Assembly: GCA_947479755.1 (NCBI GenBank)
Contig: CANKAM010000012.1
Coordinates: forward strand, 1 to 64,000
DNA length: 64,000 nt
Reading direction: 5' to 3'
From: Bacteroidota bacterium
GTDB lineage: Bacteria; Bacteroidota; Bacteroidia; SXHM01
The notes under the pieces: generated by a model
What the model saw: only the letters and a program-made list of their open reading frames with translations
What the model was told of the DNA's origin: nothing
Database searches by the model: none
Part shown: positions 1-64,000 of the stretch, one piece after another
Position numbering within the stretch: the stretch's first letter is position 1
Layout: each line of letters starts with the position of its first letter
Made by a program: the position numbers and the translations under genes

Positions 1-1323
1 TCCGTTCGTTCCGTTTGTACCATTAGTTCCGTTAGCTCCTGTTGGGCCTACCGCACCGTCAGCACCATTTGTTCCGTTAGTTCCATTTGTTCCATTAGTA
101 CCGGCAGCTCCTGTAGGACCAACTGCACCATCAGCACCGTTTGTTCCAGCGGCTCCTGTTGCACCAACTGCACCATCAGCACCGTTTGTTCCGTTAGTAC
201 CATTTGTTCCGTCAGCTCCTGTAGGACCAACTGCACCGTCAGCACCGTTAGTTCCGTTTGTACCATTTGTTCCGTTAGTACCGGCAGCTCCTGTAGCACC
301 CGTTAATCCTGTTTGCCCTGTAGCGCCATCTGCACCGTCTTGTCCGTCAGCACCGTCTTGTCCGTTAGCACCATCTTGTCCGTCAGCACCTGCTGCACCT
401 GTTAAACCTGTAGGACCAATAGGACCTTGTTGTCCTGTAGCGCCATCTGCACCGTCTTGTCCATCAGCACCGTCTTGTCCGTCAGCACCTGCTGCACCTG
501 TTAAACCTGTAGGACCAATAGGACCTTGTTGTCCTGTAGCGCCATCTGCACCGTCTTGTCCGTCAGCACCGTCTTGTCCGTTAGCACCATCTTGTCCGTC
601 AGCACCTGCTGCACCTGTTAAACCTGTAGGACCTGTATTTCCTTGAGGTCCCGTAGAACCTGTTAATCCTGTAGAACCTGTAACTCCTTGTAATCCCTGC
701 GGACCAACTAATCCTTGTATTCCCTGAACACCTTGAGCACCAGTAGCACCTGTTAAACCTTGAGCACCAGTTGCTCCGTTAGCACCGTTTAATCCTGCAG
801 GGCCTGTAGGGCCTTGAGCACCTGTTGCACCATTTAATCCTGCAGCACCTGTTGGGCCTTGTGCACCTTGAGATCCTGTTAATCCTGTTGCACCTGTTGG
901 TCCGGCCACACCTACTGTTCCCTGCGGACCGGTTACCCCTTGAATACCTTGTGTACCCGTTACTCCATTTATTCCGGCAATACCAGTTGGGCCTTGCGGA
1001 CCTGCAACTCCCGGAATTCCCTGAAGACCTTGCGGTCCTGCAGGACCCATTGGTCCGATTGCCAGAACCCAAACACTTCCGTCAAAATACCAGAAATTGT
1101 TGGTTGTTATATCGTAAACTAATAACCCTGTTGCAGGACTAACGATAGCTAATTTTTGTGCGGTAGTCATTCTTGGAGCCAAAAATCCTTTGTCATCCGA
1201 AGTAAGGTCAAGGATGGAAGAAGGTTCCGGAGCAAGTGTTCCAATACCCATATTATCCTGGGCTTTCAGAAGCCCGGTTGATAATAAAACAATAGAGAGA
1301 ATGATGGTAACTATTTTTTTCAT
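1..1323 (-). CDS. Collagen-like repeat surface protein (3' end outside window)
   Basis: The gene starts at the ATG at 1321-1323 and stays open to base 1, giving 441 residues with the C-terminus missing. Residues 1-21 form a signal peptide (MKKIVTIILSIVLL, ending near KAQ). Residues 22 to about 95 form a short globular head containing ILDLTSDDKGF and LAPRMTTAQ, a motif common in Bacteroidota tail-fibre-like and collagen-like surface proteins. From about residue 100 onward the chain is unbroken Gly-X-Y triplets (GPAGPQG, GPTGLTG, GQDGADG). Such chains form collagen-like triple-helical stalks on bacterial surfaces; that role is inferred from family knowledge. Inside the stalk, DNA blocks near 321, 438 and 537 repeat at spacings of 117 and 99 bp, so repeat units have been gained or lost. 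A strong promoter lies just upstream. The C-terminal anchor or sorting signal cannot be seen. Confidence 0.9.
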   Translation of the reverse strand, partial: MKKIVTIILSIVLLSTGLLKAQDNMGIGTLAPEPSSILDLTSDDKGFLAPRMTTAQKLAIVSPATGLLVYDITTNNFWYFDGSVWVLAIGPMGPAGPQGLQGIPGVAGPQGPTGIAGINGVTGTQGIQGVTGPQGTVGVAGPTGATGLTGSQGAQGPTGAAGLNGATGAQGPTGPAGLNGANGATGAQGLTGATGAQGVQGIQGLVGPQGLQGVTGSTGLTGSTGPQGNTGPTGLTGAAGADGQDGANGQDGADGQDGADGATGQQGPIGPTGLTGAAGADGQDGADGQDGADGATGQQGPIGPTGLTGAAGADGQDGANGQDGADGQDGADGATGQTGLTGATGAAGTNGTNGTNGTNGADGAVGPTGADGTNGTNGTNGADGAVGATGAAGTNGADGAVGPTGAAGTNGTNGTNGTNGADGAVGPTGANGTNGTNGTNG

Positions 1324-1361
1324 GAGGAGATAATTTTGTGTGTCTAAAAATTTAGATCTAA

Positions 1362-1391
1362 CAAAATTATAAATAAATTGATAAAACCAAA
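1362..1391 (-). promoter_or_regulatory. Bacteroidota-type promoter of the collagen-like gene
   Basis: Read on the minus strand, TTTG (1388-1391) and TAATTTTG (1362-1369) are separated by 18 bp, an exact match to the TTTG-N17-20-TAnnTTTG consensus. It lies about 39 bp before the ATG at 1323, leaving a short untranslated leader. Confidence 0.75.
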
Positions 1392-1461
1392 TAAAATGTA
1401 AGATTAATTATTGATTAATTTCGACCAACGTCAAAATGGTTGTAGATTCATCTGCTGCTGT

Positions 1462-1469
1462 TACCTTTG
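1462..1469 (+). promoter_or_regulatory. -7 promoter element for the DUF4293 gene
   Basis: TACCTTTG fits TAnnTTTG and lies 26 nt before the ATG at 1496. A partial -33 match (GTTG) lies 19 bp upstream. Confidence 0.5.
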
Positions 1470-1495
1470 CTGCCAACAAAATTTAGTATACATTT

Positions 1496-1945
1496 ATGAT
1501 TCAACGAAAACAGACCGCCTTTCTCGCTCTAGCTGTAATTTTTCTGGTTCAGCTTTTTGTTTTTCCGGTTTATAGTTTTAATAAAGACGGGCAGTCTTTA
1601 TTATTTTATATCTATGGACTTGGTCAGTTAAATCCTGATTTTTTTGTCCTGATTGCATTGAATGTATTCAGCATTTTTCTTCTTGTTGCGATTATTTTTC
1701 TGTATAAAAATCGCAAAAATCAACTGCTGCTTTGCAAAATTGCCACCTTGCTGATTACAGGTTTAATTGTTGCCATTTTCTACTTTACCGAAAATGCAAA
1801 ATCGCTGCCCGAACTTGCGGGTTATACCTCCGAAATCCGCCCGATGCTGGTGGCTCCTTTGGCTGCTTTGGTATTGGTTATTCTTGCCAACCGTGCTATA
1901 AAGCAAGACGAGGAACTGGTGCGTTCGGCTGACCGTTTACGTTAA
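1496..1945 (+). CDS. DUF4293 family membrane protein
   Basis: A 149-residue integral membrane protein beginning MIQRKQTAFLALAVIFL, typical of the Bacteroidota-restricted DUF4293 family. Four hydrophobic segments are visible, at about residues 7-25, 46-68, 76-97 and 114-132, and the C-terminal tail is charged (RAIKQDEELVRSADRLR). The function of the family is unknown. The gene stands alone, with its own -7 element 26 nt upstream, and runs towards the ABC exporter gene on the other strand; a 21-bp repeat array fills the gap between the two stop codons. The family call rests on the N-terminal pattern, topology and length. Confidence 0.8.
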   Translation: MIQRKQTAFLALAVIFLVQLFVFPVYSFNKDGQSLLFYIYGLGQLNPDFFVLIALNVFSIFLLVAIIFLYKNRKNQLLLCKIATLLITGLIVAIFYFTENAKSLPELAGYTSEIRPMLVAPLAALVLVILANRAIKQDEELVRSADRLR

Positions 1946-1980
1946 GAAGCACTAATTTTAAAGCCCAAAACACTATTTTA

Positions 1981-2295
1981 AATCCAATCTGTATTGGTGC
2001 AAATCCAATTTTTACTGGTGCAGATTCAATCTTTACTGGTGTAAATCCAATCTGTATTGGTGCAGATTTAATCTTTACTGGTGTAAATCCAATCTGTATT
2101 GGTGCAGATTCAATCTTTACTGGTGCAAATCCAATCTTTACTGGTGTAAATCCAATCTGTATTGGTGCAAATCCAATCTGTATTGGTGCAGATTCAATCT
2201 TTACTGGTGTAAATCCAATCTGTATTGGTGTAAATCCAATCTGTACTGATTCAGATTGAATCTGCACGAGTGCAAATTCAATCAGAATGTAAGTT
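1981..2295. repeat. 21-bp tandem repeat array 1 (about 15 units)
   Basis: Fifteen consecutive 21-bp units begin at 1981, 2002, 2023 and so on; the last two are degenerate. Two versions are mixed: type A starts AATCCAATCTGTATTGG and contains the dyad CCAAT-N4-ATTGG; type B starts GATTCAATCTTTACTGG. Both end in TGYA. The array fills the gap between the converging DUF4293 and ABC exporter genes, ending next to the exporter stop codon at 2297. No spacers occur between units, so this is not CRISPR. Because 21 is divisible by three and the unit has no stop in one minus-strand frame, an open frame of heptapeptide repeats arises, but this is not evidence of coding. Confidence 0.9.
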
Positions 2296-2296
2296 T

Positions 2297-4066
2297 TTAA
2301 GCTAAACTCCCTTCCTTGCTATTCTTAAACTGCAACTCAAACAGCGTTTTGTAGTGTCCGTTGTTTTTAAGCAGTTGCTGGTGGGTTCCCATCTCAAGGA
2401 TTTCGCCTTTATCGAGGACAATAATTTTATCGGCTTTTTGAACCGTGGCAAGGCGGTGGGCAATAACTACGGAAGTGCGGTTTTCTGTAAGCTTATTCAT
2501 AGCCGACTGAATAAGAAACTCCGATTCGGTGTCAATGGAAGAGGTAGCTTCGTCAAGCACCAATATTTTAGGATTATAAATATAGGCGCGGATAAACGAA
2601 ATCAATTGGCGCTGCCCAACACTCAGCATCGCCCCACGCTCCATCACGTTGTAATCATAGTTTCCGGGAAGCGAAGAAATAAAGTCATCGGCACCAACCG
2701 CTATTGAGGCTTCTCGGATTTGCTCTTTGGTAACCGCTTCATTTTTCATGGAAATGTTATTGGCAATGGTGTCTGAGAACAGGAATACATCCTGTAATAC
2801 CACGGCAATGTTTTTGCGCAGTTCATTTAGTTCGTAATCGCGGATGTCAATGCCGTCAATACTTATTTTGCCTTTGTTGTATTCATAAAAACGGCTGAGC
2901 AAACTGATGATACTCGATTTTCCTGACCCTGTTGCACCAACCAAGGCCATTGTTTCACCAGGCTTAACGGTAAACGAAATGCCTTTTAAAACCCAGTCCT
3001 CATCATTATAGGCAAACCAAACGTTCTCGAATTTTATTTCGCCTTTAAGTGTGTCCATTTTTTGTGTTCCCTTGTTGTCAATTACTGAAATGGTGTCCAT
3101 TACCTTAAACACACGCTCACTGCTGACCATGCCCATTTGCAGGGTGTTGAACCTATCAGCCAACTCGCGTATAGGACGGAAAAGCATATGGATATAAAGG
3201 ATAAAGGCAACCAGATTTCCCAATGTTACCTGATCGCGGATAACCCCTTTTGCCCCCCACCACACCAACAGCCCTATAGAAACGGCAGACAAAACCTCCA
3301 CCACGGGAAGAAAAATAGAATAATACCAAACCGAATCAATGTTGGCGTCCCGGTGACGGGCGTTTATCTTTTTAAATCGCCCCATCTCCTCATCCTCGCG
3401 GTTAAAAATCTGAACCACATTCATCCCCGTAATGTGTTCCTGCAAAAACGCATTGAGCTTTGCTACCTCGTTACGCACTTCCTGAAACGATGATTTAATG
3501 GCATTCTTAAACAGCCAGGTGCTAAATAGAAGCAGCGGAATGGTAGAAAGACTGATTAATGCCAAACGGTAATCCACCCAAAACATTACACCAATCACCA
3601 CAATCAGTTTCAGCACATCACCAATAATAACCAGCAAGCCTTCAGAGAAAATATCGGCAATGGTTTCCATGTCCGAAATAACGCGGGTAACCAATGTTCC
3701 TATAGGCGTATGGTCAAAATATTTTAAGCGGAATTGATTGATATGGGAATAGAGTTTTACCCGCAGGTCACGGATAACCACCTGTCCCAGCCAGTTGGCA
3801 AGGTAGATATAATAGAAATTGAGGATGGCTTCCGCGAAAAGCAAAGCCACCATCAGTAATGTCATAGCCAACAGGCCTTGCATATCGCCACTGGCAATGT
3901 GGCGGTCAAATGTGTATTGTATTAACCAGGGGCGAACAGGTGAAAGAAATGCTAGCGTAATCGTAAGAAACAGCGTAATGCCAAACGTCTTTTTGTAAGG
4001 TTTTACAAACTCAAAAACTCTGCTTAATACGGGGAAATCTACTGCGTTGCCTGTAACTTTACTCAT
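2297..4066 (-). CDS. ABC exporter, MsbA/lipid or multidrug type (fused TMD-NBD)
   Basis: A 589-residue half-transporter. The transmembrane domain covers about residues 25-315 with six hydrophobic segments. The nucleotide-binding domain covers about 340-575, with Walker A GATGSGKSS near 378, signature LSVGQRQ near 482, Walker B ILVLDEATSS near 500 and the switch histidine in VVIAHRLATV. All catalytic elements are intact, so the protein should hydrolyse ATP as a homodimer or heterodimer in the inner membrane. The substrate cannot be told from sequence; lipid A precursor (MsbA), lipids or drugs are the usual options. Its ATG (4066) overlaps the truA stop by 8 nt, so the two are probably co-transcribed from the truA promoter. 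Confidence 0.9.
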   Translation of the reverse strand: MSKVTGNAVDFPVLSRVFEFVKPYKKTFGITLFLTITLAFLSPVRPWLIQYTFDRHIASGDMQGLLAMTLLMVALLFAEAILNFYYIYLANWLGQVVIRDLRVKLYSHINQFRLKYFDHTPIGTLVTRVISDMETIADIFSEGLLVIIGDVLKLIVVIGVMFWVDYRLALISLSTIPLLLFSTWLFKNAIKSSFQEVRNEVAKLNAFLQEHITGMNVVQIFNREDEEMGRFKKINARHRDANIDSVWYYSIFLPVVEVLSAVSIGLLVWWGAKGVIRDQVTLGNLVAFILYIHMLFRPIRELADRFNTLQMGMVSSERVFKVMDTISVIDNKGTQKMDTLKGEIKFENVWFAYNDEDWVLKGISFTVKPGETMALVGATGSGKSSIISLLSRFYEYNKGKISIDGIDIRDYELNELRKNIAVVLQDVFLFSDTIANNISMKNEAVTKEQIREASIAVGADDFISSLPGNYDYNVMERGAMLSVGQRQLISFIRAYIYNPKILVLDEATSSIDTESEFLIQSAMNKLTENRTSVVIAHRLATVQKADKIIVLDKGEILEMGTHQQLLKNNGHYKTLFELQFKNSKEGSLA

Positions 4067-4823
4067 TTATAAATACATCATTCTTATAGTCAATCTTTAC
4101 TAATGATAAACCCTGAGCCGGCACCGAAAATCCTGCCTCTGCGCGGTTTTGTCCTTCCACAATTTTGTCAAGTTGCTCAAAGGTTATTTTGTTTTTACCC
4201 AAACCTACCAATGTACCAACTATTGCTCGCACCATGTTTCGCAAAAAACGGTTGGCTCTGATGGTAAAAACAAGTATATCGCCCTCTTGTTTCCATTCGG
4301 CAAACTGCACATCACAGATATAATTGTCAACCTGCGTATTTCCTTTTGTGAAACTTTTAAAATCCTTTTTACCTAACAACGATGCTGCGCCTTTGTTCAT
4401 ATTGTCAATGTCCAGTTCGCCATATATAAACCAGGCATAATCGCGTAAAAACGGATTAGGGGTATGCGTTATCTGGTATTTGTAAGTGCGTGCTATGGCA
4501 TCAAAACGAGCATGGGCATTGTCGCGCACACGAATAATATCCAGCACGGCAACATCTTTATTAAGCGTGCAGTTAATGTGGTAAATCAAATCTTTTTTCC
4601 CAGGAATTAAATCCCTGCTGCAATCAAAGTGAGCATACATTTGGGCAGCGTGAACTCCTGTGTCGGTTCGTCCCGCTCCGTAAACGTAAATCTCTTCGCG
4701 CAATACTTTTGATAAAACGGCAATCAGTTCAGCCTGCACCGAATGTGCATTTGCCTGCACCTGCCAGCCATGGAAGTTGGTTCCTTTGTAAGCAAGTTTA
4801 AGAAAATAGCGTGGGTAAAGCAT
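4059..4823 (-). CDS. truA: tRNA pseudouridine(38-40) synthase TruA
   Basis: A 254-residue enzyme that converts uridines 38-40 of the tRNA anticodon arm to pseudouridine. The catalytic motif GAGRTDTGVHA is present, with the nucleophilic aspartate at D54. The N-terminal YKGTNFHGWQVQ and the later RFLRNMVRAIVGTL motif are also diagnostic, and the length is normal for the family. It is the first gene of a two-gene unit with the ABC exporter (8-nt overlap). A -7 element (TACTTTTG on the minus strand) lies 15 nt before the start. Confidence 0.95.
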   Translation of the reverse strand: MLYPRYFLKLAYKGTNFHGWQVQANAHSVQAELIAVLSKVLREEIYVYGAGRTDTGVHAAQMYAHFDCSRDLIPGKKDLIYHINCTLNKDVAVLDIIRVRDNAHARFDAIARTYKYQITHTPNPFLRDYAWFIYGELDIDNMNKGAASLLGKKDFKSFTKGNTQVDNYICDVQFAEWKQEGDILVFTIRANRFLRNMVRAIVGTLVGLGKNKITFEQLDKIVEGQNRAEAGFSVPAQGLSLVKIDYKNDVFINE

Positions 4824-4838
4824 AATTAATTAGGGCGA

Positions 4839-4846
4839 CAAAAGTA
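4839..4846 (-). promoter_or_regulatory. -7 promoter element for truA
   Basis: TACTTTTG on the minus strand matches TAnnTTTG and is 15 nt from the truA ATG. No clear TTTG is seen at the expected -33 distance. Confidence 0.5.
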
Positions 4847-4929
4847 GTATTCCACAGAAATTTAAGCCGCAGAACAACAAAATGAAAAATCTGGCGTTAG
4901 AGCCTTGTAATCTTTAATAAAGGAATGAT

Positions 4930-5193
4930 ATGTTGACGTTTGAAGAATTGACTGAGCTTGTTTATGCTCATCCCGATAAAACAAGCACAGGTGCGTTTGC
5001 GCTGAATAAAGCTTTGGAAAAAGAAATCTGGTTCAGCGAAGAATATGAAATGACACGCGAACTCCAGTCACTGATAGATGCTATGGAGTTTTTGCCTAAT
5101 GAAAAAACATTGCTCAACATACTGAACTTTGCCAGTTTAGCCCGCAAGCGAAACGAAAAGGTTGATAAGTACCTTAAAGTTGCGCAGAATTAA
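4930..5193 (+). CDS. Small hypothetical protein, helical
   Basis: An 87-residue soluble protein that I do not recognise. It has no signal peptide or membrane segment. The sequence is rich in Leu, Glu and Lys and looks largely alpha-helical (MLTFEELTELVYAHPDK at the start, SLARKRNEKVDKYLKVAQN at the end). A purine-rich AAAGGA stands about 7 nt before the ATG. Its 3' end overlaps the 3' end of folP on the opposite strand by 20 nt, so the two messages are convergent. Good codon structure and the start context favour a real gene, but no function can be proposed. Confidence 0.6.
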   Translation: MLTFEELTELVYAHPDKTSTGAFALNKALEKEIWFSEEYEMTRELQSLIDAMEFLPNEKTLLNILNFASLARKRNEKVDKYLKVAQN

Positions 5194-6034
5194 GCTGCTG
5201 AACCAGTTTTACTGCTTCCACTGCTTCTTTTACATCATGCACCCGCAGAATATCTGCACCTCTTTCTAATAGTAAGGTATTCAGAACTGCAGTCCCGTTC
5301 AGAGCGTTTTTAGGTTTTGTTCCCAGCACTTTATTAATCATTGATTTTCTTGAAACTCCTGCCAATAAAGGTTTATCAAATATCCTGAATTGTTCAAACG
5401 CTTTCAGTAACTCATAATTCTGCTCCAGAGTTTTCCCGAAACCAAAGCCGGGATCAAGAATAATATCATTTACTCCGAGGCGGTGAAGTTTGTTCAGCCT
5501 TTCAGAGAAATAAAACATTACCTCATTCAGTATTTTTCCTTCCAGCAAATTTTGCTGCATGGTTTGAGGTGTACCTTTTATGTGCATCAGTATATATGGA
5601 ACACCGAGTTTTCTTACAGTTTGAAACATTTCATCATTCCCTCCCGAAATATCATTGATGATAGCCGTTCCGTTTTCAATTGCTTTCTCTGCAACATTAG
5701 CCCGAAATGTATCCACTGAAAAAACTGTATCGGGGAAGTTTTTTACTAATTGATTAAGATAGGGCAACAATCGTTTCAGTTCTTCTTCTTCGCTTATTTC
5801 TTCAGCTCCCGGCCGGCTGGAATACGCACCTATATCAATGATTACAGCACCATCGTTCAGCATTTTTGCACATTTAGTTATTGCTGCATCAATGGTGTTT
5901 AGTTCTCCTCCATCGTAAAATGAATCGGGTGTAAGATTCAGGATTCCCATCACAACAGGCGTTGATAAATCCAAGAGTTTGCCCCTGCAATTCAGCGTTT
6001 TTTTCTTTGTAAAAACTGTATCTTTCGCCACCAT
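5174..6034 (-). CDS. folP: Dihydropteroate synthase
   Basis: A 286-residue TIM-barrel enzyme that joins 6-hydroxymethyl-dihydropterin pyrophosphate to p-aminobenzoate in folate synthesis and is the sulfonamide target. Diagnostic motifs are MGILNLTPDSFYDGG (residues about 29-43), the IDIGAYSSRPGA loop and ILDPGFGFGKT. The length is normal. A -7 element lies only 7 nt before the ATG, implying almost no leader. The 3' end overlaps a small convergent gene. folE (35479) supplies the start of the same pathway elsewhere in the window. Confidence 0.95.
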   Translation of the reverse strand: MVAKDTVFTKKKTLNCRGKLLDLSTPVVMGILNLTPDSFYDGGELNTIDAAITKCAKMLNDGAVIIDIGAYSSRPGAEEISEEEELKRLLPYLNQLVKNFPDTVFSVDTFRANVAEKAIENGTAIINDISGGNDEMFQTVRKLGVPYILMHIKGTPQTMQQNLLEGKILNEVMFYFSERLNKLHRLGVNDIILDPGFGFGKTLEQNYELLKAFEQFRIFDKPLLAGVSRKSMINKVLGTKPKNALNGTAVLNTLLLERGADILRVHDVKEAVEAVKLVQQLNSAQL

Positions 6035-6041
6035 TTGTGGG

Positions 6042-6049
6042 CAAAGTTA
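6042..6049 (-). promoter_or_regulatory. -7 promoter element for folP
   Basis: TAACTTTG on the minus strand fits TAnnTTTG and lies 7 nt from the folP ATG, so the transcript would have a leader of a few bases at most. Confidence 0.5.
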
Positions 6050-6112
6050 ATGGTTATTGGTTATTAGTTATTTGTAGCCAATGCCTATAGCGATTAACAA
6101 ATAACTGATAAC
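6046..6112. repeat. Inverted 7-bp repeats forming an AT-rich hairpin
   Basis: On the plus strand four heptamers run in register: GTTAATG, GTTATTG, GTTATTA, GTTATTT (6046-6073). On the minus strand three related heptamers run the opposite way (6112 back to 6092: GTTATCA, GTTATTT, GTTAATC). Together, 6060-6075 and 6097-6112 can pair over 16 bp with one G-T wobble and a 21-nt loop. The element sits between the divergent folP and DUF1599 genes and overlaps the folP -7 element. Confidence 0.75.
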
Positions 6113-6124
6113 TATTCTAAGACA

Positions 6125-6673
6125 ATGAGCAATACCTCGCGGCAGTTTGAACAGGTGATAGAACAATGCAGAAGCCTTTTTCTGAAAAAGATGAAAGATT
6201 ACGGAACTGCATGGCGTGTGTTGCGCATCAGTTCCATTACCGACCAGATATTTATTAAAGCTAACCGCATCCGCAGCATTGAAGAAAAAGGAACACAAAA
6301 GGTGGCGGAAGATATCCGCTCTGAGTACATTGGTATGGTTAACTATTCGGTGATTGGCTTGATACAGCTTTCACTGGGCGTTTCATCAGAGGGTAATGAA
6401 ATGGATCCGTTGGAAGTAGAAAAGCTTTACAATAAATATATTTACGAAGCCAAGAGTTTGATGGAAGATAAAAATCATGATTACGGTGAAGCATGGCGCG
6501 AAATGAGATTGAGTTCACTAACCGATCTTATCCTGATGAAACTCCTGCGTATAAAACAGATTGAGGATAATAAAGGTAAAACCTTGGTTTCAGAAGGAAT
6601 AGATGCAAACTACCACGACATTATCAACTACAGCATTTTTGCATTGATACGTTTGAATGAGGCAGGGAAGTAA
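6125..6673 (+). CDS. DUF1599 protein (nucleotide-modification-associated domain), duplicated
   Basis: A 182-residue soluble protein of the DUF1599 family, thought to be linked to nucleotide or base modification but without a proven reaction. It is an internal duplication: the first half contains MKDYGTAWRVLRISSITDQI and ends EYIGMVNYSVIGLIQL; the second contains NHDYGEAWREMRLSSLTDLI and ends NYHDIINYSIFALIRL. It is the first gene of a co-directional run with the DoxX protein, a permease and tpiA, a grouping I recall as common in Bacteroidota. Confidence 0.8.
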   Translation: MSNTSRQFEQVIEQCRSLFLKKMKDYGTAWRVLRISSITDQIFIKANRIRSIEEKGTQKVAEDIRSEYIGMVNYSVIGLIQLSLGVSSEGNEMDPLEVEKLYNKYIYEAKSLMEDKNHDYGEAWREMRLSSLTDLILMKLLRIKQIEDNKGKTLVSEGIDANYHDIINYSIFALIRLNEAGK

Positions 6674-6739
6674 ATTTTAACAACGCATTAACAGGGAACA
6701 TAGATTCTGTTGCTGAATTTCGCAGAAAAATTAAAAGCC

Positions 6740-8026
6740 ATGAACTATATCACAAAAATTGCACGCTACCTAGTAGGCACACTTTTTATCTTCTCGGGAT
6801 TGGTAAAAGCCAATGACCCGATTGGGTTTTCTTACAAACTGCAGGAGTACTTTGAAGAGTTTGAAAAACTGAAAGTTTACTTTTCTCCGTTGGAGGGTTT
6901 CTTCAAGTTGCTTCACGACCTTTCTCTTGAGCAGGCAATCTTTATGGTAATTCTGGAGATTGTTTTGGGTATTGCCATCATTTCGGGTTATCTTCCTAAG
7001 CTTACAGCTTGGTTGCTTTTGTTGCTGATTTTATTTTTTACAGCCTTAACGTTTGCATCTGCACAATACGAGATTGTTCGTTCATGTGGTTGCTTTGGTG
7101 ATGCTATTCCGCTTACACCCTGGGAATCGTTTTATAAAGACATAATTCTGCTTACACTCATCCTTTTTATTTTTACTCAAAAAAGTAAAATTGAGCCTAA
7201 TAAAGTAGATGTGTTGGATATTGTAATGGCGGTTCTTTGCATTGGTGCGTTGGGCTGGTTATCATTCAGTCTGCTGAAATGGGCGTTTCCGTTTGTTGTT
7301 GGATTGGTGCTTATAGGTGGTTATGTTGTCTGGAGCTTTGTTGCTCCAAAACAAAATGTTGCCATGTATAAAACACTCATTGGTCTTATTATTTCCGGCT
7401 ATTTTACTTGCCGTTGCTATGCACATTTGCCTGCAAAAGATTTTCGCGCTTACGCTATTGGTAAAAGTATTCCTGAGCAGATGCAAGGCATTCCTGACAA
7501 AGTGCAGTACCACTATTTGCTGACGAATAAAGCATCAGGAAAGCAACAAGAATTTACAGCCTTTCCACCAAACTATGAAACAGAATGGAAATACGATACA
7601 CTAAGAATTGAAGTCTTGGAAAAAGGTGTGGAAGCAAAAATCAGTGACTTCAGTATTAGTAATCGTGGTGGAGATGAATACACTGATGATTTTTTTATTG
7701 GTTATCAATTCCTTCTTATTTATTACGATTTGGATAAAGCTTGTGATGATAAACAAACTGAAATAAATGCTTTTGCCGAAAAAGCAAAAGCAGAAGGTTT
7801 TAATTTTGTTGGAGTTACAGCCTCACCTGAACAATCAGAGATGAATTTTATTAAGAAAAATAAACCTGCTTATGAATTCTGGATTTGCGATCAGGTGGTT
7901 TTAAAAACCATTATCCGTTCTAATCCCGGATTGCTGTTACTGAAAGATGGCGTTGTGCTTGGACAGTGGCATCACAATGATTTCCCCGATTACCAGAAAG
8001 TAAAAGAAAAGTATTTAAAACAATAG
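6740..8026 (+). CDS. DoxX-type membrane protein with C-terminal thioredoxin-like domain (BT_3928 type)
   Basis: A membrane protein of about 428 residues. The N-terminal half begins MNYITKIARYLVGTLFIFSGLVKA, typical of DoxX-like proteins, and has about six hydrophobic helices plus a VRSCGCFGDA cysteine motif resembling MauE-type proteins involved in disulfide handling. The C-terminal half (about residues 250-428) looks like a thioredoxin or redoxin fold without an obvious CxxC pair. I chose ATG 6740, because the upstream TTG at 6710 would add ten residues that do not fit the family start. The role is unknown; membrane redox function is inferred from the domains. It lies 3 nt before the permease gene. 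Confidence 0.75.
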   Translation: MNYITKIARYLVGTLFIFSGLVKANDPIGFSYKLQEYFEEFEKLKVYFSPLEGFFKLLHDLSLEQAIFMVILEIVLGIAIISGYLPKLTAWLLLLLILFFTALTFASAQYEIVRSCGCFGDAIPLTPWESFYKDIILLTLILFIFTQKSKIEPNKVDVLDIVMAVLCIGALGWLSFSLLKWAFPFVVGLVLIGGYVVWSFVAPKQNVAMYKTLIGLIISGYFTCRCYAHLPAKDFRAYAIGKSIPEQMQGIPDKVQYHYLLTNKASGKQQEFTAFPPNYETEWKYDTLRIEVLEKGVEAKISDFSISNRGGDEYTDDFFIGYQFLLIYYDLDKACDDKQTEINAFAEKAKAEGFNFVGVTASPEQSEMNFIKKNKPAYEFWICDQVVLKTIIRSNPGLLLLKDGVVLGQWHHNDFPDYQKVKEKYLKQ

Positions 8027-8029
8027 CTC

Positions 8030-9106
8030 TTGCTGCAATACCTTACCGGACGTATTCTTTATAGCCTACTGGTTATACTCGGCATTATTACGGTGGTGTT
8101 TCTGTTGTTTAGCGTTCTTCCGGGCGACCCTGCACGGATGATGTTGGGGCAGCGTGCTGATAAGGAATCGGTTGAAGCAATCAACAAAGATTTGGGGCGC
8201 GACAAACCTATGTTTCAGCAATACCTGAAATTTCTGAATGATGTTTCTCCGCTTTCGTTTCACGATACAAAGAATGAAACGCATTTTCTTTTTCTGGACG
8301 AAACGAAATACGAAAACTATATTAAGCTGCTTTCGGTTTCTTCAAAAGCTGTTGTGTTAAAAGCGCCATATCTAAGGCGCTCGTATCAAAGTCAGCGAAA
8401 CGTTTCTTCTATATTATTAGAAGCTTTGCCCGGAACAACGGTATTGGCAATGGTTTCCATGTTGATTGCAACTATACTCGGAATTTTTCTCGGTGTATAT
8501 GCAGCCGTAAATAAGAATACGTATGCCGATAGAATTAGCACTGTGTTGAGTATTTTTGGTATGTCTTTGCCATCATTTGTTGCAGCAATTTTAGTCGTGT
8601 GGACTTTTGCTTATTTATTAGGAGACATCACTGGCTTGCCTGTTACCGGGAGTCTTTATGAGATTGATGAATTTGAAGGCCGCACCATTGCTTGGAAAAA
8701 CTTAATTCTTCCTGCTTTTACGTTGGGTATTCGTCCGTTGGCAATTGTGATGCAGCTTACCCGCAGTTCTATGCTGGAAGTACTTTCAATGGATTATATC
8801 CGCACAGCAAGGGCAAAAGGATTGCATTTTTATAATATCCTTTTTAAGCACGCATTGGTTAATGCACTTAATCCGGTAGTTACTGCTATATCAGGTTGGT
8901 TTGCTTCGCTGATGGCAGGGGCAGTGTTTGTAGAAATTATTTTCGGATGGAAAGGTTTGGGTGTAGTGATGTTAGATGCCTTGAATAAATATGATTTACC
9001 TGTGGTGATGGGTTCTGTATTATTAGTTTCGGTTATATTTGTTGCGGTAAGCATTGCAGTTGATTTTATTTATGCACTGATTGATCCAAGGGTGAAGGTT
9101 TATTAA
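8030..9106 (+). CDS. DppB/OppB-type ABC transporter permease (orphan)
   Basis: A 358-residue permease of the peptide/nickel transporter family, beginning at TTG 8030. It shows the family N-terminus (ILYSLLVILGIITVVFLLFSV followed by LPGDPARMMLGQRAD), a periplasmic insertion, and the EAA-like cytoplasmic loop with YIRTARAKGL. The last helices end in FIYALIDPRVKVY. A complete importer needs a second permease, two ATPases and a binding protein; none is nearby. It sits 3 nt after the DoxX-type gene and 14 nt before tpiA, so it is probably in that operon. Confidence 0.85.
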   Translation: MLQYLTGRILYSLLVILGIITVVFLLFSVLPGDPARMMLGQRADKESVEAINKDLGRDKPMFQQYLKFLNDVSPLSFHDTKNETHFLFLDETKYENYIKLLSVSSKAVVLKAPYLRRSYQSQRNVSSILLEALPGTTVLAMVSMLIATILGIFLGVYAAVNKNTYADRISTVLSIFGMSLPSFVAAILVVWTFAYLLGDITGLPVTGSLYEIDEFEGRTIAWKNLILPAFTLGIRPLAIVMQLTRSSMLEVLSMDYIRTARAKGLHFYNILFKHALVNALNPVVTAISGWFASLMAGAVFVEIIFGWKGLGVVMLDALNKYDLPVVMGSVLLVSVIFVAVSIAVDFIYALIDPRVKVY

Positions 9107-9120
9107 AAAAAAACAAAAAC

Positions 9121-9882
9121 ATGAGAAAAAAAATAGTAGCCGGAAACTGGAAAATGAACAATACCCTTCAGGAGGGCTTAGCACTCACATTCCGAATTAT
9201 TGACCTTTTGAAAGAAAGTCCTGCGGACCATGTAAAGGTTATTGTTGCACCGCCTTTCACTTCGTTGCACCCTATATGCGAGTTAATCAACAAAGAAGGT
9301 GTTATTCATCTTGCTGCGCAGGATTGCCATCAGGAAAAATCAGGCGCTTTTACAGGAGAAGTTTCTTCGGATATGTTGTTTGACCTTGGTGTTAAATATG
9401 TAATAATAGGTCATTCAGAACGCAGACAATATTTTAATGAAACCGATGCGTTAGTGCTTGCCAAATCCGAAGCAGCATTGGATGTAGGTCTTCGTCCAAT
9501 CATGTGTTTTGGCGAAACACTGGAACAGCGCAACAGCGGTAAACATCTTGAAGCGGTGAAATCGCAACTTGAAAATTCATTGTTGAAAATAAATCCTGCA
9601 GATATTGCACATGTTGTTATTGCATATGAACCTGTTTGGGCAATAGGTACGGGAGAAAACGCAACACCTCAACAGGCGCAGGATATGCACAATTTTATCC
9701 GAACTCTTGTTGCCGGCAAGTTTGGTAAAGATGTAGCAAATGATATTTCTATTCTATATGGGGGAAGTTGCAACGCTAAAAATGCTAATGACATTTTCTC
9801 ACAACCTGATATTGATGGCGGATTGATAGGTGGCGCTTCGCTGAAGGCAGAGGAGTTTGTTGCGATTGTGAAGTCGGTATAA
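9121..9882 (+). CDS. tpiA: Triosephosphate isomerase
   Basis: A 253-residue TIM-barrel enzyme interconverting dihydroxyacetone phosphate and glyceraldehyde 3-phosphate. Active-site residues are all present: N9 and K11 in AGNWKMNN, H98 in IIGHSERR, and E170 in AYEPVWAIGTG. The phosphate-binding GGSCNAKNA and GGLIGGASL are present near the C-terminus. It is the last gene of the DUF1599-DoxX-permease-tpiA run. Its stop codon directly abuts the stop codon of the next, convergent gene. Confidence 0.97.
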   Translation: MRKKIVAGNWKMNNTLQEGLALTFRIIDLLKESPADHVKVIVAPPFTSLHPICELINKEGVIHLAAQDCHQEKSGAFTGEVSSDMLFDLGVKYVIIGHSERRQYFNETDALVLAKSEAALDVGLRPIMCFGETLEQRNSGKHLEAVKSQLENSLLKINPADIAHVVIAYEPVWAIGTGENATPQQAQDMHNFIRTLVAGKFGKDVANDISILYGGSCNAKNANDIFSQPDIDGGLIGGASLKAEEFVAIVKSV

Positions 9883-10215
9883 CTATCCCTCAAAAATAAA
9901 ATACAGCCCGGCCATGATAAGACAAATGGCAACTCCTGTGAACCCAAATAAAATAGGGTAATAAAACTCAGGAAATGGATTCAGAATAGAAAGCAGGCAG
10001 CTTATAAATCCAAGAAAAGCACCTACGCCTAAACATATAAAACCGTTAAACTGTTGTTTAGCGCTGCGCTGTTTTTTATACTCTTTTACATAAAGCTCAA
10101 TTACAGCAGATTCTAATCCTTTTGCTTGCAGATTTGTTTCTACTTGTTTGGCTGTGTAATTGAAATTAAGCCATTGCTGAATTTCGGAAGTGTTAAGCGA
10201 TTGATCAGTTGTCAT
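9883..10215 (-). CDS. Small two-helix membrane protein, unknown
   Basis: A 110-residue protein that I do not recognise. The first 55 residues are soluble and charged (MTTDQSLNTSEIQQWLNFNY onwards), followed by two hydrophobic helices at about residues 58-78 and 87-107. No signal peptide is present. The soluble N-terminus followed by a helix pair resembles many small Bacteroidota membrane proteins without assigned function. The stop codon touches the tpiA stop codon. Confidence 0.65.
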   Translation of the reverse strand: MTTDQSLNTSEIQQWLNFNYTAKQVETNLQAKGLESAVIELYVKEYKKQRSAKQQFNGFICLGVGAFLGFISCLLSILNPFPEFYYPILFGFTGVAICLIMAGLYFIFEG

Positions 10216-10372
10216 AGCTTTTGGTTTTTGATTAATACAAAAGTTTAAGGCGGCTTTAAATTATTACATTTTTTGTGATTGCCAAATCATATCAGTGTTT
10301 TTGTATTTCAAATAAGAGTGTTATTCATTCTTTTGTTAGTAAAAAATAACACCGCAAGGCAAATAAAACTGC

Positions 10373-10380
10373 TACTTTTG
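10373..10380 (+). promoter_or_regulatory. -7 promoter element for prmA
   Basis: TACTTTTG matches TAnnTTTG and lies 26 nt before the GTG start of prmA. No good -33 box is seen. Confidence 0.5.
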
Positions 10381-10406
10381 AAAATCATTTTATTTCCTTT
10401 TAACAA

Positions 10407-11237
10407 GTGGACTATATACTTCTTTCCTGCAAAATAAATCCGTCCGAATCTGGCAATGATATTATCACAGCCCAATTATCTGATTTAGATTTTGAAAGTT
10501 TTGAAGAAACAGAACAAGGCGTAAACGCTTACATACAAGCCCGCTACTTTGACGAAGAAAAAGTGAAAGCACTTTTTCTTTCATTGGAAAACATACAGGT
10601 TGAATACGAACAGAAGTTAATACCTGCACAAAATTGGAACGCAGTATGGGAAAGTAATTTTGAACCAGTTATCATTGATAATCAATGTTCGGTGCGCGCA
10701 CCATTTCATTCCAAACCTGCAGGTGTAGAATTTGATTTGGTGATAGAACCTAAAATGTCATTTGGAACAGCGCACCATGAAACTACTTCGCTGATGATTT
10801 CTTATTTGCTGAAATCAGATGTGAAAGGCAAAGATGTTTTAGATATGGGCTGCGGAACAGCAGTGCTGGCAATACTTGCAGGCATGAAAGGTGCAAAAAG
10901 CATAATAGCAATAGACATTGACCCATGGCCTGTAGAAAACGCAAAAGAAAATGCCCGCAACAATAATGTGTTGCAGATTGAAGTTATAATGGGAGGAGCG
11001 GAGCAACTTGGTGAAAAAATGTTTGATTTCATTCTAGCAAACATAAATCGCAACGTGCTGCTGGCTGATACGGCTGCTTACTCAAGCGTATTAAACAAAA
11101 ACGGAACTTTGTTTCTGAGCGGATTTTATAAAGAAGATTTAGAACAAATTACTAACAGTGCTTCTGAAAATGGTTTGGAATTTGTTTCTTTCGAAACGGA
11201 AAATAACTGGACGGCTGCACAGTACCTTAAAAAATAA
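10407..11237 (+). CDS. prmA: Ribosomal protein L11 methyltransferase
   Basis: A 276-residue SAM-dependent methyltransferase that trimethylates ribosomal protein L11. It starts at GTG 10407. The SAM-binding motif VLDMGCGTAVLAILA is near residue 145, the acidic ribose-binding IDIDPWPVENA follows, and ILANINRNVLL is the catalytic-loop motif (post-motif II) of PrmA. The preceding FGTAHHETTSLM is also diagnostic. A -7 element lies 26 nt upstream. Confidence 0.93.
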   Translation: MDYILLSCKINPSESGNDIITAQLSDLDFESFEETEQGVNAYIQARYFDEEKVKALFLSLENIQVEYEQKLIPAQNWNAVWESNFEPVIIDNQCSVRAPFHSKPAGVEFDLVIEPKMSFGTAHHETTSLMISYLLKSDVKGKDVLDMGCGTAVLAILAGMKGAKSIIAIDIDPWPVENAKENARNNNVLQIEVIMGGAEQLGEKMFDFILANINRNVLLADTAAYSSVLNKNGTLFLSGFYKEDLEQITNSASENGLEFVSFETENNWTAAQYLKK

Positions 11238-11242
11238 TAAAT

Positions 11243-11267
11243 GTCACCCTGAGCGTAATCGAAGGGT
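11243..11267. repeat. Dispersed intergenic repeat, copy 1
   Basis: A 25-bp stretch starting GTCACCCTGAGCG and ending CGAAGGGT. It matches the reverse complement of 22578-22602 at 24 of 25 positions. The ends ACCCT and AGGGT are complementary, so it can form a small hairpin. Such repeats are scattered through many Bacteroidota genomes; their function is unknown. Confidence 0.75.
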
Positions 11268-11273
11268 ATTAAC

Positions 11274-14200
11274 ATGTTTTCAATGAATACTAAAACTTTT
11301 AAAACGCTGATATTTTCATTTATATCAGTTCTTTTTACGCAACTGGCTTCAGCACAAACGCCCAAGCAATTCACCCACGATAAAGTAAAGTTTCTTGCCG
11401 AGATGCAGGCTTTCCTTGAATCGAGTAACGAGAAAGAAACCAAGGATTTTTTTAAAATATTCACACCCGTTTGGGAGAGCACTTCAATTTCTGATGCGCA
11501 GCGCGAGCGTATTTATACCTTCTGCGAAACACTTTTGAAAAAGCGTAAAAAAGCATCGGACTTTAACCTTTACTTACAGGCTATTATGAATTTTGTAAAG
11601 TATCAGCAGCCTGTCGGAAACTTTGATCCCTGGATGCTTTCATTGGAAAAAACAATTGAAAAGGAAGCACGTGGAGGTTTTTCTAAATATCTTGAAATAA
11701 GTGCAGGACTTTTTAAAGATAATACCCTGTATGAATCACGTGCTGTGCGCTGGGCTGCCGATAACAATAATTATGTTTTCAGTTTTGATTCTATTCCTGT
11801 TATTAGTTTTTCTGCGCTTACATTAGCCTGTCATACAAAAGGAGACAGTTCTGTTATTTTAAGCACAAAAGGAAAATATTATCCCACTGAAGAAATTTTT
11901 AAAGGTGAGAATGGAAGAGTTACCTGGCAGCGTGCCGGGCTTGAACCAGGAAAGTGCTATGCTGAATTTGATAATTTCAAGATAGATGTTACTAAGTCAC
12001 AATACAACATTGATTCAGTAACATTTCATAACCCCGATTATTTTAAGGACCCGTTGTTTGGTTTGCTTACAGATAAAGTAAAAGCCAATTTAGATGAGGA
12101 TAACGCAACTTATCCGCGCTTTGATTCATATCTGGTGAATTTACAGATAAAGGACTTACAGAAAAATGTTGACTATGAAGGTGGTTTCTCTATGCACGGA
12201 GCAAAATTCATCGGCTCGGGAAATAAAGCAAATGATGCGATCCTCACTTTTCGTTGGACTAACCCCGATACTAAAATTGAATATAAACTGATTAAAGCAC
12301 GGGCGAAAAATTTTGTAATTAAGAAAGACAGAATATCAACAGAAAAAGCCAGCATTACGCTTTATTGGGATAAGGATTCTTTATTCCATCCGGGTCTGGA
12401 ACTGAAGTTTAATATTGAAGATCGCGAGTTGGCACTTATCCGCAATGAAAAGGGCATGGGTAAAACTCCATTCTTTGACACTTACCACAAAGTAGATTTG
12501 TATGTGGAAGGTGTTTACTGGAAAATTGATGATCCTGTAATTGGTATGAGAATGATCTCGGGTGGTGCAGAAAGTAAAGCCTTGTTTGAGTCTGCAAATT
12601 TCTGGGATGATTTTCGTTACACTAAAATTCAGGGGTTGGATGATATAAATCCGCTTATTAAAATCAAGAAATATTCGGAGATACGCGGAACCAAAATTCT
12701 GAATGCTTCTGATATTGCAGGATATTTTAAAATCTCTGATTCTGAAATGCGCGGAACATTGATGCGCCTTTCTACTATGGGTTTTTTAATTTACAATGTG
12801 GAAACAGATGTGGTTACCATTAAAGACCGACTTTATGACTACATCAATGCTAAATCGCGCAAAACCGACTACGATGTTATTCAGTTTAATTCTGTTATCA
12901 GCAAATACGATAATGCTTCTATTAACCTCTTGAATTTTGATGTTAAAATCAGAGGTGTTGCTCAGATTTTCTTAAGTGATTCTCAGAACGTTTTTATTTT
13001 CCCCCGTGAGCAGGAAGTTATACTTCAGAAGAATCGTGACTTCACTTTTGACGGTAAAGTAGTATCGGGCAGGTTTGATATTTTCGGGAAAGAGTTTGCT
13101 TTTAATTATGATGAGTTTAAGATTGATATGAAGAAAGTTGACTCATTACGTATGAAAGTTCCGGAAGGCGAACCTGACGAATTTGGCAAAGTGAAATTGG
13201 TTCCGGTGCGAACGGTGTTACAAGATCTGGAAGGCGAGGTGCTGATAGACCATCCAAACAATAAATCTGGGCTTGAAGATTTTCCGAAGTATCCTGTATT
13301 CAACAGTAAAAGAGAATCATTTGTTTACTACGACAAAAAATCCATACAACGTGGAGCGTATGACAAAGAACGTTTCTATTTCAGATTGGAGCCTTTTACT
13401 GTCGACAGTCTTGACAACTTTACCAAGGAAGGTCTTGCCTTTGATGGTGAATTTATGTCAGCAGGGATTTTTCCAGACATGAAGGAAACACTCAAACTGC
13501 AACCTGATTTTTCACTTGGTTTTGTTAAAGAAACTCCTTCAGAAGGTTATCCTGTATATGGAGGGAAAGGACAATACTCTGCTACCATCAGCCTTAGTAA
13601 CCAGGGCTTGAAAGGTGATGGAACATTGGACTACCTGACTTCAACCAGCACATCAAAAGAGTTTATTTTTTATCCTGATTCTATGAATGCAGTGGCACAG
13701 GATTTTGTTCTGCGTGAGCAGGCAGGAGGAGTACAGTACCCCCCTGCAAGTGGTAAAGATGTAGCAATACACTGGGAGCCTAAAAAGGAGCATTTTTATG
13801 TTAGTAAAATCAATAGTCCTATTGATATGTACGCCTCACAAAGCGTATTGCATGGCAGCCTCGATCTCACGCCAACAGGCCTTACCGGAAATGGTAAAAT
13901 GGAATTTGTTCAGTCGGAACTGGAGTCGGAAAAGTTTGTTTATCAGTTTGAAGATTTTAGGGCTGATACGTCCAACTTTAAGTTGAAAGGTTCTGATGCA
14001 GCTTCGCTTGCTTTTTCTACCGATAACGTAAATGCACACATCAATTTTAAAGAACGATGGGGCGAATTCAAATCAAACGGACAAGGCTCATTTGTTGATT
14101 TTCCTGAAAACCAATATATCTGTTACATAGACCAGTTCAAATGGTATATGGATAAAGAGGATATTGAAATTACAACCGGAAGCGACCCGAAAAGTTTGGA

Positions 14201-15743
14201 AATGGGAGGTTCGAAATTTATCTCTGTTCATCCTGCACAGGATTCGTTACAGTTCATTGCACCATCAGCGCATTTCAGTTTGAAGGATTACACCTTGGCA
14301 GCACAGGATGTTAAGAAGATTGATGTCGCAGATGCGGAAATTTATCCTGATGGAGGCGATGTGCTAATTCTTAAACATGCCCGTATGCAAACGCTGGAAA
14401 GTGCTAAAATCATGGCAAACCGCACCACCAAGTATCATAATTTTTATGATGCAACTATAGATATTACTTCGCGAAAAAGTTACAAGGGAAAAGCTACCTA
14501 CGACTATGTGGATGTAGCAGGTCAGAAACGTGCGATAAAGCTTGATCCGTTAACAGTTGATTCTGCTTTTCAAACCTATGGAAGAGGTGATGTAGCGGAA
14601 GAGGAAAACTTTACGCTTAGTCCTAATTTTAAATATAAAGGAACAGTTGAGCTGTATGCCAGCAAACCGAATTTGCGTTATACCGGCAGCACGCGAATCG
14701 TTCAGAACTGCGAAGGAATTGGTTCAAGCTGGTTGAAATTTGATGCTGAAATTGATCCTAAAGAGATATTTATTCCGATTGAAAAAAATCCGCGTGATGC
14801 AGCAGGAAAAGCAGTTTCAACAGGCATTGCTTTGCAGAAAGATTCTACACGTATTTATCCAACATTCTTATCACCAAAAATCAATACCGGAGATATAGAT
14901 ATTGTAACAGCTGAAGGGTATTTGTTTTATGACAATGCAACTAAGGAATACCGTATTTCTAATAAAGAAAAATTGAGAGGTGCAACAGTTCCCGGCAATT
15001 ACATTAGTCTTAGCGAAAGCTGTATTGCCACAGGGCAGGGGAAACTTGATTTGGGAATAAAACTGGGACAGGTTGAATTAACTCCGGTTGGTTATGTATA
15101 TCACAACATGAATAATGACTCAACCAAGTTTGATCTTTATCTTGGTGTGAATTTCTTCTTCAACGATGAAAGTATGCGAATAATGACCGAAAGGCTGGCT
15201 ACTTTCTTCCCGCCACTGGATGCAGTGTATTATGGCAATAACTTCGAGAAAGCCTTGTATGAAATAATGGGCAAAGAAAAAGGTGATAAGAAATTAGCAG
15301 AGATGAATTTATATGGTTCATTCAAAAAATTCCCTGAAGAATTGGGTATGAGTTTATTCCTCACGGATGTAAAATTAGAATGGAATACCAATACAAGTTC
15401 ATACCGTTACAAAGGATATTTTGGAGTGGGCAGCGCCAACAAAGTTGAGCTTAATAAAATGATGTATGGTATGATTGAACTGACTAAAAAACGTAGCGGT
15501 GATAAGCTTGCAATCTATCTTGAACCGGGAGAAGATACTTGGTACTATTTTGAATATTCAAAAGGCTTATTAGGTGCAATCTCATCTGACCCTAATTTCA
15601 ATAATCCTATAAAAGATGCCAAACCTGAATCTCGTATGGCAAAAACAAAAGAAGGGGAGTTGCCTTATCAGTATAATCTGAGTTCAGAGATTAAGAAACG
15701 CAACTTTGTAAAATCATTTACCGGGGCTGGTGCAGATGAATAG
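11274..15743 (+). CDS. Very large exported protein of unknown function
   Basis: A protein of up to 1489 residues with a signal peptide (core FKTLIFSFISVLFTQLASAQ); the ATG at 11283 is an equally likely start. After cleavage the mature chain has no membrane helix and is rich in alternating hydrophobic/polar stretches typical of beta structure. Similar phrases recur at intervals (FDGEFMSAGIFPDMKETL, FEDFRADTSNFKLKGSDA, IYPDGGDVLILKHARMQT), suggesting repeated beta units like those of OstA/AsmA-type envelope proteins; this resemblance is weak and is my inference. There is no T9SS tail, so a periplasmic or outer-membrane-associated location is more likely than secretion. I do not recognise the family. 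Confidence 0.8.
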   Translation: MFSMNTKTFKTLIFSFISVLFTQLASAQTPKQFTHDKVKFLAEMQAFLESSNEKETKDFFKIFTPVWESTSISDAQRERIYTFCETLLKKRKKASDFNLYLQAIMNFVKYQQPVGNFDPWMLSLEKTIEKEARGGFSKYLEISAGLFKDNTLYESRAVRWAADNNNYVFSFDSIPVISFSALTLACHTKGDSSVILSTKGKYYPTEEIFKGENGRVTWQRAGLEPGKCYAEFDNFKIDVTKSQYNIDSVTFHNPDYFKDPLFGLLTDKVKANLDEDNATYPRFDSYLVNLQIKDLQKNVDYEGGFSMHGAKFIGSGNKANDAILTFRWTNPDTKIEYKLIKARAKNFVIKKDRISTEKASITLYWDKDSLFHPGLELKFNIEDRELALIRNEKGMGKTPFFDTYHKVDLYVEGVYWKIDDPVIGMRMISGGAESKALFESANFWDDFRYTKIQGLDDINPLIKIKKYSEIRGTKILNASDIAGYFKISDSEMRGTLMRLSTMGFLIYNVETDVVTIKDRLYDYINAKSRKTDYDVIQFNSVISKYDNASINLLNFDVKIRGVAQIFLSDSQNVFIFPREQEVILQKNRDFTFDGKVVSGRFDIFGKEFAFNYDEFKIDMKKVDSLRMKVPEGEPDEFGKVKLVPVRTVLQDLEGEVLIDHPNNKSGLEDFPKYPVFNSKRESFVYYDKKSIQRGAYDKERFYFRLEPFTVDSLDNFTKEGLAFDGEFMSAGIFPDMKETLKLQPDFSLGFVKETPSEGYPVYGGKGQYSATISLSNQGLKGDGTLDYLTSTSTSKEFIFYPDSMNAVAQDFVLREQAGGVQYPPASGKDVAIHWEPKKEHFYVSKINSPIDMYASQSVLHGSLDLTPTGLTGNGKMEFVQSELESEKFVYQFEDFRADTSNFKLKGSDAASLAFSTDNVNAHINFKERWGEFKSNGQGSFVDFPENQYICYIDQFKWYMDKEDIEITTGSDPKSLEMGGSKFISVHPAQDSLQFIAPSAHFSLKDYTLAAQDVKKIDVADAEIYPDGGDVLILKHARMQTLESAKIMANRTTKYHNFYDATIDITSRKSYKGKATYDYVDVAGQKRAIKLDPLTVDSAFQTYGRGDVAEEENFTLSPNFKYKGTVELYASKPNLRYTGSTRIVQNCEGIGSSWLKFDAEIDPKEIFIPIEKNPRDAAGKAVSTGIALQKDSTRIYPTFLSPKINTGDIDIVTAEGYLFYDNATKEYRISNKEKLRGATVPGNYISLSESCIATGQGKLDLGIKLGQVELTPVGYVYHNMNNDSTKFDLYLGVNFFFNDESMRIMTERLATFFPPLDAVYYGNNFEKALYEIMGKEKGDKKLAEMNLYGSFKKFPEELGMSLFLTDVKLEWNTNTSSYRYKGYFGVGSANKVELNKMMYGMIELTKKRSGDKLAIYLEPGEDTWYYFEYSKGLLGAISSDPNFNNPIKDAKPESRMAKTKEGELPYQYNLSSEIKKRNFVKSFTGAGADE

Positions 15744-15773
15744 TTGTTGTTTGAACGATAAATAATATATTTG
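15744..15773 (+). promoter_or_regulatory. Promoter for tRNA-Arg
   Basis: TATATTTG (15766-15773) fits TAnnTTTG. TTG at 15744-15746 is 19 bp upstream, a three-of-four match to the -33 box. The tRNA begins 28 nt downstream. Confidence 0.55.
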
Positions 15774-15801
15774 CAGCCCTTTTTGCAAAAAAAGGAAACT
15801 T

Positions 15802-15875
15802 GCACCCGTAGCTCAACTGGATAGAGCACCTGACTACGGATCAGGAGGCTTGGGGTTCGAATCCCTTCGGGTGCA
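15802..15875 (+). tRNA. tRNA-Arg (anticodon ACG)
   Basis: The cloverleaf is complete: acceptor stem GCACCCG paired with CGGGTGC, D arm with AGCTC, anticodon stem CCTGA/TCAGG enclosing loop CTACGGA (anticodon ACG, arginine CGN codons), and T loop GGTTCGAATCC. Discriminator base A is at 15875 and CCA is not encoded. A tRNA with A34 is normally edited to inosine by TadA. Confidence 0.96.
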
Positions 15876-15878
15876 CTG

Positions 15879-15912
15879 AAAAAGGATTTGATTAATTTCA
15901 AATCCTTTTTTT
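15879..15912 (+). terminator. Rho-independent terminator after tRNA-Arg
   Basis: AAAAAGGATTTGA pairs fully with TCAAATCCTTTTT around a TTAATT loop, followed by a T tract. It ends the tRNA transcript before the symporter gene. Confidence 0.85.
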
Positions 15913-15943
15913 ATTTCTATTTTAACTGCTCAAAATACAAGAA

Positions 15944-17311
15944 ATGAATAAGAAGAATTTACTTGTTTTATCGGTTGTGCTTATTGCTTTGGCAGGTGCA
16001 CTTTCATTTGCTGCTGTTGAAGGCTGGATAGGATTTCCTCCCTTGGCACTAACTGTTTTCCGCTGGTTGGCTCTTTCTACACTTATCTATTATGCCTTTG
16101 TAAGAAAGTCTTTGACAACCACTATCCTTATCAGCATGGTGATAGGAGTGGAGGTTGGTTTGGATTTTCCTGAATTCTCACAAAACCTGAAAGTGCTTTC
16201 ACAGATTTTTTTGCGCCTGATTAAAACCATTATTGCGCCTTTGCTTTTTGCAACATTGGTTTATGGCATTGCAGGCCACAGCAACCTAAAACAAGTTGGC
16301 CGCATGGGCTGGAAAAGCATTTTGTATTTTGAAGTTGTTACCACCATCGCTCTTTTTATAGGACTTGCAGCAATCAACATCACAAAGGCAGGAGCAGGGA
16401 TTCAACTCCCACCTGTTACGGATACAGATAAACTTCCTGTTCACAAGCAAACCATCAGCGACATTATCCTTCACATTTTCCCTGAAAATATTGCTAAAAG
16501 TATTTATGATGGTGCTGTTTTGGAGATAGTAGTATTCAGTATTTTATTCGGAATTGCTACCGCCATGATTGGCGAAAAGCATCGCAAACCCATTGTGAAT
16601 TTTGTAGAAGCATTAAGCGAGGTGATGTTTAAATTCACCAATATCATTATGATGTTTGCCCCCATTGCTGTTGGAGCTGCCATTGCTTACACGGTTGGAC
16701 ACATGGGCTTGGGAATTTTAGTGAACCTGATGAAACTGCTGCTTACGCTTTATGCTGCGCTTACGTTTTTTCTTCTTTTTGTTTTGCTTCCCATCGCATT
16801 GCTTTTCAAAGTTCCGATCAAAGAATTTGTCAATGCTATTATTGAACCCGTTTCTATTGCCTTTGCAACTACATCCTCTGAATCTGCTTTGCCGAAAGCC
16901 ATGAAAGCCATGGAAAATATTGGTGTTCCGCGCAAGATTGTAGCCTTTGTAATGCCGATGGGCTATAGCTTTAATCTGGACGGAACTACACTTTACCTTG
17001 CGCTTGCTTCCGTATTTGTGGCACAGGCTGCCGGTATTGAGCTTTCCCTTTCAACACAACTGATTATGGTGTTTACGTTGATGCTAACCAGTAAAGGTGT
17101 AGCAGGCGTTCCCCGCGCTTCATTGGTTATTTTGTTGGGCACCTTGGCTTCGTTTGATTTGCCGATTGAACCGGTCTTTATCATTCTTGCCATTGACGAG
17201 TTAATGGACATGGCACGCACTTCCGTAAACGTAATCGGCAATTGCCTTGCTACTGTTGTTATTGCTAAGTGGGAGGGTGAGTTCAAAAAGCCTGAAACTA
17301 TAGAGCAATGA
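15944..17311 (+). CDS. Dicarboxylate/amino acid:cation symporter (GltP/DctA family)
   Basis: A 455-residue secondary transporter of the DAACS family, importing glutamate/aspartate or C4-dicarboxylates with sodium or protons. The diagnostic serine-rich re-entrant loop TTSSESALPKAM, the second-loop region GYSFNLDGTTLYLA and the RASLVILLGTLASF segment are all present, with about eight membrane helices and an extra hydrophobic N-terminus. The exact substrate cannot be settled from sequence. Its stop overlaps the start of the next gene by 4 nt (ATGA), so the two are translationally coupled. Confidence 0.9.
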   Translation: MNKKNLLVLSVVLIALAGALSFAAVEGWIGFPPLALTVFRWLALSTLIYYAFVRKSLTTTILISMVIGVEVGLDFPEFSQNLKVLSQIFLRLIKTIIAPLLFATLVYGIAGHSNLKQVGRMGWKSILYFEVVTTIALFIGLAAINITKAGAGIQLPPVTDTDKLPVHKQTISDIILHIFPENIAKSIYDGAVLEIVVFSILFGIATAMIGEKHRKPIVNFVEALSEVMFKFTNIIMMFAPIAVGAAIAYTVGHMGLGILVNLMKLLLTLYAALTFFLLFVLLPIALLFKVPIKEFVNAIIEPVSIAFATTSSESALPKAMKAMENIGVPRKIVAFVMPMGYSFNLDGTTLYLALASVFVAQAAGIELSLSTQLIMVFTLMLTSKGVAGVPRASLVILLGTLASFDLPIEPVFIILAIDELMDMARTSVNVIGNCLATVVIAKWEGEFKKPETIEQ

Positions 17312-17718
17312 AATCATTGATTATCCTGCGCGGCCTCCCCGGCAGTGGAAAATCAACTCTTGCAAGAGTTTTAAGTGAGAACAAGTTCCCCGTTCTTTCT
17401 ATTGATGATTATTTTACCAATCCCCAAACAGGAGAATATAAATTTGAATTTTCTGAAAACCATTTAGCCTATAAACATTGCGAGGAGCGCACAAAAGCCT
17501 TTATGGAAAACGGTGTGAAAAAAATTTTCCTTGACAACACCTTCACGTTGGAGTGGGAAATGGAACCGTATTTTAAAATGGCAGCTGAATATAATTACCA
17601 TGTGTTTGTTGTTACGGTTGAAAACCGCCACGGCAGCGGAAATATTCACGACATAAGTAATGAGCAGCTAAAAAAAATGGCTGAGAAGTATAAGGTTGTT
17701 TTGTTCGGTAATCACTGA
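17308..17718 (+). CDS. P-loop AAA/zeta-like kinase (unknown substrate)
   Basis: A 136-residue P-loop protein starting MKSLIILRGLPGSGKSTLARVL, with Walker A GLPGSGKST at residues 8-16. The next conserved portion, VLSIDDYFTN, is typical of small kinases of the zeta-toxin/polynucleotide-kinase-like AAA_33 group. It is short but complete. No antitoxin-like partner is adjacent. The 4-nt overlap with the symporter gene implies a shared transcript but not a shared function. Confidence 0.8.
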   Translation: MKSLIILRGLPGSGKSTLARVLSENKFPVLSIDDYFTNPQTGEYKFEFSENHLAYKHCEERTKAFMENGVKKIFLDNTFTLEWEMEPYFKMAAEYNYHVFVVTVENRHGSGNIHDISNEQLKKMAEKYKVVLFGNH

Positions 17719-17722
17719 ACAG

Positions 17723-17818
17723 CCGGTAATCGGTAATCAGTCTAAAAAAAATCGGTAACCGGAAAAACCGATTACCGATTACCGATTACTGAATACTGAT
17801 TACTGATTACTGATTACC
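17723..17818. repeat. Inverted 7-bp repeats between convergent genes (possible bidirectional terminator)
   Basis: Seven heptamers run in register at 17768-17816: CCGATTA three times, CTGAATA once, CTGATTA three times, followed by CC and a T tract. The left side carries inverted copies (GGTAATCGGTAATCAG near 17725-17740 and ATCGGTAACCGG near 17751-17762), so several alternative hairpins can form. It sits between the kinase gene and the convergent lipoprotein gene, where it could terminate both. Confidence 0.75.
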
Positions 17819-17822
17819 TTTT

Positions 17823-18653
17823 TTAATGCAACTGAATAATGTGCTCGTTTCCGTTTACTGTGACAGTAGCCAGGTTATCGCAACTTCCGTCACCAAAATC
17901 AATGTAACGGGTTGGGCGGTTGGCAGGAGTAACTTCCGCAGTACCGCTCACAAACTGGTGGCATGCAACTTCTCTTCTTAACGCTGAAGTTATTTCTGCT
18001 GTGAATGAGCCACCTTCAGAGTTAGTTCCGCTTGCAGTTCCGGTAACTAAATAAACATCATCAGTTCTTTCAGGTGTGCCTTCGCCCTCAATCCATTCAC
18101 GTACACGACTTGAAACAAATGTAAGTGTTCCGGCACCGTTAGCTCTTATAATGCTTCCATCTACTTCAATTGAATAGTAGAGATTGCCATCATTGTTATA
18201 TCCATTGTTGGTAACGGTTTTTGTTCCCAACACCTGATTGTCGTTCACGAAAAAGTTATCAAAAGTAATGGTGTGAACATGACCTGGCTCACGGTATGGA
18301 CCTGAATAGGTAACAATGATTATCCCTCTCCTTGTTCTTCCATCGTTGCAGGTGCAGTTTACATCACCAAAGTCAATAGTTAGCACGCGCGGGTCAGAAA
18401 GTGTATCGTGAGTAATGGTAGCGCAGGTGCTCATGATTCCGTTAGATGCGCCTGTTTTGTAAGAAGCTAAACTGCCCTCAGCAGCTTCATCTGCAATTGA
18501 TTTTACATCATTGAATGTTACTTCAGCTAAGGCATTGTCTTCCGCAGCATTCATATTGTCATCCAGGTTTTCTCTTTTACATCCGTTTAAGAGAAGGGCT
18601 GATGTTGCAAGCATCATTAGTGATGCAATCAGCCTTGATTTTATTGTTTTCAT
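17823..18653 (-). CDS. Exported lipoprotein, unknown function
   Basis: A 276-residue protein with a lipoprotein signal peptide: MKTIKSRLIASLMM, then lipobox LLNGC with the acylated cysteine at C25, followed by KRENLDDN. The mature part has no recognised catalytic motif. It carries two related phrases, TIDFGDVNCTC in the middle and YIDFGDGSCDN near the end, suggesting a duplicated beta-rich fold. I do not recognise the family. Lgt, encoded at 20594-21760, would lipidate it. Confidence 0.8.
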   Translation of the reverse strand: MKTIKSRLIASLMMLATSALLLNGCKRENLDDNMNAAEDNALAEVTFNDVKSIADEAAEGSLASYKTGASNGIMSTCATITHDTLSDPRVLTIDFGDVNCTCNDGRTRRGIIIVTYSGPYREPGHVHTITFDNFFVNDNQVLGTKTVTNNGYNNDGNLYYSIEVDGSIIRANGAGTLTFVSSRVREWIEGEGTPERTDDVYLVTGTASGTNSEGGSFTAEITSALRREVACHQFVSGTAEVTPANRPTRYIDFGDGSCDNLATVTVNGNEHIIQLH

Positions 18654-18786
18654 GTTATTTATTTTAAGATTAGTGATTAATTGTAACGCCTCTATGACTT
18701 GATATTTTTCTCAAGGTTTAATGGTATTGAAAAATACATTTTATATTTTTAACAACTCGTTAACATGGCTAAGAAAATTATAAGTA

Positions 18787-18794
18787 TAACTTTG
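18787..18794 (+). promoter_or_regulatory. -7 promoter element for the DUF1573 gene
   Basis: TAACTTTG fits TAnnTTTG and lies 44 nt before the ATG at 18839. The expected -33 position has only a weak match. Confidence 0.5.
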
Positions 18795-18838
18795 TCACAT
18801 CAAAACAGGAATTATAACCCTAAACAATAAATAACAAA

Positions 18839-19312
18839 ATGAAAAAAACAATTCTATTCATCGGCATGTTTGTAGGAGCAGTTTCTTTGGCTAACGCCCA
18901 AGTTGTAACTCCAAACCCGGCACCAACAACAAAAATCACGTTCGACAAAATGGAGAACGATTACGGAAAAATCATGCAGGATCCTGAAAGCGGTCCATCC
19001 GGTGACTGTGTTTTCAAATTTACTAACGCAGGAAGTCAGCCTTTGATTTTAACTTCTGCAACAGGTTCATGCGGTTGCACAGTTCCTAAAGCTCCTTTGA
19101 ACCAGCCATTCGCGCCAGGTGAAAGCGGAGAAGTTAAAGTTCACTACGATGTTAAAAGAATCGGGCCTTTCACTAAAACAGTTACTATTAAATCTAACGG
19201 AAGCGCAGAAGATATTAAACTTACTATCAAAGGTACAGTTGAGCCACTGCCTGCTGACGAAGGTGTTCCTGTAAATAAAGTTACTGAAGGAGCAACTCCT
19301 GTAGGCAACTAA
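18839..19312 (+). CDS. DUF1573 domain exported protein
   Basis: A 157-residue protein with a signal peptide (MKKTILFIGMFVGAVSLANA) and one DUF1573 Ig-like domain at about residues 30-140. The family hallmark is the cysteine pair in TGSCGCTVPKAPL, followed by FAPGESGEVKVHYD and TVTIKSNG. The function of the family is unknown; it is very common in the Bacteroidota envelope. A -7 element lies upstream and a strong terminator follows. Confidence 0.9.
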   Translation: MKKTILFIGMFVGAVSLANAQVVTPNPAPTTKITFDKMENDYGKIMQDPESGPSGDCVFKFTNAGSQPLILTSATGSCGCTVPKAPLNQPFAPGESGEVKVHYDVKRIGPFTKTVTIKSNGSAEDIKLTIKGTVEPLPADEGVPVNKVTEGATPVGN

Positions 19313-19332
19313 TATTAAGCATACAAAACAAG

Positions 19333-19368
19333 AAAAAATCCTTCCGCCTCAGGCGGAGGGATTTTTTT
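19333..19368 (+). terminator. Rho-independent terminator of the DUF1573 gene
   Basis: A GC-rich stem (TCCGCC at 19343-19348 with GGCGGA at 19352-19357) is extended by CC/GG and AAAAAT/ATTTTT pairs and followed by a run of T. The T tail merges with the -7 element of the next gene. Confidence 0.85.
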
Positions 19369-19375
19369 ATTTTTG
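19368..19375 (+). promoter_or_regulatory. -7 promoter element for the aminotransferase, overlapping the terminator tail
   Basis: TATTTTTG fits TAnnTTTG and starts inside the T tract of the upstream terminator. Only 4 nt separate it from the ATG at 19380, predicting a leaderless message. Confidence 0.45.
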
Positions 19376-19379
19376 CACC

Positions 19380-20597
19380 ATGCCAACAATCTCCATCAAG
19401 GGTAAAGCAATGCCCGAATCGCCAATCCGTAAATTAGTTCCTTATTCAGAAGTAGCTAAAAAGAAAGGTCGTAAAGTTTATCATCTTAACATCGGGCAGC
19501 CCGATATCAAGACGCCAGAAATTGCTATTCAAAAAATAAAAAATCTTGACCTGAAAGTTCTGGAATACAGTCACTCGGCAGGTAATGAAAGCTACCGCAG
19601 AAAACTTTCGGACTATTATAAAGGAATTGGCATTGATGCAGGTTTTGATGAAATGCTGATTACTACCGGAGGTTCAGAAGCAATTTCGTTTGCGCTGATG
19701 ACTTGTCTTAATCCGGGTGATGAAATAATTACAACTGAACCTTTTTATGCGAATTACCTTGGCTTTGCAACGGCAGCAGGTGCAGTGATAAAAGCGGTTA
19801 CATCTACTATTGAAAATGGTTTTGCATTACCTCCGGTTGAAGAATTTGAAAAAGCCATTACATCCAAAACAAAAGCTATTCTCATTTGCAATCCGAATAA
19901 TCCAACGGGATATTTGTATTCGGAAAGTGAGTTGAATGCGTTACGTGATATTGTAAAGAAGCACGATCTCTATCTTTTTTCGGATGAAGTTTACCGTGAG
20001 TTTTGCTATGACGGCAAAAAACATTTTTCTGCTATGAACCTGGCAGGAATAGAGCAGAACGTTATTCTTATTGATTCTATTTCAAAACGCTATAGCGCTT
20101 GCGGAGCAAGGATTGGCGTAATGATTTCAAAGAATAAAGAAGTCATGTCAACTGCTTTGAAATTTGCTCAGGCACGTTTAAGTCCGCCCTCATTAGGACA
20201 AATTTTGGGCGAGGCATCTTTAGAAACACCGCACGAATATTTTGACGAAGTAATTGCAGAATATGTGCAGCGCAGAGATTTAGTGGTAAATGAAATTAAT
20301 AAAATGCCGGGTGCATTTTGCCCTAAACCAACAGGCGCATTTTATGTAATAGCGCGCTTGCCGATTGATAATTCAGATACCTTTTGCCGCTGGCTGTTGG
20401 AAGATTTTCATTACGAAAATCAAACGGTGATGCTGGCTCCTGCAACCGGTTTCTATGCTTCTAAATTAGGATTAGATGAAGTGCGTATTGGTTATGTGCT
20501 TAACCTGACAGACCTTGCTGCAGCGATGAAATGCCTGAGCGAAGCACTGAAAGTTTATCCCGGAAAAACAGTGAAAGAAAAAGAACTGGCAGGCTAA
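19380..20597 (+). CDS. PLP-dependent class I/II aminotransferase
   Basis: A 405-residue fold-type I aminotransferase, most like aspartate aminotransferases. Motifs: NIGQPDIKTPE near the N-terminus, the TGGSEAISFALM cofactor region, CNPNNPTGYLYS, SDEVYREF, and the Schiff-base lysine K236 in SISKRYSACGARIG. The substrate amino acid cannot be assigned. The stop codon overlaps that of lgt on the other strand in the sequence CTAA. Confidence 0.9.
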   Translation: MPTISIKGKAMPESPIRKLVPYSEVAKKKGRKVYHLNIGQPDIKTPEIAIQKIKNLDLKVLEYSHSAGNESYRRKLSDYYKGIGIDAGFDEMLITTGGSEAISFALMTCLNPGDEIITTEPFYANYLGFATAAGAVIKAVTSTIENGFALPPVEEFEKAITSKTKAILICNPNNPTGYLYSESELNALRDIVKKHDLYLFSDEVYREFCYDGKKHFSAMNLAGIEQNVILIDSISKRYSACGARIGVMISKNKEVMSTALKFAQARLSPPSLGQILGEASLETPHEYFDEVIAEYVQRRDLVVNEINKMPGAFCPKPTGAFYVIARLPIDNSDTFCRWLLEDFHYENQTVMLAPATGFYASKLGLDEVRIGYVLNLTDLAAAMKCLSEALKVYPGKTVKEKELAG

Positions 20598-21760
20598 AGC
20601 TCTGCCAGCTTTTTTGGATTCTTTCTCAGGTACCAGATTCCAAAACTTCCGATTGCAATCAATATAACCGACAGCAATTGTGCCTGCGTAATCTTGTGGC
20701 CGAAAATGTTGTAAGTGGTATTGATGCGGATAGTTTCAATAATCAAACGCTCAATTGCAATCAGGATTAAATAAATGCTGAACATCATTCCCGGTGTTGT
20801 GATTTTTTTGCGGATGCCCCACAGAATACCGAAAATTAAAAACGACATCAGTATTTCATAAATAGGAGTAGGGTAGGCATAACCGGTAATGCTTTCCAGT
20901 CCCATTGATGCAAAATCTTTTTTCAGGTCAAGGTGTAATACATTGTTGGGGTAGTTGTACGCCCACATCCAATCGGGTGCCCAGCTTAACCAATCGGGTT
21001 TTGGATTATCATTAGGAATTCCCCAATCACCATCACCAGAAAGTTGGCAGCCGATGCGACCAATGCCATATGCAAGAATAAGTCCGGGAGCATTGGCATC
21101 GGAAATTGAAAGTAGCTTGATTTTGTTTTTGCGTGCATAACGGATAACAAAATAACAGCCGATAATCAGCCCACCGTAAAAACTCAATCCGCTGAATGAG
21201 ATAATAGCATCAAGCGGGTCGGCCATAAATTCATCTAGATTTTCAAGGTTGTGAAATAGTTTTGCTCCCAGTATTCCTGCAATGGCGGCAATGATGGTAA
21301 TAGTGCCGATGTGCTGATGCGGATAAACCGTTTCTTCCACCTGTTCGGGAACAGCAAGGCGTTGTTGTTTGTCTTCCCAGAATTTGAGTGCGCCTGCCAG
21401 AGCTGCGCCAATCACAGCACCAATCACACTTCCTTCAAATGAGAGAAAATAATTCTGAGGATTTTTTACAACCTCACTGAACTGTGTGAGCATGGGCACA
21501 AACTTGTAGCCCATTACCAAACCAATGGCAACAGAGGAGATATATTCCGATGCAGGAAAAGGTCTTCCTTTCCAGTATTTGCGGATTTGAATTTCGCCCA
21601 TTACGCCCAGCTTTTCTTTGCGTTTCATTTCAATGGTAAGCGTCCATGCAGCTCCTAAAAAGGCCATGGCTACGCAGAAGCCAAACGTCTGCACAATTTT
21701 TAAAAACGGAAGGCTGATGCCAAAAAGGTCGAGGAAAAGGTCGTAGAGGGTAGGGTACAT
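20594..21760 (-). CDS. lgt: Prolipoprotein diacylglyceryl transferase
   Basis: A 388-residue membrane enzyme that adds diacylglycerol to lipobox cysteines. It has about seven or eight hydrophobic helices, and the signature IGRIGCQLSGDGDWGIP (residues about 230-246) contains the conserved Arg. It is about 100 residues longer than the E. coli enzyme; the extra length is in the N-terminal half and in a loop rich in charged residues. It begins 3 nt after the thyA stop, so thyA and lgt form an operon. The lipoprotein at 17823 is a likely substrate. Confidence 0.92.
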   Translation of the reverse strand: MYPTLYDLFLDLFGISLPFLKIVQTFGFCVAMAFLGAAWTLTIEMKRKEKLGVMGEIQIRKYWKGRPFPASEYISSVAIGLVMGYKFVPMLTQFSEVVKNPQNYFLSFEGSVIGAVIGAALAGALKFWEDKQQRLAVPEQVEETVYPHQHIGTITIIAAIAGILGAKLFHNLENLDEFMADPLDAIISFSGLSFYGGLIIGCYFVIRYARKNKIKLLSISDANAPGLILAYGIGRIGCQLSGDGDWGIPNDNPKPDWLSWAPDWMWAYNYPNNVLHLDLKKDFASMGLESITGYAYPTPIYEILMSFLIFGILWGIRKKITTPGMMFSIYLILIAIERLIIETIRINTTYNIFGHKITQAQLLSVILIAIGSFGIWYLRKNPKKLAEL

Positions 21761-21763
21761 TAT

Positions 21764-22558
21764 TTATACTGCAACAGCAGCTTTTATATGTGGATGCGGA
21801 TCGTAATTCTCAAGCATAAAATCTTCAATTTTAAATCCGAAAATATCTTTCACTCCCGGATTTATTTTCATTATTGGCAGCGGACGAAAGTCGCGGCTCA
21901 GTTGCAACTTGGTTTGCTCAAGGTGATTGGAATATAAATGTGCGTCACCAAAGGTATGCACAAAATCACCGGGCTTTAAATCGCAAACCTGCGCCACCAT
22001 CATCGTAAGCAAAGCATACGAAGCAATGTTAAACGGAACACCCAGAAAAATATCGGCACTGCGCTGATACAACTGGCAACTCAATCTTCCATCAGCTACA
22101 TAAAACTGAAACATAGTATGGCAAGGTGGCAAGGCCATCTTGTCCACATCGGCAGGGTTCCATGCGCTTACAATCAATCTGCGTGAGTCAGGGTTCTTTT
22201 TTATCATCGCAATCAGGTTACTGATCTGGTCAATCACTCTGCCATCAGGAGCCTGCCATGAGCGCCACTGATAACCGTAAACAGGTCCAAGATTTCCGTT
22301 TTCATCGGCCCACTCATTCCAAATAGAAACATTGTTATCTTTCAGGTATTTGATATTGGTATCGCCTTGCAGAAACCACAACAACTCATGAATGATAGAA
22401 CGTATATGTAGCTTTTTTGTGGTCAGCAGCGGAAAGCCCTCTTCTAAATTAAAACGCATCTGGTAGCCGAAAACACTTTGTGTTCCGGTTCCGGTGCGGT
22501 CTTCTTTTTTTGTGCCGGTTTCCAGCACATGGCGCATAAGGTCGTGGTATTGTTTCAT
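21764..22558 (-). CDS. thyA: Thymidylate synthase (ThyA type)
   Basis: A 264-residue enzyme that methylates dUMP using methylene-tetrahydrofolate. Length and motifs match the E. coli enzyme: [16 protein letters not shown] near the N-terminus, the catalytic Cys146 in [13 protein letters not shown], and [17 protein letters not shown]. It links folate metabolism (folP, folE) to DNA precursors. It is co-transcribed with lgt; upstream lies a dispersed repeat and then the SDR gene on the same strand. Confidence 0.97.
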
Positions 22559-22577
22559 TTTATAAGGTTTATATGAG

Positions 22578-22602
22578 ACCCTTCGACTACGCTCAGGGTG
22601 AC
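22578..22602. repeat. Dispersed intergenic repeat, copy 2
   Basis: This is the inverted counterpart of 11243-11267 (24 of 25 bases). It lies in the short gap between the SDR and thyA genes and can form a small hairpin through its ACCCT/AGGGT ends. Confidence 0.75.
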
Positions 22603-22609
22603 AGCCTTT

Positions 22610-23494
22610 TTACTCTTTTGACTTTTTATTTGTGGTGCGGATGGCCTGTTCGAGCATGTCCCACATTTCTTTAGGTATGTGACTGAACATGTTGAATTCT
22701 CCGCCACCGTAAAGCCATTCGCCACCATCAATTGTTACTACATCTCCGTTCACGTAAGAAGAAAAGTCAGAAACTAAATAAGCAGCAAGGTTTGCCAGTT
22801 CAGGCAACTCACCGTAGCGGCCCAATGGAATTTTTGTTTTCGGGTCCATCATTTTGGATACTTCTTCAGGAAACAAGCGGCTGAAAGCACCTTCCGTTGG
22901 AAATGGTCCCGGTGCAATCGCGTTTAAACGAATTCCGTTGCGGCCCCATTCTGCGGCTAAGGAGCGGGTCATCGCCAATACTCCCGCTTTTGCCATAGCC
23001 GAAGGAACTACATAGCCCGAGCCTGTCCACGCATACGTTGTTACAATACTCAATACTGCCGCTTTTTGTTTTTCGGCAATCCAGATTTTACCTAATGCAA
23101 GTGTGCAATTATAGGAACCACGCAAAACAATATCCACTACGGTATCAATGGCGCGATGGCTTAAACGCTCGGTAGGACTAACAAAATTTCCAGCAGCATT
23201 ATTTACCAGCACATCAATTCTTCCGAATTTTGCAATGCCGGCAGCTACCATTTTTTCCACTTCCTCGTAGTTGCGTACATCGCACGAAAGTCCGAGTACA
23301 TTGCCTCCTGTTTCGGCCTGCAGTTCTTTTGCTGCCTGTGCTATAACAGGTAGTTTGCGACTGGCAATAATTACGTTAGCGCCCAGCTCTAAAAAGTATT
23401 TGCTCATGGCGCGACCCAATCCTGTACCGCCTCCGGTTACTAAAATGGTTTTTCCTTTCAGCGCATCATCGCGCAACATGCCTTGATTATACAT
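22610..23494 (-). CDS. SDR family oxidoreductase, 2,4-dienoyl-CoA reductase-like
   Basis: A 294-residue short-chain dehydrogenase. The Rossmann motif VTGGGTGLGRAM is near residues 19-30, NNAAGNF near 97-103, and the catalytic lysine is in VPSAMAKAGVLAMTRSLAAEWG. The residue usually Tyr four before this Lys is replaced, as in 2,4-dienoyl-CoA reductases, which remove double bases in unsaturated fatty acid beta-oxidation; the assignment is by this likeness. The ATG at residue 6 (MLRDDALKG) is an alternative start. A -7 element lies 28 nt upstream. Confidence 0.85.
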   Translation of the reverse strand: MYNQGMLRDDALKGKTILVTGGGTGLGRAMSKYFLELGANVIIASRKLPVIAQAAKELQAETGGNVLGLSCDVRNYEEVEKMVAAGIAKFGRIDVLVNNAAGNFVSPTERLSHRAIDTVVDIVLRGSYNCTLALGKIWIAEKQKAAVLSIVTTYAWTGSGYVVPSAMAKAGVLAMTRSLAAEWGRNGIRLNAIAPGPFPTEGAFSRLFPEEVSKMMDPKTKIPLGRYGELPELANLAAYLVSDFSSYVNGDVVTIDGGEWLYGGGEFNMFSHIPKEMWDMLEQAIRTTNKKSKE

Positions 23495-23522
23495 AATGGT
23501 GTTTTTAGAGTTTAAGAAGTGA

Positions 23523-23530
23523 CAAAGCTA
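23523..23530 (-). promoter_or_regulatory. -7 promoter element for the SDR gene
   Basis: TAGCTTTG on the minus strand fits TAnnTTTG and lies 28 nt from the SDR ATG at 23494. It is divergent from the plus-strand element at 23539-23546. Confidence 0.5.
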
Positions 23531-23538
23531 AAAATTTA

Positions 23539-23546
23539 TACTTTTG
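23539..23546 (+). promoter_or_regulatory. -7 promoter element for the gene at 23610
   Basis: TACTTTTG fits TAnnTTTG. The transcript would begin just before the 7-bp repeat array, which would then form its leader. Confidence 0.5.
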
Positions 23547-23552
23547 AAATGA

Positions 23553-23601
23553 GATGTTGGAGGTTGGATGTCCGAAGTCCGATGTCCGAGGTTGGAAGAT
23601 T
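23553..23601. repeat. 7-bp tandem repeats in a 5' leader
   Basis: Seven units in register: GATGTTG, GAGGTTG, GATGTCC, GAAGTCC, GATGTCC, GAGGTTG, GAAGATT. They fill the space between the predicted -7 element and the ATG at 23610. Confidence 0.8.
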
Positions 23602-23609
23602 TAGATTTT

Positions 23610-24209
23610 ATGAAAAAGATAATCCTGTTTTTTGTGCTTGCTGTGTTTGCGTTTGAAAATACTTCAGCGCAAAACAAACTGGCGTTTGATACTTACAACC
23701 TGCGCAACAAAAAAACGCAGTGGGCCATGCACATTACGCTGGCAAGTTGGAGCGTTGCCAATTTTGCCACTTCGTTTGCACTGATGGACAACCCCAGCGC
23801 ACCCTACAACAAATATTTTTACCACATGAACATCTACTGGAATGTGGTAAACGCCACCATTGCCGGATTTGGACTGGCACATGTTTACCGCAAGGATTTT
23901 AACAACTACGACCTGCTAACCCTCAGCAACGGACAACAAAAAATAGAACGCCTGATGCTGATGAATTCTTTTCTGGATGTACTCTACATCGGCAGCGGCA
24001 TGGCAATGAATTATTATTCGCCCCGATTGAAAAAGAACCCCGACCTATTAGACGGCTATGGTAAATCACTGATTTTCCAGGGCGCTTTTCTCTTGCTGTT
24101 TGATACCTCGTTTTACTTTATCTACAAAAGCAATTACAAGCGCTTTTCAAAAACGAGTTACTCCATGTCGGCAACGCCTTATGGGGTGGGGTTTAAGATG
24201 GTGTTTTAG
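23610..24209 (+). CDS. Small exported/membrane protein, unknown
   Basis: A protein of about 199 residues starting MKKIILFFVLAVFAFENTSAQ, a signal peptide. I chose the ATG at 23610 because an earlier in-frame start (23568) lies inside the 7-bp repeat array. The mature part has conserved-looking phrases (TQWAMHITLASWSVANFATS, FYHMNIYWNVVNATIAGFG) and about four hydrophobic segments, so it probably sits in a membrane. It resembles small Bacteroidota proteins annotated as hypothetical (possibly DUF6992), but I am not certain of the family. Confidence 0.7.
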   Translation: MKKIILFFVLAVFAFENTSAQNKLAFDTYNLRNKKTQWAMHITLASWSVANFATSFALMDNPSAPYNKYFYHMNIYWNVVNATIAGFGLAHVYRKDFNNYDLLTLSNGQQKIERLMLMNSFLDVLYIGSGMAMNYYSPRLKKNPDLLDGYGKSLIFQGAFLLLFDTSFYFIYKSNYKRFSKTSYSMSATPYGVGFKMVF

Positions 24210-24264
24210 GGAGATACACATATTAGTGGCTGCCGTTCTCGTCTTGCGTGGAGTCCGCGTTTGG

Positions 24265-24294
24265 TTTGTATTTGAAGATATTGTTTTAGATTTG
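24265..24294 (+). promoter_or_regulatory. Promoter of the T9SS cargo gene at 24312
   Basis: TTTG (24265-24268), an 18-bp spacer, then TAGATTTG (24287-24294): an exact match to the Bacteroidota consensus. The ATG is 17 nt downstream. Confidence 0.75.
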
Positions 24295-24311
24295 AGGTAA
24301 AATAAAGTGTC

Positions 24312-25208
24312 ATGAAAAACCTCTTTTTTCTTTCTTTGTTTTTATTCATTAGTCTTAGTGACTACGCTCAAACATATAATCCCTTTCCGAAAACCAATGG
24401 TTACTGGAAAGAGCAATATGGAAGCGTGTTGTGCCTTGACCCATGGTGGACAAGTGATATTTGCATAACATTTCAATACATACTTGAAGGTGATACGTTG
24501 ATTAATACAAATAACTATAAAAAAAATTTCAGGTCAGGTAGAGCACTTGAAAATGGAAATTACTTTGATGATGGATATGTTGGTGGATTAAGAGATGATA
24601 CAATTAATAAAATGGTTTATTATCTTGAAAAAGATTCTGCAAATGAGGTATTGTTGTATGATTTTAATTTAAATACAGGAGATGTGTTTAACCAAACCTT
24701 TTATTATGAAAATTTTAATGGATATGGTTCAGAAGACACTTTCCATATAGGGGTAATCGATTCAATTTTATTGGATACACACTACGCAAAAAGGTTTCAT
24801 CTATTAGGAGCGGGCGATGGTAATGTATATCTGATAGAAGGTGTTGGAACAACTATGGGTTTATTCACAAATGTTTATGGTTACTTTGAAGAACACAATG
24901 ATTTACTCTGTTTTAGAAATAATGATACTATTGAATATGGTGGTCAATGTGATTTTATTTCAGGAATTGAAGAAGTGGAAGAAAGAAAAATTTCTTTTTT
25001 TCCAAACCCTGTCAAGTCGGAATTAACCGTCAGCGGTTATAGTCCTACCTTGTTAAAACTTTGCAATACACTCGGTCAAATAGTTGCAGAAGTAAGCAAA
25101 AGCAATAAACTTTATGTTGGCAATTTGCCGCAGGGGTTGTATGTGCTGCAAGTATTTGATGAAAAGGGGCAGCAAGTAAAAACAGAGAAAGTCATAGTCG
25201 CAAAGTAA
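24312..25208 (+). CDS. T9SS type A sorting domain protein
   Basis: A 298-residue secreted protein. Residues 1-19 form a signal peptide (MKNLFFLSLFLFISLSDYAQ). The middle (20-220) has no recognised domain. The last 75 residues are a type A C-terminal sorting domain: FFPNPVKSELTVSG, LGQIVAEV, LPQGLYVLQVFDEKGQQVKTEKVIV. These domains direct passage through the type IX secretion system in the outer membrane and are usually cleaved off. The gene has its own consensus promoter and is followed by the second 21-bp array. Confidence 0.88.
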   Translation: MKNLFFLSLFLFISLSDYAQTYNPFPKTNGYWKEQYGSVLCLDPWWTSDICITFQYILEGDTLINTNNYKKNFRSGRALENGNYFDDGYVGGLRDDTINKMVYYLEKDSANEVLLYDFNLNTGDVFNQTFYYENFNGYGSEDTFHIGVIDSILLDTHYAKRFHLLGAGDGNVYLIEGVGTTMGLFTNVYGYFEEHNDLLCFRNNDTIEYGGQCDFISGIEEVEERKISFFPNPVKSELTVSGYSPTLLKLCNTLGQIVAEVSKSNKLYVGNLPQGLYVLQVFDEKGQQVKTEKVIVAK

Positions 25209-25253
25209 GTGCGGTAGTTGATTACACTTCTTTACTTGTGCGCAGCACCTCAT

Positions 25254-25652
25254 AAAGTCACAACTTCCCCCCAAGCAGTCATAAAAGCCAAAGCTCCGGT
25301 TACAACTTCCAACCTTAAAGTTGCAACTTCTAAACCTAAAGTTGCAACTTTTAACTTAGTAGTTACAACAACTAAACCTCCGGTAACAACTTATAATGAA
25401 GTAGTAATAACTTCTTACTTTATAGTAGCAACTACCCACCCTGTATTAGCCCCCTGAAAACGAAAAGTTACAACCTCTTACTTAGTAGTTACAACTTCTA
25501 AGTTAGTAGTAATAACTTCTAACCTATAAGTTGTTACCGGAGCTTTGGTAGTTGCTACCGTAGGTTTAAAAGTTGCAACCGGAAGTTATTTTTTTTGTAC
25601 CACCGCTTTAGAAGTTGTTACTACAGCAGCAAGGGTTTTAGCTGCCCCTCAA
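25254..25652. repeat. 21-bp tandem repeat array 2 (about 19 degenerate units)
   Basis: Nineteen units of 21 bp stay in register from 25254. The best ones carry the core AAAGTTGCAACTT, which contains the perfect 12-bp palindrome AAGTTGCAACTT. Others vary as GTAGTTACAACTT, GTAGTAATAACTT or CCGGTTACAACTT; the ends are more decayed. The array fills most of the 523-bp gap between the T9SS cargo and the XRE regulator. No gene was found in the gap. An open frame with heptapeptide periodicity (25218-25457) exists only because the unit length is a multiple of three. Confidence 0.88.
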
Positions 25653-25731
25653 AAAAAATTTACTGCCCGACAATTATTTATTGTCAATCAATCGTTGACC
25701 TTGACAGATATTTGGCAAAAAATGTCGGCAA

Positions 25732-26046
25732 ATGGAAACTGCTTACACCGAAAAACACCTGATACAACTGGTAAACAAAATAAAGCGCTTGCGCGAGAAA
25801 GAACAACTTACTCAAACCCTGCTTGCAAACATGGCCGGACTTGATAAGCAATACATACAACAACTTGAACAATACATTATCAATCCCGGCTATCTGCATC
25901 TGTATAAAATAGCTGATGCTTTGGGAACAACCGTATGTGAATTAACCAATTGCTCCACCGAAAAAAAAACTCAACTACCAACTCCAATAATTATTAATCC
26001 TTTAAAACTAAACAACCATGCCAACAGGAGGTCCCTTTCCAACTGA
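25732..26046 (+). CDS. XRE-family helix-turn-helix regulator
   Basis: A 104-residue DNA-binding protein. The HTH_3 domain covers about residues 15-70, with LREKEQLTQTLLANMAGLD as helices 1-2 and KQYIQQLEQYIINPGYLHLY as recognition helix and turn. The tail is polar and probably disordered. The last 29 nt overlap the start of the next gene in another frame, so the two are likely translated from one message. It may regulate its own operon; the array of semi-palindromic 21-bp units directly upstream is a conceivable, untested target. Confidence 0.85.
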   Translation: METAYTEKHLIQLVNKIKRLREKEQLTQTLLANMAGLDKQYIQQLEQYIINPGYLHLYKIADALGTTVCELTNCSTEKKTQLPTPIIINPLKLNNHANRRSLSN

Positions 26047-26773
26047 GAACGATTCGTTCAACACCTATTTTAACCAGGTATTCAATTACCTTAATTTACC
26101 CGCCAATTCGGCACGGCTGGGTATTTCGGCTGTAAATCTTGGTGATTTAAACACCCAAAAAACGCAGTGGGATATTGTTTTTCCGCTGAGCCAGAGCGAT
26201 GCCACCAGCACCAAACAAAATCGTGGCGACCGTGATGATCTGCGCGAATTAATTGAAGACACCCTGCGCACTATTTATGATGATATTCCTGCAAGCGCGT
26301 TTAACTCAACCGACCGTACTACGCTTAATCTTCCGCTGCGCGATACCACCCGCACCACCCGAGGAGCAATTACCGACATACCCGTAGCCGATGCAAAAGC
26401 AGCAGGCGGGGGTGCGGTGCAGTTTCGTGTGCGTGTAACTCAGGATGCTACCCGTGCCAGTCGCCACTCTCTGGCCGATGGCATTGAAATGAAATACATT
26501 ATTATAAATCCTGCTGCTGCCCCTGCACCCGGAGGCGGTTCGGGCACACCCACACCCGGAACTCCCTCAGGCGGTTCGGCTGCAACGCCTGCGGCACCTG
26601 CTTCGGCTGATGATTGCCAGCTTACTCACTTCAGCCCCAAATCAATTTTTACAGTGCCCTTTGGGGCTTCGGCAGCGGGAAAAACATTGTATTGTTTTTT
26701 TCGTTGGGTTAATCATACCACTCCCGCCAACAGCAGCAACTGGACTACGGTAAGGGTGGTGCATATCTCTTAA
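26018..26773 (+). CDS. Protein of unknown function with Gly/Pro/Ala-rich linker
   Basis: A 251-residue protein with no signal peptide or membrane helix. Residues 1-165 look like one folded domain (SFNTYFNQVFNYLNLPANSA, TQKTQWDIVFPLSQ, GGGAVQFRVRVTQDATRAS). A linker rich in Gly, Pro, Ser, Thr and Ala (about 168-200) leads to a small C-terminal beta-like domain ending FFRWVNHT and NSSNWTTVRVVHIS, which resembles a fibronectin-type strand pattern. The base composition looks more GC-rich than its neighbours. It overlaps the XRE gene by 29 nt. Function unknown. Confidence 0.7.
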   Translation: MPTGGPFPTENDSFNTYFNQVFNYLNLPANSARLGISAVNLGDLNTQKTQWDIVFPLSQSDATSTKQNRGDRDDLRELIEDTLRTIYDDIPASAFNSTDRTTLNLPLRDTTRTTRGAITDIPVADAKAAGGGAVQFRVRVTQDATRASRHSLADGIEMKYIIINPAAAPAPGGGSGTPTPGTPSGGSAATPAAPASADDCQLTHFSPKSIFTVPFGASAAGKTLYCFFRWVNHTTPANSSNWTTVRVVHIS

Positions 26774-26795
26774 CACGAGTTTCACCACTCTGCAA

Positions 26796-26831
26796 AAAAA
26801 AGGAACGAAGATTTTTCTTCGTTCCTTTTTT
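26796..26831 (+). terminator. Terminator of the XRE / 26018 gene pair
   Basis: AAAAAAGGAACGAAG pairs perfectly with CTTCGTTCCTTTTTT around an ATTTTT loop. The flanking A and T tracts make it usable in both directions. Confidence 0.88.
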
Positions 26832-26860
26832 GTTTAAAATTGTTTGAGGTTCAAACTAAG

Positions 26861-27071
26861 AGATTCCTCCCTGCGGTCGGAATGACAGTCATTGCTGTAA
26901 CGGAAGGGAGGGGGAGGCAGGGCGAGCGAAGCTCGCCCTGCCTCCCCCTCCAATTTAGCCTGTTATTATTGTCATTCCGAGCCTGCCCGAATGAACGAAT
27001 TCATTCGTTCGGGCGGGCGTTTCAGCGAGGAATCTTATTTTATGAAACGGTTTCTTTTTAAGAGATTCCTC
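26861..27071. repeat. Nested palindromic repeat complex
   Basis: Outer arms AGATTCCTC (26861-26869) and GAGGAATCT (27027-27035) enclose TCGGAATGAC (26877-26886) paired with GTCATTCCGA (26971-26980). Inside these is a perfect 21-bp inverted repeat, 26907-26927 with 26931-26951, with a GAA loop and a very GC-rich stem. Next is a 19-bp hairpin, 26981-27018, centred on GAATTC, with one mismatch and two wobbles. A third AGATTCCTC copy lies at 27063-27071. The complex lies between two convergent genes (26773 and 27093). Confidence 0.85.
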
Positions 27072-27092
27072 TAACCTCTCGTCCTTTTTTGT

Positions 27093-28124
27093 TTAATCTT
27101 TAAACACCTCCATATAAATAGGCAAGTGATCACTATATCCCCCAAAATACTTCTCGCCTCCGTAGGTAGCGTTGGGCTTGCTTTCCTGCGTTTCTTTATT
27201 GGTATACAGCATCCATTGTTCTTTTAAAATTTTAGCAGCGTTGCTGTGTACATGCAAACCTTTTGATGCATTCAGCAAACCATACGATACAATAAACTGG
27301 TCAAGCATTCCCCAGTCGCCCTTATAGTTATAGGTTCCCTCGTTTTTCTTTTCATGCGCATAGGTAAGATTAAATAAACCGCTTGTTTTACCGGCTTGTG
27401 AAATGGTATCAGCTCCCAGCGTTTTTACAATACTGTTGTTATCGGGATAATCATTGAAATCGCCCATAATAATGATGCGTGCCGTTGCCGAAGTTTTAAA
27501 AATAGAATCAACCGAATGCTTTAGTACCGCAGCTGCGGCAATTCGGTTTTTCTCGCTTTCATCTGCACCGCTTCTGCGCGAAGGCCAGTGGTTAAAGAAC
27601 AGGTGCAGCGTATCGCTCTTTGCGGCCAGTCCTTTCACGTAAAGTATGTCGCGGGTAGGGTAGGGTGGCTCTTCGGGAAGGCGTACATACAAGGGTTTGC
27701 TGCTGAGTATGCTCAGTTTGTCTTTGCGGTACAGCATGGCTACATCCACACCGCGCTTGTCGGGGCTGTTGTAATTTACCACCCCGTATTTTCCTTTTTT
27801 AAGCAGCGCAGTTGCACCCAGGTCTTTTACTACGGTGCTGTTCTCAATTTCATACAGTCCTATCACTGCCGGAAGATTTTTTGCGTTCAGCGCAACAATC
27901 ACTTTTGAGAGTTGCTCCAGTTTTTTAGTGTAGCGTTCACCCGTCCATTTTTGTTTGCCTGCGGGCAAAAACTCCTCATCGTCTTTGTCGGGGTCGTTAA
28001 TGGTGTCGTACAGATTTTCAACGTTGTAAGACATAATCACAAAACTCTTGTCAGAAGTTTTTTTCTCCTGTGCAAAAGCACCTGCGCAGCAAAGCAGCAG
28101 GCTGTAAAAAAGCAATTGTTTCAT
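27093..28124 (-). CDS. Exported endonuclease/exonuclease/phosphatase family protein
   Basis: A 343-residue protein with a signal peptide (MKQLLFYSLLLCCAGAFAQ) and a single EEP domain. The metal and catalytic motifs are present: MSYNVENLYD, IGLYEIEN (catalytic Glu), FFNHWPSRRSG, IIMGDFNDYPD and the final GGYSDHLPIYME with the catalytic Asp-His pair. The fold cleaves phosphodiester bonds, so an exported nuclease or phospholipase-like role is possible; the substrate is unknown. Its ATG follows a -7 element by 7 nt. Confidence 0.88.
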   Translation of the reverse strand: MKQLLFYSLLLCCAGAFAQEKKTSDKSFVIMSYNVENLYDTINDPDKDDEEFLPAGKQKWTGERYTKKLEQLSKVIVALNAKNLPAVIGLYEIENSTVVKDLGATALLKKGKYGVVNYNSPDKRGVDVAMLYRKDKLSILSSKPLYVRLPEEPPYPTRDILYVKGLAAKSDTLHLFFNHWPSRRSGADESEKNRIAAAAVLKHSVDSIFKTSATARIIIMGDFNDYPDNNSIVKTLGADTISQAGKTSGLFNLTYAHEKKNEGTYNYKGDWGMLDQFIVSYGLLNASKGLHVHSNAAKILKEQWMLYTNKETQESKPNATYGGEKYFGGYSDHLPIYMEVFKD

Positions 28125-28131
28125 AGGGCTG

Positions 28132-28139
28132 CAAAACTA
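28132..28139 (-). promoter_or_regulatory. -7 promoter element for the EEP gene
   Basis: TAGTTTTG on the minus strand fits TAnnTTTG, 7 nt from the ATG at 28124. Confidence 0.45.
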
Positions 28140-28266
28140 AAGTAAATGACAACGTGCAGGTCAGCCGCAGCGTTAATATTTTGTGAACTAATCCGCCCTA
28201 GGGTTGTCATCTTAATTTTAAACCAAAATTTAATCTCTCAATATTTCGTTTTTTAACATTTAATAG

Positions 28267-28274
28267 TAGGTTTG
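28267..28274 (+). promoter_or_regulatory. -7 promoter element for the MORN protein gene
   Basis: TAGGTTTG fits TAnnTTTG, 31 nt before the ATG at 28306. The upstream -33 region is only a weak match (TTTCG). Confidence 0.5.
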
Positions 28275-28305
28275 CAAGGCATAAACAACGCAACGTTTTT
28301 TAGCT

Positions 28306-31300
28306 ATGAAGAAACTCTTACTCTTTCTCACCTTCTCACTTTCTTACCTTCTCACCTTCTCCCAATCAGGCTGTATTGCGGGCGACTGCAAAAACGGTGA
28401 AGGCACTTTTGTTTATCCCAGCGGTGAAAAATATACCGGCTCCTTTGTTGACGGAAAACGCGTAGGCAAAGGTGTAAGCGTGTTACAGGATTTGCAGCGA
28501 TACGAGGGCAACTGGGCAGGCGACAAAAAAAGCGGGCAGGGAACGTTTACCTGGCCCAATGGCGAAAAATATATTGGCGACTGGGTGGATGGCAAAAAGA
28601 ACGGTAAAGGTGACATGACGTATTTTGATGGCGAAACTTACAGCGGTGAGTGGAAAGACGACCAGCGTGGCGGAAAAGGAAATGCCACTTTCCCCGATGG
28701 AAGAAAATACGAGGGCGATTGGGCAGGCGGACAAAAGAAAGGACAAGGCACCATGACCTGGGCTGATGGAAAAAAATACGTAGGCCCCTGGGATTTTAAT
28801 CAGCAAAACGGACAAGGTGTTATGACCTGGGCCGATGGACAGAAATACATGGGTAATTTCAGCAACGGAAAGGAATCGGGGCAGGGTGTTATGACCTACA
28901 TGGATGGCCGCAAATACGAAGGCGAATGGGCACGCGGAAAACTGAACGGCACCGCAACCATCATCTGGCCCGATGGACAAAAATATACAGGAGAATTTAA
29001 AGAAGGCCGCCAGAACGGGCAGGGAAGCATGAACTATACCGATGGCCGCAAATACTCAGGCGAATGGAAAGAGGGAAAGAAAAGCGGAAAGGGAACGTTC
29101 AGCTACATCAATGGTGATAAGTACGAGGGCGACTGGAAAGAAGATGTTCAGAACGGTCAGGGAACATTCTTTTACAAATCGGGCGAAAAATATACAGGCG
29201 AATTCAAGAACGATAAAATGGACGGACAGGGAACCTTTACATGGACATCAGGCGAAACCTATACCGGAAGTTACAAAGAAGATATCCGTCAGGGACAAGG
29301 AACCATGACCTTTGCCAACAAATCATTTTTTACAGGCGAATGGAACAGCGGCAAAAACGGAAAAGGCCAATACTACAATGCCGACAGCACCTTGTTTGAA
29401 GGCGAGTGGAAAGACGAATACCTTGCCATACCCGAAGTTGTTGCCGTTGCAAAACCCCAGCGCGATTCTATTTTCAATCCTGCCTACACCGCCAAAGAAT
29501 CAAGCGCAATGGAAATTGTGAAAATTGAAAATACCAAAAGCAATACCATCGTACATTTTAAATACACCAATCATAACGATGTAAAATTTGAAGGCGGCTT
29601 TTGCATTGGCGACCAGTTCTTCATCCGCGATCTTTATTCCGGTGCCAAATACAAACTCATTAAAGCCGTCAACATCAAGTATTGCCCCAATAAACAGGTA
29701 ATGCAATACAAAGGACTTACGCACGAGTTCAGCCTGATATTTGAACCCGTTCCAGAAGTGGCAGAAAAAATTGACCTCATAGAAGACGAGAAAAAAGGCG
29801 GCTTCAACTTTTTCGGAATTGATTTCACTACTTCCAAGCCCGAACAAAAACCACCATCCAATAAGAATGCGGTAAGTGCCAACAAACAAAATTTAGAAAA
29901 GAAAAAAGCAGAGGAAGAAGCCCGCGCCAAACAGGAAGCTGCCCGTATTGAAGAAGAAAAACGAGTAATAGAAGAACAACGCGTAGCTGAAGAAAAGAAA
30001 GCAGCTGAAGTTGCAGCAGCAGCAGTAGTAGCCGAAGAAAAACGTGTACAGGAAGAAAAACGCGTAGAAGAAGAAAAGCAGGCAGCTATTGTTGCCGCTG
30101 CCGCTGCCGTAGCAGCCGAAGAAAAACGCGTAATTGAAGAAAAGCGTGTGGAAGAAGAAAAGCAAGCCGCTGCCGTTGCCGCAGCCGCTGTAGCCGCAGC
30201 AGCCGAAGAGAAGCGCATCATTGAAGAGAAACGTATTGAAGAAGAAAAGCAAGCTGCTGCCGTTGCCGCAGCCGCAGCAGCTGCCGAAGAAAAGCGTATT
30301 CTGGAAATACAGAAAGCTGAAGAAGCTAAAAAAATAGCAGCCGCAGAAGCTGCTGCTGCTATTGAACAGGAAAGACGAGCAAAAGAAGAAGTGCGTTTGA
30401 TAGAAGAACAGAAAGTCGCTGCCGCTGCAGCAGCGGCTGCCAAAATGGAGCAGGAAAAACGTGATGCCGATGCAAAAAAACTGGAGGAAGAAAAGAAAGC
30501 CGCTGCCGCAGTTGCCGCTGCTGCTAAGCTGGAAGAAGAAAAACGTATTGCCGAGCAAAATCGCATAGAGGAAGAGAAAAAGGCCGCTGCCTCTGCTGTT
30601 GCTGCCGCTAAAATGGAAGAGGAAAAACGCATTGCCGAAGCAAAACGACTGGAAGAAGAAAAGAAAAATGCAGCCGCTGCCGCAGCTGCCAAACTGGAAG
30701 AAGAAAAGCGCCAGGCCGAACAGAAAAGATTGAAGGAAGAAGCGGATGCAAAAGCCGCAGCTGCCGCAGCCAAAATTGCCGAAGAACAACGTCTGAAAGC
30801 TGAGGCTGAAGCCAAAGCCAAAGCAGCTGCCGATGCAGAAGCAGAATTTGAACGCAAAGAAAATGAAAAGCGCCTGAGACTGGAAGCAGAGGCAAAAGCA
30901 AAAGCAGAGGCCGACCGCAAAGCTGCCGAAGATGCTGCCCTCCAGAAACAAATGGAAGAAGCCTTGAAACAGGGAGAAGCAAAAAGGTTAAGAGAAGAAG
31001 CAGAAGCTAAGGCAAGAGAAAATGCAAAGAATCAGGCGGACGCAAAGTTGCTGGATGCAGAACAACGTAAGCAACAGTTTCAGGATGCGCAGTCAAAAAC
31101 CAAGAATTCTCAAATGAGTGAGGCAGAGAAAAGAGCACAGTTCCTTTCTGACCTCTCTCGTATCTACCCCGAAGGACTGACTGAAGAAACACTGAAGGAA
31201 AAGGATTGCACCATTAAACGCTACGTTATGAATCGCTCGGGGAGTGTTACCGTTTATGAAAAGAAAACCTACGGATGGGGTGGTGTATTCTATTTCAAGA

Positions 31301-31365
31301 ATGGTGATATTTCGGTAACGCAATCCATTTACGAAACCGAGATTTTGAAATTTCTGAAGCCGTAG
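28306..31365 (+). CDS. MORN-repeat protein with long Ala/Glu/Lys coiled coil
   Basis: A 1019-residue exported protein. A signal peptide (about residues 1-20) is followed by about 14 MORN repeats of 23 residues (about 30-360; for example KYEGDWKEDVQNGQGTF and YTGEFKEGRQNGQGSM). A small folded region (about 390-500) with FKYTNHNDVKFEGGF follows. Next is a coiled coil of about 400 residues (about 525-935) made of Ala runs alternating with EEKR/EEEKK blocks, then a 75-residue C-terminal domain ending YETEILKFLKP. MORN repeats bind membranes or proteins, and long charged helices act as spacers; the combination suggests an envelope scaffold, which is inference. The low-complexity coiled coil creates long antisense open frames that are not genes. 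Confidence 0.88.
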   Translation: MKKLLLFLTFSLSYLLTFSQSGCIAGDCKNGEGTFVYPSGEKYTGSFVDGKRVGKGVSVLQDLQRYEGNWAGDKKSGQGTFTWPNGEKYIGDWVDGKKNGKGDMTYFDGETYSGEWKDDQRGGKGNATFPDGRKYEGDWAGGQKKGQGTMTWADGKKYVGPWDFNQQNGQGVMTWADGQKYMGNFSNGKESGQGVMTYMDGRKYEGEWARGKLNGTATIIWPDGQKYTGEFKEGRQNGQGSMNYTDGRKYSGEWKEGKKSGKGTFSYINGDKYEGDWKEDVQNGQGTFFYKSGEKYTGEFKNDKMDGQGTFTWTSGETYTGSYKEDIRQGQGTMTFANKSFFTGEWNSGKNGKGQYYNADSTLFEGEWKDEYLAIPEVVAVAKPQRDSIFNPAYTAKESSAMEIVKIENTKSNTIVHFKYTNHNDVKFEGGFCIGDQFFIRDLYSGAKYKLIKAVNIKYCPNKQVMQYKGLTHEFSLIFEPVPEVAEKIDLIEDEKKGGFNFFGIDFTTSKPEQKPPSNKNAVSANKQNLEKKKAEEEARAKQEAARIEEEKRVIEEQRVAEEKKAAEVAAAAVVAEEKRVQEEKRVEEEKQAAIVAAAAAVAAEEKRVIEEKRVEEEKQAAAVAAAAVAAAAEEKRIIEEKRIEEEKQAAAVAAAAAAAEEKRILEIQKAEEAKKIAAAEAAAAIEQERRAKEEVRLIEEQKVAAAAAAAAKMEQEKRDADAKKLEEEKKAAAAVAAAAKLEEEKRIAEQNRIEEEKKAAASAVAAAKMEEEKRIAEAKRLEEEKKNAAAAAAAKLEEEKRQAEQKRLKEEADAKAAAAAAKIAEEQRLKAEAEAKAKAAADAEAEFERKENEKRLRLEAEAKAKAEADRKAAEDAALQKQMEEALKQGEAKRLREEAEAKARENAKNQADAKLLDAEQRKQQFQDAQSKTKNSQMSEAEKRAQFLSDLSRIYPEGLTEETLKEKDCTIKRYVMNRSGSVTVYEKKTYGWGGVFYFKNGDISVTQSIYETEILKFLKP

Positions 31366-31370
31366 TATTT

Positions 31371-31458
31371 CGTCATTGCGAGGGAGGAACGACCGAAGCA
31401 ATCTCATAGTTGAAAGATTGCTTCGCTATCGCTCGCATCCGATAGCTATCGGATGACG
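31371..31458. repeat. REP-like palindromic repeat
   Basis: The unit starts CGTCATTGCGAGG and ends ATGACG. It contains an 11-bp hairpin (CGAAGCAATCT at 31394-31404 with AGATTGCTTCG at 31415-31425) and a perfect 20-bp palindrome at 31436-31455 centred on TAGCTA. It lies between the convergent MORN and mnmE genes, directly touching the mnmE stop codon. The CGTCATTGCGAG type is a familiar dispersed repeat in environmental bacteria. Confidence 0.8.
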
Positions 31459-32850
31459 TTATTTACCGATACAAAAGCGACTAAAGATAGAACCCAGTAA
31501 GTCCTCTGAAGTAACCTGACCAAGTATTTCTGAAAGGTGGTATAATGCTCTGCGTATTTCAACGGCAAGCAAATCACCCGGTATTTTTTTCTCTAAACCT
31601 GTGTAAACATTTTTCAAAGCAACATTGGCATTGTTAAGCGCCTCGAAGTGACGTGCATTGGTAACAATGGTTTGCCCGCTGTTCAGTAAATCGGCATTGG
31701 CAAGTTGCAGCAGTTTGCTTTTCAATCCGTCAATATTTATTTTCTGTTTTGCCGAAATAAAAATAAGGTCTTCAACGGTTGAAAATATATCCCTTAGGTC
31801 TGCCTCATTTCCTAAATCACTCTTGTTGGCAACCACTACTACTTTTGTGTTTTCTCCGGTTTTTTCTTTCACTCCTTTGATTGCAGCCTCAAGTTTTACC
31901 GCATCCGAAAGCGTTGCATCAAACAATAGAATTACAACAGACGAAGCGTTAATTTTTTCATATGTACGCCCTATGCCAAGCGATTCTATTTTATCTGTTG
32001 TTTCACGAATTCCGGCAGTATCAATAAATCGGAAACGAATTCCGTCAAGCGTAATTTCGTCTTCAATAGTATCGCGTGTTGTTCCGGGAATATCAGAAAC
32101 TATGGCGCGTTCTTCGTTCAGCAGAACATTCAGCAGCGTTGATTTCCCTGCATTTGGTTCGCCTGCAATAGCAACGGGAATTCCGTTTTTAATCACATTG
32201 CCCAGCGCGAAAGATGAGGCAAGATGTGTGATGTGAGCTATGAGATTAGTGACAAGCGTTTTCAATTCCTCACGATTAGCAAACTGCACATCTTCTTCAC
32301 TGAAATCCAGTTCCAGTTCTATCATGGAAGCAAAATGAATCAGTTGCTCACGCAGTTCTTTTATCTCGCTCGAAAAACCACCTCGCATTTGTTGAAGTGC
32401 AATGCGGTGCGATGCTTCAGAGGAAGATGCCACCAAATCTGCCACCGCCTCTGCCTGCGATAAATCCATGCGTCCATTCATAAACGCACGCATGGTATAT
32501 TCACCGGGATTGGCAACGCGTGCTCCCAGTTTTATAAATAACTGAAATAACCGCTGCTGAATGTATGCTGAGCCGTGGCAGGATATTTCTACCACATCCT
32601 CGCCCGTAAACGAATTAGGATTTTTGAAAAGACTGATAACAACTTCGTCCAGCAATTCATCGCCTTCATAAATGTTTCCGAAATGCAGCGTATGACTTTT
32701 GAAGAATGAAAAATCTTTGTCTGAAGCAGAACGAAAAACCTTGTTTGTAAACTCAAATGCCTTGCTTCCCGACAAGCGCAAAACCGCAATGGCTCCGCTT
32801 CCCGGGGGAGTGGAGAGGGCAATGATGGTATCGTCTGGGTTATAAGTCAA
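31459..32850 (-). CDS. mnmE: tRNA modification GTPase MnmE
   Basis: A 463-residue GTPase that, with MnmG, installs the carboxymethylaminomethyl group on wobble uridine 34 of tRNAs. It starts at TTG 32850 (MTYNPDDTIIALSTPPGSGA). The N-terminal tetrahydrofolate-binding domain is followed by the G domain at about 220-385 (GEPNAGKSTLLN, DIPGTTRDTIED, DTAGIRE, NKSD), and the protein ends in the invariant CIGK with the catalytic cysteine. Length and motifs are normal. Confidence 0.96.
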   Translation of the reverse strand: MTYNPDDTIIALSTPPGSGAIAVLRLSGSKAFEFTNKVFRSASDKDFSFFKSHTLHFGNIYEGDELLDEVVISLFKNPNSFTGEDVVEISCHGSAYIQQRLFQLFIKLGARVANPGEYTMRAFMNGRMDLSQAEAVADLVASSSEASHRIALQQMRGGFSSEIKELREQLIHFASMIELELDFSEEDVQFANREELKTLVTNLIAHITHLASSFALGNVIKNGIPVAIAGEPNAGKSTLLNVLLNEERAIVSDIPGTTRDTIEDEITLDGIRFRFIDTAGIRETTDKIESLGIGRTYEKINASSVVILLFDATLSDAVKLEAAIKGVKEKTGENTKVVVVANKSDLGNEADLRDIFSTVEDLIFISAKQKINIDGLKSKLLQLANADLLNSGQTIVTNARHFEALNNANVALKNVYTGLEKKIPGDLLAVEIRRALYHLSEILGQVTSEDLLGSIFSRFCIGK

Positions 32851-32914
32851 GGGATAAATACTTCACCGCAAAGGCGCGAAGGCGCAAAGAAAGAAAAAAA
32901 ACAGCAGTTAAAGT

Positions 32915-32942
32915 GACTATGGACTATCGCCTATGGAGTCTT
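32915..32942. repeat. 7-bp tandem repeats at the desaturase 3' end
   Basis: Four heptamers in register: GACTATG, GACTATC, GCCTATG, GAGTCTT. The last ones run into the stop codon region of the desaturase gene (32931). An 8-bp relative (GCAAAGGC, GCGAAGGC, GCAAAGAA) lies just to the left at 32868-32891. Confidence 0.65.
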
Positions 32943-33893
32943 TTTAATTGCCAGTTTAATTATGCTCACATAATTATTTTCCAGCAAACCACCATCTTTG
33001 AAATAGCCGCGCTCTTTAATAAGTTGGTGCATGGCAGGCAGGTTATAACTCGGCACGGTCATCAGCAAATGATGTTCGGCATGATAGTTAACATGATGAG
33101 GAGCAAATAATATTTTCTCAAAAAAATTAGCGTAAGTAGTTCTTGTATTTCTCATGTCATCCAGCTGGTCGGGAACAACACTGTGCTCAGCAATAGAGCG
33201 TATGCGGATAGAAAAAATATAGGTTGTAAGCAGTGACCCAATCCACAATAAATATAACCACGGAGCTCCCGCAAGCCATAGAATTCCAAATAAAATAAGG
33301 TTGGCGGTAACAGGTCCGGCAAGGTTCTTACCCGAAGTGGAAATTAGTTCACCAATGTTTCTTCCTTTCTGATTTATCTTTTCAATGCGTCCGCCTAACT
33401 CATATTTCAGAATACCGAAGTGCATGGCTAAAACGCCTATGTATCCTTTGATTCCGGTTGCACCCAACAAATCACGTACTACTTTTCTTATAAAGCTTGC
33501 AATTGTAGTAGGGTAACCTTTGGTGAGTGAAAGGTCAGGATCTTCCGTAGTTCCTGTCTTTACGTGATGCGTTAAATGATAAGGGCGGTAGCGAATGGTA
33601 TCATGCAGAATTGGATATCCGCCCAGCCAGTTTCCCCAGAAATCATTTGCACCGTTACTGGTAAACATACTCCGGTGCGAAGTGTCGTGCATAAGAATTG
33701 CGCAGGCTAATTGTTTTCCGCCAAGAATAAACATGGCAACAATAATTGTAAATGGATTTGGAAAAAGACCTGCAAGCGCAAAGGCAAAAGCTATCCACAC
33801 CCAGGTATGCAGAAATTCAAACGCAGCTTTTAAATCAGACTTTTTTAAAAGCTGTTTTATTTCTTCTTTAGAAAGGTAATCGTTTACATGCAT
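32931..33893 (-). CDS. Membrane fatty acid desaturase
   Basis: A 320-residue di-iron membrane enzyme with all three histidine boxes: HDTSHR near residue 67, HLTHHVK near 107 and HAEHH near 271. Four or more hydrophobic helices surround them. Such enzymes insert double bonds in lipid acyl chains or act on related lipids using oxygen; the position of attack is unknown. The -7 element ends only 4 nt before the ATG, suggesting a leaderless message. The gene's 3' end runs into 7-bp repeats. Confidence 0.9.
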   Translation of the reverse strand: MHVNDYLSKEEIKQLLKKSDLKAAFEFLHTWVWIAFAFALAGLFPNPFTIIVAMFILGGKQLACAILMHDTSHRSMFTSNGANDFWGNWLGGYPILHDTIRYRPYHLTHHVKTGTTEDPDLSLTKGYPTTIASFIRKVVRDLLGATGIKGYIGVLAMHFGILKYELGGRIEKINQKGRNIGELISTSGKNLAGPVTANLILFGILWLAGAPWLYLLWIGSLLTTYIFSIRIRSIAEHSVVPDQLDDMRNTRTTYANFFEKILFAPHHVNYHAEHHLLMTVPSYNLPAMHQLIKERGYFKDGGLLENNYVSIIKLAIKKTP

Positions 33894-33897
33894 AGGT

Positions 33898-33905
33898 CAA
33901 AATTA
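33898..33905 (-). promoter_or_regulatory. -7 promoter element for the desaturase, leaderless spacing
   Basis: TAATTTTG on the minus strand fits TAnnTTTG and is 4 nt from the ATG at 33893. Confidence 0.5.
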
Positions 33906-33993
33906 GATAATTTATTAATGATGAAACTCATATCTTAATCATATCACATGAAATAGAAATTTAATAATTTCGCACCGTAAATAAAAAATATAC

Positions 33994-34560
33994 ATGAAAA
34001 ATATATTCTCAAAAATCAGTTTTATAGCAATAGTATTAAGCCTTTTGGCTTCATCAGCAGTAGTAGCAGACGGACCTGTAGTAAAGGGCACAAACGTTCT
34101 TGGTTTCGGAATTGGAATGGCCAATCGTTATTATTTTTCGGGTTTTTCACCGGGAGTTAAAATTAATTATGAACATGCTTTTTGGCAAGCAGGCCCGGGT
34201 GTGGTTACACTAGGTGCAACCTTTGGATATACCTATCAGGGTTATAGAAACAGGTGGTTGGGCTCAACATATAATTATTCGTGGTCTAATTTTATTGTTG
34301 CTGCTCGTAGCGCGTGGCACCACAATTGGGGAGTAGATAAATTGGATACGTATGCAGGAGCATCTGCCGGAGTAAGATTTAATATTGCTAATAATGGTGG
34401 CGATCCGCTTAACCCTTACAGCAATTCAGTTCATCCACATTTTGGAGGTTTCGTTGGTGCTGCTTATTATTTCAAACCTGCTCTTGGAGTTTTTGCTGAA
34501 GTTGGGTATGATATCAACTTCATCACCATTGGTCTGAACCTGAATTTTGGAGGAAGGTAG
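33994..34560 (+). CDS. Predicted outer-membrane beta-barrel protein
   Basis: A 188-residue protein with a signal peptide (MKNIFSKISFIAIVLSLLAS, cleaved near VVADG). The mature part alternates hydrophobic and polar residues, is rich in Gly, Tyr, Phe and Trp, and ends in an outer-membrane-like strand (ITIGLNLNFGGR). This suits an 8-strand OmpW/OmpX-size barrel. No specific family was recognised. A near-match -7 element (TAATTTCG) lies upstream around 33965. Confidence 0.75.
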   Translation: MKNIFSKISFIAIVLSLLASSAVVADGPVVKGTNVLGFGIGMANRYYFSGFSPGVKINYEHAFWQAGPGVVTLGATFGYTYQGYRNRWLGSTYNYSWSNFIVAARSAWHHNWGVDKLDTYAGASAGVRFNIANNGGDPLNPYSNSVHPHFGGFVGAAYYFKPALGVFAEVGYDINFITIGLNLNFGGR

Positions 34561-34599
34561 GTTTTGCGCGGTCCGTTGGAGAGTGAAGTGTGAGGCTTC

Positions 34600-35478
34600 C
34601 TAAGCCGAAGCCGTTGCAACTTCTCTGTTTACTTTTTTAACCAATCCCTGTAACACAGCACCAGGACCAACTTCTGTAAATGAAGTGGCACCGTCAGCCA
34701 GCATCTGTTTCATAGTTTGTGTCCATTTTACGGGAGCAGTTAATTGCAGAATAAGATTTGCTTTAATGTGCGAGCCATTTGCAATTGGTGTAGCACTCAC
34801 ATTCTGGTAAATTGGACAAGGAGGGGTATTGAACATAGTAGATTCAATAGCCTGCTGCAATTCTTCTTTTGCCGGTTGCATCAACGGTGAGTGAAATGCA
34901 CCGCCAACATTCAGCACTAATGCGCGTTTTGCTCCTGCGGTTTTCATTTTTTCGCAGGCAATTTCAATTCCTCTCAGTGAGCCTGAAATAACTAGTTGTC
35001 CCGGTGAATTGTAGTTAGCAGGAACAACCACTTCTTCAGCAATCTCAGCACAAATTCTTTCCACCACTTCATCTTCCAGTCCAAGAATAGCTGCCATGGT
35101 ACTTGGTTTCGCTTCACATGCTTTTTGCATCGCTTGTGCCCGTTTTGAAACTAAGGTTAATCCGTCTTCAAAACTTAAAACACCGATAGCAGTCAGTGCT
35201 GAAAATTCACCCAGTGAATGACCTGCCACCATTTGCGGCTGAAAGGTTTCACCTAATGTTTTTGCCAGAATAACAGAATGCAGAAAAATAGCGGGCTGTG
35301 TTACTTTGGTTTGTTTCAGTTCTTCTTCTGTTCCCGAAAACATAATGTCGGTTATACGGAAGCCAAGAATTTCATTGGCTCTTTCAAACAGTTGCTTTGC
35401 TTCTGCCGAGCGCTCGTAAATATCTTTTGCCATTCCCGAAAACTGAGAGCCTTGTCCGGGAAAAATATATGCTTTCAT
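34600..35478 (-). CDS. fabD: Malonyl-CoA:ACP transacylase
   Basis: A 292-residue enzyme that moves malonyl groups onto acyl carrier protein at the start of fatty acid synthesis. It starts MKAYIFPGQGSQFSGMAK. The nucleophile is in AGHSLGEFSAL (Ser near 89), and the catalytic His is in GGAFHSPLM. It is the last of three genes, queD-folE-fabD; the folE stop is immediately followed by the fabD ATG on the minus strand. Confidence 0.96.
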   Translation of the reverse strand: MKAYIFPGQGSQFSGMAKDIYERSAEAKQLFERANEILGFRITDIMFSGTEEELKQTKVTQPAIFLHSVILAKTLGETFQPQMVAGHSLGEFSALTAIGVLSFEDGLTLVSKRAQAMQKACEAKPSTMAAILGLEDEVVERICAEIAEEVVVPANYNSPGQLVISGSLRGIEIACEKMKTAGAKRALVLNVGGAFHSPLMQPAKEELQQAIESTMFNTPPCPIYQNVSATPIANGSHIKANLILQLTAPVKWTQTMKQMLADGATSFTEVGPGAVLQGLVKKVNREVATASA

Positions 35479-36102
35479 TTAGTGCAGTTTTGCTGAAATT
35501 AAACTAATAAATTCTGCTCGTGTTGTTTCATTTAAAAACTCTCCTGTGAATGCTGAAGTAGTAGTAGAAGAATTCTGTTTTTGGATACCGCGCATCTGCA
35601 TGCAGAGATGCGAAGCTTCAATAACCACAGCTACTCCGTGAGGGTTCAATGTTTTTTGAAGGCAATCGCGGATTTGGTCAGTTAATCTTTCCTGTACTTG
35701 TAAACGTCTTGCAAAAGCATCAACAATGCGGGGCAGTTTGCTTAACCCTACAATGTGTCCGTTGGGGATGTAGGCAATATGGGCCTTGCCGAAAAAAGGA
35801 AGCAAATGGTGTTCGCACAGTGAGTAAAGTTCAATGTCTTTTACAATTACCATCTGGTTGTGTTCTGCTTTAAACAATGCCGAACGCAGGATTTCTTCAG
35901 GGTCAAGCTCATAACCGTGAGTAAGGAATTGCATGGCTTTTGCCACACGCTCAGGCGTTTTTACTAAACCTTCACGTTCGGTGTTTTCACCAATCCCTTG
36001 CAAAACACTGAGGTAATTTTTAGAAAGTTTTTTGGTGATTTTTAAATTGTATCGGTCTATTTTTTTGTAGCCGAAATCCAAATCTTCATCGTGGTTACCC
36101 AT
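35479..36102 (-). CDS. folE: GTP cyclohydrolase I
   Basis: A 207-residue enzyme making dihydroneopterin triphosphate from GTP, the first step to folate and to queuosine-type pterins. Zinc and active-site motifs are present: [18 protein letters not shown] and HLCMQMRG. The ATG overlaps the queD stop by 8 nt and the stop touches fabD. With queD adjacent, its product can be diverted to 6-carboxy-tetrahydropterin. Confidence 0.96.
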
Positions 36103-36505
36103 AGTATTCTACTGAATTATTTTCTGTTTCTTTTACTTTAACGCAGTGCAGTTCGCAGCCCAGCGCATTTACATCCCTGTAAATCTGTTCCCATATTTTA
36201 ATTGCAACATTTTCGGTTGAAGGCTGCACACCCTTCATGAAATCAACATCCATGTTCATGTTTTTGTGGTCAAGTTTGTCGGTGATTTTTGTGCGCAGAA
36301 TAGTGCTCAGTTCTTTAAGATTGATTACAAAACCGGTAACAGGATTTGGTTCACCTTTTACAGTTACTTCCAATTCATAATTATGACCATGCCAGTTAGG
36401 ATTAGCACATTTTCCGAATACTTCCAGGTTTTTTTCTTCACTCCATTCCGCAACGTTCAGTTTGTGTGCCGAATTGAAATGTTCTCTTCGTGTTATGTAA
36501 ACCAT
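36095..36505 (-). CDS. queD: 6-carboxy-tetrahydropterin / 6-pyruvoyl-tetrahydropterin synthase family
   Basis: A 136-residue T-fold enzyme. The three zinc-binding histidines are visible in FNSAHKL and [10 protein letters not shown], and the catalytic Cys is in [14 protein letters not shown]. This type usually acts as QueD in queuosine synthesis, though 6-pyruvoyl-tetrahydropterin synthase activity is possible. It overlaps folE, whose product is its substrate. A queuosine-precursor transporter homologue (41701) is also in the window. Its -7 element is divergent from that of mqnB. Confidence 0.88.
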
Positions 36506-36522
36506 GTTTTTTAATAATTGGT

Positions 36523-36530
36523 CAAATATA
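36523..36530 (-). promoter_or_regulatory. -7 promoter element for queD-folE-fabD
   Basis: TATATTTG on the minus strand fits TAnnTTTG, 17 nt before the queD ATG. It is divergent from the mqnB element at 36560-36567. Confidence 0.5.
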
Positions 36531-36559
36531 GGAATACCCTTAAAATTTCAGGTTTATCC

Positions 36560-36567
36560 TACTTTTG
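36560..36567 (+). promoter_or_regulatory. -7 promoter element for mqnB, leaderless spacing
   Basis: TACTTTTG fits TAnnTTTG and ends 4 nt before the ATG at 36572. This supports that start over the longer in-frame one at 36518. Confidence 0.5.
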
Positions 36568-36571
36568 CGTG

Positions 36572-37189
36572 ATGAACATTCTGATTGTAGCTGCAACAAA
36601 GCGTGAAATTGAACCTTTACTTAACAACCTGAAAGGTTTAAAGTTTAAACCTGATGTTTTAATTACAGGCGTTGGAATGGTGGCAACTACCTTTAGTCTT
36701 GCCAAAAGATTTTCTGAAAAAAAATATGATTTAGCAATAAATCTTGGTGTTTGCGGAAGTTTTAATCGCAACATGAAAATAGGAGAAGTGGTAAATATTA
36801 CAGAAGATATTTTTTCAGAGTTAGGCGCAGAAGACGGTAAAGATTTTCTGAATCTTGCCGATATTAAGTTTGCTGATAAGAGAGAGATTTTTCTGAAACC
36901 TGTAAATAAGTTTGCTTCTCCTGCTTTGAAAGGTTTAAAAAAAGTAAAAGGCATAACTGTAAACACAGTTCATGGAAATAAAAAGAGTATTTCAAAAGTA
37001 GTTGCGCTTTACAATCCCGATGTGGAGAGTATGGAAGGAGCAGCTTTTTTCTATGCCTGCAATCATTTTAAAATCCCGACTATTCAGCTGCGTGCAGTTT
37101 CAAATTATGTGGAGAGACGGAACGTGAAAAAGTGGAATATTTCTCTTGCGGTAGAGAAACTAAATGAAACTGCTTTACGCTTCTTTTAA
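36572..37189 (+). CDS. mqnB: Futalosine hydrolase
   Basis: A protein of about 205 residues of the nucleoside phosphorylase/hydrolase superfamily. Features: MNILIVAATKREIEPLL at the start, ITGVGMVATTFSLAK, NLGVCGSFN, and ESMEGAAFFYAC with the acidic base-binding residues, as in MTA/SAH nucleosidase relatives. MqnB removes hypoxanthine from futalosine in the alternative menaquinone pathway. I chose the ATG at 36572 because a -7 element ends 4 nt before it. Its 3' end overlaps the EamA gene by 15 nt. Confidence 0.85.
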   Translation: MNILIVAATKREIEPLLNNLKGLKFKPDVLITGVGMVATTFSLAKRFSEKKYDLAINLGVCGSFNRNMKIGEVVNITEDIFSELGAEDGKDFLNLADIKFADKREIFLKPVNKFASPALKGLKKVKGITVNTVHGNKKSISKVVALYNPDVESMEGAAFFYACNHFKIPTIQLRAVSNYVERRNVKKWNISLAVEKLNETALRFF

Positions 37190-38068
37190 TTTTCGTTCTT
37201 TTCTAACACTTCTAAATCTATACAGCGAGTGTACCACCACCGAAAGAATAATAAGTGAAGTTCCGGCATAAAAACCTGCGTTCAAATCCTTCTCTTCATG
37301 AAAAACAAGAAAAGCCAGAATGATTCCGTAAACAGGTTCAAGGTTCACAGACAGGTTCATAGTAAAGGGTGTAACTTTCTGTAATGCTTTATAAGAAATA
37401 CGTAAGGCGAAAACAGTACACGCAAGACTTAAAATAGCTAAGTAAAACCAATCGCTTGCATCGGGGAAATACCTGTCAGTAGGAAATGCCCATAAATAAA
37501 AAGGCATTAGTAAAGTAAGAAGAGCAATACCGCTCAGTAATTCATAAAACAAAAGGTTTCCTGGTGCGTGTGTACCTACCAGATCTTTGTTTTTAATTGT
37601 GAAAACCGAGCAAAGTGCAGAACTAATTAGCGCAAGAATAATTCCGGTAGCATACAATTTTTGAAAATGAAAAATAAGGTAAATGCCTGCTATTGTTACA
37701 AGACCGAAAAATAGTTCAGCTTTGCTTATTCTACGTTTATTCATAAACGGTTCAATAAAAGCAGTGAATAATGCGGTGGACGAAAAACAACTGAGCGCGA
37801 TGGAGATATTTGAATACTTAATAGCCCCATAAAAAGTTACCCAATGAATGGCAATCAGCGCACCCACAAAGCCAACGCTTTTAAATTCTTTCCACGATAT
37901 TTTTTTGAATTCACCATTGTATTTAATCAGCGCAAACAGAGCGACTATGGTAATCAGCATGCGATACCATACCAGTAACCCTTCCTGTAATTCTATCAGT
38001 CTGCCCAATATTCCTGTGAAGCCCCAGAGGAAGATGGCAATGTGCATTTGCAGGTAGGCTTTTTTCAT
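37175..38068 (-). CDS. EamA/DMT family transporter
   Basis: A 297-residue membrane protein with ten hydrophobic helices in two five-helix halves, each an EamA repeat (for example LFLVTIAGIYLIF-like and LVNLEPVYGIILAF-like segments). The family exports or imports small metabolites; the substrate is unknown. It is convergent with mqnB and overlaps its end by 15 nt. Confidence 0.85.
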   Translation of the reverse strand: MKKAYLQMHIAIFLWGFTGILGRLIELQEGLLVWYRMLITIVALFALIKYNGEFKKISWKEFKSVGFVGALIAIHWVTFYGAIKYSNISIALSCFSSTALFTAFIEPFMNKRRISKAELFFGLVTIAGIYLIFHFQKLYATGIILALISSALCSVFTIKNKDLVGTHAPGNLLFYELLSGIALLTLLMPFYLWAFPTDRYFPDASDWFYLAILSLACTVFALRISYKALQKVTPFTMNLSVNLEPVYGIILAFLVFHEEKDLNAGFYAGTSLIILSVVVHSLYRFRSVRKERKLKEA

Positions 38069-38101
38069 AACGGGCGCAAAGATGCTGATTAAAAATGTTT
38101 A

Positions 38102-38109
38102 TACATTTG
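38102..38109 (+). promoter_or_regulatory. -7 promoter element for the gene at 38117
   Basis: TACATTTG fits TAnnTTTG and ends 7 nt before the ATG at 38117. Confidence 0.45.
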
Positions 38110-38116
38110 TGTCGTT

Positions 38117-38488
38117 ATGCAAAAAAGTTCATTCGCACAGATTATATTAAAACTGCTTATCTCGGGGTTAGCTGTTTTCTTTACCGACTGGTTGTTGTCC
38201 GGTATAGATGTTACTAATTTCACTAATGCTTTGTTGATAGCTATTGTGTTGGCTTTTCTCAATACCTTTTTAAAACCAGTTTTGGTTTTGCTAACCATTC
38301 CATTCACTATTTTTACTCTTGGTTTATTTCTACTTGCAATTAATGCCGGAATTATTTTACTGGCAAGTAAGTTGATTGATGGATTTTTTGTCGATGGTTT
38401 CTGGTGGGCGCTGTTTTTTAGCGTAATTTTATCCATTACCACTTCAATACTGGAAGGGCTGACAAAAACAAAAGTTAAAACATATTAA
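38117..38488 (+). CDS. Phage-holin-family small membrane protein (PF04020 type)
   Basis: A 123-residue protein with four hydrophobic helices. The motif FLNTFLKPVLVLLTIPFTIFT-like stretch and NAGIILLASKLIDGF match the widespread chromosomal 'mycobacterial 4-TMS holin' family, which despite its name is not tied to phage here. No lysis genes are near. It precedes the DUF962 gene by 20 nt and is probably co-transcribed. Confidence 0.8.
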   Translation: MQKSSFAQIILKLLISGLAVFFTDWLLSGIDVTNFTNALLIAIVLAFLNTFLKPVLVLLTIPFTIFTLGLFLLAINAGIILLASKLIDGFFVDGFWWALFFSVILSITTSILEGLTKTKVKTY

Positions 38489-38508
38489 CCCATATAAATA
38501 CTCAAAAT

Positions 38509-38853
38509 ATGTCAACTGAAAAAAAATTTAAATCTTTTTGGGCATTCTATCCTTATTACCTAACAGAGCATCAGGATACTGTTTGCAGAACGCTGCATTT
38601 TATAGGAACTGGAATAGTGATTGGTTTGTTCTTCACTTTTCTTTACACTCTTGATTGGAGATTTTTTGCAGCTATTCCTTTTGCAGGCTATGGTTTTGCA
38701 TGGGTAGGGCATTTTGCTTTTGAGAAAAATAAACCAGCAACCTTTCAGTATCCGCTTTATAGTTTAGGCTCTGATTTTGTAATGTTCTGGCACATTATCA
38801 CCTTTCAGATGCCGGCTAAAATGGCTGCTGCACGTAAAAAAAATCTCGGCTAA
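38509..38853 (+). CDS. DUF962/Mpo1-like membrane protein
   Basis: A 114-residue protein with the DUF962 signature: FWAFYPYYLTEHQDTVCRTL near the start, then GYGFAWVGHFAFEKNKPATF and FQYPLYSLGSDFVMFW. Yeast Mpo1, in this family, is a lipid alpha-oxidation dioxygenase; the histidines here (in LTEHQ, LHFIGT and GHFAFE) could bind the same metal. The bacterial role is unproven. Its stop shares CTAA with the stop of the MoxR ATPase gene. Confidence 0.85.
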   Translation: MSTEKKFKSFWAFYPYYLTEHQDTVCRTLHFIGTGIVIGLFFTFLYTLDWRFFAAIPFAGYGFAWVGHFAFEKNKPATFQYPLYSLGSDFVMFWHIITFQMPAKMAAARKKNLG

Positions 38854-39680
38854 TACCTTCTGTTAGGATTATAAAGCGTTTCCCAATCGTGTTCGTTTTT
38901 TAACAAAGCACTGATATGAGGAGGATATTTTGTTTTTAAATCCACACTTTTCAGTTCGCCTTCCTGCAAGGTTTCCATTGTCAGTAATTTAATCCAATCA
39001 AGAAGTTCGCTTGTGCCCGGGCGTTTTTTAATGCCTTTGAGCTCACGCAAACGGTAAAATATATTCATAGCATTATCCACCAATTCTTCCTGTAAGTCTG
39101 GATAGTGCACATCAATAATCTGTTGCATCAAGCTACGGTCCGGGAAGCGGATGTAATGAAATAAGCATCTGCGCAAAAATGCATCGGGTAATTCCTTCTC
39201 ATTATTGGATGTGATGATAACAATGGGGCGTATTTTAGCTTTTATTGTTTTTTGTAATTCATAGCAATAGAACTCCATCTTGTCTAATTCCAGTAATAAG
39301 TCGTTCGGGAATTCAATATCGGCTTTGTCAATTTCATCAATCAGCAATACTACCTGTTCATCTGCATCAAAGGCTTCCCAAAGTTTTCCTTTTTTTATGT
39401 AGTTAGCAATATCGTGTACTTTCTCAGAACCTAATTGTGAATCGCGCAAACGCGAAACAGCATCGTATTCATATAATCCCTGCTGTGCTTTTGTGGTGGA
39501 TTTAATGTGCCAAGTGATGATTTTCTTTTTCATGGCATCGGCAATCTCATGTGCCAGCAAGGTTTTTCCTGTACCGGGCTCACCTTTCACCAATAAAGGT
39601 TTTTCGAGTAATACTGCTGCATTAACTGCTATCTGTAATTCGCGTGAAGCGATATAGTTCTCTGTTCCGGTAAATGTCAT
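38850..39680 (-). CDS. MoxR-type AAA+ ATPase
   Basis: A 276-residue AAA+ protein. Walker A GEPGTGKTLLA is near residue 35, Walker B VVLLIDEIDKAD near 110, sensor 1 IITSNNEKELPDAF, and arginine-finger region LRRCLFHYIRFPD. MoxR ATPases assist maturation of metal-containing or von-Willebrand-factor-type partner proteins; no such partner lies adjacent. It directly follows the flippase gene with no gap. Confidence 0.85.
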   Translation of the reverse strand: MTFTGTENYIASRELQIAVNAAVLLEKPLLVKGEPGTGKTLLAHEIADAMKKKIITWHIKSTTKAQQGLYEYDAVSRLRDSQLGSEKVHDIANYIKKGKLWEAFDADEQVVLLIDEIDKADIEFPNDLLLELDKMEFYCYELQKTIKAKIRPIVIITSNNEKELPDAFLRRCLFHYIRFPDRSLMQQIIDVHYPDLQEELVDNAMNIFYRLRELKGIKKRPGTSELLDWIKLLTMETLQEGELKSVDLKTKYPPHISALLKNEHDWETLYNPNRRY

Positions 39681-41120
39681 TTATGCGTCTTTTTCTTTAA
39701 GGATTGCAAAAATACCTTTTATGCTGATAAGCCGTGTTGCAAAAGCAAGGATGATAGAAATGCCTGCCATCGCTGCAATTCCCAATAATCTATTCTCAAG
39801 GTTGGATAAAAACCAGCCTGAGGTAAACGTTAGAACTGTAAAAAGTGCAAGACTTAAAATAAACATCCAGTTTACTTCCCATTTAAATATTCTGCGTACA
39901 ATAATAATCTGGAAAACGGCATTGAAAATTTGTGTAATTAATGCTGAAGTGGCAGCTCCCTGAGCCTTGTAGTCGGGAATTAGCTGAAGATTGAGAATAA
40001 TATTTATTCCTACTGCCATCATAGCAATGCGGTTTAGTTCATCTAACTTTCCGTGTGCAGTTAATAAAGTGCCAAACACAAAGCCCGAACAAATTGGAAT
40101 AATAGATGCTATTAAAACAGGAAGCAGTTTTGCCGAAACAACAGTATGCTCTTTGTATAATAATTGCATAATATCAAAGTTGAAAAACAGGCATATCATA
40201 ACAATTGCTATGGCAGGAGCCATGAGCAAACGAAAAGAAAGTCCTGTGAGTTCTTTTACAGAATGATTGTGTTTCAGCATTTTTGAAAAAATGGGTAGCA
40301 ATAAACCCGCAAAAAGAAAACCGAACATATTTACTACATCCAGCAAACGGAAAGCCTGTGCATAAATTCCGCTTTCCAGATCACCATCTTCCAGCATGCG
40401 CTCGAGTAAAATTGCATCACTGCGTGTGTAAATAAACATGAGTAAAATCAACAGAGCATAAGGAAAGCTTTGTTTTAAAATTGCCTTGAAAAATGAAGTG
40501 TTCCAGTTGAGTTCAAGTTTGCCGGATTTCTGAAGCACAACTGCTAATGCAATGAAAGTGGTAATTAGGTATGCAGCAGTCTGTGCGTAAATAAACCATT
40601 CAATTTTAAATTGCTCGTCTGTAAAATCCCCCCATAATAAAGCGCAGACAAATACAATCATCAGAAGTCTGTCTGTAACTGATAGGAAGCTATCGGTTTT
40701 GAAAAGATGCAAACCTGAAATATTACTGCGGAGGTATTGTGTAAAAGCAATTAGAAACTGGTTGAATCCAAGCAGCATCAAGACAAATAATTGGAATTTG
40801 GAATAGCCGATGAGTAATCCAATTGCCATTATAATCACAAAATAAGCAGCAGCTAAAACAAAGCGCAGCAAAATAATTCCTGACAAATGTTTTTGAAGCA
40901 GGTGATGATTCTGAGCTATGTTGCGGTTGTTGTAATTGGTGATGCCAAGGTCAAGAAGAAAATTGATAATGAGCGAAAGATTAAGCAAAGCGAAGTACAT
41001 TCCGTATTGCTCGGTTCCGGTTGCATTCTGCACATTTATTTCCACAAAAATCCAGAACGGCTTTACCAGCAGATTAAGGAAAACAAGGAGAATAAGATTG
41101 GAAAGAAATTTCTTTTGCAT
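39681..41120 (-). CDS. Polysaccharide/oligosaccharide flippase (MVF/Wzx superfamily)
   Basis: A protein of about 479 residues with 12-14 hydrophobic helices, typical of lipid-linked sugar flippases (RfbX/Wzx). I chose the ATG at 41120 (MQKKFLSNLILLVFLN) because a -7 element covers 41133-41140, inside the longer frame that starts at 41135. It ends directly against the MoxR gene. No glycosyltransferase cluster is adjacent, so the glycan it moves is unknown. Confidence 0.82.
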   Translation of the reverse strand: MQKKFLSNLILLVFLNLLVKPFWIFVEINVQNATGTEQYGMYFALLNLSLIINFLLDLGITNYNNRNIAQNHHLLQKHLSGIILLRFVLAAAYFVIIMAIGLLIGYSKFQLFVLMLLGFNQFLIAFTQYLRSNISGLHLFKTDSFLSVTDRLLMIVFVCALLWGDFTDEQFKIEWFIYAQTAAYLITTFIALAVVLQKSGKLELNWNTSFFKAILKQSFPYALLILLMFIYTRSDAILLERMLEDGDLESGIYAQAFRLLDVVNMFGFLFAGLLLPIFSKMLKHNHSVKELTGLSFRLLMAPAIAIVMICLFFNFDIMQLLYKEHTVVSAKLLPVLIASIIPICSGFVFGTLLTAHGKLDELNRIAMMAVGINIILNLQLIPDYKAQGAATSALITQIFNAVFQIIIVRRIFKWEVNWMFILSLALFTVLTFTSGWFLSNLENRLLGIAAMAGISIILAFATRLISIKGIFAILKEKDA

Positions 41121-41132
41121 GCAGAGGGCTGC

Positions 41133-41140
41133 CAAAAATA
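41133..41140 (-). promoter_or_regulatory. -7 promoter element for the flippase gene
   Basis: TATTTTTG on the minus strand fits TAnnTTTG, 12 nt before the ATG at 41120; it decides between two possible starts. Confidence 0.5.
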
Positions 41141-41206
41141 GTATTAATGAACTAAATCATTTTGAAAACATCTTGTTTTAAACGACTTTTGATAAAAATC
41201 TGAACT

Positions 41207-41698
41207 ATGGAAGCTATCTTAATTATTCTTGCCATCCTGTTATTATTTGCCGGTTTGTTGGGTTGTGTTCTGCCTGCTATTCCCGGTCCGCCATTAAGCT
41301 ATGTCGCACTGTTATTGGTGCAATGGGCGTGGAAACCATTCGGAACTATCACGTTGGTTATTTTTGCAATTATCACTATTATAGTTACTGTTCTTGATTA
41401 TGTTATTCCTGTCTGGGGCGCTAAGGTTTTTGGTGCAACTAAACAAGGGATTTACGGAAGTATTATCGGAATGCTGGTGGGAACGTTTCTTACACCTGTA
41501 GGCATGATTACCGGATTGTTGGCAGGTGCAATTCTTGGAGATATGTATGCCGGCAAAAAACTTTCTGATGCAATCGGTTCAGGGCTGGGAACATTTATAG
41601 GAACCATGGCCGGAATGGCTGTGAAACTGATAGTTTCAGGTATAATAACCTTTATGGTTTTCTTTAAAATTGTTGAGTGGGTATTGGCGCAGTTTTAA
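41207..41698 (+). CDS. DUF456 family membrane protein
   Basis: A 163-residue membrane protein with the DUF456 pattern: GCVLPAIPGPPLSYVALLL near the start, then VPVWGAKVFGATKQG-like and GAILGDMYAGKKLSDA Gly-rich helices. Four or five hydrophobic segments. Function unknown. It is convergent with yhhQ with a 2-nt gap between stop codons. Confidence 0.85.
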   Translation: MEAILIILAILLLFAGLLGCVLPAIPGPPLSYVALLLVQWAWKPFGTITLVIFAIITIIVTVLDYVIPVWGAKVFGATKQGIYGSIIGMLVGTFLTPVGMITGLLAGAILGDMYAGKKLSDAIGSGLGTFIGTMAGMAVKLIVSGIITFMVFFKIVEWVLAQF

Positions 41699-41700
41699 AA

Positions 41701-42408
41701 TTACTCTTCCACTTTGTGATGCAACGCTTCTTCTGCAGTGTGCTTAATTAGTTTTTCGCTTTCTTTTTCCCCTATGTAGCGGTCAATCAGATAATGCAAA
41801 AGATAAATAAGTGGTGTAATTGCAATAGCAACCCCAAGTTTAAAAACATAACCTGCCGAAGCATTTTTAAGGTATTCATCAACTGTCCACACTCCAGGAA
41901 TTACAAAGGCGATTCCCTGCACAATAAATGTATCAAGCAGTTGTGAAACAACTGTAGAACCTGTTGCACGCAACCAGATCATTTTGCTCCCTGTTTTATT
42001 TCTTAATGCCCAGAAAACAGAAACATCTACTAATTGCGAGGTAAGAAAAGCAGTAATGCTTCCGATAATTATCCAGAGTGATTGTCCGAAAACAGTTTGA
42101 AATGCTTCGCCTGAAACAGGAGAAAACGGAGTTGCTGTAACAAGCATGGCAAGTGCCAGTAAAATAAACGTATACCCAATCAATGAAACAGTGAGTAAAG
42201 TCAATCTGCGCACACCTTGCGGACCATAATATTCATTCACCAGATCGGTTGTAAGAAAAACCACAGGCCACAGCATAATACCTATGCTTTGTACAAATGG
42301 CCCTACCTGGAAAAGCTTGCCACCAATAAGTTCCGCAACAATGGCGTTGGTGATAAAGAAGCCCGCAAGGGTGATGAAAACAAGGTCGCGTCTTGAGTTT
42401 AAGTTCAT
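41701..42408 (-). CDS. yhhQ: Queuosine precursor transporter (YhhQ family)
   Basis: A 235-residue membrane protein of the YhhQ family, which imports queuosine precursors. Motifs include LVFITLAGFFITNAIVAELI, PVVFLTTDLVNEYYG and SQLVDVSVFWALRNKTG, with six or more helices. Its ATG shares one base with the stop of the upstream membrane protein gene (TGATG), so translation is coupled. With queD in the window, both synthesis and salvage of queuosine precursors are possible. Confidence 0.9.
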   Translation of the reverse strand: MNLNSRRDLVFITLAGFFITNAIVAELIGGKLFQVGPFVQSIGIMLWPVVFLTTDLVNEYYGPQGVRRLTLLTVSLIGYTFILLALAMLVTATPFSPVSGEAFQTVFGQSLWIIIGSITAFLTSQLVDVSVFWALRNKTGSKMIWLRATGSTVVSQLLDTFIVQGIAFVIPGVWTVDEYLKNASAGYVFKLGVAIAITPLIYLLHYLIDRYIGEKESEKLIKHTAEEALHHKVEE

Positions 42409-43931
42409 CAGAATAATCTTTTTAAGAATGGAAACTTGTTGGTCAATTTATTCTTATCAATCAACATAAAAAGAGCAATCAATAATAATGGTAAGGCAGC
42501 AATTTTGTAGCGCACAATGGCGCCAATCACAGGGGATATCAAACCTGTTAATGAGAAAATTACTAAGGTGAAGAAGACACAAAACCAGAACATTTTTTCG
42601 CTGAATATTTTTTTGTCAGCGAAGATAATTGCAACAATAGTCAGCAACAGAATAAATAGATTTTCAAATCCGGCCATCAGTATAAAAGGAGAAAATGATT
42701 CAAAAAGGAATGGACGAAAGAATGTGTTGAAAAGTCCTTTAGGTGCGGCTTTCAGAAAACTCAGAATATTGGGTTCCAGCTTTTGTATTTCAATGGTGCT
42801 GCCTGTTTTTCCGTAATCAAGTAACAAACGATATTCCGTTTCTTTAAAGTTTTTAGCTCCTACAAATTCAGTTTCTTTCCCTAGTTGTCCCTCTTTCCAG
42901 ACTTTGCAGTAATCAATCTTTCCGGTAACTTCTACTTCTTTGCTTTTGCGGTCAATATCGAGTTGCTCGTGCATCGAAGAAGAAATGTAAATCGTATCAG
43001 TTTTTTCAGTAGTGATGCGTTGCAAGTATGTTCCGCCATTGGCAAGGTTGATAAAGTCTTTCTGCTTTTGAACCAGAACTTGAAGTGAATTAGTTGCAAA
43101 CAACCCAACACAAAATATTAACGTGTATGAAGCAATGTATTTTAGTAATGCGTTTTTGTTTCCTGTTTTCTCAAGCCAATAATTAGCTGTTAAAGCTGGT
43201 ATTACAGCTATAGCTACATAGAATTTTGTCAATGCCAGCAGCACAATAGAAAATAAGATCCAGAAAACACTTTTCAATTTCCATTCGCCATAAATTACTT
43301 TGTGAGCGTAATAAACCAAAAAGCCCAAACCGAAAAACAACAAGCCTTCTTTTAACACACCCGAACCCCAGAATAATACAGATGGAATTAGAAACACAGC
43401 GCCAAACAAGAGAAGGTTTTTCTCTTTCATTACCGGAGTAAATGTTTTGTAAATAGCCGTTAGCCCAAGCAAAGAAAGAAAGCACATAAAAACGGTGTGT
43501 ACATTGTATACGCCCATCGAGAACAATCGAACCACTGCATTGAAACGAATGATTGTGTGGCTGTCGTTATACAAATTGCTATCGTATTCGCGATACCAGT
43601 GGTTCATTTGGTTGTAATACACATCAAAATAAGGGGTGTCATTTCCGATGCCGAAGAGCATTTGAAAATAGTCCTGAGGTTTGGTGAACAGGGCATCAAA
43701 CAGCACCTTGCTGTCGTCAAAATATTTGTAGATGTCGGCAGTGCTGCGGTCGTTGTAATAAAAGGTGTAGATCAGGCTGAGTAAAATACCAAATAAAATC
43801 TTTAGGATAAACACGCCCTGAATAGCTTTGCGGCTTATTCCTTCGCACGCAAAGAACTTCATTTTCGCAATCAGGAAAATGAACAACGAGGCGTAAGCAG
43901 TAACCAATAAAATCTCGAGTATAGCCGACAT
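42408..43931 (-). CDS. Polytopic membrane protein, glycosyltransferase-39-like topology
   Basis: A 507-residue membrane protein with about ten hydrophobic helices and a soluble loop at about residues 290-390 (YISSSMHEQLDIDRKSKEVE). An early loop carries the acidic phrase DRSTADIYKYFDDSK, a position where GT-C glycosyltransferases keep catalytic Asp residues, but no firm motif is seen. It may act in glycan synthesis or transport; this is inference. It is coupled to yhhQ through a 1-nt overlap. Its -7 element is divergent from that of purL. Confidence 0.7.
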   Translation of the reverse strand: MSAILEILLVTAYASLFIFLIAKMKFFACEGISRKAIQGVFILKILFGILLSLIYTFYYNDRSTADIYKYFDDSKVLFDALFTKPQDYFQMLFGIGNDTPYFDVYYNQMNHWYREYDSNLYNDSHTIIRFNAVVRLFSMGVYNVHTVFMCFLSLLGLTAIYKTFTPVMKEKNLLLFGAVFLIPSVLFWGSGVLKEGLLFFGLGFLVYYAHKVIYGEWKLKSVFWILFSIVLLALTKFYVAIAVIPALTANYWLEKTGNKNALLKYIASYTLIFCVGLFATNSLQVLVQKQKDFINLANGGTYLQRITTEKTDTIYISSSMHEQLDIDRKSKEVEVTGKIDYCKVWKEGQLGKETEFVGAKNFKETEYRLLLDYGKTGSTIEIQKLEPNILSFLKAAPKGLFNTFFRPFLFESFSPFILMAGFENLFILLLTIVAIIFADKKIFSEKMFWFCVFFTLVIFSLTGLISPVIGAIVRYKIAALPLLLIALFMLIDKNKLTNKFPFLKRLF

Positions 43932-43939
43932 ATAAAAAG

Positions 43940-43947
43940 CAAAGATA
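43940..43947 (-). promoter_or_regulatory. -7 promoter element for the 42408-43931 gene and yhhQ
   Basis: TATCTTTG on the minus strand fits TAnnTTTG, 8 nt from the ATG at 43931. It is only 6 bp from the divergent purL element, so the two promoters may compete for polymerase. Confidence 0.45.
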
Positions 43948-43953
43948 TATGAT

Positions 43954-43961
43954 TACTTTTG
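43954..43961 (+). promoter_or_regulatory. -7 promoter element for purL
   Basis: TACTTTTG fits TAnnTTTG, 19 nt before the purL ATG at 43981. Confidence 0.5.
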
Positions 43962-43980
43962 CCACTTAATATCTTTATAA

Positions 43981-46227
43981 ATGAACCATACTCACACTGA
44001 AACCGCTTTACCAACCGCAGAAACTGCTAAAAAGCTCGGTCTTCTTCCCGAAGAATTTGAGAAAATAAAAACCATTTTAGGCCGCACCCCTAACTTTACT
44101 GAGTTGAGTATTTTTTCAGTAATGTGGAGTGAGCATTGCTCGTATAAAAACTCCATTACCTGGCTGAAAACCCTGCCACGCAAAGGAAAACGCACCTTGA
44201 TAGAAGCCGGAGAAGAAAACGCAGGCTTGGTTGACATCGGAAACGGTTTGGCGTGTGCTTTTAAAATTGAATCGCATAATCATCCTTCGGCTTTGGAACC
44301 TTATCAGGGAGCTGCAACAGGAGTAGGTGGAATTAACAGAGATATTTTTACCATGGGAGCCCGCCCGATTGCGCAGTTGAATTCTCTGCGTTTCGGAAAT
44401 CCTAAATTAGACAGAACGCGCTGGTTAGTGAAAGGCGTTGTAAAAGGAATTGGAGATTACGGAAATGCGTTTGGAATTCCCACTGTTGGCGGTGAGGTTT
44501 TCTTTGATGATTGCTACAATCAAAATCCGTTGGTGAATGCAATGTCGGCAGGAATTGTAAAGATTGGTGAAACTGCTTCTGCTACTTCTTATGGTGAAGG
44601 AAACCCTGTTTTTATTGTAGGTTCTTCCACCGGGAAAGACGGAATTCACGGGGCAACTTTTGCTTCTGAAGATATTACAGAAGCTTCTAATGAAAAAATT
44701 CCTGCTGTACAGGTGGGCGACCCTTTTCAGGAAAAATTATTATTGGAAGCTTCATTGGAAGTAATTAAAACAGGTGCTGTTATTGGTATGCAGGACATGG
44801 GTGCTGCAGGTATTACCTGCTCCACTTCCGAGATGTCGGCTAAAGGCGAACACGGAATGATCATCTACTTAGATAAAGTTCCGATGCGCCAAAAAAATAT
44901 GGTGCCGTTTGAAATTCTTCTTTCAGAATCACAAGAGCGAATGCTCATTGTTGTTGAGAAAGGTCGCGAAGAAGAAGTGAATGCAGTATTTGAAAAATGG
45001 GATTTGAATTGCGTGCAGATTGGTGAAGTGACAAAAGAAAAACGCCTGAAATATTATATGAATAGTGAATTGGTTGCTGATGTTCCTGCCTGGGATTTGG
45101 TGCTGGGCGGTGGTGCTCCGGTTTATCAGCGCGAATACAAAGAACCTGCTTATTATCCAGAAAGCAAGAAGTTTTCCATTGAACAGGTTGAAGAGCCAAA
45201 AGATTTAAAAGCGGTTGCAAAACACCTAGCAGGACATCCCAACATCGCATCAAAAAAATGGGTGTATGAGCATTACGATTCAATGGTAGGAACCGTTAAC
45301 ATGAGCACCAATGCGCCTTCCGATGCAGCCATTGTAAATATAAAAGATACAGAAGAAGCGCTTGCTTTTACGGTTGACTGTAACTCGCGTTATGTAAATG
45401 CTGACCCTGAAATAGGCACTGCTATTGCAGTTGCCGAAGCGGCAAGAAATATTGTATGCAGTGGTGGCGAGCCACTAGCCATTACTAATTGTCTGAATTT
45501 TGGTAATCCTTACAGCCCTGAAGTTTACTGGCAGTTTGTAGGTGCCATAAAAGGAATGGGAGCTGCCTGCCGCAAATTTGACACGGCTGTAACAGGCGGA
45601 AATGTGAGCTTTTACAACCAAAGCACAATCAACAATAAAACTGAACCTGTTTTCCCTACACCAACAATTGGCATGTTGGGATTGCTGGAAAATAAAGCCA
45701 CCCGCACAACGCTTGATTTTAAAAATGCAGGTGATTTAATTTACTTAATCGGTGAAAGTAAAAACGATATTTCTTCTTCTGAATATCTGTATTCGTTTGT
45801 TGGAGTGAAAAATTCACCTGCTCCTTATTTTGATTTGGAAAATGAATATGCCTTACAACAGGTTGTTAAATCGCTTATTGTAAATAATGTTTTGGTAAGT
45901 GCACACGATTGCTCTGACGGAGGATTATTCATTACATTGTTGGAATCTGCAATGCCAAACAACTTAGGATTTAATATAGATACCGACAGTGACTTCCGTA
46001 AAGATGCTTTCCTCTTTGGTGAAGCGCAGAGCAGGGTAGTGGTTTCGGTTAAACAGGAAAACCAGGAGAAGTTAGTTGAGTTGCTTTCTGCTTCAGGCAT
46101 TGAGTTTACATTGTTGGGAGAAGTTACCACAGAAAATAACCTGGTTGTTGATGAAGAGAATTTTGGTTCAGTAGCTGAGCTGAAAAACACTTACGACAAT
46201 GCGATAGGCAACATTATGAAACAGTAG
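43981..46227 (+). CDS. purL: Phosphoribosylformylglycinamidine synthase subunit PurL
   Basis: A 748-residue protein, the small (multi-subunit) form of FGAM synthase, step four of purine synthesis. Signature stretches: [14 protein letters not shown] with the catalytic His, [20 protein letters not shown], and [20 protein letters not shown]. Two AIR-synthase-like halves are present. It needs PurQ and PurS, which are not in this window. Divergent from the 42408-43931 gene. Confidence 0.96.
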
Positions 46228-46231
46228 CTCT

Positions 46232-46296
46232 CGTCACCCTGAACTTGTTTCAGGGTCTAAAATAAACTGAGATGCTGAAACAAGTTCAGCATGACG
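46232..46296. repeat. Palindromic repeat after purL (possible terminator)
   Basis: Two 27-nt arms (46232-46258, starting CGTCACCCTGAAC; 46270-46296, ending CAGCATGACG) pair at all but four positions, with an 11-nt loop. The arm start GTCACCCTGA is shared with the dispersed repeat at 11243. It lies between co-directional purL and mtgA. Confidence 0.8.
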
Positions 46297-46310
46297 TTAT
46301 ATAATTTAAA

Positions 46311-47033
46311 ATGTTCTTCCTCCTCAAAGTCCTCAAGTTTATTTTAAAAACCATTCTTTGGTTTTTTATTATTTCCATAGGACTTACTATTATTTACCGT
46401 TTTGTTCCCGTGCCTGTTACACCTCTTATGCTTATCCGCTGCGTGGAACAGAAGCAGGAAGGCAAAGACATGAAACTAAAAAAAGACTGGGTTTCTTACG
46501 ATGAGATTTCTCCGGCTTTGCCTCTTGCAGTTGTGGCTGCAGAAGACCAATTATTTCTCAATCACTACGGTTTTGATTTCACTGCGATTGAAAAAGCATT
46601 AAAGAACAACGAGAAAAAGAGTAAGCGCAAAAAGATGAAAGGTGCCAGCACCATCAGCCAGCAAACAGCTAAAAATGTTTTTCTTTGGCCTTCGCGCACC
46701 TGGGTTCGCAAAGGCTTTGAAGTTTATTTCACCGGGCTGATTGAAATTTGCTGGAGCAAACAACGCATCCTTGAAGTTTACCTCAATGTAGTAGAAATGG
46801 GTGACGGTGTTTATGGCGCAGAAGCTGCAGCACAGTATCATTTTAAAAGAAGTGCAGCAAAATTAAATCGCGAACAATCTGCTTTGATTGCTGCATGCTT
46901 ACCCAATCCCCGTAAGTTTTCTGCATCTAAGCCTTCGGGCTATGTCAGCGGCAGGCAATCCTGGATACTGCGCAATATGAATAATATTGAGCGGTTGGAT
47001 TTTGAGAATGAAGATAAAGAAGAGAAGAAGTAA
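46311..47033 (+). CDS. mtgA: Monofunctional peptidoglycan glycosyltransferase
   Basis: A 240-residue family-51 transglycosylase that polymerises lipid II into glycan strands. One N-terminal membrane anchor (about residues 8-28) is followed by the catalytic domain with the Glu in [16 protein letters not shown], then [17 protein letters not shown]-like motif and [20 protein letters not shown]. There is no transpeptidase domain, so it is the monofunctional type. Confidence 0.93.
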
Positions 47034-47063
47034 TTCCGCTTGTCAATCTTAGCGCATAATTGT

Positions 47064-47738
47064 ATGAGATTATTTCTTCTGTTGCAGTTGTTTTTGCCTT
47101 TTGCATTAATTGCCCAGACCAGTATTTTTATCAGCGTTACTACTTATGATGATAAAGGCAAAATTTTGCCTTACTGTAATCTTGAGATTTCATTTCCGGA
47201 TGACACTGCAGCCATAGTGTTTAAATCAGACAGAACTGGCTTTGCCACCAAAACTGCAAAAGTTAATTCGAAGTTGTTACTTACAGGTGATTGTGCCGGT
47301 TTTTATGCAGAAGGTAAAGAACTAAATCAACTTGAAAAGTTAAAAGCAAATGATACGATTAGTATAGACTTGATTTTTAAACCTCATATATCAATTATGA
47401 ATGGAATTAAGGAGATAGAATTTGATACCGTTTATGCTTCAAGAGAGATTGCCGATTTGAATGATGAAATAATATTATTTACTAACCGTAATCAAATTGC
47501 ACCAAAGGATAATTATACAATGCTGGAAAAAGTAAATCCAACTGATTATCGACTAGTGTATTTCTCTGAAATGATAAAAGGCGGACCTATTGACCCTATC
47601 AAATACAAGAGCGATTTGAAAATAAAATTTAATAAGCCCGATGAAGTGCAACTTACGTTTAAACATAGGACTAAACGCTATTATATTAGAGGAATTAAAG
47701 TTAAAGATCAGTTTTATTACGAACTGAATAAGAGATAA
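47064..47738 (+). CDS. Exported protein, unknown function
   Basis: A protein of about 224 residues with a signal peptide (MRLFLLLQLFLPFALIAQT). I chose the ATG at 47064 because it starts the signal peptide; an upstream TTG (47040) would add eight unlikely residues. After the signal, residues about 22-75 resemble a carboxypeptidase-regulatory-like beta domain (ISVTTYDDKGKILPYCNLEI). The remainder is unrecognised. It follows mtgA closely; a functional link is not evident. Confidence 0.7.
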   Translation: MRLFLLLQLFLPFALIAQTSIFISVTTYDDKGKILPYCNLEISFPDDTAAIVFKSDRTGFATKTAKVNSKLLLTGDCAGFYAEGKELNQLEKLKANDTISIDLIFKPHISIMNGIKEIEFDTVYASREIADLNDEIILFTNRNQIAPKDNYTMLEKVNPTDYRLVYFSEMIKGGPIDPIKYKSDLKIKFNKPDEVQLTFKHRTKRYYIRGIKVKDQFYYELNKR

Positions 47739-47744
47739 CAAAAG

Positions 47745-48191
47745 TTACAGCAGCATCTCCGTGTGCGGAATATCATCTTCCAGGTATTCCTTGCCTGTTG
47801 ATACAAAACCAAACTCAGAATAAAATTTTACTAAATAAGTTTGTGCCGAAATACGGACCGGGACTTTGCCATAAATAGTTTTAATGGTCTTAATTGCTTC
47901 GCGCATCAGTTCTTTTCCTGCTCCGGTTCTGCGGTGTGCCTGCGAACTTACCACTCTGCCGATTGCAACTTCCTTATAGCTTACACCCGGAAAGACAATG
48001 CGGGCATACGCTGCAAGTTTTCCCTTTTCGTCATAACCGAGCACATGCCACGAGTATTTGTCTTTGCCGTCTGCATCAAGGTAAGGGCAATTTTGTTCTA
48101 CCACAAAAACTTCCTGTCGCAATACCATTGCATCATAAAGCTCGTTGTTGCTCAGGTTTTCGAAATTTTTGCAAAGCCATGTTAGTTTCAT
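47745..48191 (-). CDS. elaA: GNAT family N-acetyltransferase, ElaA type
   Basis: A protein of about 148 residues of the ElaA subfamily: LYDAMVLRQEVFVVEQNCPY, followed by IGRVVSSQAHRRTGAGKELM with the acetyl-CoA-binding R/Q-x-x-G-x-G/A loop (RRTGAG). The start is placed at 48191 (MKLTWLCKNF), as the longer frame would run into ribD coding sequence on the other strand. The acceptor substrate is unknown. Divergent from ribD. Confidence 0.85.
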   Translation of the reverse strand: MKLTWLCKNFENLSNNELYDAMVLRQEVFVVEQNCPYLDADGKDKYSWHVLGYDEKGKLAAYARIVFPGVSYKEVAIGRVVSSQAHRRTGAGKELMREAIKTIKTIYGKVPVRISAQTYLVKFYSEFGFVSTGKEYLEDDIPHTEMLL

Positions 48192-48229
48192 CTTGCAAAG
48201 AAAACAAATTGTTGTCGTATTTTGGCTGC

Positions 48230-49264
48230 GTGAATGAACAGGAGAAATACATGCAACGCTGTTTGCAACTTGCCGCCAATGGACTGGGTAATGTTGCGCC
48301 CAACCCAATGGTGGGTTGCGTTGTTGTTCACAATCAAAATATTATTGGCGAGGGCTTTCATGCCAATTTCGGTGAGACTCATGCCGAAGTAAATGCTATC
48401 AACTCCATAAAAGATAAAGTGCTTTTAAAGGATGCGACACTTTATGTAAGTCTCGAGCCTTGCTCGCACCATGGCAAAACACCACCTTGCTCTGCTCTGA
48501 TCATTGAAAGCGGAATTAAGAAAGTAGTAATTGCTTGTAGTGATACCAACCCTCTTGTTGCGGGCAAAGGAATTGAAAAGATGAAGAGGGCAGGAGTAGA
48601 AGTGATTTTAGGTATTATGGAGAAAGAAGCGCGTAAACTGAATAAACGTTTCTTCACCTTTCATGAGCAGAAGCGACCTTATATTATTCTGAAATGGGCA
48701 CAAACAGCCGATGGGTTTATTGACAGGAAAAGAAAAGATAACACTGAGCCCGCTTTGCAAATAAGCAACGAACATTCAAAGCGTTTGTTGCACAAGTGGC
48801 GTAGCGAAGAGCAGGCCATAATGGTAGGGACAAACACAGCACGTTTGGATAATCCGCGGCTGGATGTTCGTTTAGTAAGCGGTAAAAATCCATTGAGGAT
48901 TGTGTTGGATAAAAATGCAGAACTATCTGAAAGCCTTAATTTATTTGATGGTTTGCAGTCAACATTGGTTTTTACTTCAAAGAGAAAAGCTGCGCAAGCA
49001 AATGTTGAATTCAATACCATTGATTTTGAAAAAAATATCTTACAGCAAGTGATGAATGCTTTGTACGACAAACAAATTCAGTCAGTAATAGTGGAGGGCG
49101 GCAGCAAATTGTTACAAAATTTTATTGATGAAAATCTTTGGGATGAAGCTCGGGTGTTTATTTCTGAGACTTTTATTGTTGACGGAGTTGCCGCACCAAA
49201 GTTGAACGCAGAGCCTATGAGCATTGATACTATTGAAAGTGATAAATTGTATTTATTTAAATAG
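48230..49264 (+). CDS. ribD: Riboflavin biosynthesis deaminase/reductase RibD
   Basis: A protein of about 344 residues. The N-terminal deaminase domain has GETHAEVNAI and the zinc cysteines in PCSHHGKTPPC. The C-terminal reductase domain (about 145-340) carries ILKWAQTADGFI and the VEGGSKLLQNF motif. It catalyses the second and third steps of riboflavin synthesis. I chose GTG 48230 (MNEQEKYMQRC), which matches the family start; the next in-frame ATG (48251) is possible. The frame stays open upstream into the antisense elaA gene, which is coincidental. Confidence 0.9.
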   Translation: MNEQEKYMQRCLQLAANGLGNVAPNPMVGCVVVHNQNIIGEGFHANFGETHAEVNAINSIKDKVLLKDATLYVSLEPCSHHGKTPPCSALIIESGIKKVVIACSDTNPLVAGKGIEKMKRAGVEVILGIMEKEARKLNKRFFTFHEQKRPYIILKWAQTADGFIDRKRKDNTEPALQISNEHSKRLLHKWRSEEQAIMVGTNTARLDNPRLDVRLVSGKNPLRIVLDKNAELSESLNLFDGLQSTLVFTSKRKAAQANVEFNTIDFEKNILQQVMNALYDKQIQSVIVEGGSKLLQNFIDENLWDEARVFISETFIVDGVAAPKLNAEPMSIDTIESDKLYLFK

Positions 49265-49269
49265 TAAAC

Positions 49270-50133
49270 TTGATTTATTTATTACTTAGCATTCTTTCGT
49301 CTACTTCCTTAGTTCTCATTTTCAAACTTTTTGGAAAATGGAACGTGAGTATTTCGCAGGCAATTGTGTTTAATTATTTCACGGCTGCCATCATGGGTTT
49401 TATGTTTGATGGCATTAGTATTCCGCTTGCTGAAATTCCTGAAAAGCCCTGGTTCCTCAGTGTGTTTGTGTTTGGACTGATGTTCATCGCTATGTTTAAT
49501 ATTCTTGGGATTTCTACTCAGAAAGTAGGGATTACCATCGCCACTGTTGCTTTTAAAATGTGCATGATCATTCCCGTAATTGCTGCAGTTTTTCTTTATA
49601 AAGACAGTATGAATTTTCTGAAAGTTGCAGGAATTATTCTTGCCTGTGTGGCAATTATTATGGCATCCATCAAAAAGGAAAAACATGAAGTGGAGAAAAA
49701 GTATCTCTTTCTTCCTATTGTGCTTTTTATTGGCAGCGGCTTTTTAGACACCTATTTCAAATACAACGAAAAATATTACATACAGGAAAGTGATGCAGAT
49801 TTGTTTTGTTCGCTGACTTTTCTTATTGCAGCAACAGCAGGACTTTTGCATTTGTTGTTCACTTTTTTTACCGGCAGAGCAAAGTTTGAAACTAAAAGTA
49901 TCTGGTGGGGTATTTTACTTGGAATACCTAACTATGCTTCACTCTATTTTTTGTTCAAAGCACTGAGAATGGAAGGCTTTGAAAGTTCGGTTGTCTTCCC
50001 GCTTAATAACATGGGAATTGTTGCTGCAAGTGCCCTTTCTGCATTTTTTATCTTTCGTGAGAAACTAAGTCCGCTTAACTGGGCGGGTATTGCGCTGGCA
50101 ATTGTATCTATTGCCATGATTGCGTGGGCTTAA
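49270..50133 (+). CDS. EamA-like/DMT membrane transporter
   Basis: A 287-residue membrane protein with about ten hydrophobic helices in two halves, starting at TTG 49270 (MIYLLLSILSSTSLVLIFKL). It resembles drug/metabolite transporters of the EamA type (FPLNNMGIVAASALSAFFIFREK in the second half). It begins 5 nt after ribD and is probably co-transcribed; a role in flavin or precursor transport is conceivable but only by position. Confidence 0.78.
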   Translation: MIYLLLSILSSTSLVLIFKLFGKWNVSISQAIVFNYFTAAIMGFMFDGISIPLAEIPEKPWFLSVFVFGLMFIAMFNILGISTQKVGITIATVAFKMCMIIPVIAAVFLYKDSMNFLKVAGIILACVAIIMASIKKEKHEVEKKYLFLPIVLFIGSGFLDTYFKYNEKYYIQESDADLFCSLTFLIAATAGLLHLLFTFFTGRAKFETKSIWWGILLGIPNYASLYFLFKALRMEGFESSVVFPLNNMGIVAASALSAFFIFREKLSPLNWAGIALAIVSIAMIAWA

Positions 50134-50154
50134 TATTATTTTAACGAATTATCT

Positions 50155-50162
50155 TACATTTG
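50155..50162 (+). promoter_or_regulatory. -7 promoter element for the PKD/T9SS protein gene
   Basis: TACATTTG fits TAnnTTTG, 31 nt before the ATG at 50194. Confidence 0.5.
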
Positions 50163-50193
50163 CGTAATTCACTGAGATGCAAATAGCTATTTG

Positions 50194-53100
50194 ATGAAAA
50201 TTCTACGATTGTCGTTTGTTTTTCTACTACTTGCATGGTGCTGCCAGACTTCATTCGCGCAGCAAAAGCAGCGTAGTTTTGTTTCTAAACCATTTGAAAA
50301 TAAAGTATTTGTTGAAGAGCGCGGTCAGTTTGCACAGCGTGCAGGCGACCGCAAAATGGTATTCTCAGAGCCCATCAAGTATGCCGTTGAAAACCCTGAG
50401 TTCTTTGCTTATTTTACTCAATCAGGGATTACTTTTCAGTTGCCAGAATACGATCAAATTGAAGAGAAACGCAATAAAGATAGTGGCGAGAGGATAGAAG
50501 AGGAACGGTTTGAACTGAAGTGGGAAGCTATCGGTTTAAAATTCCTGAATGCAAACGATGAAGCAGAAATATCAGTTGAAAATAAAGCGCATGAATATTA
50601 TAACTACGCCTGTTTTGTTGACAGCGCTCAATACAATTTTGTTCCTGCTTACAAGAAATTAGTTTACAAAAACCTTTATCCCGGAGTAGATGCTGAATTT
50701 GAGCTTCCAAAAGAAGGAGGAATAAAATACAGGTTCATTGTACAGCCAGGTGTGGTTATTCCTGAGATAGCTTTTGAATTGAAAGGTGCAGATAATCTGT
50801 TTTTAGATGAAAACGGAAACCTTAATTTCAGCAATAAAAATGGTGAATTAAAAGATCATGCGCCTAATGCATTTACTGCTGTTTCGCATTCAGCGATTGC
50901 TGTGAAATACAGTGTTGAAGGCAATACAGTAAAGTTTGACTTTGAGCAGGATGGTATTTCTTCATCTGAAGGAATTGTAATTGACCCCTGGATTACTGCC
51001 ACAACCTTTCCTGCTGCCAACCGTGCGTTTGACATACAGGAAGATGGCGCAGGCAACGTGTTTGTGCATGGCAGCACCACCAATTATCAGGTACAGAAGT
51101 ATAATGCTGCCGGAGTTTTGCAATGGACGTATGCAACCGCTTCTGTTTTTCAGGGAGACATTGCAGTGGATAATCCCGGTAATATTTATATCGTTGGAGG
51201 CTACTCTGCAGGCAAGCGTCAAAAGCTTGATCCGAGCGGGGTCCAGCTATGGGCATTTGCCGGTTTGGTGGAAGAATGGAGGCTTGCTTTCGATTATTCT
51301 AAAACGGTGCTTACCATAGGAGGTTATTTTAATACAGCTCCAGGTGATAATCTGGGAAGATGGGATACCAACACAGGCGCAGTAAGCAATCAGATGGTTT
51401 ATGGTGAAGAAACCCGAGGTATAGCTACCGATTGCAATGGTGATATGTATTCACTGCACGTAACATTTGGTATAGGCACTGCCAATGCTCCAACTAATTT
51501 ATTGCGTAAAACCAATGCTAATTTCACACCGGCACTTTCTGTTCAAAGCGGGCTTCTACTCTCCGAAGCAGAACCGGCAGGAATAGGGTATGCACCCAAT
51601 CCAACCTATGGGCCTAATATTTTTCAGGGTACAAATGCGCTGGTGGTTAGTGGTCCGTACCTTTATATTTATGATGGTGCTTCGATAAGAAGATTTAATA
51701 AAACAACGCTTGCTTTTCAGAACAGTGTTGCGGTACCCGGTGGCGCACGTATGATGTGCAGCGGTATTGCAGTTGATTACTGCGGAAATGTTTTTGCCGG
51801 TACACAAAACGGAATGGTGATGTTTGATTCGTTGCTGGTTTATCAGTCAACCACTCCTGCACCTGGTGTTATTTACGATATTATCCTCAGCTCAACCGGT
51901 GAGTTCTTAGTATGCGGTGATGGTTTTCTTGCTTCGGTAAATATTGCCTGCACAGCCCCTGCAGCATTGATAGCCACTACCAACACCACCTGTGACGGAA
52001 CAGGAACGGTAACCATTACACCAACAGGAGGCATTGGTCCTTATACCTATTTGTGGAGTCCGGGAGGCGAAACAACATCTGGGCTTAACAACCTGCCCGC
52101 AGGAACTTATACTTACACGGTAAACGATGCCTTTTGCCGTACCTATTCGGGAACAGCAACCATCAGCGCCAACCCTGTAACAACATTCAGTGCAGCCAGC
52201 GGAGTGGGGAATGATGTATTGGTAAACGGTGTTTGTACTAACGTAGCCGCACAGTTTACGGATAACTCCACCGCTTCATCGGGAAGCATAACAACGTGGG
52301 ACTGGGATTTTGGTGACGGAGCAACCGACAACACCCAAAATCCTTCACACACTTTTACTGCTTCCGGAACGTACAATATAGAACTGATAACCGTTACCGA
52401 TGAAGGCTGCACCGATACCACCATTGTTCCCGTTACGGTGCATCCCTTGCCGGTGGCAAGTTTTACTGCTACTGATGAATGCCTGAACGTTGCCAATGTG
52501 TTTACTGATGCTTCTACTGTTTCTTCGGGTGCCATTGCTGCATGGGATTGGGATTTTGGCGACAGCAATACTTCTATTACGCAAAGCCCAACCAACACCT
52601 ACAGTGCTGACGGAACCTATACAGCAACCCTCAACGTTACATCTGACCAGGGCTGTAACAATGCATTAGCGTTTACCGATAACGTAGTGGTTTATACCTT
52701 GCCCGTGGCTGATTTTACAACTACTGATTTTTGTCCCAACGTGCAGGGCAGTTTTACCAATCAAAGCACGGTTACTTCCGGAACTGTTAGCGGCTGGACA
52801 TGGGATTTTGATGATGCCTCACCAAATAGTAATCTGCAACATCCTGCGCATACGTATGCTACGTCTACCACCTACAATGTTAACCTTGCGGTAGCTACCA
52901 CTAACGGCTGCACACACGATACCACCAAAGCCGTTTTTGTAAATCCAACTCCTGTCGCAGAGTTCTCGGCAACGGATGTATGCGTTACACAAGCCAATGT
53001 GTTTGCCGATCTTTCATCGGTTGTCAATCCTTCCGTAATTACTGACTGGGCATGGGATATACTGGACAACGGCAGCACCGAATACACCACACAAAATGCT

Positions 53101-54477
53101 TCCCACACCTTTCCTGATGATGGAACATTTGATGTCTTACTTTCTGTTATTTCAACGGGTGGCTGCACCGATGATACCTTGTTAACCGTAACCGTTTTTC
53201 CAGGTGCAGTGGCAGATTTTACAGCAACGAACGAGTGTCTGAATGTGCCCAATGTGTTCACCGACCAGAGCACCGTAACATCGGGAAGCATTGCATCGTG
53301 GGACTGGAGTTTTGGTGATGCTGGAACCGACAACACCCAAAACCCCACGCATACATACGTTGCTGACGGCACCCGCACCGTAACGCTTACCGTTGCATCC
53401 GACAACGGCTGCACCAGCACTTTTTCTGCACCTGTAATTGTGTATCCTTTGCCTGCTGCTGATTTTACAAGCACTGCCGTTTGCGAAGGTCTGGGAACAA
53501 ATTTTACCAACCATAGCACCGTAACCTCAGGAGGTATATTAACATGGAACTGGAATTTTGGTGATGCTACCATTGCCGCTGCGCAAAGTCCTGCACATAC
53601 TTATCTGGCAGCTGGCAGCTATACTGTTCAGTTAAACATTGTTTCGGACCAGGGTTGTCAGGACAGTGTTATAAAACCCGTAACAGTGCATCCCTTGCCG
53701 GTGGTTGATTTTGCAGTAGTGCCCGATGCAGGCTGCATGCCGCTTGCAGTTGCGCTCAATGATCTGAGCAGCATTGCCACTGGCAACAACGTTGCATGGG
53801 ACTGGAAAATTGAAAACATCTTTTCTTCTTCGCAGCACAACACAACTTACATTCTGGAAAATGCCGGTCTGTACGATGTTACCTTAACCGTAACTTCCGA
53901 CAACGGTTGCAGTACCACCCTTAACCGCAGCGATTTAATTACCGTGCATCCCAAGCCCTTTCCTGAGTTTGCTTTTACACCAGCGGTTACTGAAATTCTG
54001 TATCCCGAAATTACCTTCACTGACCTTTCGGGTGGCAGTCCTGTGCAATGGAACTGGCAGTTTGGAACGGGTGATGTTTCTTCTGTGCAAAACCCTGTTT
54101 ACAGTTATGCCGATACCGGAATATTTACCGTACAGCTGGAAGTGCTTAACCAATTCGGTTGCGCTGATACTATAGAACATACACTGGTTATTCTGCCCTC
54201 GTTTACCATTTATGTGCCCAATGCGTTTACGCCTGACGGCAACGGACTAAACGATGTATTTATGCCAGAAGGCATTGGCTGGAGCGATTACGAGCTGCGC
54301 ATTTTCAGCCGCTGGGGGCAACAGGTATTCGAAAGTTTTGACCCCGCTGTAGGGTGGGATGGTACCATACGTGCCAAGGGCGAAGCCCCGTCAGATGTAT
54401 ATGTGTGGCGCATTTTTGTGCGCGATAACCATAAGCGTGAACAGGATTTTATCGGGCATGTTACGTTGGTGAGGTAG
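50194..54477 (+). CDS. Large T9SS cargo with SprB-like and PKD repeats, CHU_C C-terminus
   Basis: A 1427-residue secreted protein. The ATG at 50194 begins the signal peptide (MKILRLSFVFLLLAW, ending SFAQ). The N-terminal domain (about 25-260) with FVEERGQFAQRAGD resembles the domain found at the start of many Bacteroidota PKD proteins. A beta-propeller-like region follows (about 265-590). One SprB-like repeat (GGIGPYTYLWSPGG, about 615) is followed by eight PKD domains (about 665-1345, with WDWDFGDG-type signatures). The last 90 residues are a gliding-motility/CHU_C sorting domain (PNAFTPDGNGLNDVF, LRIFSRWGQQVFES). It is probably a type B T9SS substrate forming a cell-surface adhesin or filament. 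All PKD units differ, so the repeats are old. Confidence 0.9.
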   Translation: MKILRLSFVFLLLAWCCQTSFAQQKQRSFVSKPFENKVFVEERGQFAQRAGDRKMVFSEPIKYAVENPEFFAYFTQSGITFQLPEYDQIEEKRNKDSGERIEEERFELKWEAIGLKFLNANDEAEISVENKAHEYYNYACFVDSAQYNFVPAYKKLVYKNLYPGVDAEFELPKEGGIKYRFIVQPGVVIPEIAFELKGADNLFLDENGNLNFSNKNGELKDHAPNAFTAVSHSAIAVKYSVEGNTVKFDFEQDGISSSEGIVIDPWITATTFPAANRAFDIQEDGAGNVFVHGSTTNYQVQKYNAAGVLQWTYATASVFQGDIAVDNPGNIYIVGGYSAGKRQKLDPSGVQLWAFAGLVEEWRLAFDYSKTVLTIGGYFNTAPGDNLGRWDTNTGAVSNQMVYGEETRGIATDCNGDMYSLHVTFGIGTANAPTNLLRKTNANFTPALSVQSGLLLSEAEPAGIGYAPNPTYGPNIFQGTNALVVSGPYLYIYDGASIRRFNKTTLAFQNSVAVPGGARMMCSGIAVDYCGNVFAGTQNGMVMFDSLLVYQSTTPAPGVIYDIILSSTGEFLVCGDGFLASVNIACTAPAALIATTNTTCDGTGTVTITPTGGIGPYTYLWSPGGETTSGLNNLPAGTYTYTVNDAFCRTYSGTATISANPVTTFSAASGVGNDVLVNGVCTNVAAQFTDNSTASSGSITTWDWDFGDGATDNTQNPSHTFTASGTYNIELITVTDEGCTDTTIVPVTVHPLPVASFTATDECLNVANVFTDASTVSSGAIAAWDWDFGDSNTSITQSPTNTYSADGTYTATLNVTSDQGCNNALAFTDNVVVYTLPVADFTTTDFCPNVQGSFTNQSTVTSGTVSGWTWDFDDASPNSNLQHPAHTYATSTTYNVNLAVATTNGCTHDTTKAVFVNPTPVAEFSATDVCVTQANVFADLSSVVNPSVITDWAWDILDNGSTEYTTQNASHTFPDDGTFDVLLSVISTGGCTDDTLLTVTVFPGAVADFTATNECLNVPNVFTDQSTVTSGSIASWDWSFGDAGTDNTQNPTHTYVADGTRTVTLTVASDNGCTSTFSAPVIVYPLPAADFTSTAVCEGLGTNFTNHSTVTSGGILTWNWNFGDATIAAAQSPAHTYLAAGSYTVQLNIVSDQGCQDSVIKPVTVHPLPVVDFAVVPDAGCMPLAVALNDLSSIATGNNVAWDWKIENIFSSSQHNTTYILENAGLYDVTLTVTSDNGCSTTLNRSDLITVHPKPFPEFAFTPAVTEILYPEITFTDLSGGSPVQWNWQFGTGDVSSVQNPVYSYADTGIFTVQLEVLNQFGCADTIEHTLVILPSFTIYVPNAFTPDGNGLNDVFMPEGIGWSDYELRIFSRWGQQVFESFDPAVGWDGTIRAKGEAPSDVYVWRIFVRDNHKREQDFIGHVTLVR

Positions 54478-54619
54478 GTTTGTTCCCAAGCGGCTAAGCA
54501 GGGGTAAAAAATGGAAACTTATAATCTAAACCGCGCAGAGCGCAAGCCTCTTTTTTGCAAATTGCAAGGTGCCTTTTAGTTTCTCCAAACAACTTTTTAA
54601 CTTCGCACATCAGTAAAAA

Positions 54620-54766
54620 GACTTATTACAACATAATTTAGACTTTTCGCAACATCATTTAGACTTTTCACAACATCATTTAGACTTATTGCAACATCAT
54701 TTAGACTTTTTGTAACATCACTAAGATTTTTCGCAACATCATTTAGTATTCTCTCAACATCATACA
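54620..54766. repeat. 21-bp tandem repeat array 3 (7 units)
   Basis: Seven units of 21 bp start at 54620, 54641, 54662, 54683, 54704, 54725 and 54746. The consensus begins GACTTTTCGCAACATC and ends ATTTA; the last unit is degenerate. It sits in the gap between the PKD protein and the cupin gene, and its last unit runs into sequence that reads in frame with the cupin protein. The rest of the 365-bp gap (54478-54619) shows no gene. Confidence 0.88.
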
Positions 54767-54842
54767 CCCAACAATTTTCCGCCCAATCAGCTTCGGCAAA
54801 GAAGTATTTTATCCAAAGTCGTATGACGAAAATTCATTTATC

Positions 54843-55283
54843 ATGGACTGGACCATGGAAGCAGGAGGCATGGTTCCTCCGCATTTACATAAATACAGTG
54901 ACGAACATTTTACCGTTACCAAAGGCGAAGTGCTGTTTACCGTAAACGGTGAAAAAATTACAAAAAACGTAGGCGACACCTTATTAGTGCCAAAAGGAAC
55001 ACCCCATTCCATTAAAAATCCGGGAAAAGGACAAATAGGGCTGACCGTAAAATACTCGCCCTGTGCCGATGTGCACCGCATGTTTCAGATCGTTGCTGCC
55101 CTTGACGAAACCAATCCCGGAAGCATAATGAATATGGTAAAGTATTTCTACCTCAGTCCGCGCCTTGGATTAAAAGATTTCTCTACCCCACAGCCTGCAT
55201 TTGCAATGACTATTATGAGCGGCATTGTTACCCTAATCGGCAAACTCTCGGGCTGGGATAAACTGATAGATAAATTTAAATGA
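54843..55283 (+). CDS. Cupin domain protein
   Basis: A cupin of at least 146 residues. Motif 1 is PPHLHKYSDEHFTVTKGE with metal-binding His and Glu, and motif 2 is LVPKGTPHSIKNPG. The frame continues protein-like upstream of the first ATG (residues reading FRPISFGKEVFYPKSYDENS), as expected for this family, but no ATG, GTG or TTG exists there; only ATT, ATC or ATA codons between 54759 and 54776. The true start may thus be a rare codon or may have been lost next to the repeat array. The gene overlaps the dehydrogenase by 4 nt (ATGA). Confidence 0.8.
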   Translation: MDWTMEAGGMVPPHLHKYSDEHFTVTKGEVLFTVNGEKITKNVGDTLLVPKGTPHSIKNPGKGQIGLTVKYSPCADVHRMFQIVAALDETNPGSIMNMVKYFYLSPRLGLKDFSTPQPAFAMTIMSGIVTLIGKLSGWDKLIDKFK

Positions 55284-56242
55284 AAGCTGTTATACATACC
55301 GTTTACGGTCCGCCCGAAGTGCTTCAGCTAAAAGAAGTACCCCAACCAACACCCAAAGACAACGAGGTTTTAATAAAAGTATACGCTACCACCGTAAACC
55401 GCACCGACTGCGGTTTCCGCAGTGCCGAGTATTTTATCTCGCGCTTTTTCAGCGGACTATTTAAACCCAATAATCAAATACTGGGAAATGAATTTGCAGG
55501 AGTTATAGAAGGCACAGGCAAAGCCGTAACCCAATTTGCTGTTGGCGACAAGGTATTTGGCTATAACGACCTAATCTTTGGTGCCCATGCCGAATACATG
55601 ACCTTAGCCGAAACCGGAGCTATAGCCACCATGCCCGCAGGTTTTACCTTTCAGGAAGCCGCGCCATTGGTTGAAGGCAGCCATTATGCCTTGTGCGATA
55701 TACGGGCAGCAAAAGTTGAAAAAGGACAAAATGTAATGGTTTACGGGGCTACAGGCGCTATAGGTTCGGCAGCCGTGCAATTGTTAAAACACATGGGTGC
55801 CCGGGTTACAGCCGTTGGCAACACAAAAAATGTTGAGCTCATAAAATCATTAGGCGCTGACGAAGTAATAGATTATACCCAACAGGATTTTACTAAAACC
55901 AATCAGGTATTTGATTTCATATTTGATGCTGTTGGCAAAAGCTCGTTCGGACAATGCAAACCGTTGCTCACCAAAAAGGGGATATACATATCAACCGAGC
56001 TTGGCAAAAACGGTGAAAATATCTGGTTAGCATTAATAACTCCTTTAGTTGGCGGAAAGAGATTATTGTTTCCCATACCAAGCATCAGCAAAGAAGATGT
56101 TCTGTTTCTTAAAAACTTAGCCGAAACCGGAAAGTATAAACCCGTTATTGACCGTCACTATAAATTAGAACAAATTGTGGAAGCCACCAAGTATGTGGAG
56201 AGTGGACAGAAAACGGGGAATGTGGTAATTACCCTGGAATAG
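55280..56242 (+). CDS. MDR-family NAD(P)-dependent oxidoreductase (quinone reductase-like)
   Basis: A 320-residue zinc-independent medium-chain dehydrogenase. The GroES-like domain begins MKAVIHTVYGPPEVLQLKEV; NRTDCGFR and GNEFAGVIEGTG follow. The Rossmann motif VYGATGAIGSAAVQLLK is near residues 155-171. The lack of the structural zinc cysteines and the overall likeness point to quinone oxidoreductase or enoyl reductase activity. It is translationally coupled to the cupin gene (4-nt overlap), which suggests a shared small-molecule substrate. Confidence 0.9.
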   Translation: MKAVIHTVYGPPEVLQLKEVPQPTPKDNEVLIKVYATTVNRTDCGFRSAEYFISRFFSGLFKPNNQILGNEFAGVIEGTGKAVTQFAVGDKVFGYNDLIFGAHAEYMTLAETGAIATMPAGFTFQEAAPLVEGSHYALCDIRAAKVEKGQNVMVYGATGAIGSAAVQLLKHMGARVTAVGNTKNVELIKSLGADEVIDYTQQDFTKTNQVFDFIFDAVGKSSFGQCKPLLTKKGIYISTELGKNGENIWLALITPLVGGKRLLFPIPSISKEDVLFLKNLAETGKYKPVIDRHYKLEQIVEATKYVESGQKTGNVVITLE

Positions 56243-56283
56243 GAATAAATCAAGCAATTACAGGATATTAGTATTCAATTACT

Positions 56284-56322
56284 TAATTAATGTTTTATCT
56301 TATAATAAACATTATGTTAACT
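56284..56322. repeat. Imperfect palindrome at the left side of the membrane-protein gene
   Basis: TTAATTAATGTTTTAT (56284-56299) pairs with ATAAACATTATGTTAA (56307-56322), allowing small bulges. The right arm continues as ACATTATGTTAACTAAG, which recurs inverted with a 1-nt insertion in the palindrome at 57055-57074. It follows the dehydrogenase gene. Confidence 0.55.
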
Positions 56323-56389
56323 AAGCGCACAAGCCAACCGAAGCTGCCCTCACAGTTAACGCCTACTAGATTAACGAGAAACAACACTC

Positions 56390-56827
56390 CTAATAAGGGT
56401 AATCAAAAATCGCTACGGAAATTACTAAGACAACTAAGGCGATTAGCGAAAAAATATAGCAGCATTTTTCAAAGAAAAGATAAACGGGTCGAAGGGTTAT
56501 TAAATCTTCAAAAGAGTTATCCTTATCGTGGTCGTATTCTTTTATTTTCGACATCAAACTTTTATTTATCTCACCCAGCATTGCTATCTCGCCATATAAA
56601 AAGATTGTGCCACATAGGATACTTACCAGAAATCCGAGTATTGGGGTTATAAATAAGCAATACTCTAAATAAGTTTCAGATTTTACAGATTTAAGGGTAG
56701 TAACTATTGCAAGAATAGTTCCATTCAGCAGGATAATATTTTTAACCCAATCTCTTTTTGCCTCATTAAAATAAGTGGCGTATTTATTATAGAGATTAAC
56801 TAATTCTAAAATCCCGTTTTCTGACAT
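56390..56827 (-). CDS. Small membrane protein, unknown, in a palindrome-flanked island
   Basis: A 145-residue protein: a soluble N-terminus (MSENGILELVNLYNKYATYF), hydrophobic segments at about residues 30-46, 57-80 and 121-141, and an acidic loop (KIKEYDHDKDNSFEDL) between the last two. No signal peptide. The topology resembles SLATT-type and other small accessory membrane proteins, but I recognise no family. It stands alone between the dehydrogenase and TPR genes, with a palindrome on the left and folded elements on the right. An overlapping plus-strand frame (56290-56652) lacks protein-like composition. Confidence 0.7.
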   Translation of the reverse strand: MSENGILELVNLYNKYATYFNEAKRDWVKNIILLNGTILAIVTTLKSVKSETYLEYCLFITPILGFLVSILCGTIFLYGEIAMLGEINKSLMSKIKEYDHDKDNSFEDLITLRPVYLFFEKCCYIFSLIALVVLVISVAIFDYPY

Positions 56828-56897
56828 TTTGGTTTAATTAAAATCCGCTTCCCACAGCCCCTACACTTTTATTTTATCGGTTCTACTACTCCTTTAC

Positions 56898-57039
56898 TTT
56901 TACAACAGGAAGTTGTAAAATCGGAGCAGTAACCGAACGTTTGAGCCGCTCTGCTTTCAATCGCTGAAAAAGCGAACGTTTAAAATCGGTGTGAAAATAC
57001 ACCTTTACTTTTAAACTTTGAAAGCAGAGCGGCTCAAAC
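56898..57039. other. Strongly folded element with a possible three-way junction
   Basis: Segments in order: a perfect 9-bp hairpin TTTTACAAC/GTTGTAAAA with an AGGAA loop (56898-56920); a short TCGG/CCGA hairpin (56921-56936); then a perfect 22-bp outer stem (56939-56960 with 57018-57039; core GAGCCGCTCTGC) that encloses two further hairpins. These are TCGCT/AGCGA with a GAAAA loop (56961-56975) and a longer one (56978-57016: GTTTAAAA and GGTGT paired with ACACC and TTTTAAAC). Almost every base is paired. It lies in a 396-bp gene-free gap. It may be a structured RNA, a single-strand-folding recombination site or part of a mobile element; the class is unknown. Confidence 0.75.
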
Positions 57040-57054
57040 TTAAAATAAAAACCA

Positions 57055-57165
57055 AACTTAGTTAGACATAATGTGTCGTTATAGTCAAAAAATCAGTAGG
57101 TATAATTTGTCTTTTAAAGGTATGATGTTTTTCCCTATAACGCGACTTTATGTTAAGTAACTTAA
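57055..57165. other. attC-like imperfect palindrome
   Basis: Left arm TTAGACATAATGTGTCGTTA (57062-57081, continuing to 57084) pairs with the right arm at 57135-57156 (CTATAACGCGACTTTATGTT, then AA), with one bulged base and three mismatches, around an unpaired 50-nt centre. Bulges in one arm and a GTTRRRY-like end (GTTAGAC, GTTAAGT) are features of integron attC sites. On the minus strand the element starts ACTTAAC, which fits the RYYYAAC box. No integrase gene is in the window, so inverted ends of a small mobile element remain an alternative. Confidence 0.4.
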
Positions 57166-57223
57166 CAAATGAAAAGGGAGAAATGTTTTAGCCTATCTCC
57201 CTTTTCTGTTTTTATTGAAACTA

Positions 57224-58471
57224 CTACTTACCGATTAAGGCTTTTATCTCAGCATACTTCGCTTCGTTTCCATTACGGAAATACAATTCTTTTAAAGAGA
57301 TAAGCGTGTTTTTATCTTTCGCATCCAGTTGGTGAGCTTTCTCTAAATACGGCAATGCTTTTTGTAAAAGCGCCTCTGCTCTTTTAGTTTCTATGTCATA
57401 AAGTTTATCGTCTTTTATATCGCCTGCGGTTTTCAAAATATCACCACCTTCGTTAAAGTGCAATGCTCCAAGGTTATAAATTGCATTAAAATACTCCGGG
57501 CTTAATTCAATAGCTTTTAAATAAGCTGTCTCCGCCTTTTTTCTTAGCGCCTGGTATTCTTCCTTTGACGGCTTTTTTGTGACATCGTCCGGTGACGAAA
57601 GTTTGTCGTAAATACTTCCCAGCGCAAAATGCAACTGGTGGTTATTAGGGTCTTTTGAAATAGCCAGTTGAAGATTCGCCTCTGCTTCTTTGTCCTTTCC
57701 GGTTGATAAGTAATAATTCAGTTCTTCAATAATCAAAGCAGCATCATCAGGGTATTTTGCTCTTCCCTTTTTAATCACTTCCATCATGGCTTCATCATTC
57801 TTCTCTGTTTTAAGTATCTGCGCCATGTTTGTATACGGGCGTCCTGCACGGTAACCTTTATCAATCATTACCTGGAAATACTTCTTTGCTTTCTCATAGT
57901 CTTTCATGTCAAAAGCAGCTATCGCAGCAAGACTTGTTGCGTTGGTATCCAGAAATCCGTAATAAGGCATTGCTGCTTTGTCGGCTTCAACAATTGCAGG
58001 CAAAGCGTTTATCTGCAATACTTTTTCAAAGTATTCTACAGCTTTCAGGTTGTTCTTATTCTCGTTGTATTCTTTGATACCCATATTATAAAATTGGTTA
58101 TCAGCTACGTACAACCTTGCCAATATCTCTTTAAAGTATTCCTTTTTAGCATCCAGTTCCAGTGTTTTGATATAGGATTCTGTGGCTAAAGTCAGGGGCT
58201 CAACAACAATAGATTTAGCTTTTGCGCTGCTATCCTGATAAATAGCATGGTAAATCAAACCTCTGTAATAAAAGGTCTTGGCGCTCAACATTGTTTTCTC
58301 GTTGGTGGTTGCCGGCTCTATATAGTCAACAGCTTCACGCAGATCATTTGCATCTTTGTATTGATTATATGAAGTAAAATAATTGTATGCGCTGGTTACC
58401 TTTCCGGCTTGTGCCATTGCAGCTGAGCCACCTATCAGTATAGCCGCTGCTGTTGTTAATAATGATTTCAT
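57224..58471 (-). CDS. Exported TPR-repeat protein
   Basis: A 415-residue protein with a signal peptide (MKSLLTTAAAILIGGSAAMA) followed by several tetratricopeptide helix pairs (for example AIELSPEYFNAIYNLGALHF near 325, KDPNNHQLHFALGSIYDKL, and YEKAKKYFQVMIDKGYRAG). TPR arrays bind other proteins; the partner is unknown. It lies 29 nt after gyrA on the same strand, so it is probably co-transcribed. Similar TPR proteins follow gyrA in other Bacteroidota as far as I recall. Confidence 0.85.
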   Translation of the reverse strand: MKSLLTTAAAILIGGSAAMAQAGKVTSAYNYFTSYNQYKDANDLREAVDYIEPATTNEKTMLSAKTFYYRGLIYHAIYQDSSAKAKSIVVEPLTLATESYIKTLELDAKKEYFKEILARLYVADNQFYNMGIKEYNENKNNLKAVEYFEKVLQINALPAIVEADKAAMPYYGFLDTNATSLAAIAAFDMKDYEKAKKYFQVMIDKGYRAGRPYTNMAQILKTEKNDEAMMEVIKKGRAKYPDDAALIIEELNYYLSTGKDKEAEANLQLAISKDPNNHQLHFALGSIYDKLSSPDDVTKKPSKEEYQALRKKAETAYLKAIELSPEYFNAIYNLGALHFNEGGDILKTAGDIKDDKLYDIETKRAEALLQKALPYLEKAHQLDAKDKNTLISLKELYFRNGNEAKYAEIKALIGK

Positions 58472-58500
58472 TCCTTTAATAATTGATTTATAATTAGTTA

Positions 58501-61089
58501 TTATTCTTCACCTGGAGTTTCAGTTGATGCATCTTCAGCACCTTCATCTGTGCCTTCATCTCCATCAGCTTCGTCTGTTTCATCCACTTCATCAGGTGTT
58601 TCATCAGGAGGCAATTCGGTCCCTTCAATAGCTGTACGTTCTTCTTCTTTGTCTGCATTTACCTTTGCAACTGCAGCAATCTTATCACCTTCTTTCAGGT
58701 TAATCAAACGAACACCTTGTGTTGCTCTTCCCATTACCCTCAAATCTTCAACTGCAATTCTAATCGTTAACCCCGATTTATTGATAATCATCAAATCGTT
58801 TTCGTTGGTAACATCTTTAATCGCAATCAGTTTTCCGGTTTTGTCAGTTACTTTCAATGCTCTTACACCTTTTCCTCCTCGGTTTGTAATTCTGTATTCA
58901 TCAATATCCGAGCGTTTTCCGTAGCCTTTTTCACTCACTGTTAAAATGGTTGTCTGCGGGTCGTCTACACAAACCATTCCAATCACACTATCCTTCTTCT
59001 CAGTCATGCGGATACCTCTTACTCCTGAAGCATTTCTGCCCATTGGTCTTACTTTGGCTTCAGGGAAGTGAATAGCACGACCTGATTTAATTGCCAAAAC
59101 TATGTGAGATTTTCCGCTGGTCATTTTCACTTCCAGCAATTCATCACCTTCACGGATGGTAATTGCATTGATACCGTTTGTGCGCGGACGAGAATATGCT
59201 TCAAGCGTAGTTTTCTTAATCACACCATTCTTAGTACACATGATGATGTAATTGTTATTGATATACTCCTCGTCTTTAAGGTCTTTCACGTTAATGAAAG
59301 CTACCACCTTATCATCAGCCGGAATATTGATTACGTTTTGAATAGCTCTTCCTTTGCTTTGCTTGGTTCCTTCCGGAATTTCGTAAACACGCATCCAGAA
59401 GCAACGACCCTGTTGGGTAAAGAACAGCATATAATTGTGCATTGAAGCCACAAACATGTGCTCTAAAAAGTCCTCATCACGTGTGGTGCTGCCTTTTGAA
59501 CCTTTTCCGCCTCTGCCTTGTGTTTTAAATTCACTTAGCACGGTGCGTTTGATATAACCCATATGTGAAATGGTAATTACCACATCCTCGTCAGCAATCA
59601 TATCTTCAATTCTCAGGTCTTCACCTGAATAAACGATTTGGCTTCTGCGCTCGTCACCATATTTAGCTTTCATCTCCAACAACTCGTCTTTGATGATTTG
59701 CATCCTCATCGTTTCGCTGGCAAGAATTTCTTTGCATAAATTAATGAATTTCATCAACTCATCGTATTCGGCTTTCAGTTTATCTCTTTCCAATCCTGTT
59801 AATGCACGTAAACGCATTTCAAGAATTGCACGAGCCTGAATTTCAGATAATCCAAAGCTCGTCATCAGTCCTTCTCTCGCTTCATCAGGTGTTGCAGAAT
59901 CGCGGATTAATTTGATAACGGCATCTAAGTGGTCAAGGGCAATCAGTAAACCTTCCAGAATGTGTGCTCTTTTCTCAGCCTGTGCCAGTTCAAATTTTGT
60001 TCTGCGCACAACAACTTCGTGACGATGTGCCACAAAATGATGGATCATATCTTTCAGGTTTAATACCATCGGACGGCCACCAACCAAAGCAATGTTATTT
60101 ACTGAAAATGAGCTTTGTAAACCTGTATACTTAAATAGATTATTTAAAACTACATTTGGAATAGCATCTCTCTTTAATTCGTAAACAACACGCATACCGT
60201 TACGGTCGCTTTCATCCCGGATATCAGAAATGCCTTCCAGTTTTTTATCGTTGATAAGATCAGCAGTTTGCTTAATCATCAGCGCCTTGTTGGTCTGATA
60301 TGGAATTTCGTGCGCAATGATTACTTCCTTTCCGTTAGGCAGTTGCTCAAACGAAGTTTGGGCACGCATCACCACTTTTCCTTTCCCGGTCTCTAAGGCA
60401 TTCTTAACACCTTCGTAACCGTAAATAATTCCGCCTGTTGGAAAGTCAGGAGCTTTTACATGTTTCAGTAACTCCTCCATTGTAATCTCCTTGTTATCAA
60501 TATAGGCAAGAATACCATCCACCACTTCCGAAAGATTGTGAGGAGCCATATTGGTAGCCATACCCACCGCAATTCCGGCAGCTCCGTTAATCAAAAGATT
60601 AGGAATTTTTGCAGGAAGAACTGTTGGCTCTTTCAGCGTATCATCAAAGTTATTCTGGAAATCAACAGTTTCCTTGTCAATATCCGCAAGTAATTCTTCT
60701 GCTATCTTTTTCAGTCTTGCTTCAGTGTAACGCATCGCTGCAGGACTGTCACCATCAACCGAACCAAAGTTACCTTGTCCGTCAACTAATGGATAACGTA
60801 AACTCCACTCTTGTGCCATACGCACCATGGTGTCATAAACCGAAGTATCACCATGCGGGTGATACTTACCAAGCACCTCCCCTACTATTCTCGCAGACTT
60901 CTTATGCGGACGATTTGACAGGACACCTAAATCCAACATACCAAACAACACTCTGCGGTGAACAGGTTTTAAACCGTCTCTTATATCCGGTAAAGCTCTT
61001 GAAACAATTACCGACATTGAATAATCAATGTAAGCACTTTTCATTTCCTCCTCAATATTTATTCTGATAATTTTTTCGCCTTCTGCCAT
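58501..61089 (-). CDS. gyrA: DNA gyrase subunit A
   Basis: An 862-residue type II topoisomerase subunit that breaks and rejoins DNA. The catalytic tyrosine is Y121 in [10 protein letters not shown]. The quinolone-determining stretch reads [17 protein letters not shown], with Thr82 at the position of E. coli Ser83 and Asp86 at that of Asp87. The C-terminal beta-pinwheel contains the GyrA-box-like [11 protein letters not shown]. It ends in a long acidic tail (about residues 810-862). A near-consensus -7 box (TACTTTCG, around 61148) lies upstream, divergent from clpC. Confidence 0.97.
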
Positions 61090-61234
61090 TTTTTTCGTTT
61101 ATAAATTTATTTGCACACTATTTGATTAGTCTTTTTTGAAACAGCCCCGAAAGTAGTTAAATATAGTTCACGAAAAGGCGTTATTTTATTAACAATTTTC
61201 GGTTGGTAATTAACAATCAGAAACAAAACGGAAG

Positions 61235-61242
61235 TATATTTG
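61235..61242 (+). promoter_or_regulatory. -7 promoter element for clpC
   Basis: TATATTTG fits TAnnTTTG and lies 116 nt before the clpC ATG, leaving a long AT-rich leader. No heat-shock repeat such as CIRCE was seen. Confidence 0.45.
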
Positions 61243-61358
61243 TCAACTATTTTTGAGTGGCTTTAAAATATAACTATTATTGGCGCAGTTACGTTTGAAA
61301 GTTCATCTGAAATCTTGCTAGTTCTTTAACAGAAAATATATATAGAATCTAAAAAATT

Positions 61359-63917
61359 ATGGAAGCTAAATTCTCACAACAGGTAAAAGATGTAATCAGC
61401 TACAGCCGCGAGGAAGCATTACGTTTAGGTCACGATTACATAGGCACCGAGCACCTTATGCTCGGACTAATCCGCGATGGCGAAGGCAGAGCAATCAATG
61501 TGCTTCTTTCATTAGGAGTTGATTTGGTTGAACTGCGCAGAAAGATTGAAGGTTCAGTGAAAACTGGCAGCAGTTTAGTTGCTAAAAAACAAACACCTGA
61601 TAACATTCCTTTGGTAAAACAAGCTGAAAAAGCGCTGAAGATAACCTACCTTGAAGCTAAAACATTTAAAACAGATGTTATAGGAACAGAACATTTGTTG
61701 CTTTCTATTTTGAAAGATGAAGAAAGCGTTGTAACAAAGGTTTTAGAAAATTACAAGGTGGATTACGACACGGTGAGAGCAGCATTGGGTGAAGTTACAA
61801 GCGCACCACCAAAAGCAGAACACGGAACACCTGCTGATGATGACGATGAAGCAGACAGCGGTACATTTGGTGCAAGTACCCGCAAACCTACCGACAGCAA
61901 ATCAAAAACTCCGGTTCTTGACAATTTTGGTCGTGATTTAACTAAAGCTGCTGAAGACGATAAATTGGACCCTATTGTAGGTCGTGAGAAAGAGATTGAG
62001 CGTGTATCGCAGATTTTGAGCCGCAGAAAAAAGAACAACCCTATTTTAATTGGCGAGCCTGGAGTTGGTAAATCAGCCATTGCAGAAGGTCTGGCATTAA
62101 GAATTGTGAAACGTAAAGTTTCTCGTGTACTTTTTAACAAACGAGTAATCACATTGGATTTAGCTTCTCTTGTTGCGGGAACAAAATACCGCGGACAATT
62201 TGAAGAGCGCATGAAAGCGGTGATGAATGAATTGGAAAAATCGCCTGATGTTATTCTGTTCATTGACGAGATACACACCATTATTGGTGCGGGTGGAGCT
62301 TCCGGTTCATTAGATGCTTCCAACATGTTTAAACCTGCACTTGCACGTGGCGAAATTCAGTGTATCGGAGCAACTACCTTAGATGAGTACCGTCAGTACA
62401 TTGAAAAGGACGGTGCTTTGGACAGACGTTTCCAGAAAGTAATTATTGAGCCTACTACCGTTGATGAAACTATTCAGATTTTGAATAACATCAAATCAAA
62501 ATACGAAGATCACCACAATGTAATTTATACTGATGATGCTATTAAAGCCTGTGTAACATTAACAGCACGCTATCTGAGCGACCGCCATCTTCCCGACAAA
62601 GCAATTGATGCATTGGATGAATCGGGGTCACGTGTTCACATCACCAACATAAAAGTTCCGGCAAATATTATTGAGTTGGAAAAGAAAGTTGAGGATATAA
62701 AAGAATTGAAAAATAAAGTTGTCCGCAGCCAGAAATATGAAGAAGCTGCTAACCTGCGCGATTCAGAACGCAAATTATTAGATGAATTAGAAGTTGAAAA
62801 GAAAAAGTGGGAAGAAGAAACCAAAAGTAACCGCGAAACTGTTTCGGAAGATAATGTTGCTGAAGTTGTGGCAATGATGACCGGTGTTCCTGTTCAGCGT
62901 ATTGCACAAAATGAGGGCAGCCGTTTGATGGGAATGTATGAGGCTATAAAAGATAAAGTAATCGGTCAGGACGAAGCTATACGCAAAGTTGTAAAAGCCA
63001 TTCAGCGCAACAGAGCAGGATTAAAAGACCCTAACAAACCAATTGGTTCGTTTATTTTTCTTGGCCCGACAGGTGTTGGAAAAACGCAGTTGGCAAAAGT
63101 GCTTTCAAACTATTTGTTTGATAATGACGATGCGCTTATCAGAATAGATATGAGTGAATACATGGAGAAATTCTCTGTGTCTCGATTGATTGGTGCACCT
63201 CCGGGTTATATCGGTTACGAAGAAGGCGGTCAGCTGACAGAAAAAGTAAGACGTAAGCCTTATGCCGTTATTCTGTTAGATGAGATTGAAAAAGCACATC
63301 CTGATGTTTTCAATTTATTGCTGCAAGCATTGGATGATGGACAAATGACAGATAGCCTTGGTCGTAAAATTGATTTCAAGAATACCATCATTATTATGAC
63401 TTCTAACATTGGAACACGTCAGTTGAAAGAGTTTGGTCAGGGCGTTGGTTTTGCAACAAGTGCAAGAACTTCAACAGTTACTGAAGATGCAAAAGCCATG
63501 ATTGAAAAATCATTAAAAAAAGCGTTTGCTCCCGAATTCTTAAATCGTATTGATGATGTGTTGGTTTTTAATCCTCTTGCAAAAGAAGACATTCATAAAA
63601 TCATCGAAATTGAATTAAAAAGTCTTTACAAACGCCTGCATGAATTAGGTTATGAAATAAAGATTACTGACAAAGCAAAGGACTATATTGCTGACAAAGG
63701 CTATGACGCCAACTTTGGCGCCCGCCCATTGAAACGTGCTATTCAGAGATACCTTGAAGACCCTATGGCAGAACAAATTATAGGTGCAAATGTGAACGAA
63801 GGTGATATTATTAATGTTGATTTGGATTCTAAGAAAGAAGAAATCATCATCAATATTATTAAAGCCAACGAAAAAGAAAAAGAGAAGAAGCCTAAAAAAT
63901 CTTCCAGTAAAGAGTAA
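61359..63917 (+). CDS. clpC: ATP-dependent Clp protease ATP-binding subunit ClpC
   Basis: An 852-residue AAA+ unfoldase that feeds proteins to ClpP. Two Clp_N repeats cover residues 4-145. The first AAA domain has Walker A GEPGVGKSA near 232 and Walker B VILFIDEIHTI. The middle domain (about 415-480) carries a UVR-like helix (EEAANLRDSERKLLDELE), which defines ClpC rather than ClpB. The second AAA domain has GPTGVGKTQLA near 569, and the ClpP-docking loop contains GVGF. The tail is rich in Lys and Glu. A hairpin terminator follows. Confidence 0.96.
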   Translation: MEAKFSQQVKDVISYSREEALRLGHDYIGTEHLMLGLIRDGEGRAINVLLSLGVDLVELRRKIEGSVKTGSSLVAKKQTPDNIPLVKQAEKALKITYLEAKTFKTDVIGTEHLLLSILKDEESVVTKVLENYKVDYDTVRAALGEVTSAPPKAEHGTPADDDDEADSGTFGASTRKPTDSKSKTPVLDNFGRDLTKAAEDDKLDPIVGREKEIERVSQILSRRKKNNPILIGEPGVGKSAIAEGLALRIVKRKVSRVLFNKRVITLDLASLVAGTKYRGQFEERMKAVMNELEKSPDVILFIDEIHTIIGAGGASGSLDASNMFKPALARGEIQCIGATTLDEYRQYIEKDGALDRRFQKVIIEPTTVDETIQILNNIKSKYEDHHNVIYTDDAIKACVTLTARYLSDRHLPDKAIDALDESGSRVHITNIKVPANIIELEKKVEDIKELKNKVVRSQKYEEAANLRDSERKLLDELEVEKKKWEEETKSNRETVSEDNVAEVVAMMTGVPVQRIAQNEGSRLMGMYEAIKDKVIGQDEAIRKVVKAIQRNRAGLKDPNKPIGSFIFLGPTGVGKTQLAKVLSNYLFDNDDALIRIDMSEYMEKFSVSRLIGAPPGYIGYEEGGQLTEKVRRKPYAVILLDEIEKAHPDVFNLLLQALDDGQMTDSLGRKIDFKNTIIIMTSNIGTRQLKEFGQGVGFATSARTSTVTEDAKAMIEKSLKKAFAPEFLNRIDDVLVFNPLAKEDIHKIIEIELKSLYKRLHELGYEIKITDKAKDYIADKGYDANFGARPLKRAIQRYLEDPMAEQIIGANVNEGDIINVDLDSKKEEIIINIIKANEKEKEKKPKKSSSKE

Positions 63918-63936
63918 ATTATCTCAATGCAATGTT

Positions 63937-63977
63937 AAGGGGAAATTAATCCAATGATTTTGGGTTGGTTTCCCCTT
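63937..63977 (+). terminator. Hairpin terminator of clpC
   Basis: AAGGGGAAA pairs with TTTCCCCTT; an inner AATCCAA pairs with TTGGGTT except one wobble. A short pyrimidine tract (CTTCTT) follows rather than a long T run, so termination strength is uncertain. Confidence 0.7.
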
Positions 63978-64000
63978 CTTCTTATCCTCTTTTTATAGCG

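Follow-up and report, generated by a model that had tools for sequence, protein, structure and literature searches.

The literature that we found describes Xer-exploiting elements as whole phages, satellites or islands, with sizes from several kilobases upwards. In CTXphi, the attachment sequences attP1 and attP2 are inverted and lie 90 bp apart; strand exchange is on the XerC side in CTXphi and XerD-first in TLCphi (PMC4246890). A second dif-like site, in inverted orientation, is present near one end of the Bacteroidetes microvirus proviruses BMV4-6 (PMC3091885). In dif-integrated gokushoviruses, the upstream dif is intact and the downstream dif is variable (PMC7062461). Our search of the literature, which omitted most subscription journals, did not turn up any account of dif elements below 1 kb in Bacteroidota, and priority is uncertain. 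Here we consider a large fold in a 64,000-nucleotide stretch of a Bacteroidota genome (contig CANKAM010000012.1; the whole stretch is called the window). We think it likely that the fold belongs to an 836-bp minimal Xer-exploiting element (mini-IMEX) inserted at dif, as its putative single-stranded DNA module.

The insertion (about 56312-57147, plus strand) is missing from five congeners, which have empty sites with collinear flanks: a TPR gene is kept on one side in all five, and in three of the five the collinearity extends to an oxidoreductase gene on the other. The ends float within a 9-bp direct repeat, TTATGTTAA, found at 56312-56320 and again at 57148-57156. The sequence of the empty site is CTTATAATAAACATTATGTTAAGTAACTTAAC. 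The window has CTTATAATAAACATTATGTTAAC running into TAAGCG at the left junction and CCCTATAACGCGACTTTATGTTAAGTAAC at the right junction.

The left junction is a dif sequence (56295..56322, plus strand), TTATCTTATAA-TAAACA-TTATGTTAACT, with the XerC arm at 56295-56305, a 6-nt spacer at 56306-56311 and the XerD arm from 56312. The right arm matches the XerD arm of E. coli dif, and the assignment of arms rests on this match. The exact core, TATAATAAACATTATGTTAA, is present once per genome and in orthologous place in six congeneric genomes, the present one included. Where the contig of a congener was long enough for the test, the cumulative GC skew climbs, levels off at about 620-690 kb and then falls, and dif is at 660.6 kb. 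Across the class, 133 of 296 genomes have the consensus TATAAT-N5-TTATGTTAARTA, nearly always as a single copy; in several families the site is close to a stretch that matches a congener's gyrA contig, as it is in the window. Because of the single exact core per genome, its conserved position, the turn in GC skew, the gyrA neighbourhood and the class-wide consensus, the target is, on sequence grounds, the chromosomal dif site.

The right end has two dif-like sites of its own. One, S3 (57130..57158, plus strand), consists of a XerC arm (57130-57140), a 7-nt spacer CGCGACT (57141-57147) and a XerD arm (57148-57158). The other, S2 (57057..57084, minus strand), is inverted, also has a 7-nt spacer and is located 76 nt before S3. 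In a circular or single-stranded form, S2 as the first arm can pair with the right/left joint, which in the circularised element is predicted to read CTATAACGCGACTTTATGTTAACTAAG, and the product is a duplex dif-like hairpin. The spacer is 6 nt in native dif and 7 nt in the site of the element. Since the native spacer remains at the left and the spacer of the element is at the right, exchange would have been on the XerD side, provided that TTATGTTAA is the XerD arm.

These features can be compared with those of the known systems. As in CTXphi, the element is at dif, has no integrase of its own and has two inverted dif-like sites able to pair in single strand (S2 with S3 or the joint; about 90 bp apart in CTXphi against 76 nt here), and the spacer in the sites of the element is altered. 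However, CTXphi is a whole phage, whereas here 836 bp carry one gene; exchange is on the XerC side in the phage and on the XerD side here; and the present element keeps the native dif spacer at the left and has an additional large fold. The attachment site works like that of a CTXphi-type IMEX, yet the element is not a CTXphi-type phage, having no phage genes and another crossover side. TLCphi is likewise a small satellite at dif with XerD-first exchange, but it has a replication module and a double-stranded attP with a degenerate XerD arm. The pdif (Xer) modules of Acinetobacter plasmids are small too, with XerC/XerD sites in inverse orientation bounding their genes. They are on plasmids, however, with the sites flanking the gene, whereas here both sites form one end hairpin and the target is chromosomal dif.

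The insertion has two open reading frames, one encoding a 145-aa membrane protein and the other overlapping it in antisense, which leaves one plausible gene. The cargo gene (56390..56827, minus strand) encodes an orphan protein with at least two membrane-spanning stretches (residues 58-76 and 123-141); searches of relatives, plasmids, phages, viral contigs and 84,980 genomes found no homologue. Its probable role is an accessory one, like that of moron or defence membrane proteins. None of the ORFs matches a recombinase family, so the insertion has no integrase of its own, and we infer that integration is catalysed by host XerC/XerD. Nor are there Rep, Zot or coat genes in the 836 bp.

Similar units are present at dif in other families. 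A class-wide search found eight right-type sites with a 7-nt spacer, and for six of them a native dif with a 6-nt spacer, oriented alike, is 467-1248 bp away (for the window, the left dif was taken from the exact-core search). The six are from the present genome and from G272, G183, G137, G104 and G088, representing six families, five besides its own. In all five elements that were read (the window, G272, G183, G137 and G104), an inverted partner is upstream of the right end, and G104 has further degenerate internal dif-like sites. In G183 and G104, a sequence resembling the left end, as read by eye, follows the right end, which suggests that these two hold tandem units. The cargo ORFs are short, about 80-155 aa, and several have one or two membrane-spanning stretches; G137 has no convincing ORF. 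The inverted-pair pattern itself is seen in at least 117 genome contigs and is concentrated in Bacteroidota: among the matches listed, about 71 of 80 loci belong to this phylum by title. Four viral contigs of 26-54 kb, resembling large dsDNA phages, have an inverted dif-like pair too, and in one of them a 147-aa minus-strand ORF with a membrane-like stretch directly follows the pair, as small membrane ORFs do in the mini-elements. In many genera of Flavobacteriaceae, a near-identical inverted partner, TTCTGGGATATTTTACATAATACTACATTATAGC, is found about 66 nt before the dif-like site, and may be a fixed part of the terminus in that family.

The main rival on the origin of the insert is that it is a decayed ssDNA provirus, of a micro- or inovirus, reduced to an attachment site, origin or packaging hairpins and one gene. 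Microvirus proviruses of Bacteroidota do occupy dif with the same two-site layout (PMC3091885), and the BMV and Alpavirinae proviruses share dif integration in this phylum and, in BMV4-6, the extra inverted site. However, those proviruses are about 5-6 kb long with capsid and Rep genes, of which the 836-bp insert has none. The five 0.47-1.25-kb units of other families repeat its layout with short ORFs and no viral genes by eye, and the cargo has no phage homologue. We consider descent from a provirus unlikely.

An integron gene cassette, brought to a secondary site by an integron integrase and with attC as its hairpin, would also combine one ORF with a terminal imperfect hairpin, and the target GTTAAGT fits GTTRRRY. 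Integron cassettes resemble the present element in the single orphan gene, the imperfect hairpin recombination site and the occasional tandem units. They differ in that site and target here are Xer/dif, without IntI. Indeed, the genome has no IntI above the cut-off, the right-end hairpin lacks a proper RYYYAAC (R'') box, and the target is the host dif, all of which makes a cassette in the strict sense highly improbable. The candidates for an integron integrase were just Xer/phage-type recombinases below the cut-off, one of them beside an IS91-like transposase, and they were rejected. At contig L047, 8580-9700, together with L046, 1-160, a tyrosine recombinase gene precedes an IS91-like transposase, the end of which is repeated at two contig ends of this genome.

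The mini-IMEX also contains the fold, which the initial annotation had placed at 56898-57039 and had judged very unlikely to form by chance. That judgement is borne out by the folding energy: the minimum for this segment is -66 kcal/mol, whereas shuffled sequences average -27.4 (sd 2.95; z = -13.1), and none of 200 shuffles was as stable. With DNA parameters, 56850-57060 is also stable (z = -12.9), and the opposite (minus) strand of the same interval folds too, at -90 kcal/mol (z = -11.6). A fold does exist over the annotated extent, but its true limits are wider: with flanks included, the best pairing spans 56867-57050 (184 nt, -80.5 kcal/mol, several hairpins, no strand assigned), closed by a 10-bp stem (56867-56876/57041-57050). 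Within it, hairpin 1 (56877..56936) is imperfect, with 5+4+4+9 bp and an asymmetric internal loop TTTAC/TC. The annotated 9-bp hairpin is present at 56898-56920, but the 4-bp hairpin described next to it is not the best pairing once the flanks are included and is replaced by the longer hairpin 1. A perfect 22-bp stem (56939-56960/57018-57039) then encloses a 5-bp hairpin (56961-56975) and a two-part hairpin of 8 + 6 bp (56978-57016) that has the internal loop of hairpin 1 reversed; all three had been recognised before.

The internal loop, TTTAC opposite TC (GUAAA/GA on the minus strand), is common to the imperfect hairpins at 56889-56926 and 56978-57016, in opposite orientations, and may be a motif for protein binding. 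The pattern CCTTTACTTTTA...TAAAATCGG of this loop was found in nine stretches of viral contigs, none with the fold, and these were judged to be chance matches. The motif CGCTCYGCT, shared by the 22-bp stem and two other units, was dropped as a common signature, being absent from the remaining units.

As to what the fold is, the initial annotation was right to set aside a simple terminator and right in seeing no hallmark of retron or group II RNAs. Among the options listed there, a single-strand recombination substrate comes nearest, although the Xer attachment hairpin itself is the adjoining structure at 57057-57147. A MITE or IS end, with the 22-bp arms as terminal inverted repeats, would account for the perfect inverted repeat. 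Yet the sequence is single copy in the genome, no target duplication is seen around the arms, and the whole fold sits inside a larger insertion with ends of its own; such an origin is scarcely credible.

The main functional rival of the DNA module is a cis-acting RNA: a structured leader at the 5' end of the minus-strand 145-aa gene, or else a small RNA that travels as second cargo. The minus strand is very stable, as described above, the fold is directly upstream of the cargo ATG at 56827, ending about 40 nt before it, and the cargo ORFs of several other units start on the same side. However, both strands fold, and G-T wobbles are rare: 1 of 73 pairs in the plus-strand fold of 56850-57060, against 8.9% in the minimum-energy folds of shuffles, and 5 of 79 in the minus strand. 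The low share in the plus-strand fold is partly by construction, as a perfect 22-bp stem excludes wobbles by definition. Rfam has no family matching the fold at either gathering or permissive thresholds. Long stems are also present in a unit whose ORF points the opposite way and inside an attachment loop.

The pattern of base changes bears on the same question. A search of the own genome and 100 relatives for homologues of the fold found just the palindrome itself and chance 24-35-bp matches without a partner strand, and because the window fold has no detectable homologue, covariation was measured on hairpins of related elements. In a Flavobacterium group of 12 loci with a hairpin right of the attachment site, 91% of stem cells are paired; 12 pairs are changed on both sides, with 41 double-change cells and 2 G-U cells, counts that common descent inflates, at loci whose placement at dif is not established. 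The covariation score is 0.347, against 0.02-0.08 with slid partners. These results support selection on the pairing of the hairpins in the Flavobacterium relatives. Wobble intermediates are nearly absent, which suggests that the hairpins act as DNA (or that one arm is copied from the other) and not as RNA. Since the Flavobacterium hairpins are almost without G-U and the window fold has one wobble in its 73 pairs, selection appears to act on DNA rather than RNA. A regulatory RNA is thus less favoured than a DNA module, and we rate it as quite improbable. At several Flavobacterium loci, accessory genes directly adjoin inverted dif-like attachment hairpins and covarying hairpins; by eye these genes are of NADAR, ImmA/IrrE with HTH, PIN-like, DUF3800 and AlbA_2 types, that is, defence- or toxin-antitoxin-like.

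Long hairpins recur in the other units. With loops of 12 nt or more counted, the longest perfect stems among eight units are 22 bp (the window), 26, 25 and 23 bp, the other four having 11 bp or less. Such stems reach 22 bp in 3 of 7 units besides the window, a small and partly chosen set; this greatly exceeds the 3 of 1,242 control windows of 830 bp that half-overlap (0.24%). A perfect stem is not obligatory, because four of the eight units lack one of 22 bp or more. Twelve dif loci from other genomes, each with a single dif, have hardly any long perfect stems. More generally, perfect inverted repeats of at least 11 bp are about six times denser within 400 bp of inverted-pair sites than beyond 1 kb, in a count that leaves out one repeat-array locus and in which related loci are not independent. 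Two further loci have units of about 560-585 bp, flanked on both sides by inverted-pair sites, that have almost no ORF; they contain several long hairpins with stems of 12-19 bp and similar loops.

At the level of sequence, these comparisons establish the insertion, its target, the paired inverted dif-like sites, and the recurrence at dif in other families both of such units and of long hairpins. A plausible course of integration follows the CTXphi scheme in part. The mini-IMEX would enter the cell as single-stranded DNA, in which S2 and the right/left joint would pair, as the two sites do in CTXphi, to give a double-stranded dif-like hairpin for attachment. Judging from the target and site sequences, the host XerC/XerD complex would synapse this hairpin with dif. 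The element would then be inserted by a single exchange of strands, on the XerD side of the spacer, and replication would finish the process. As the left dif remains intact, the host is proposed to keep dimer resolution. The 184-nt fold would most likely act on the single-stranded form; its role is a guess among single-strand functions, such as a start site for the complementary strand, a signal for packaging or transfer by a helper, or support for folding of the attachment site. As to a helper phage, a Zot search of six element-bearing genomes found nothing, and the Phage_F (microvirus capsid) search, in which the control itself was silent, carries no information. The rule of a 6-nt native spacer, a 7-nt element spacer and XerD-side crossover makes the mechanism directly testable.

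It is quite possible, though we hold it with less than even confidence, that Bacteroidota have an integron-like cassette system in which dif is the landing platform and host XerC/XerD serve as the integrase, the cassettes each having a single gene and being shorter than 1.3 kb with a terminal inverted-dif hairpin and often a large ssDNA fold, and tandem stacking at the terminus being possible. If so, the recurrent long perfect hairpins would be a signature of the single-stranded form and a handle for finding such elements. One-gene elements of 0.5-1.3 kb that occupy dif across several families of a single class, some of them as tandem units, would then make dif a general site of gene capture, like attI in integrons.
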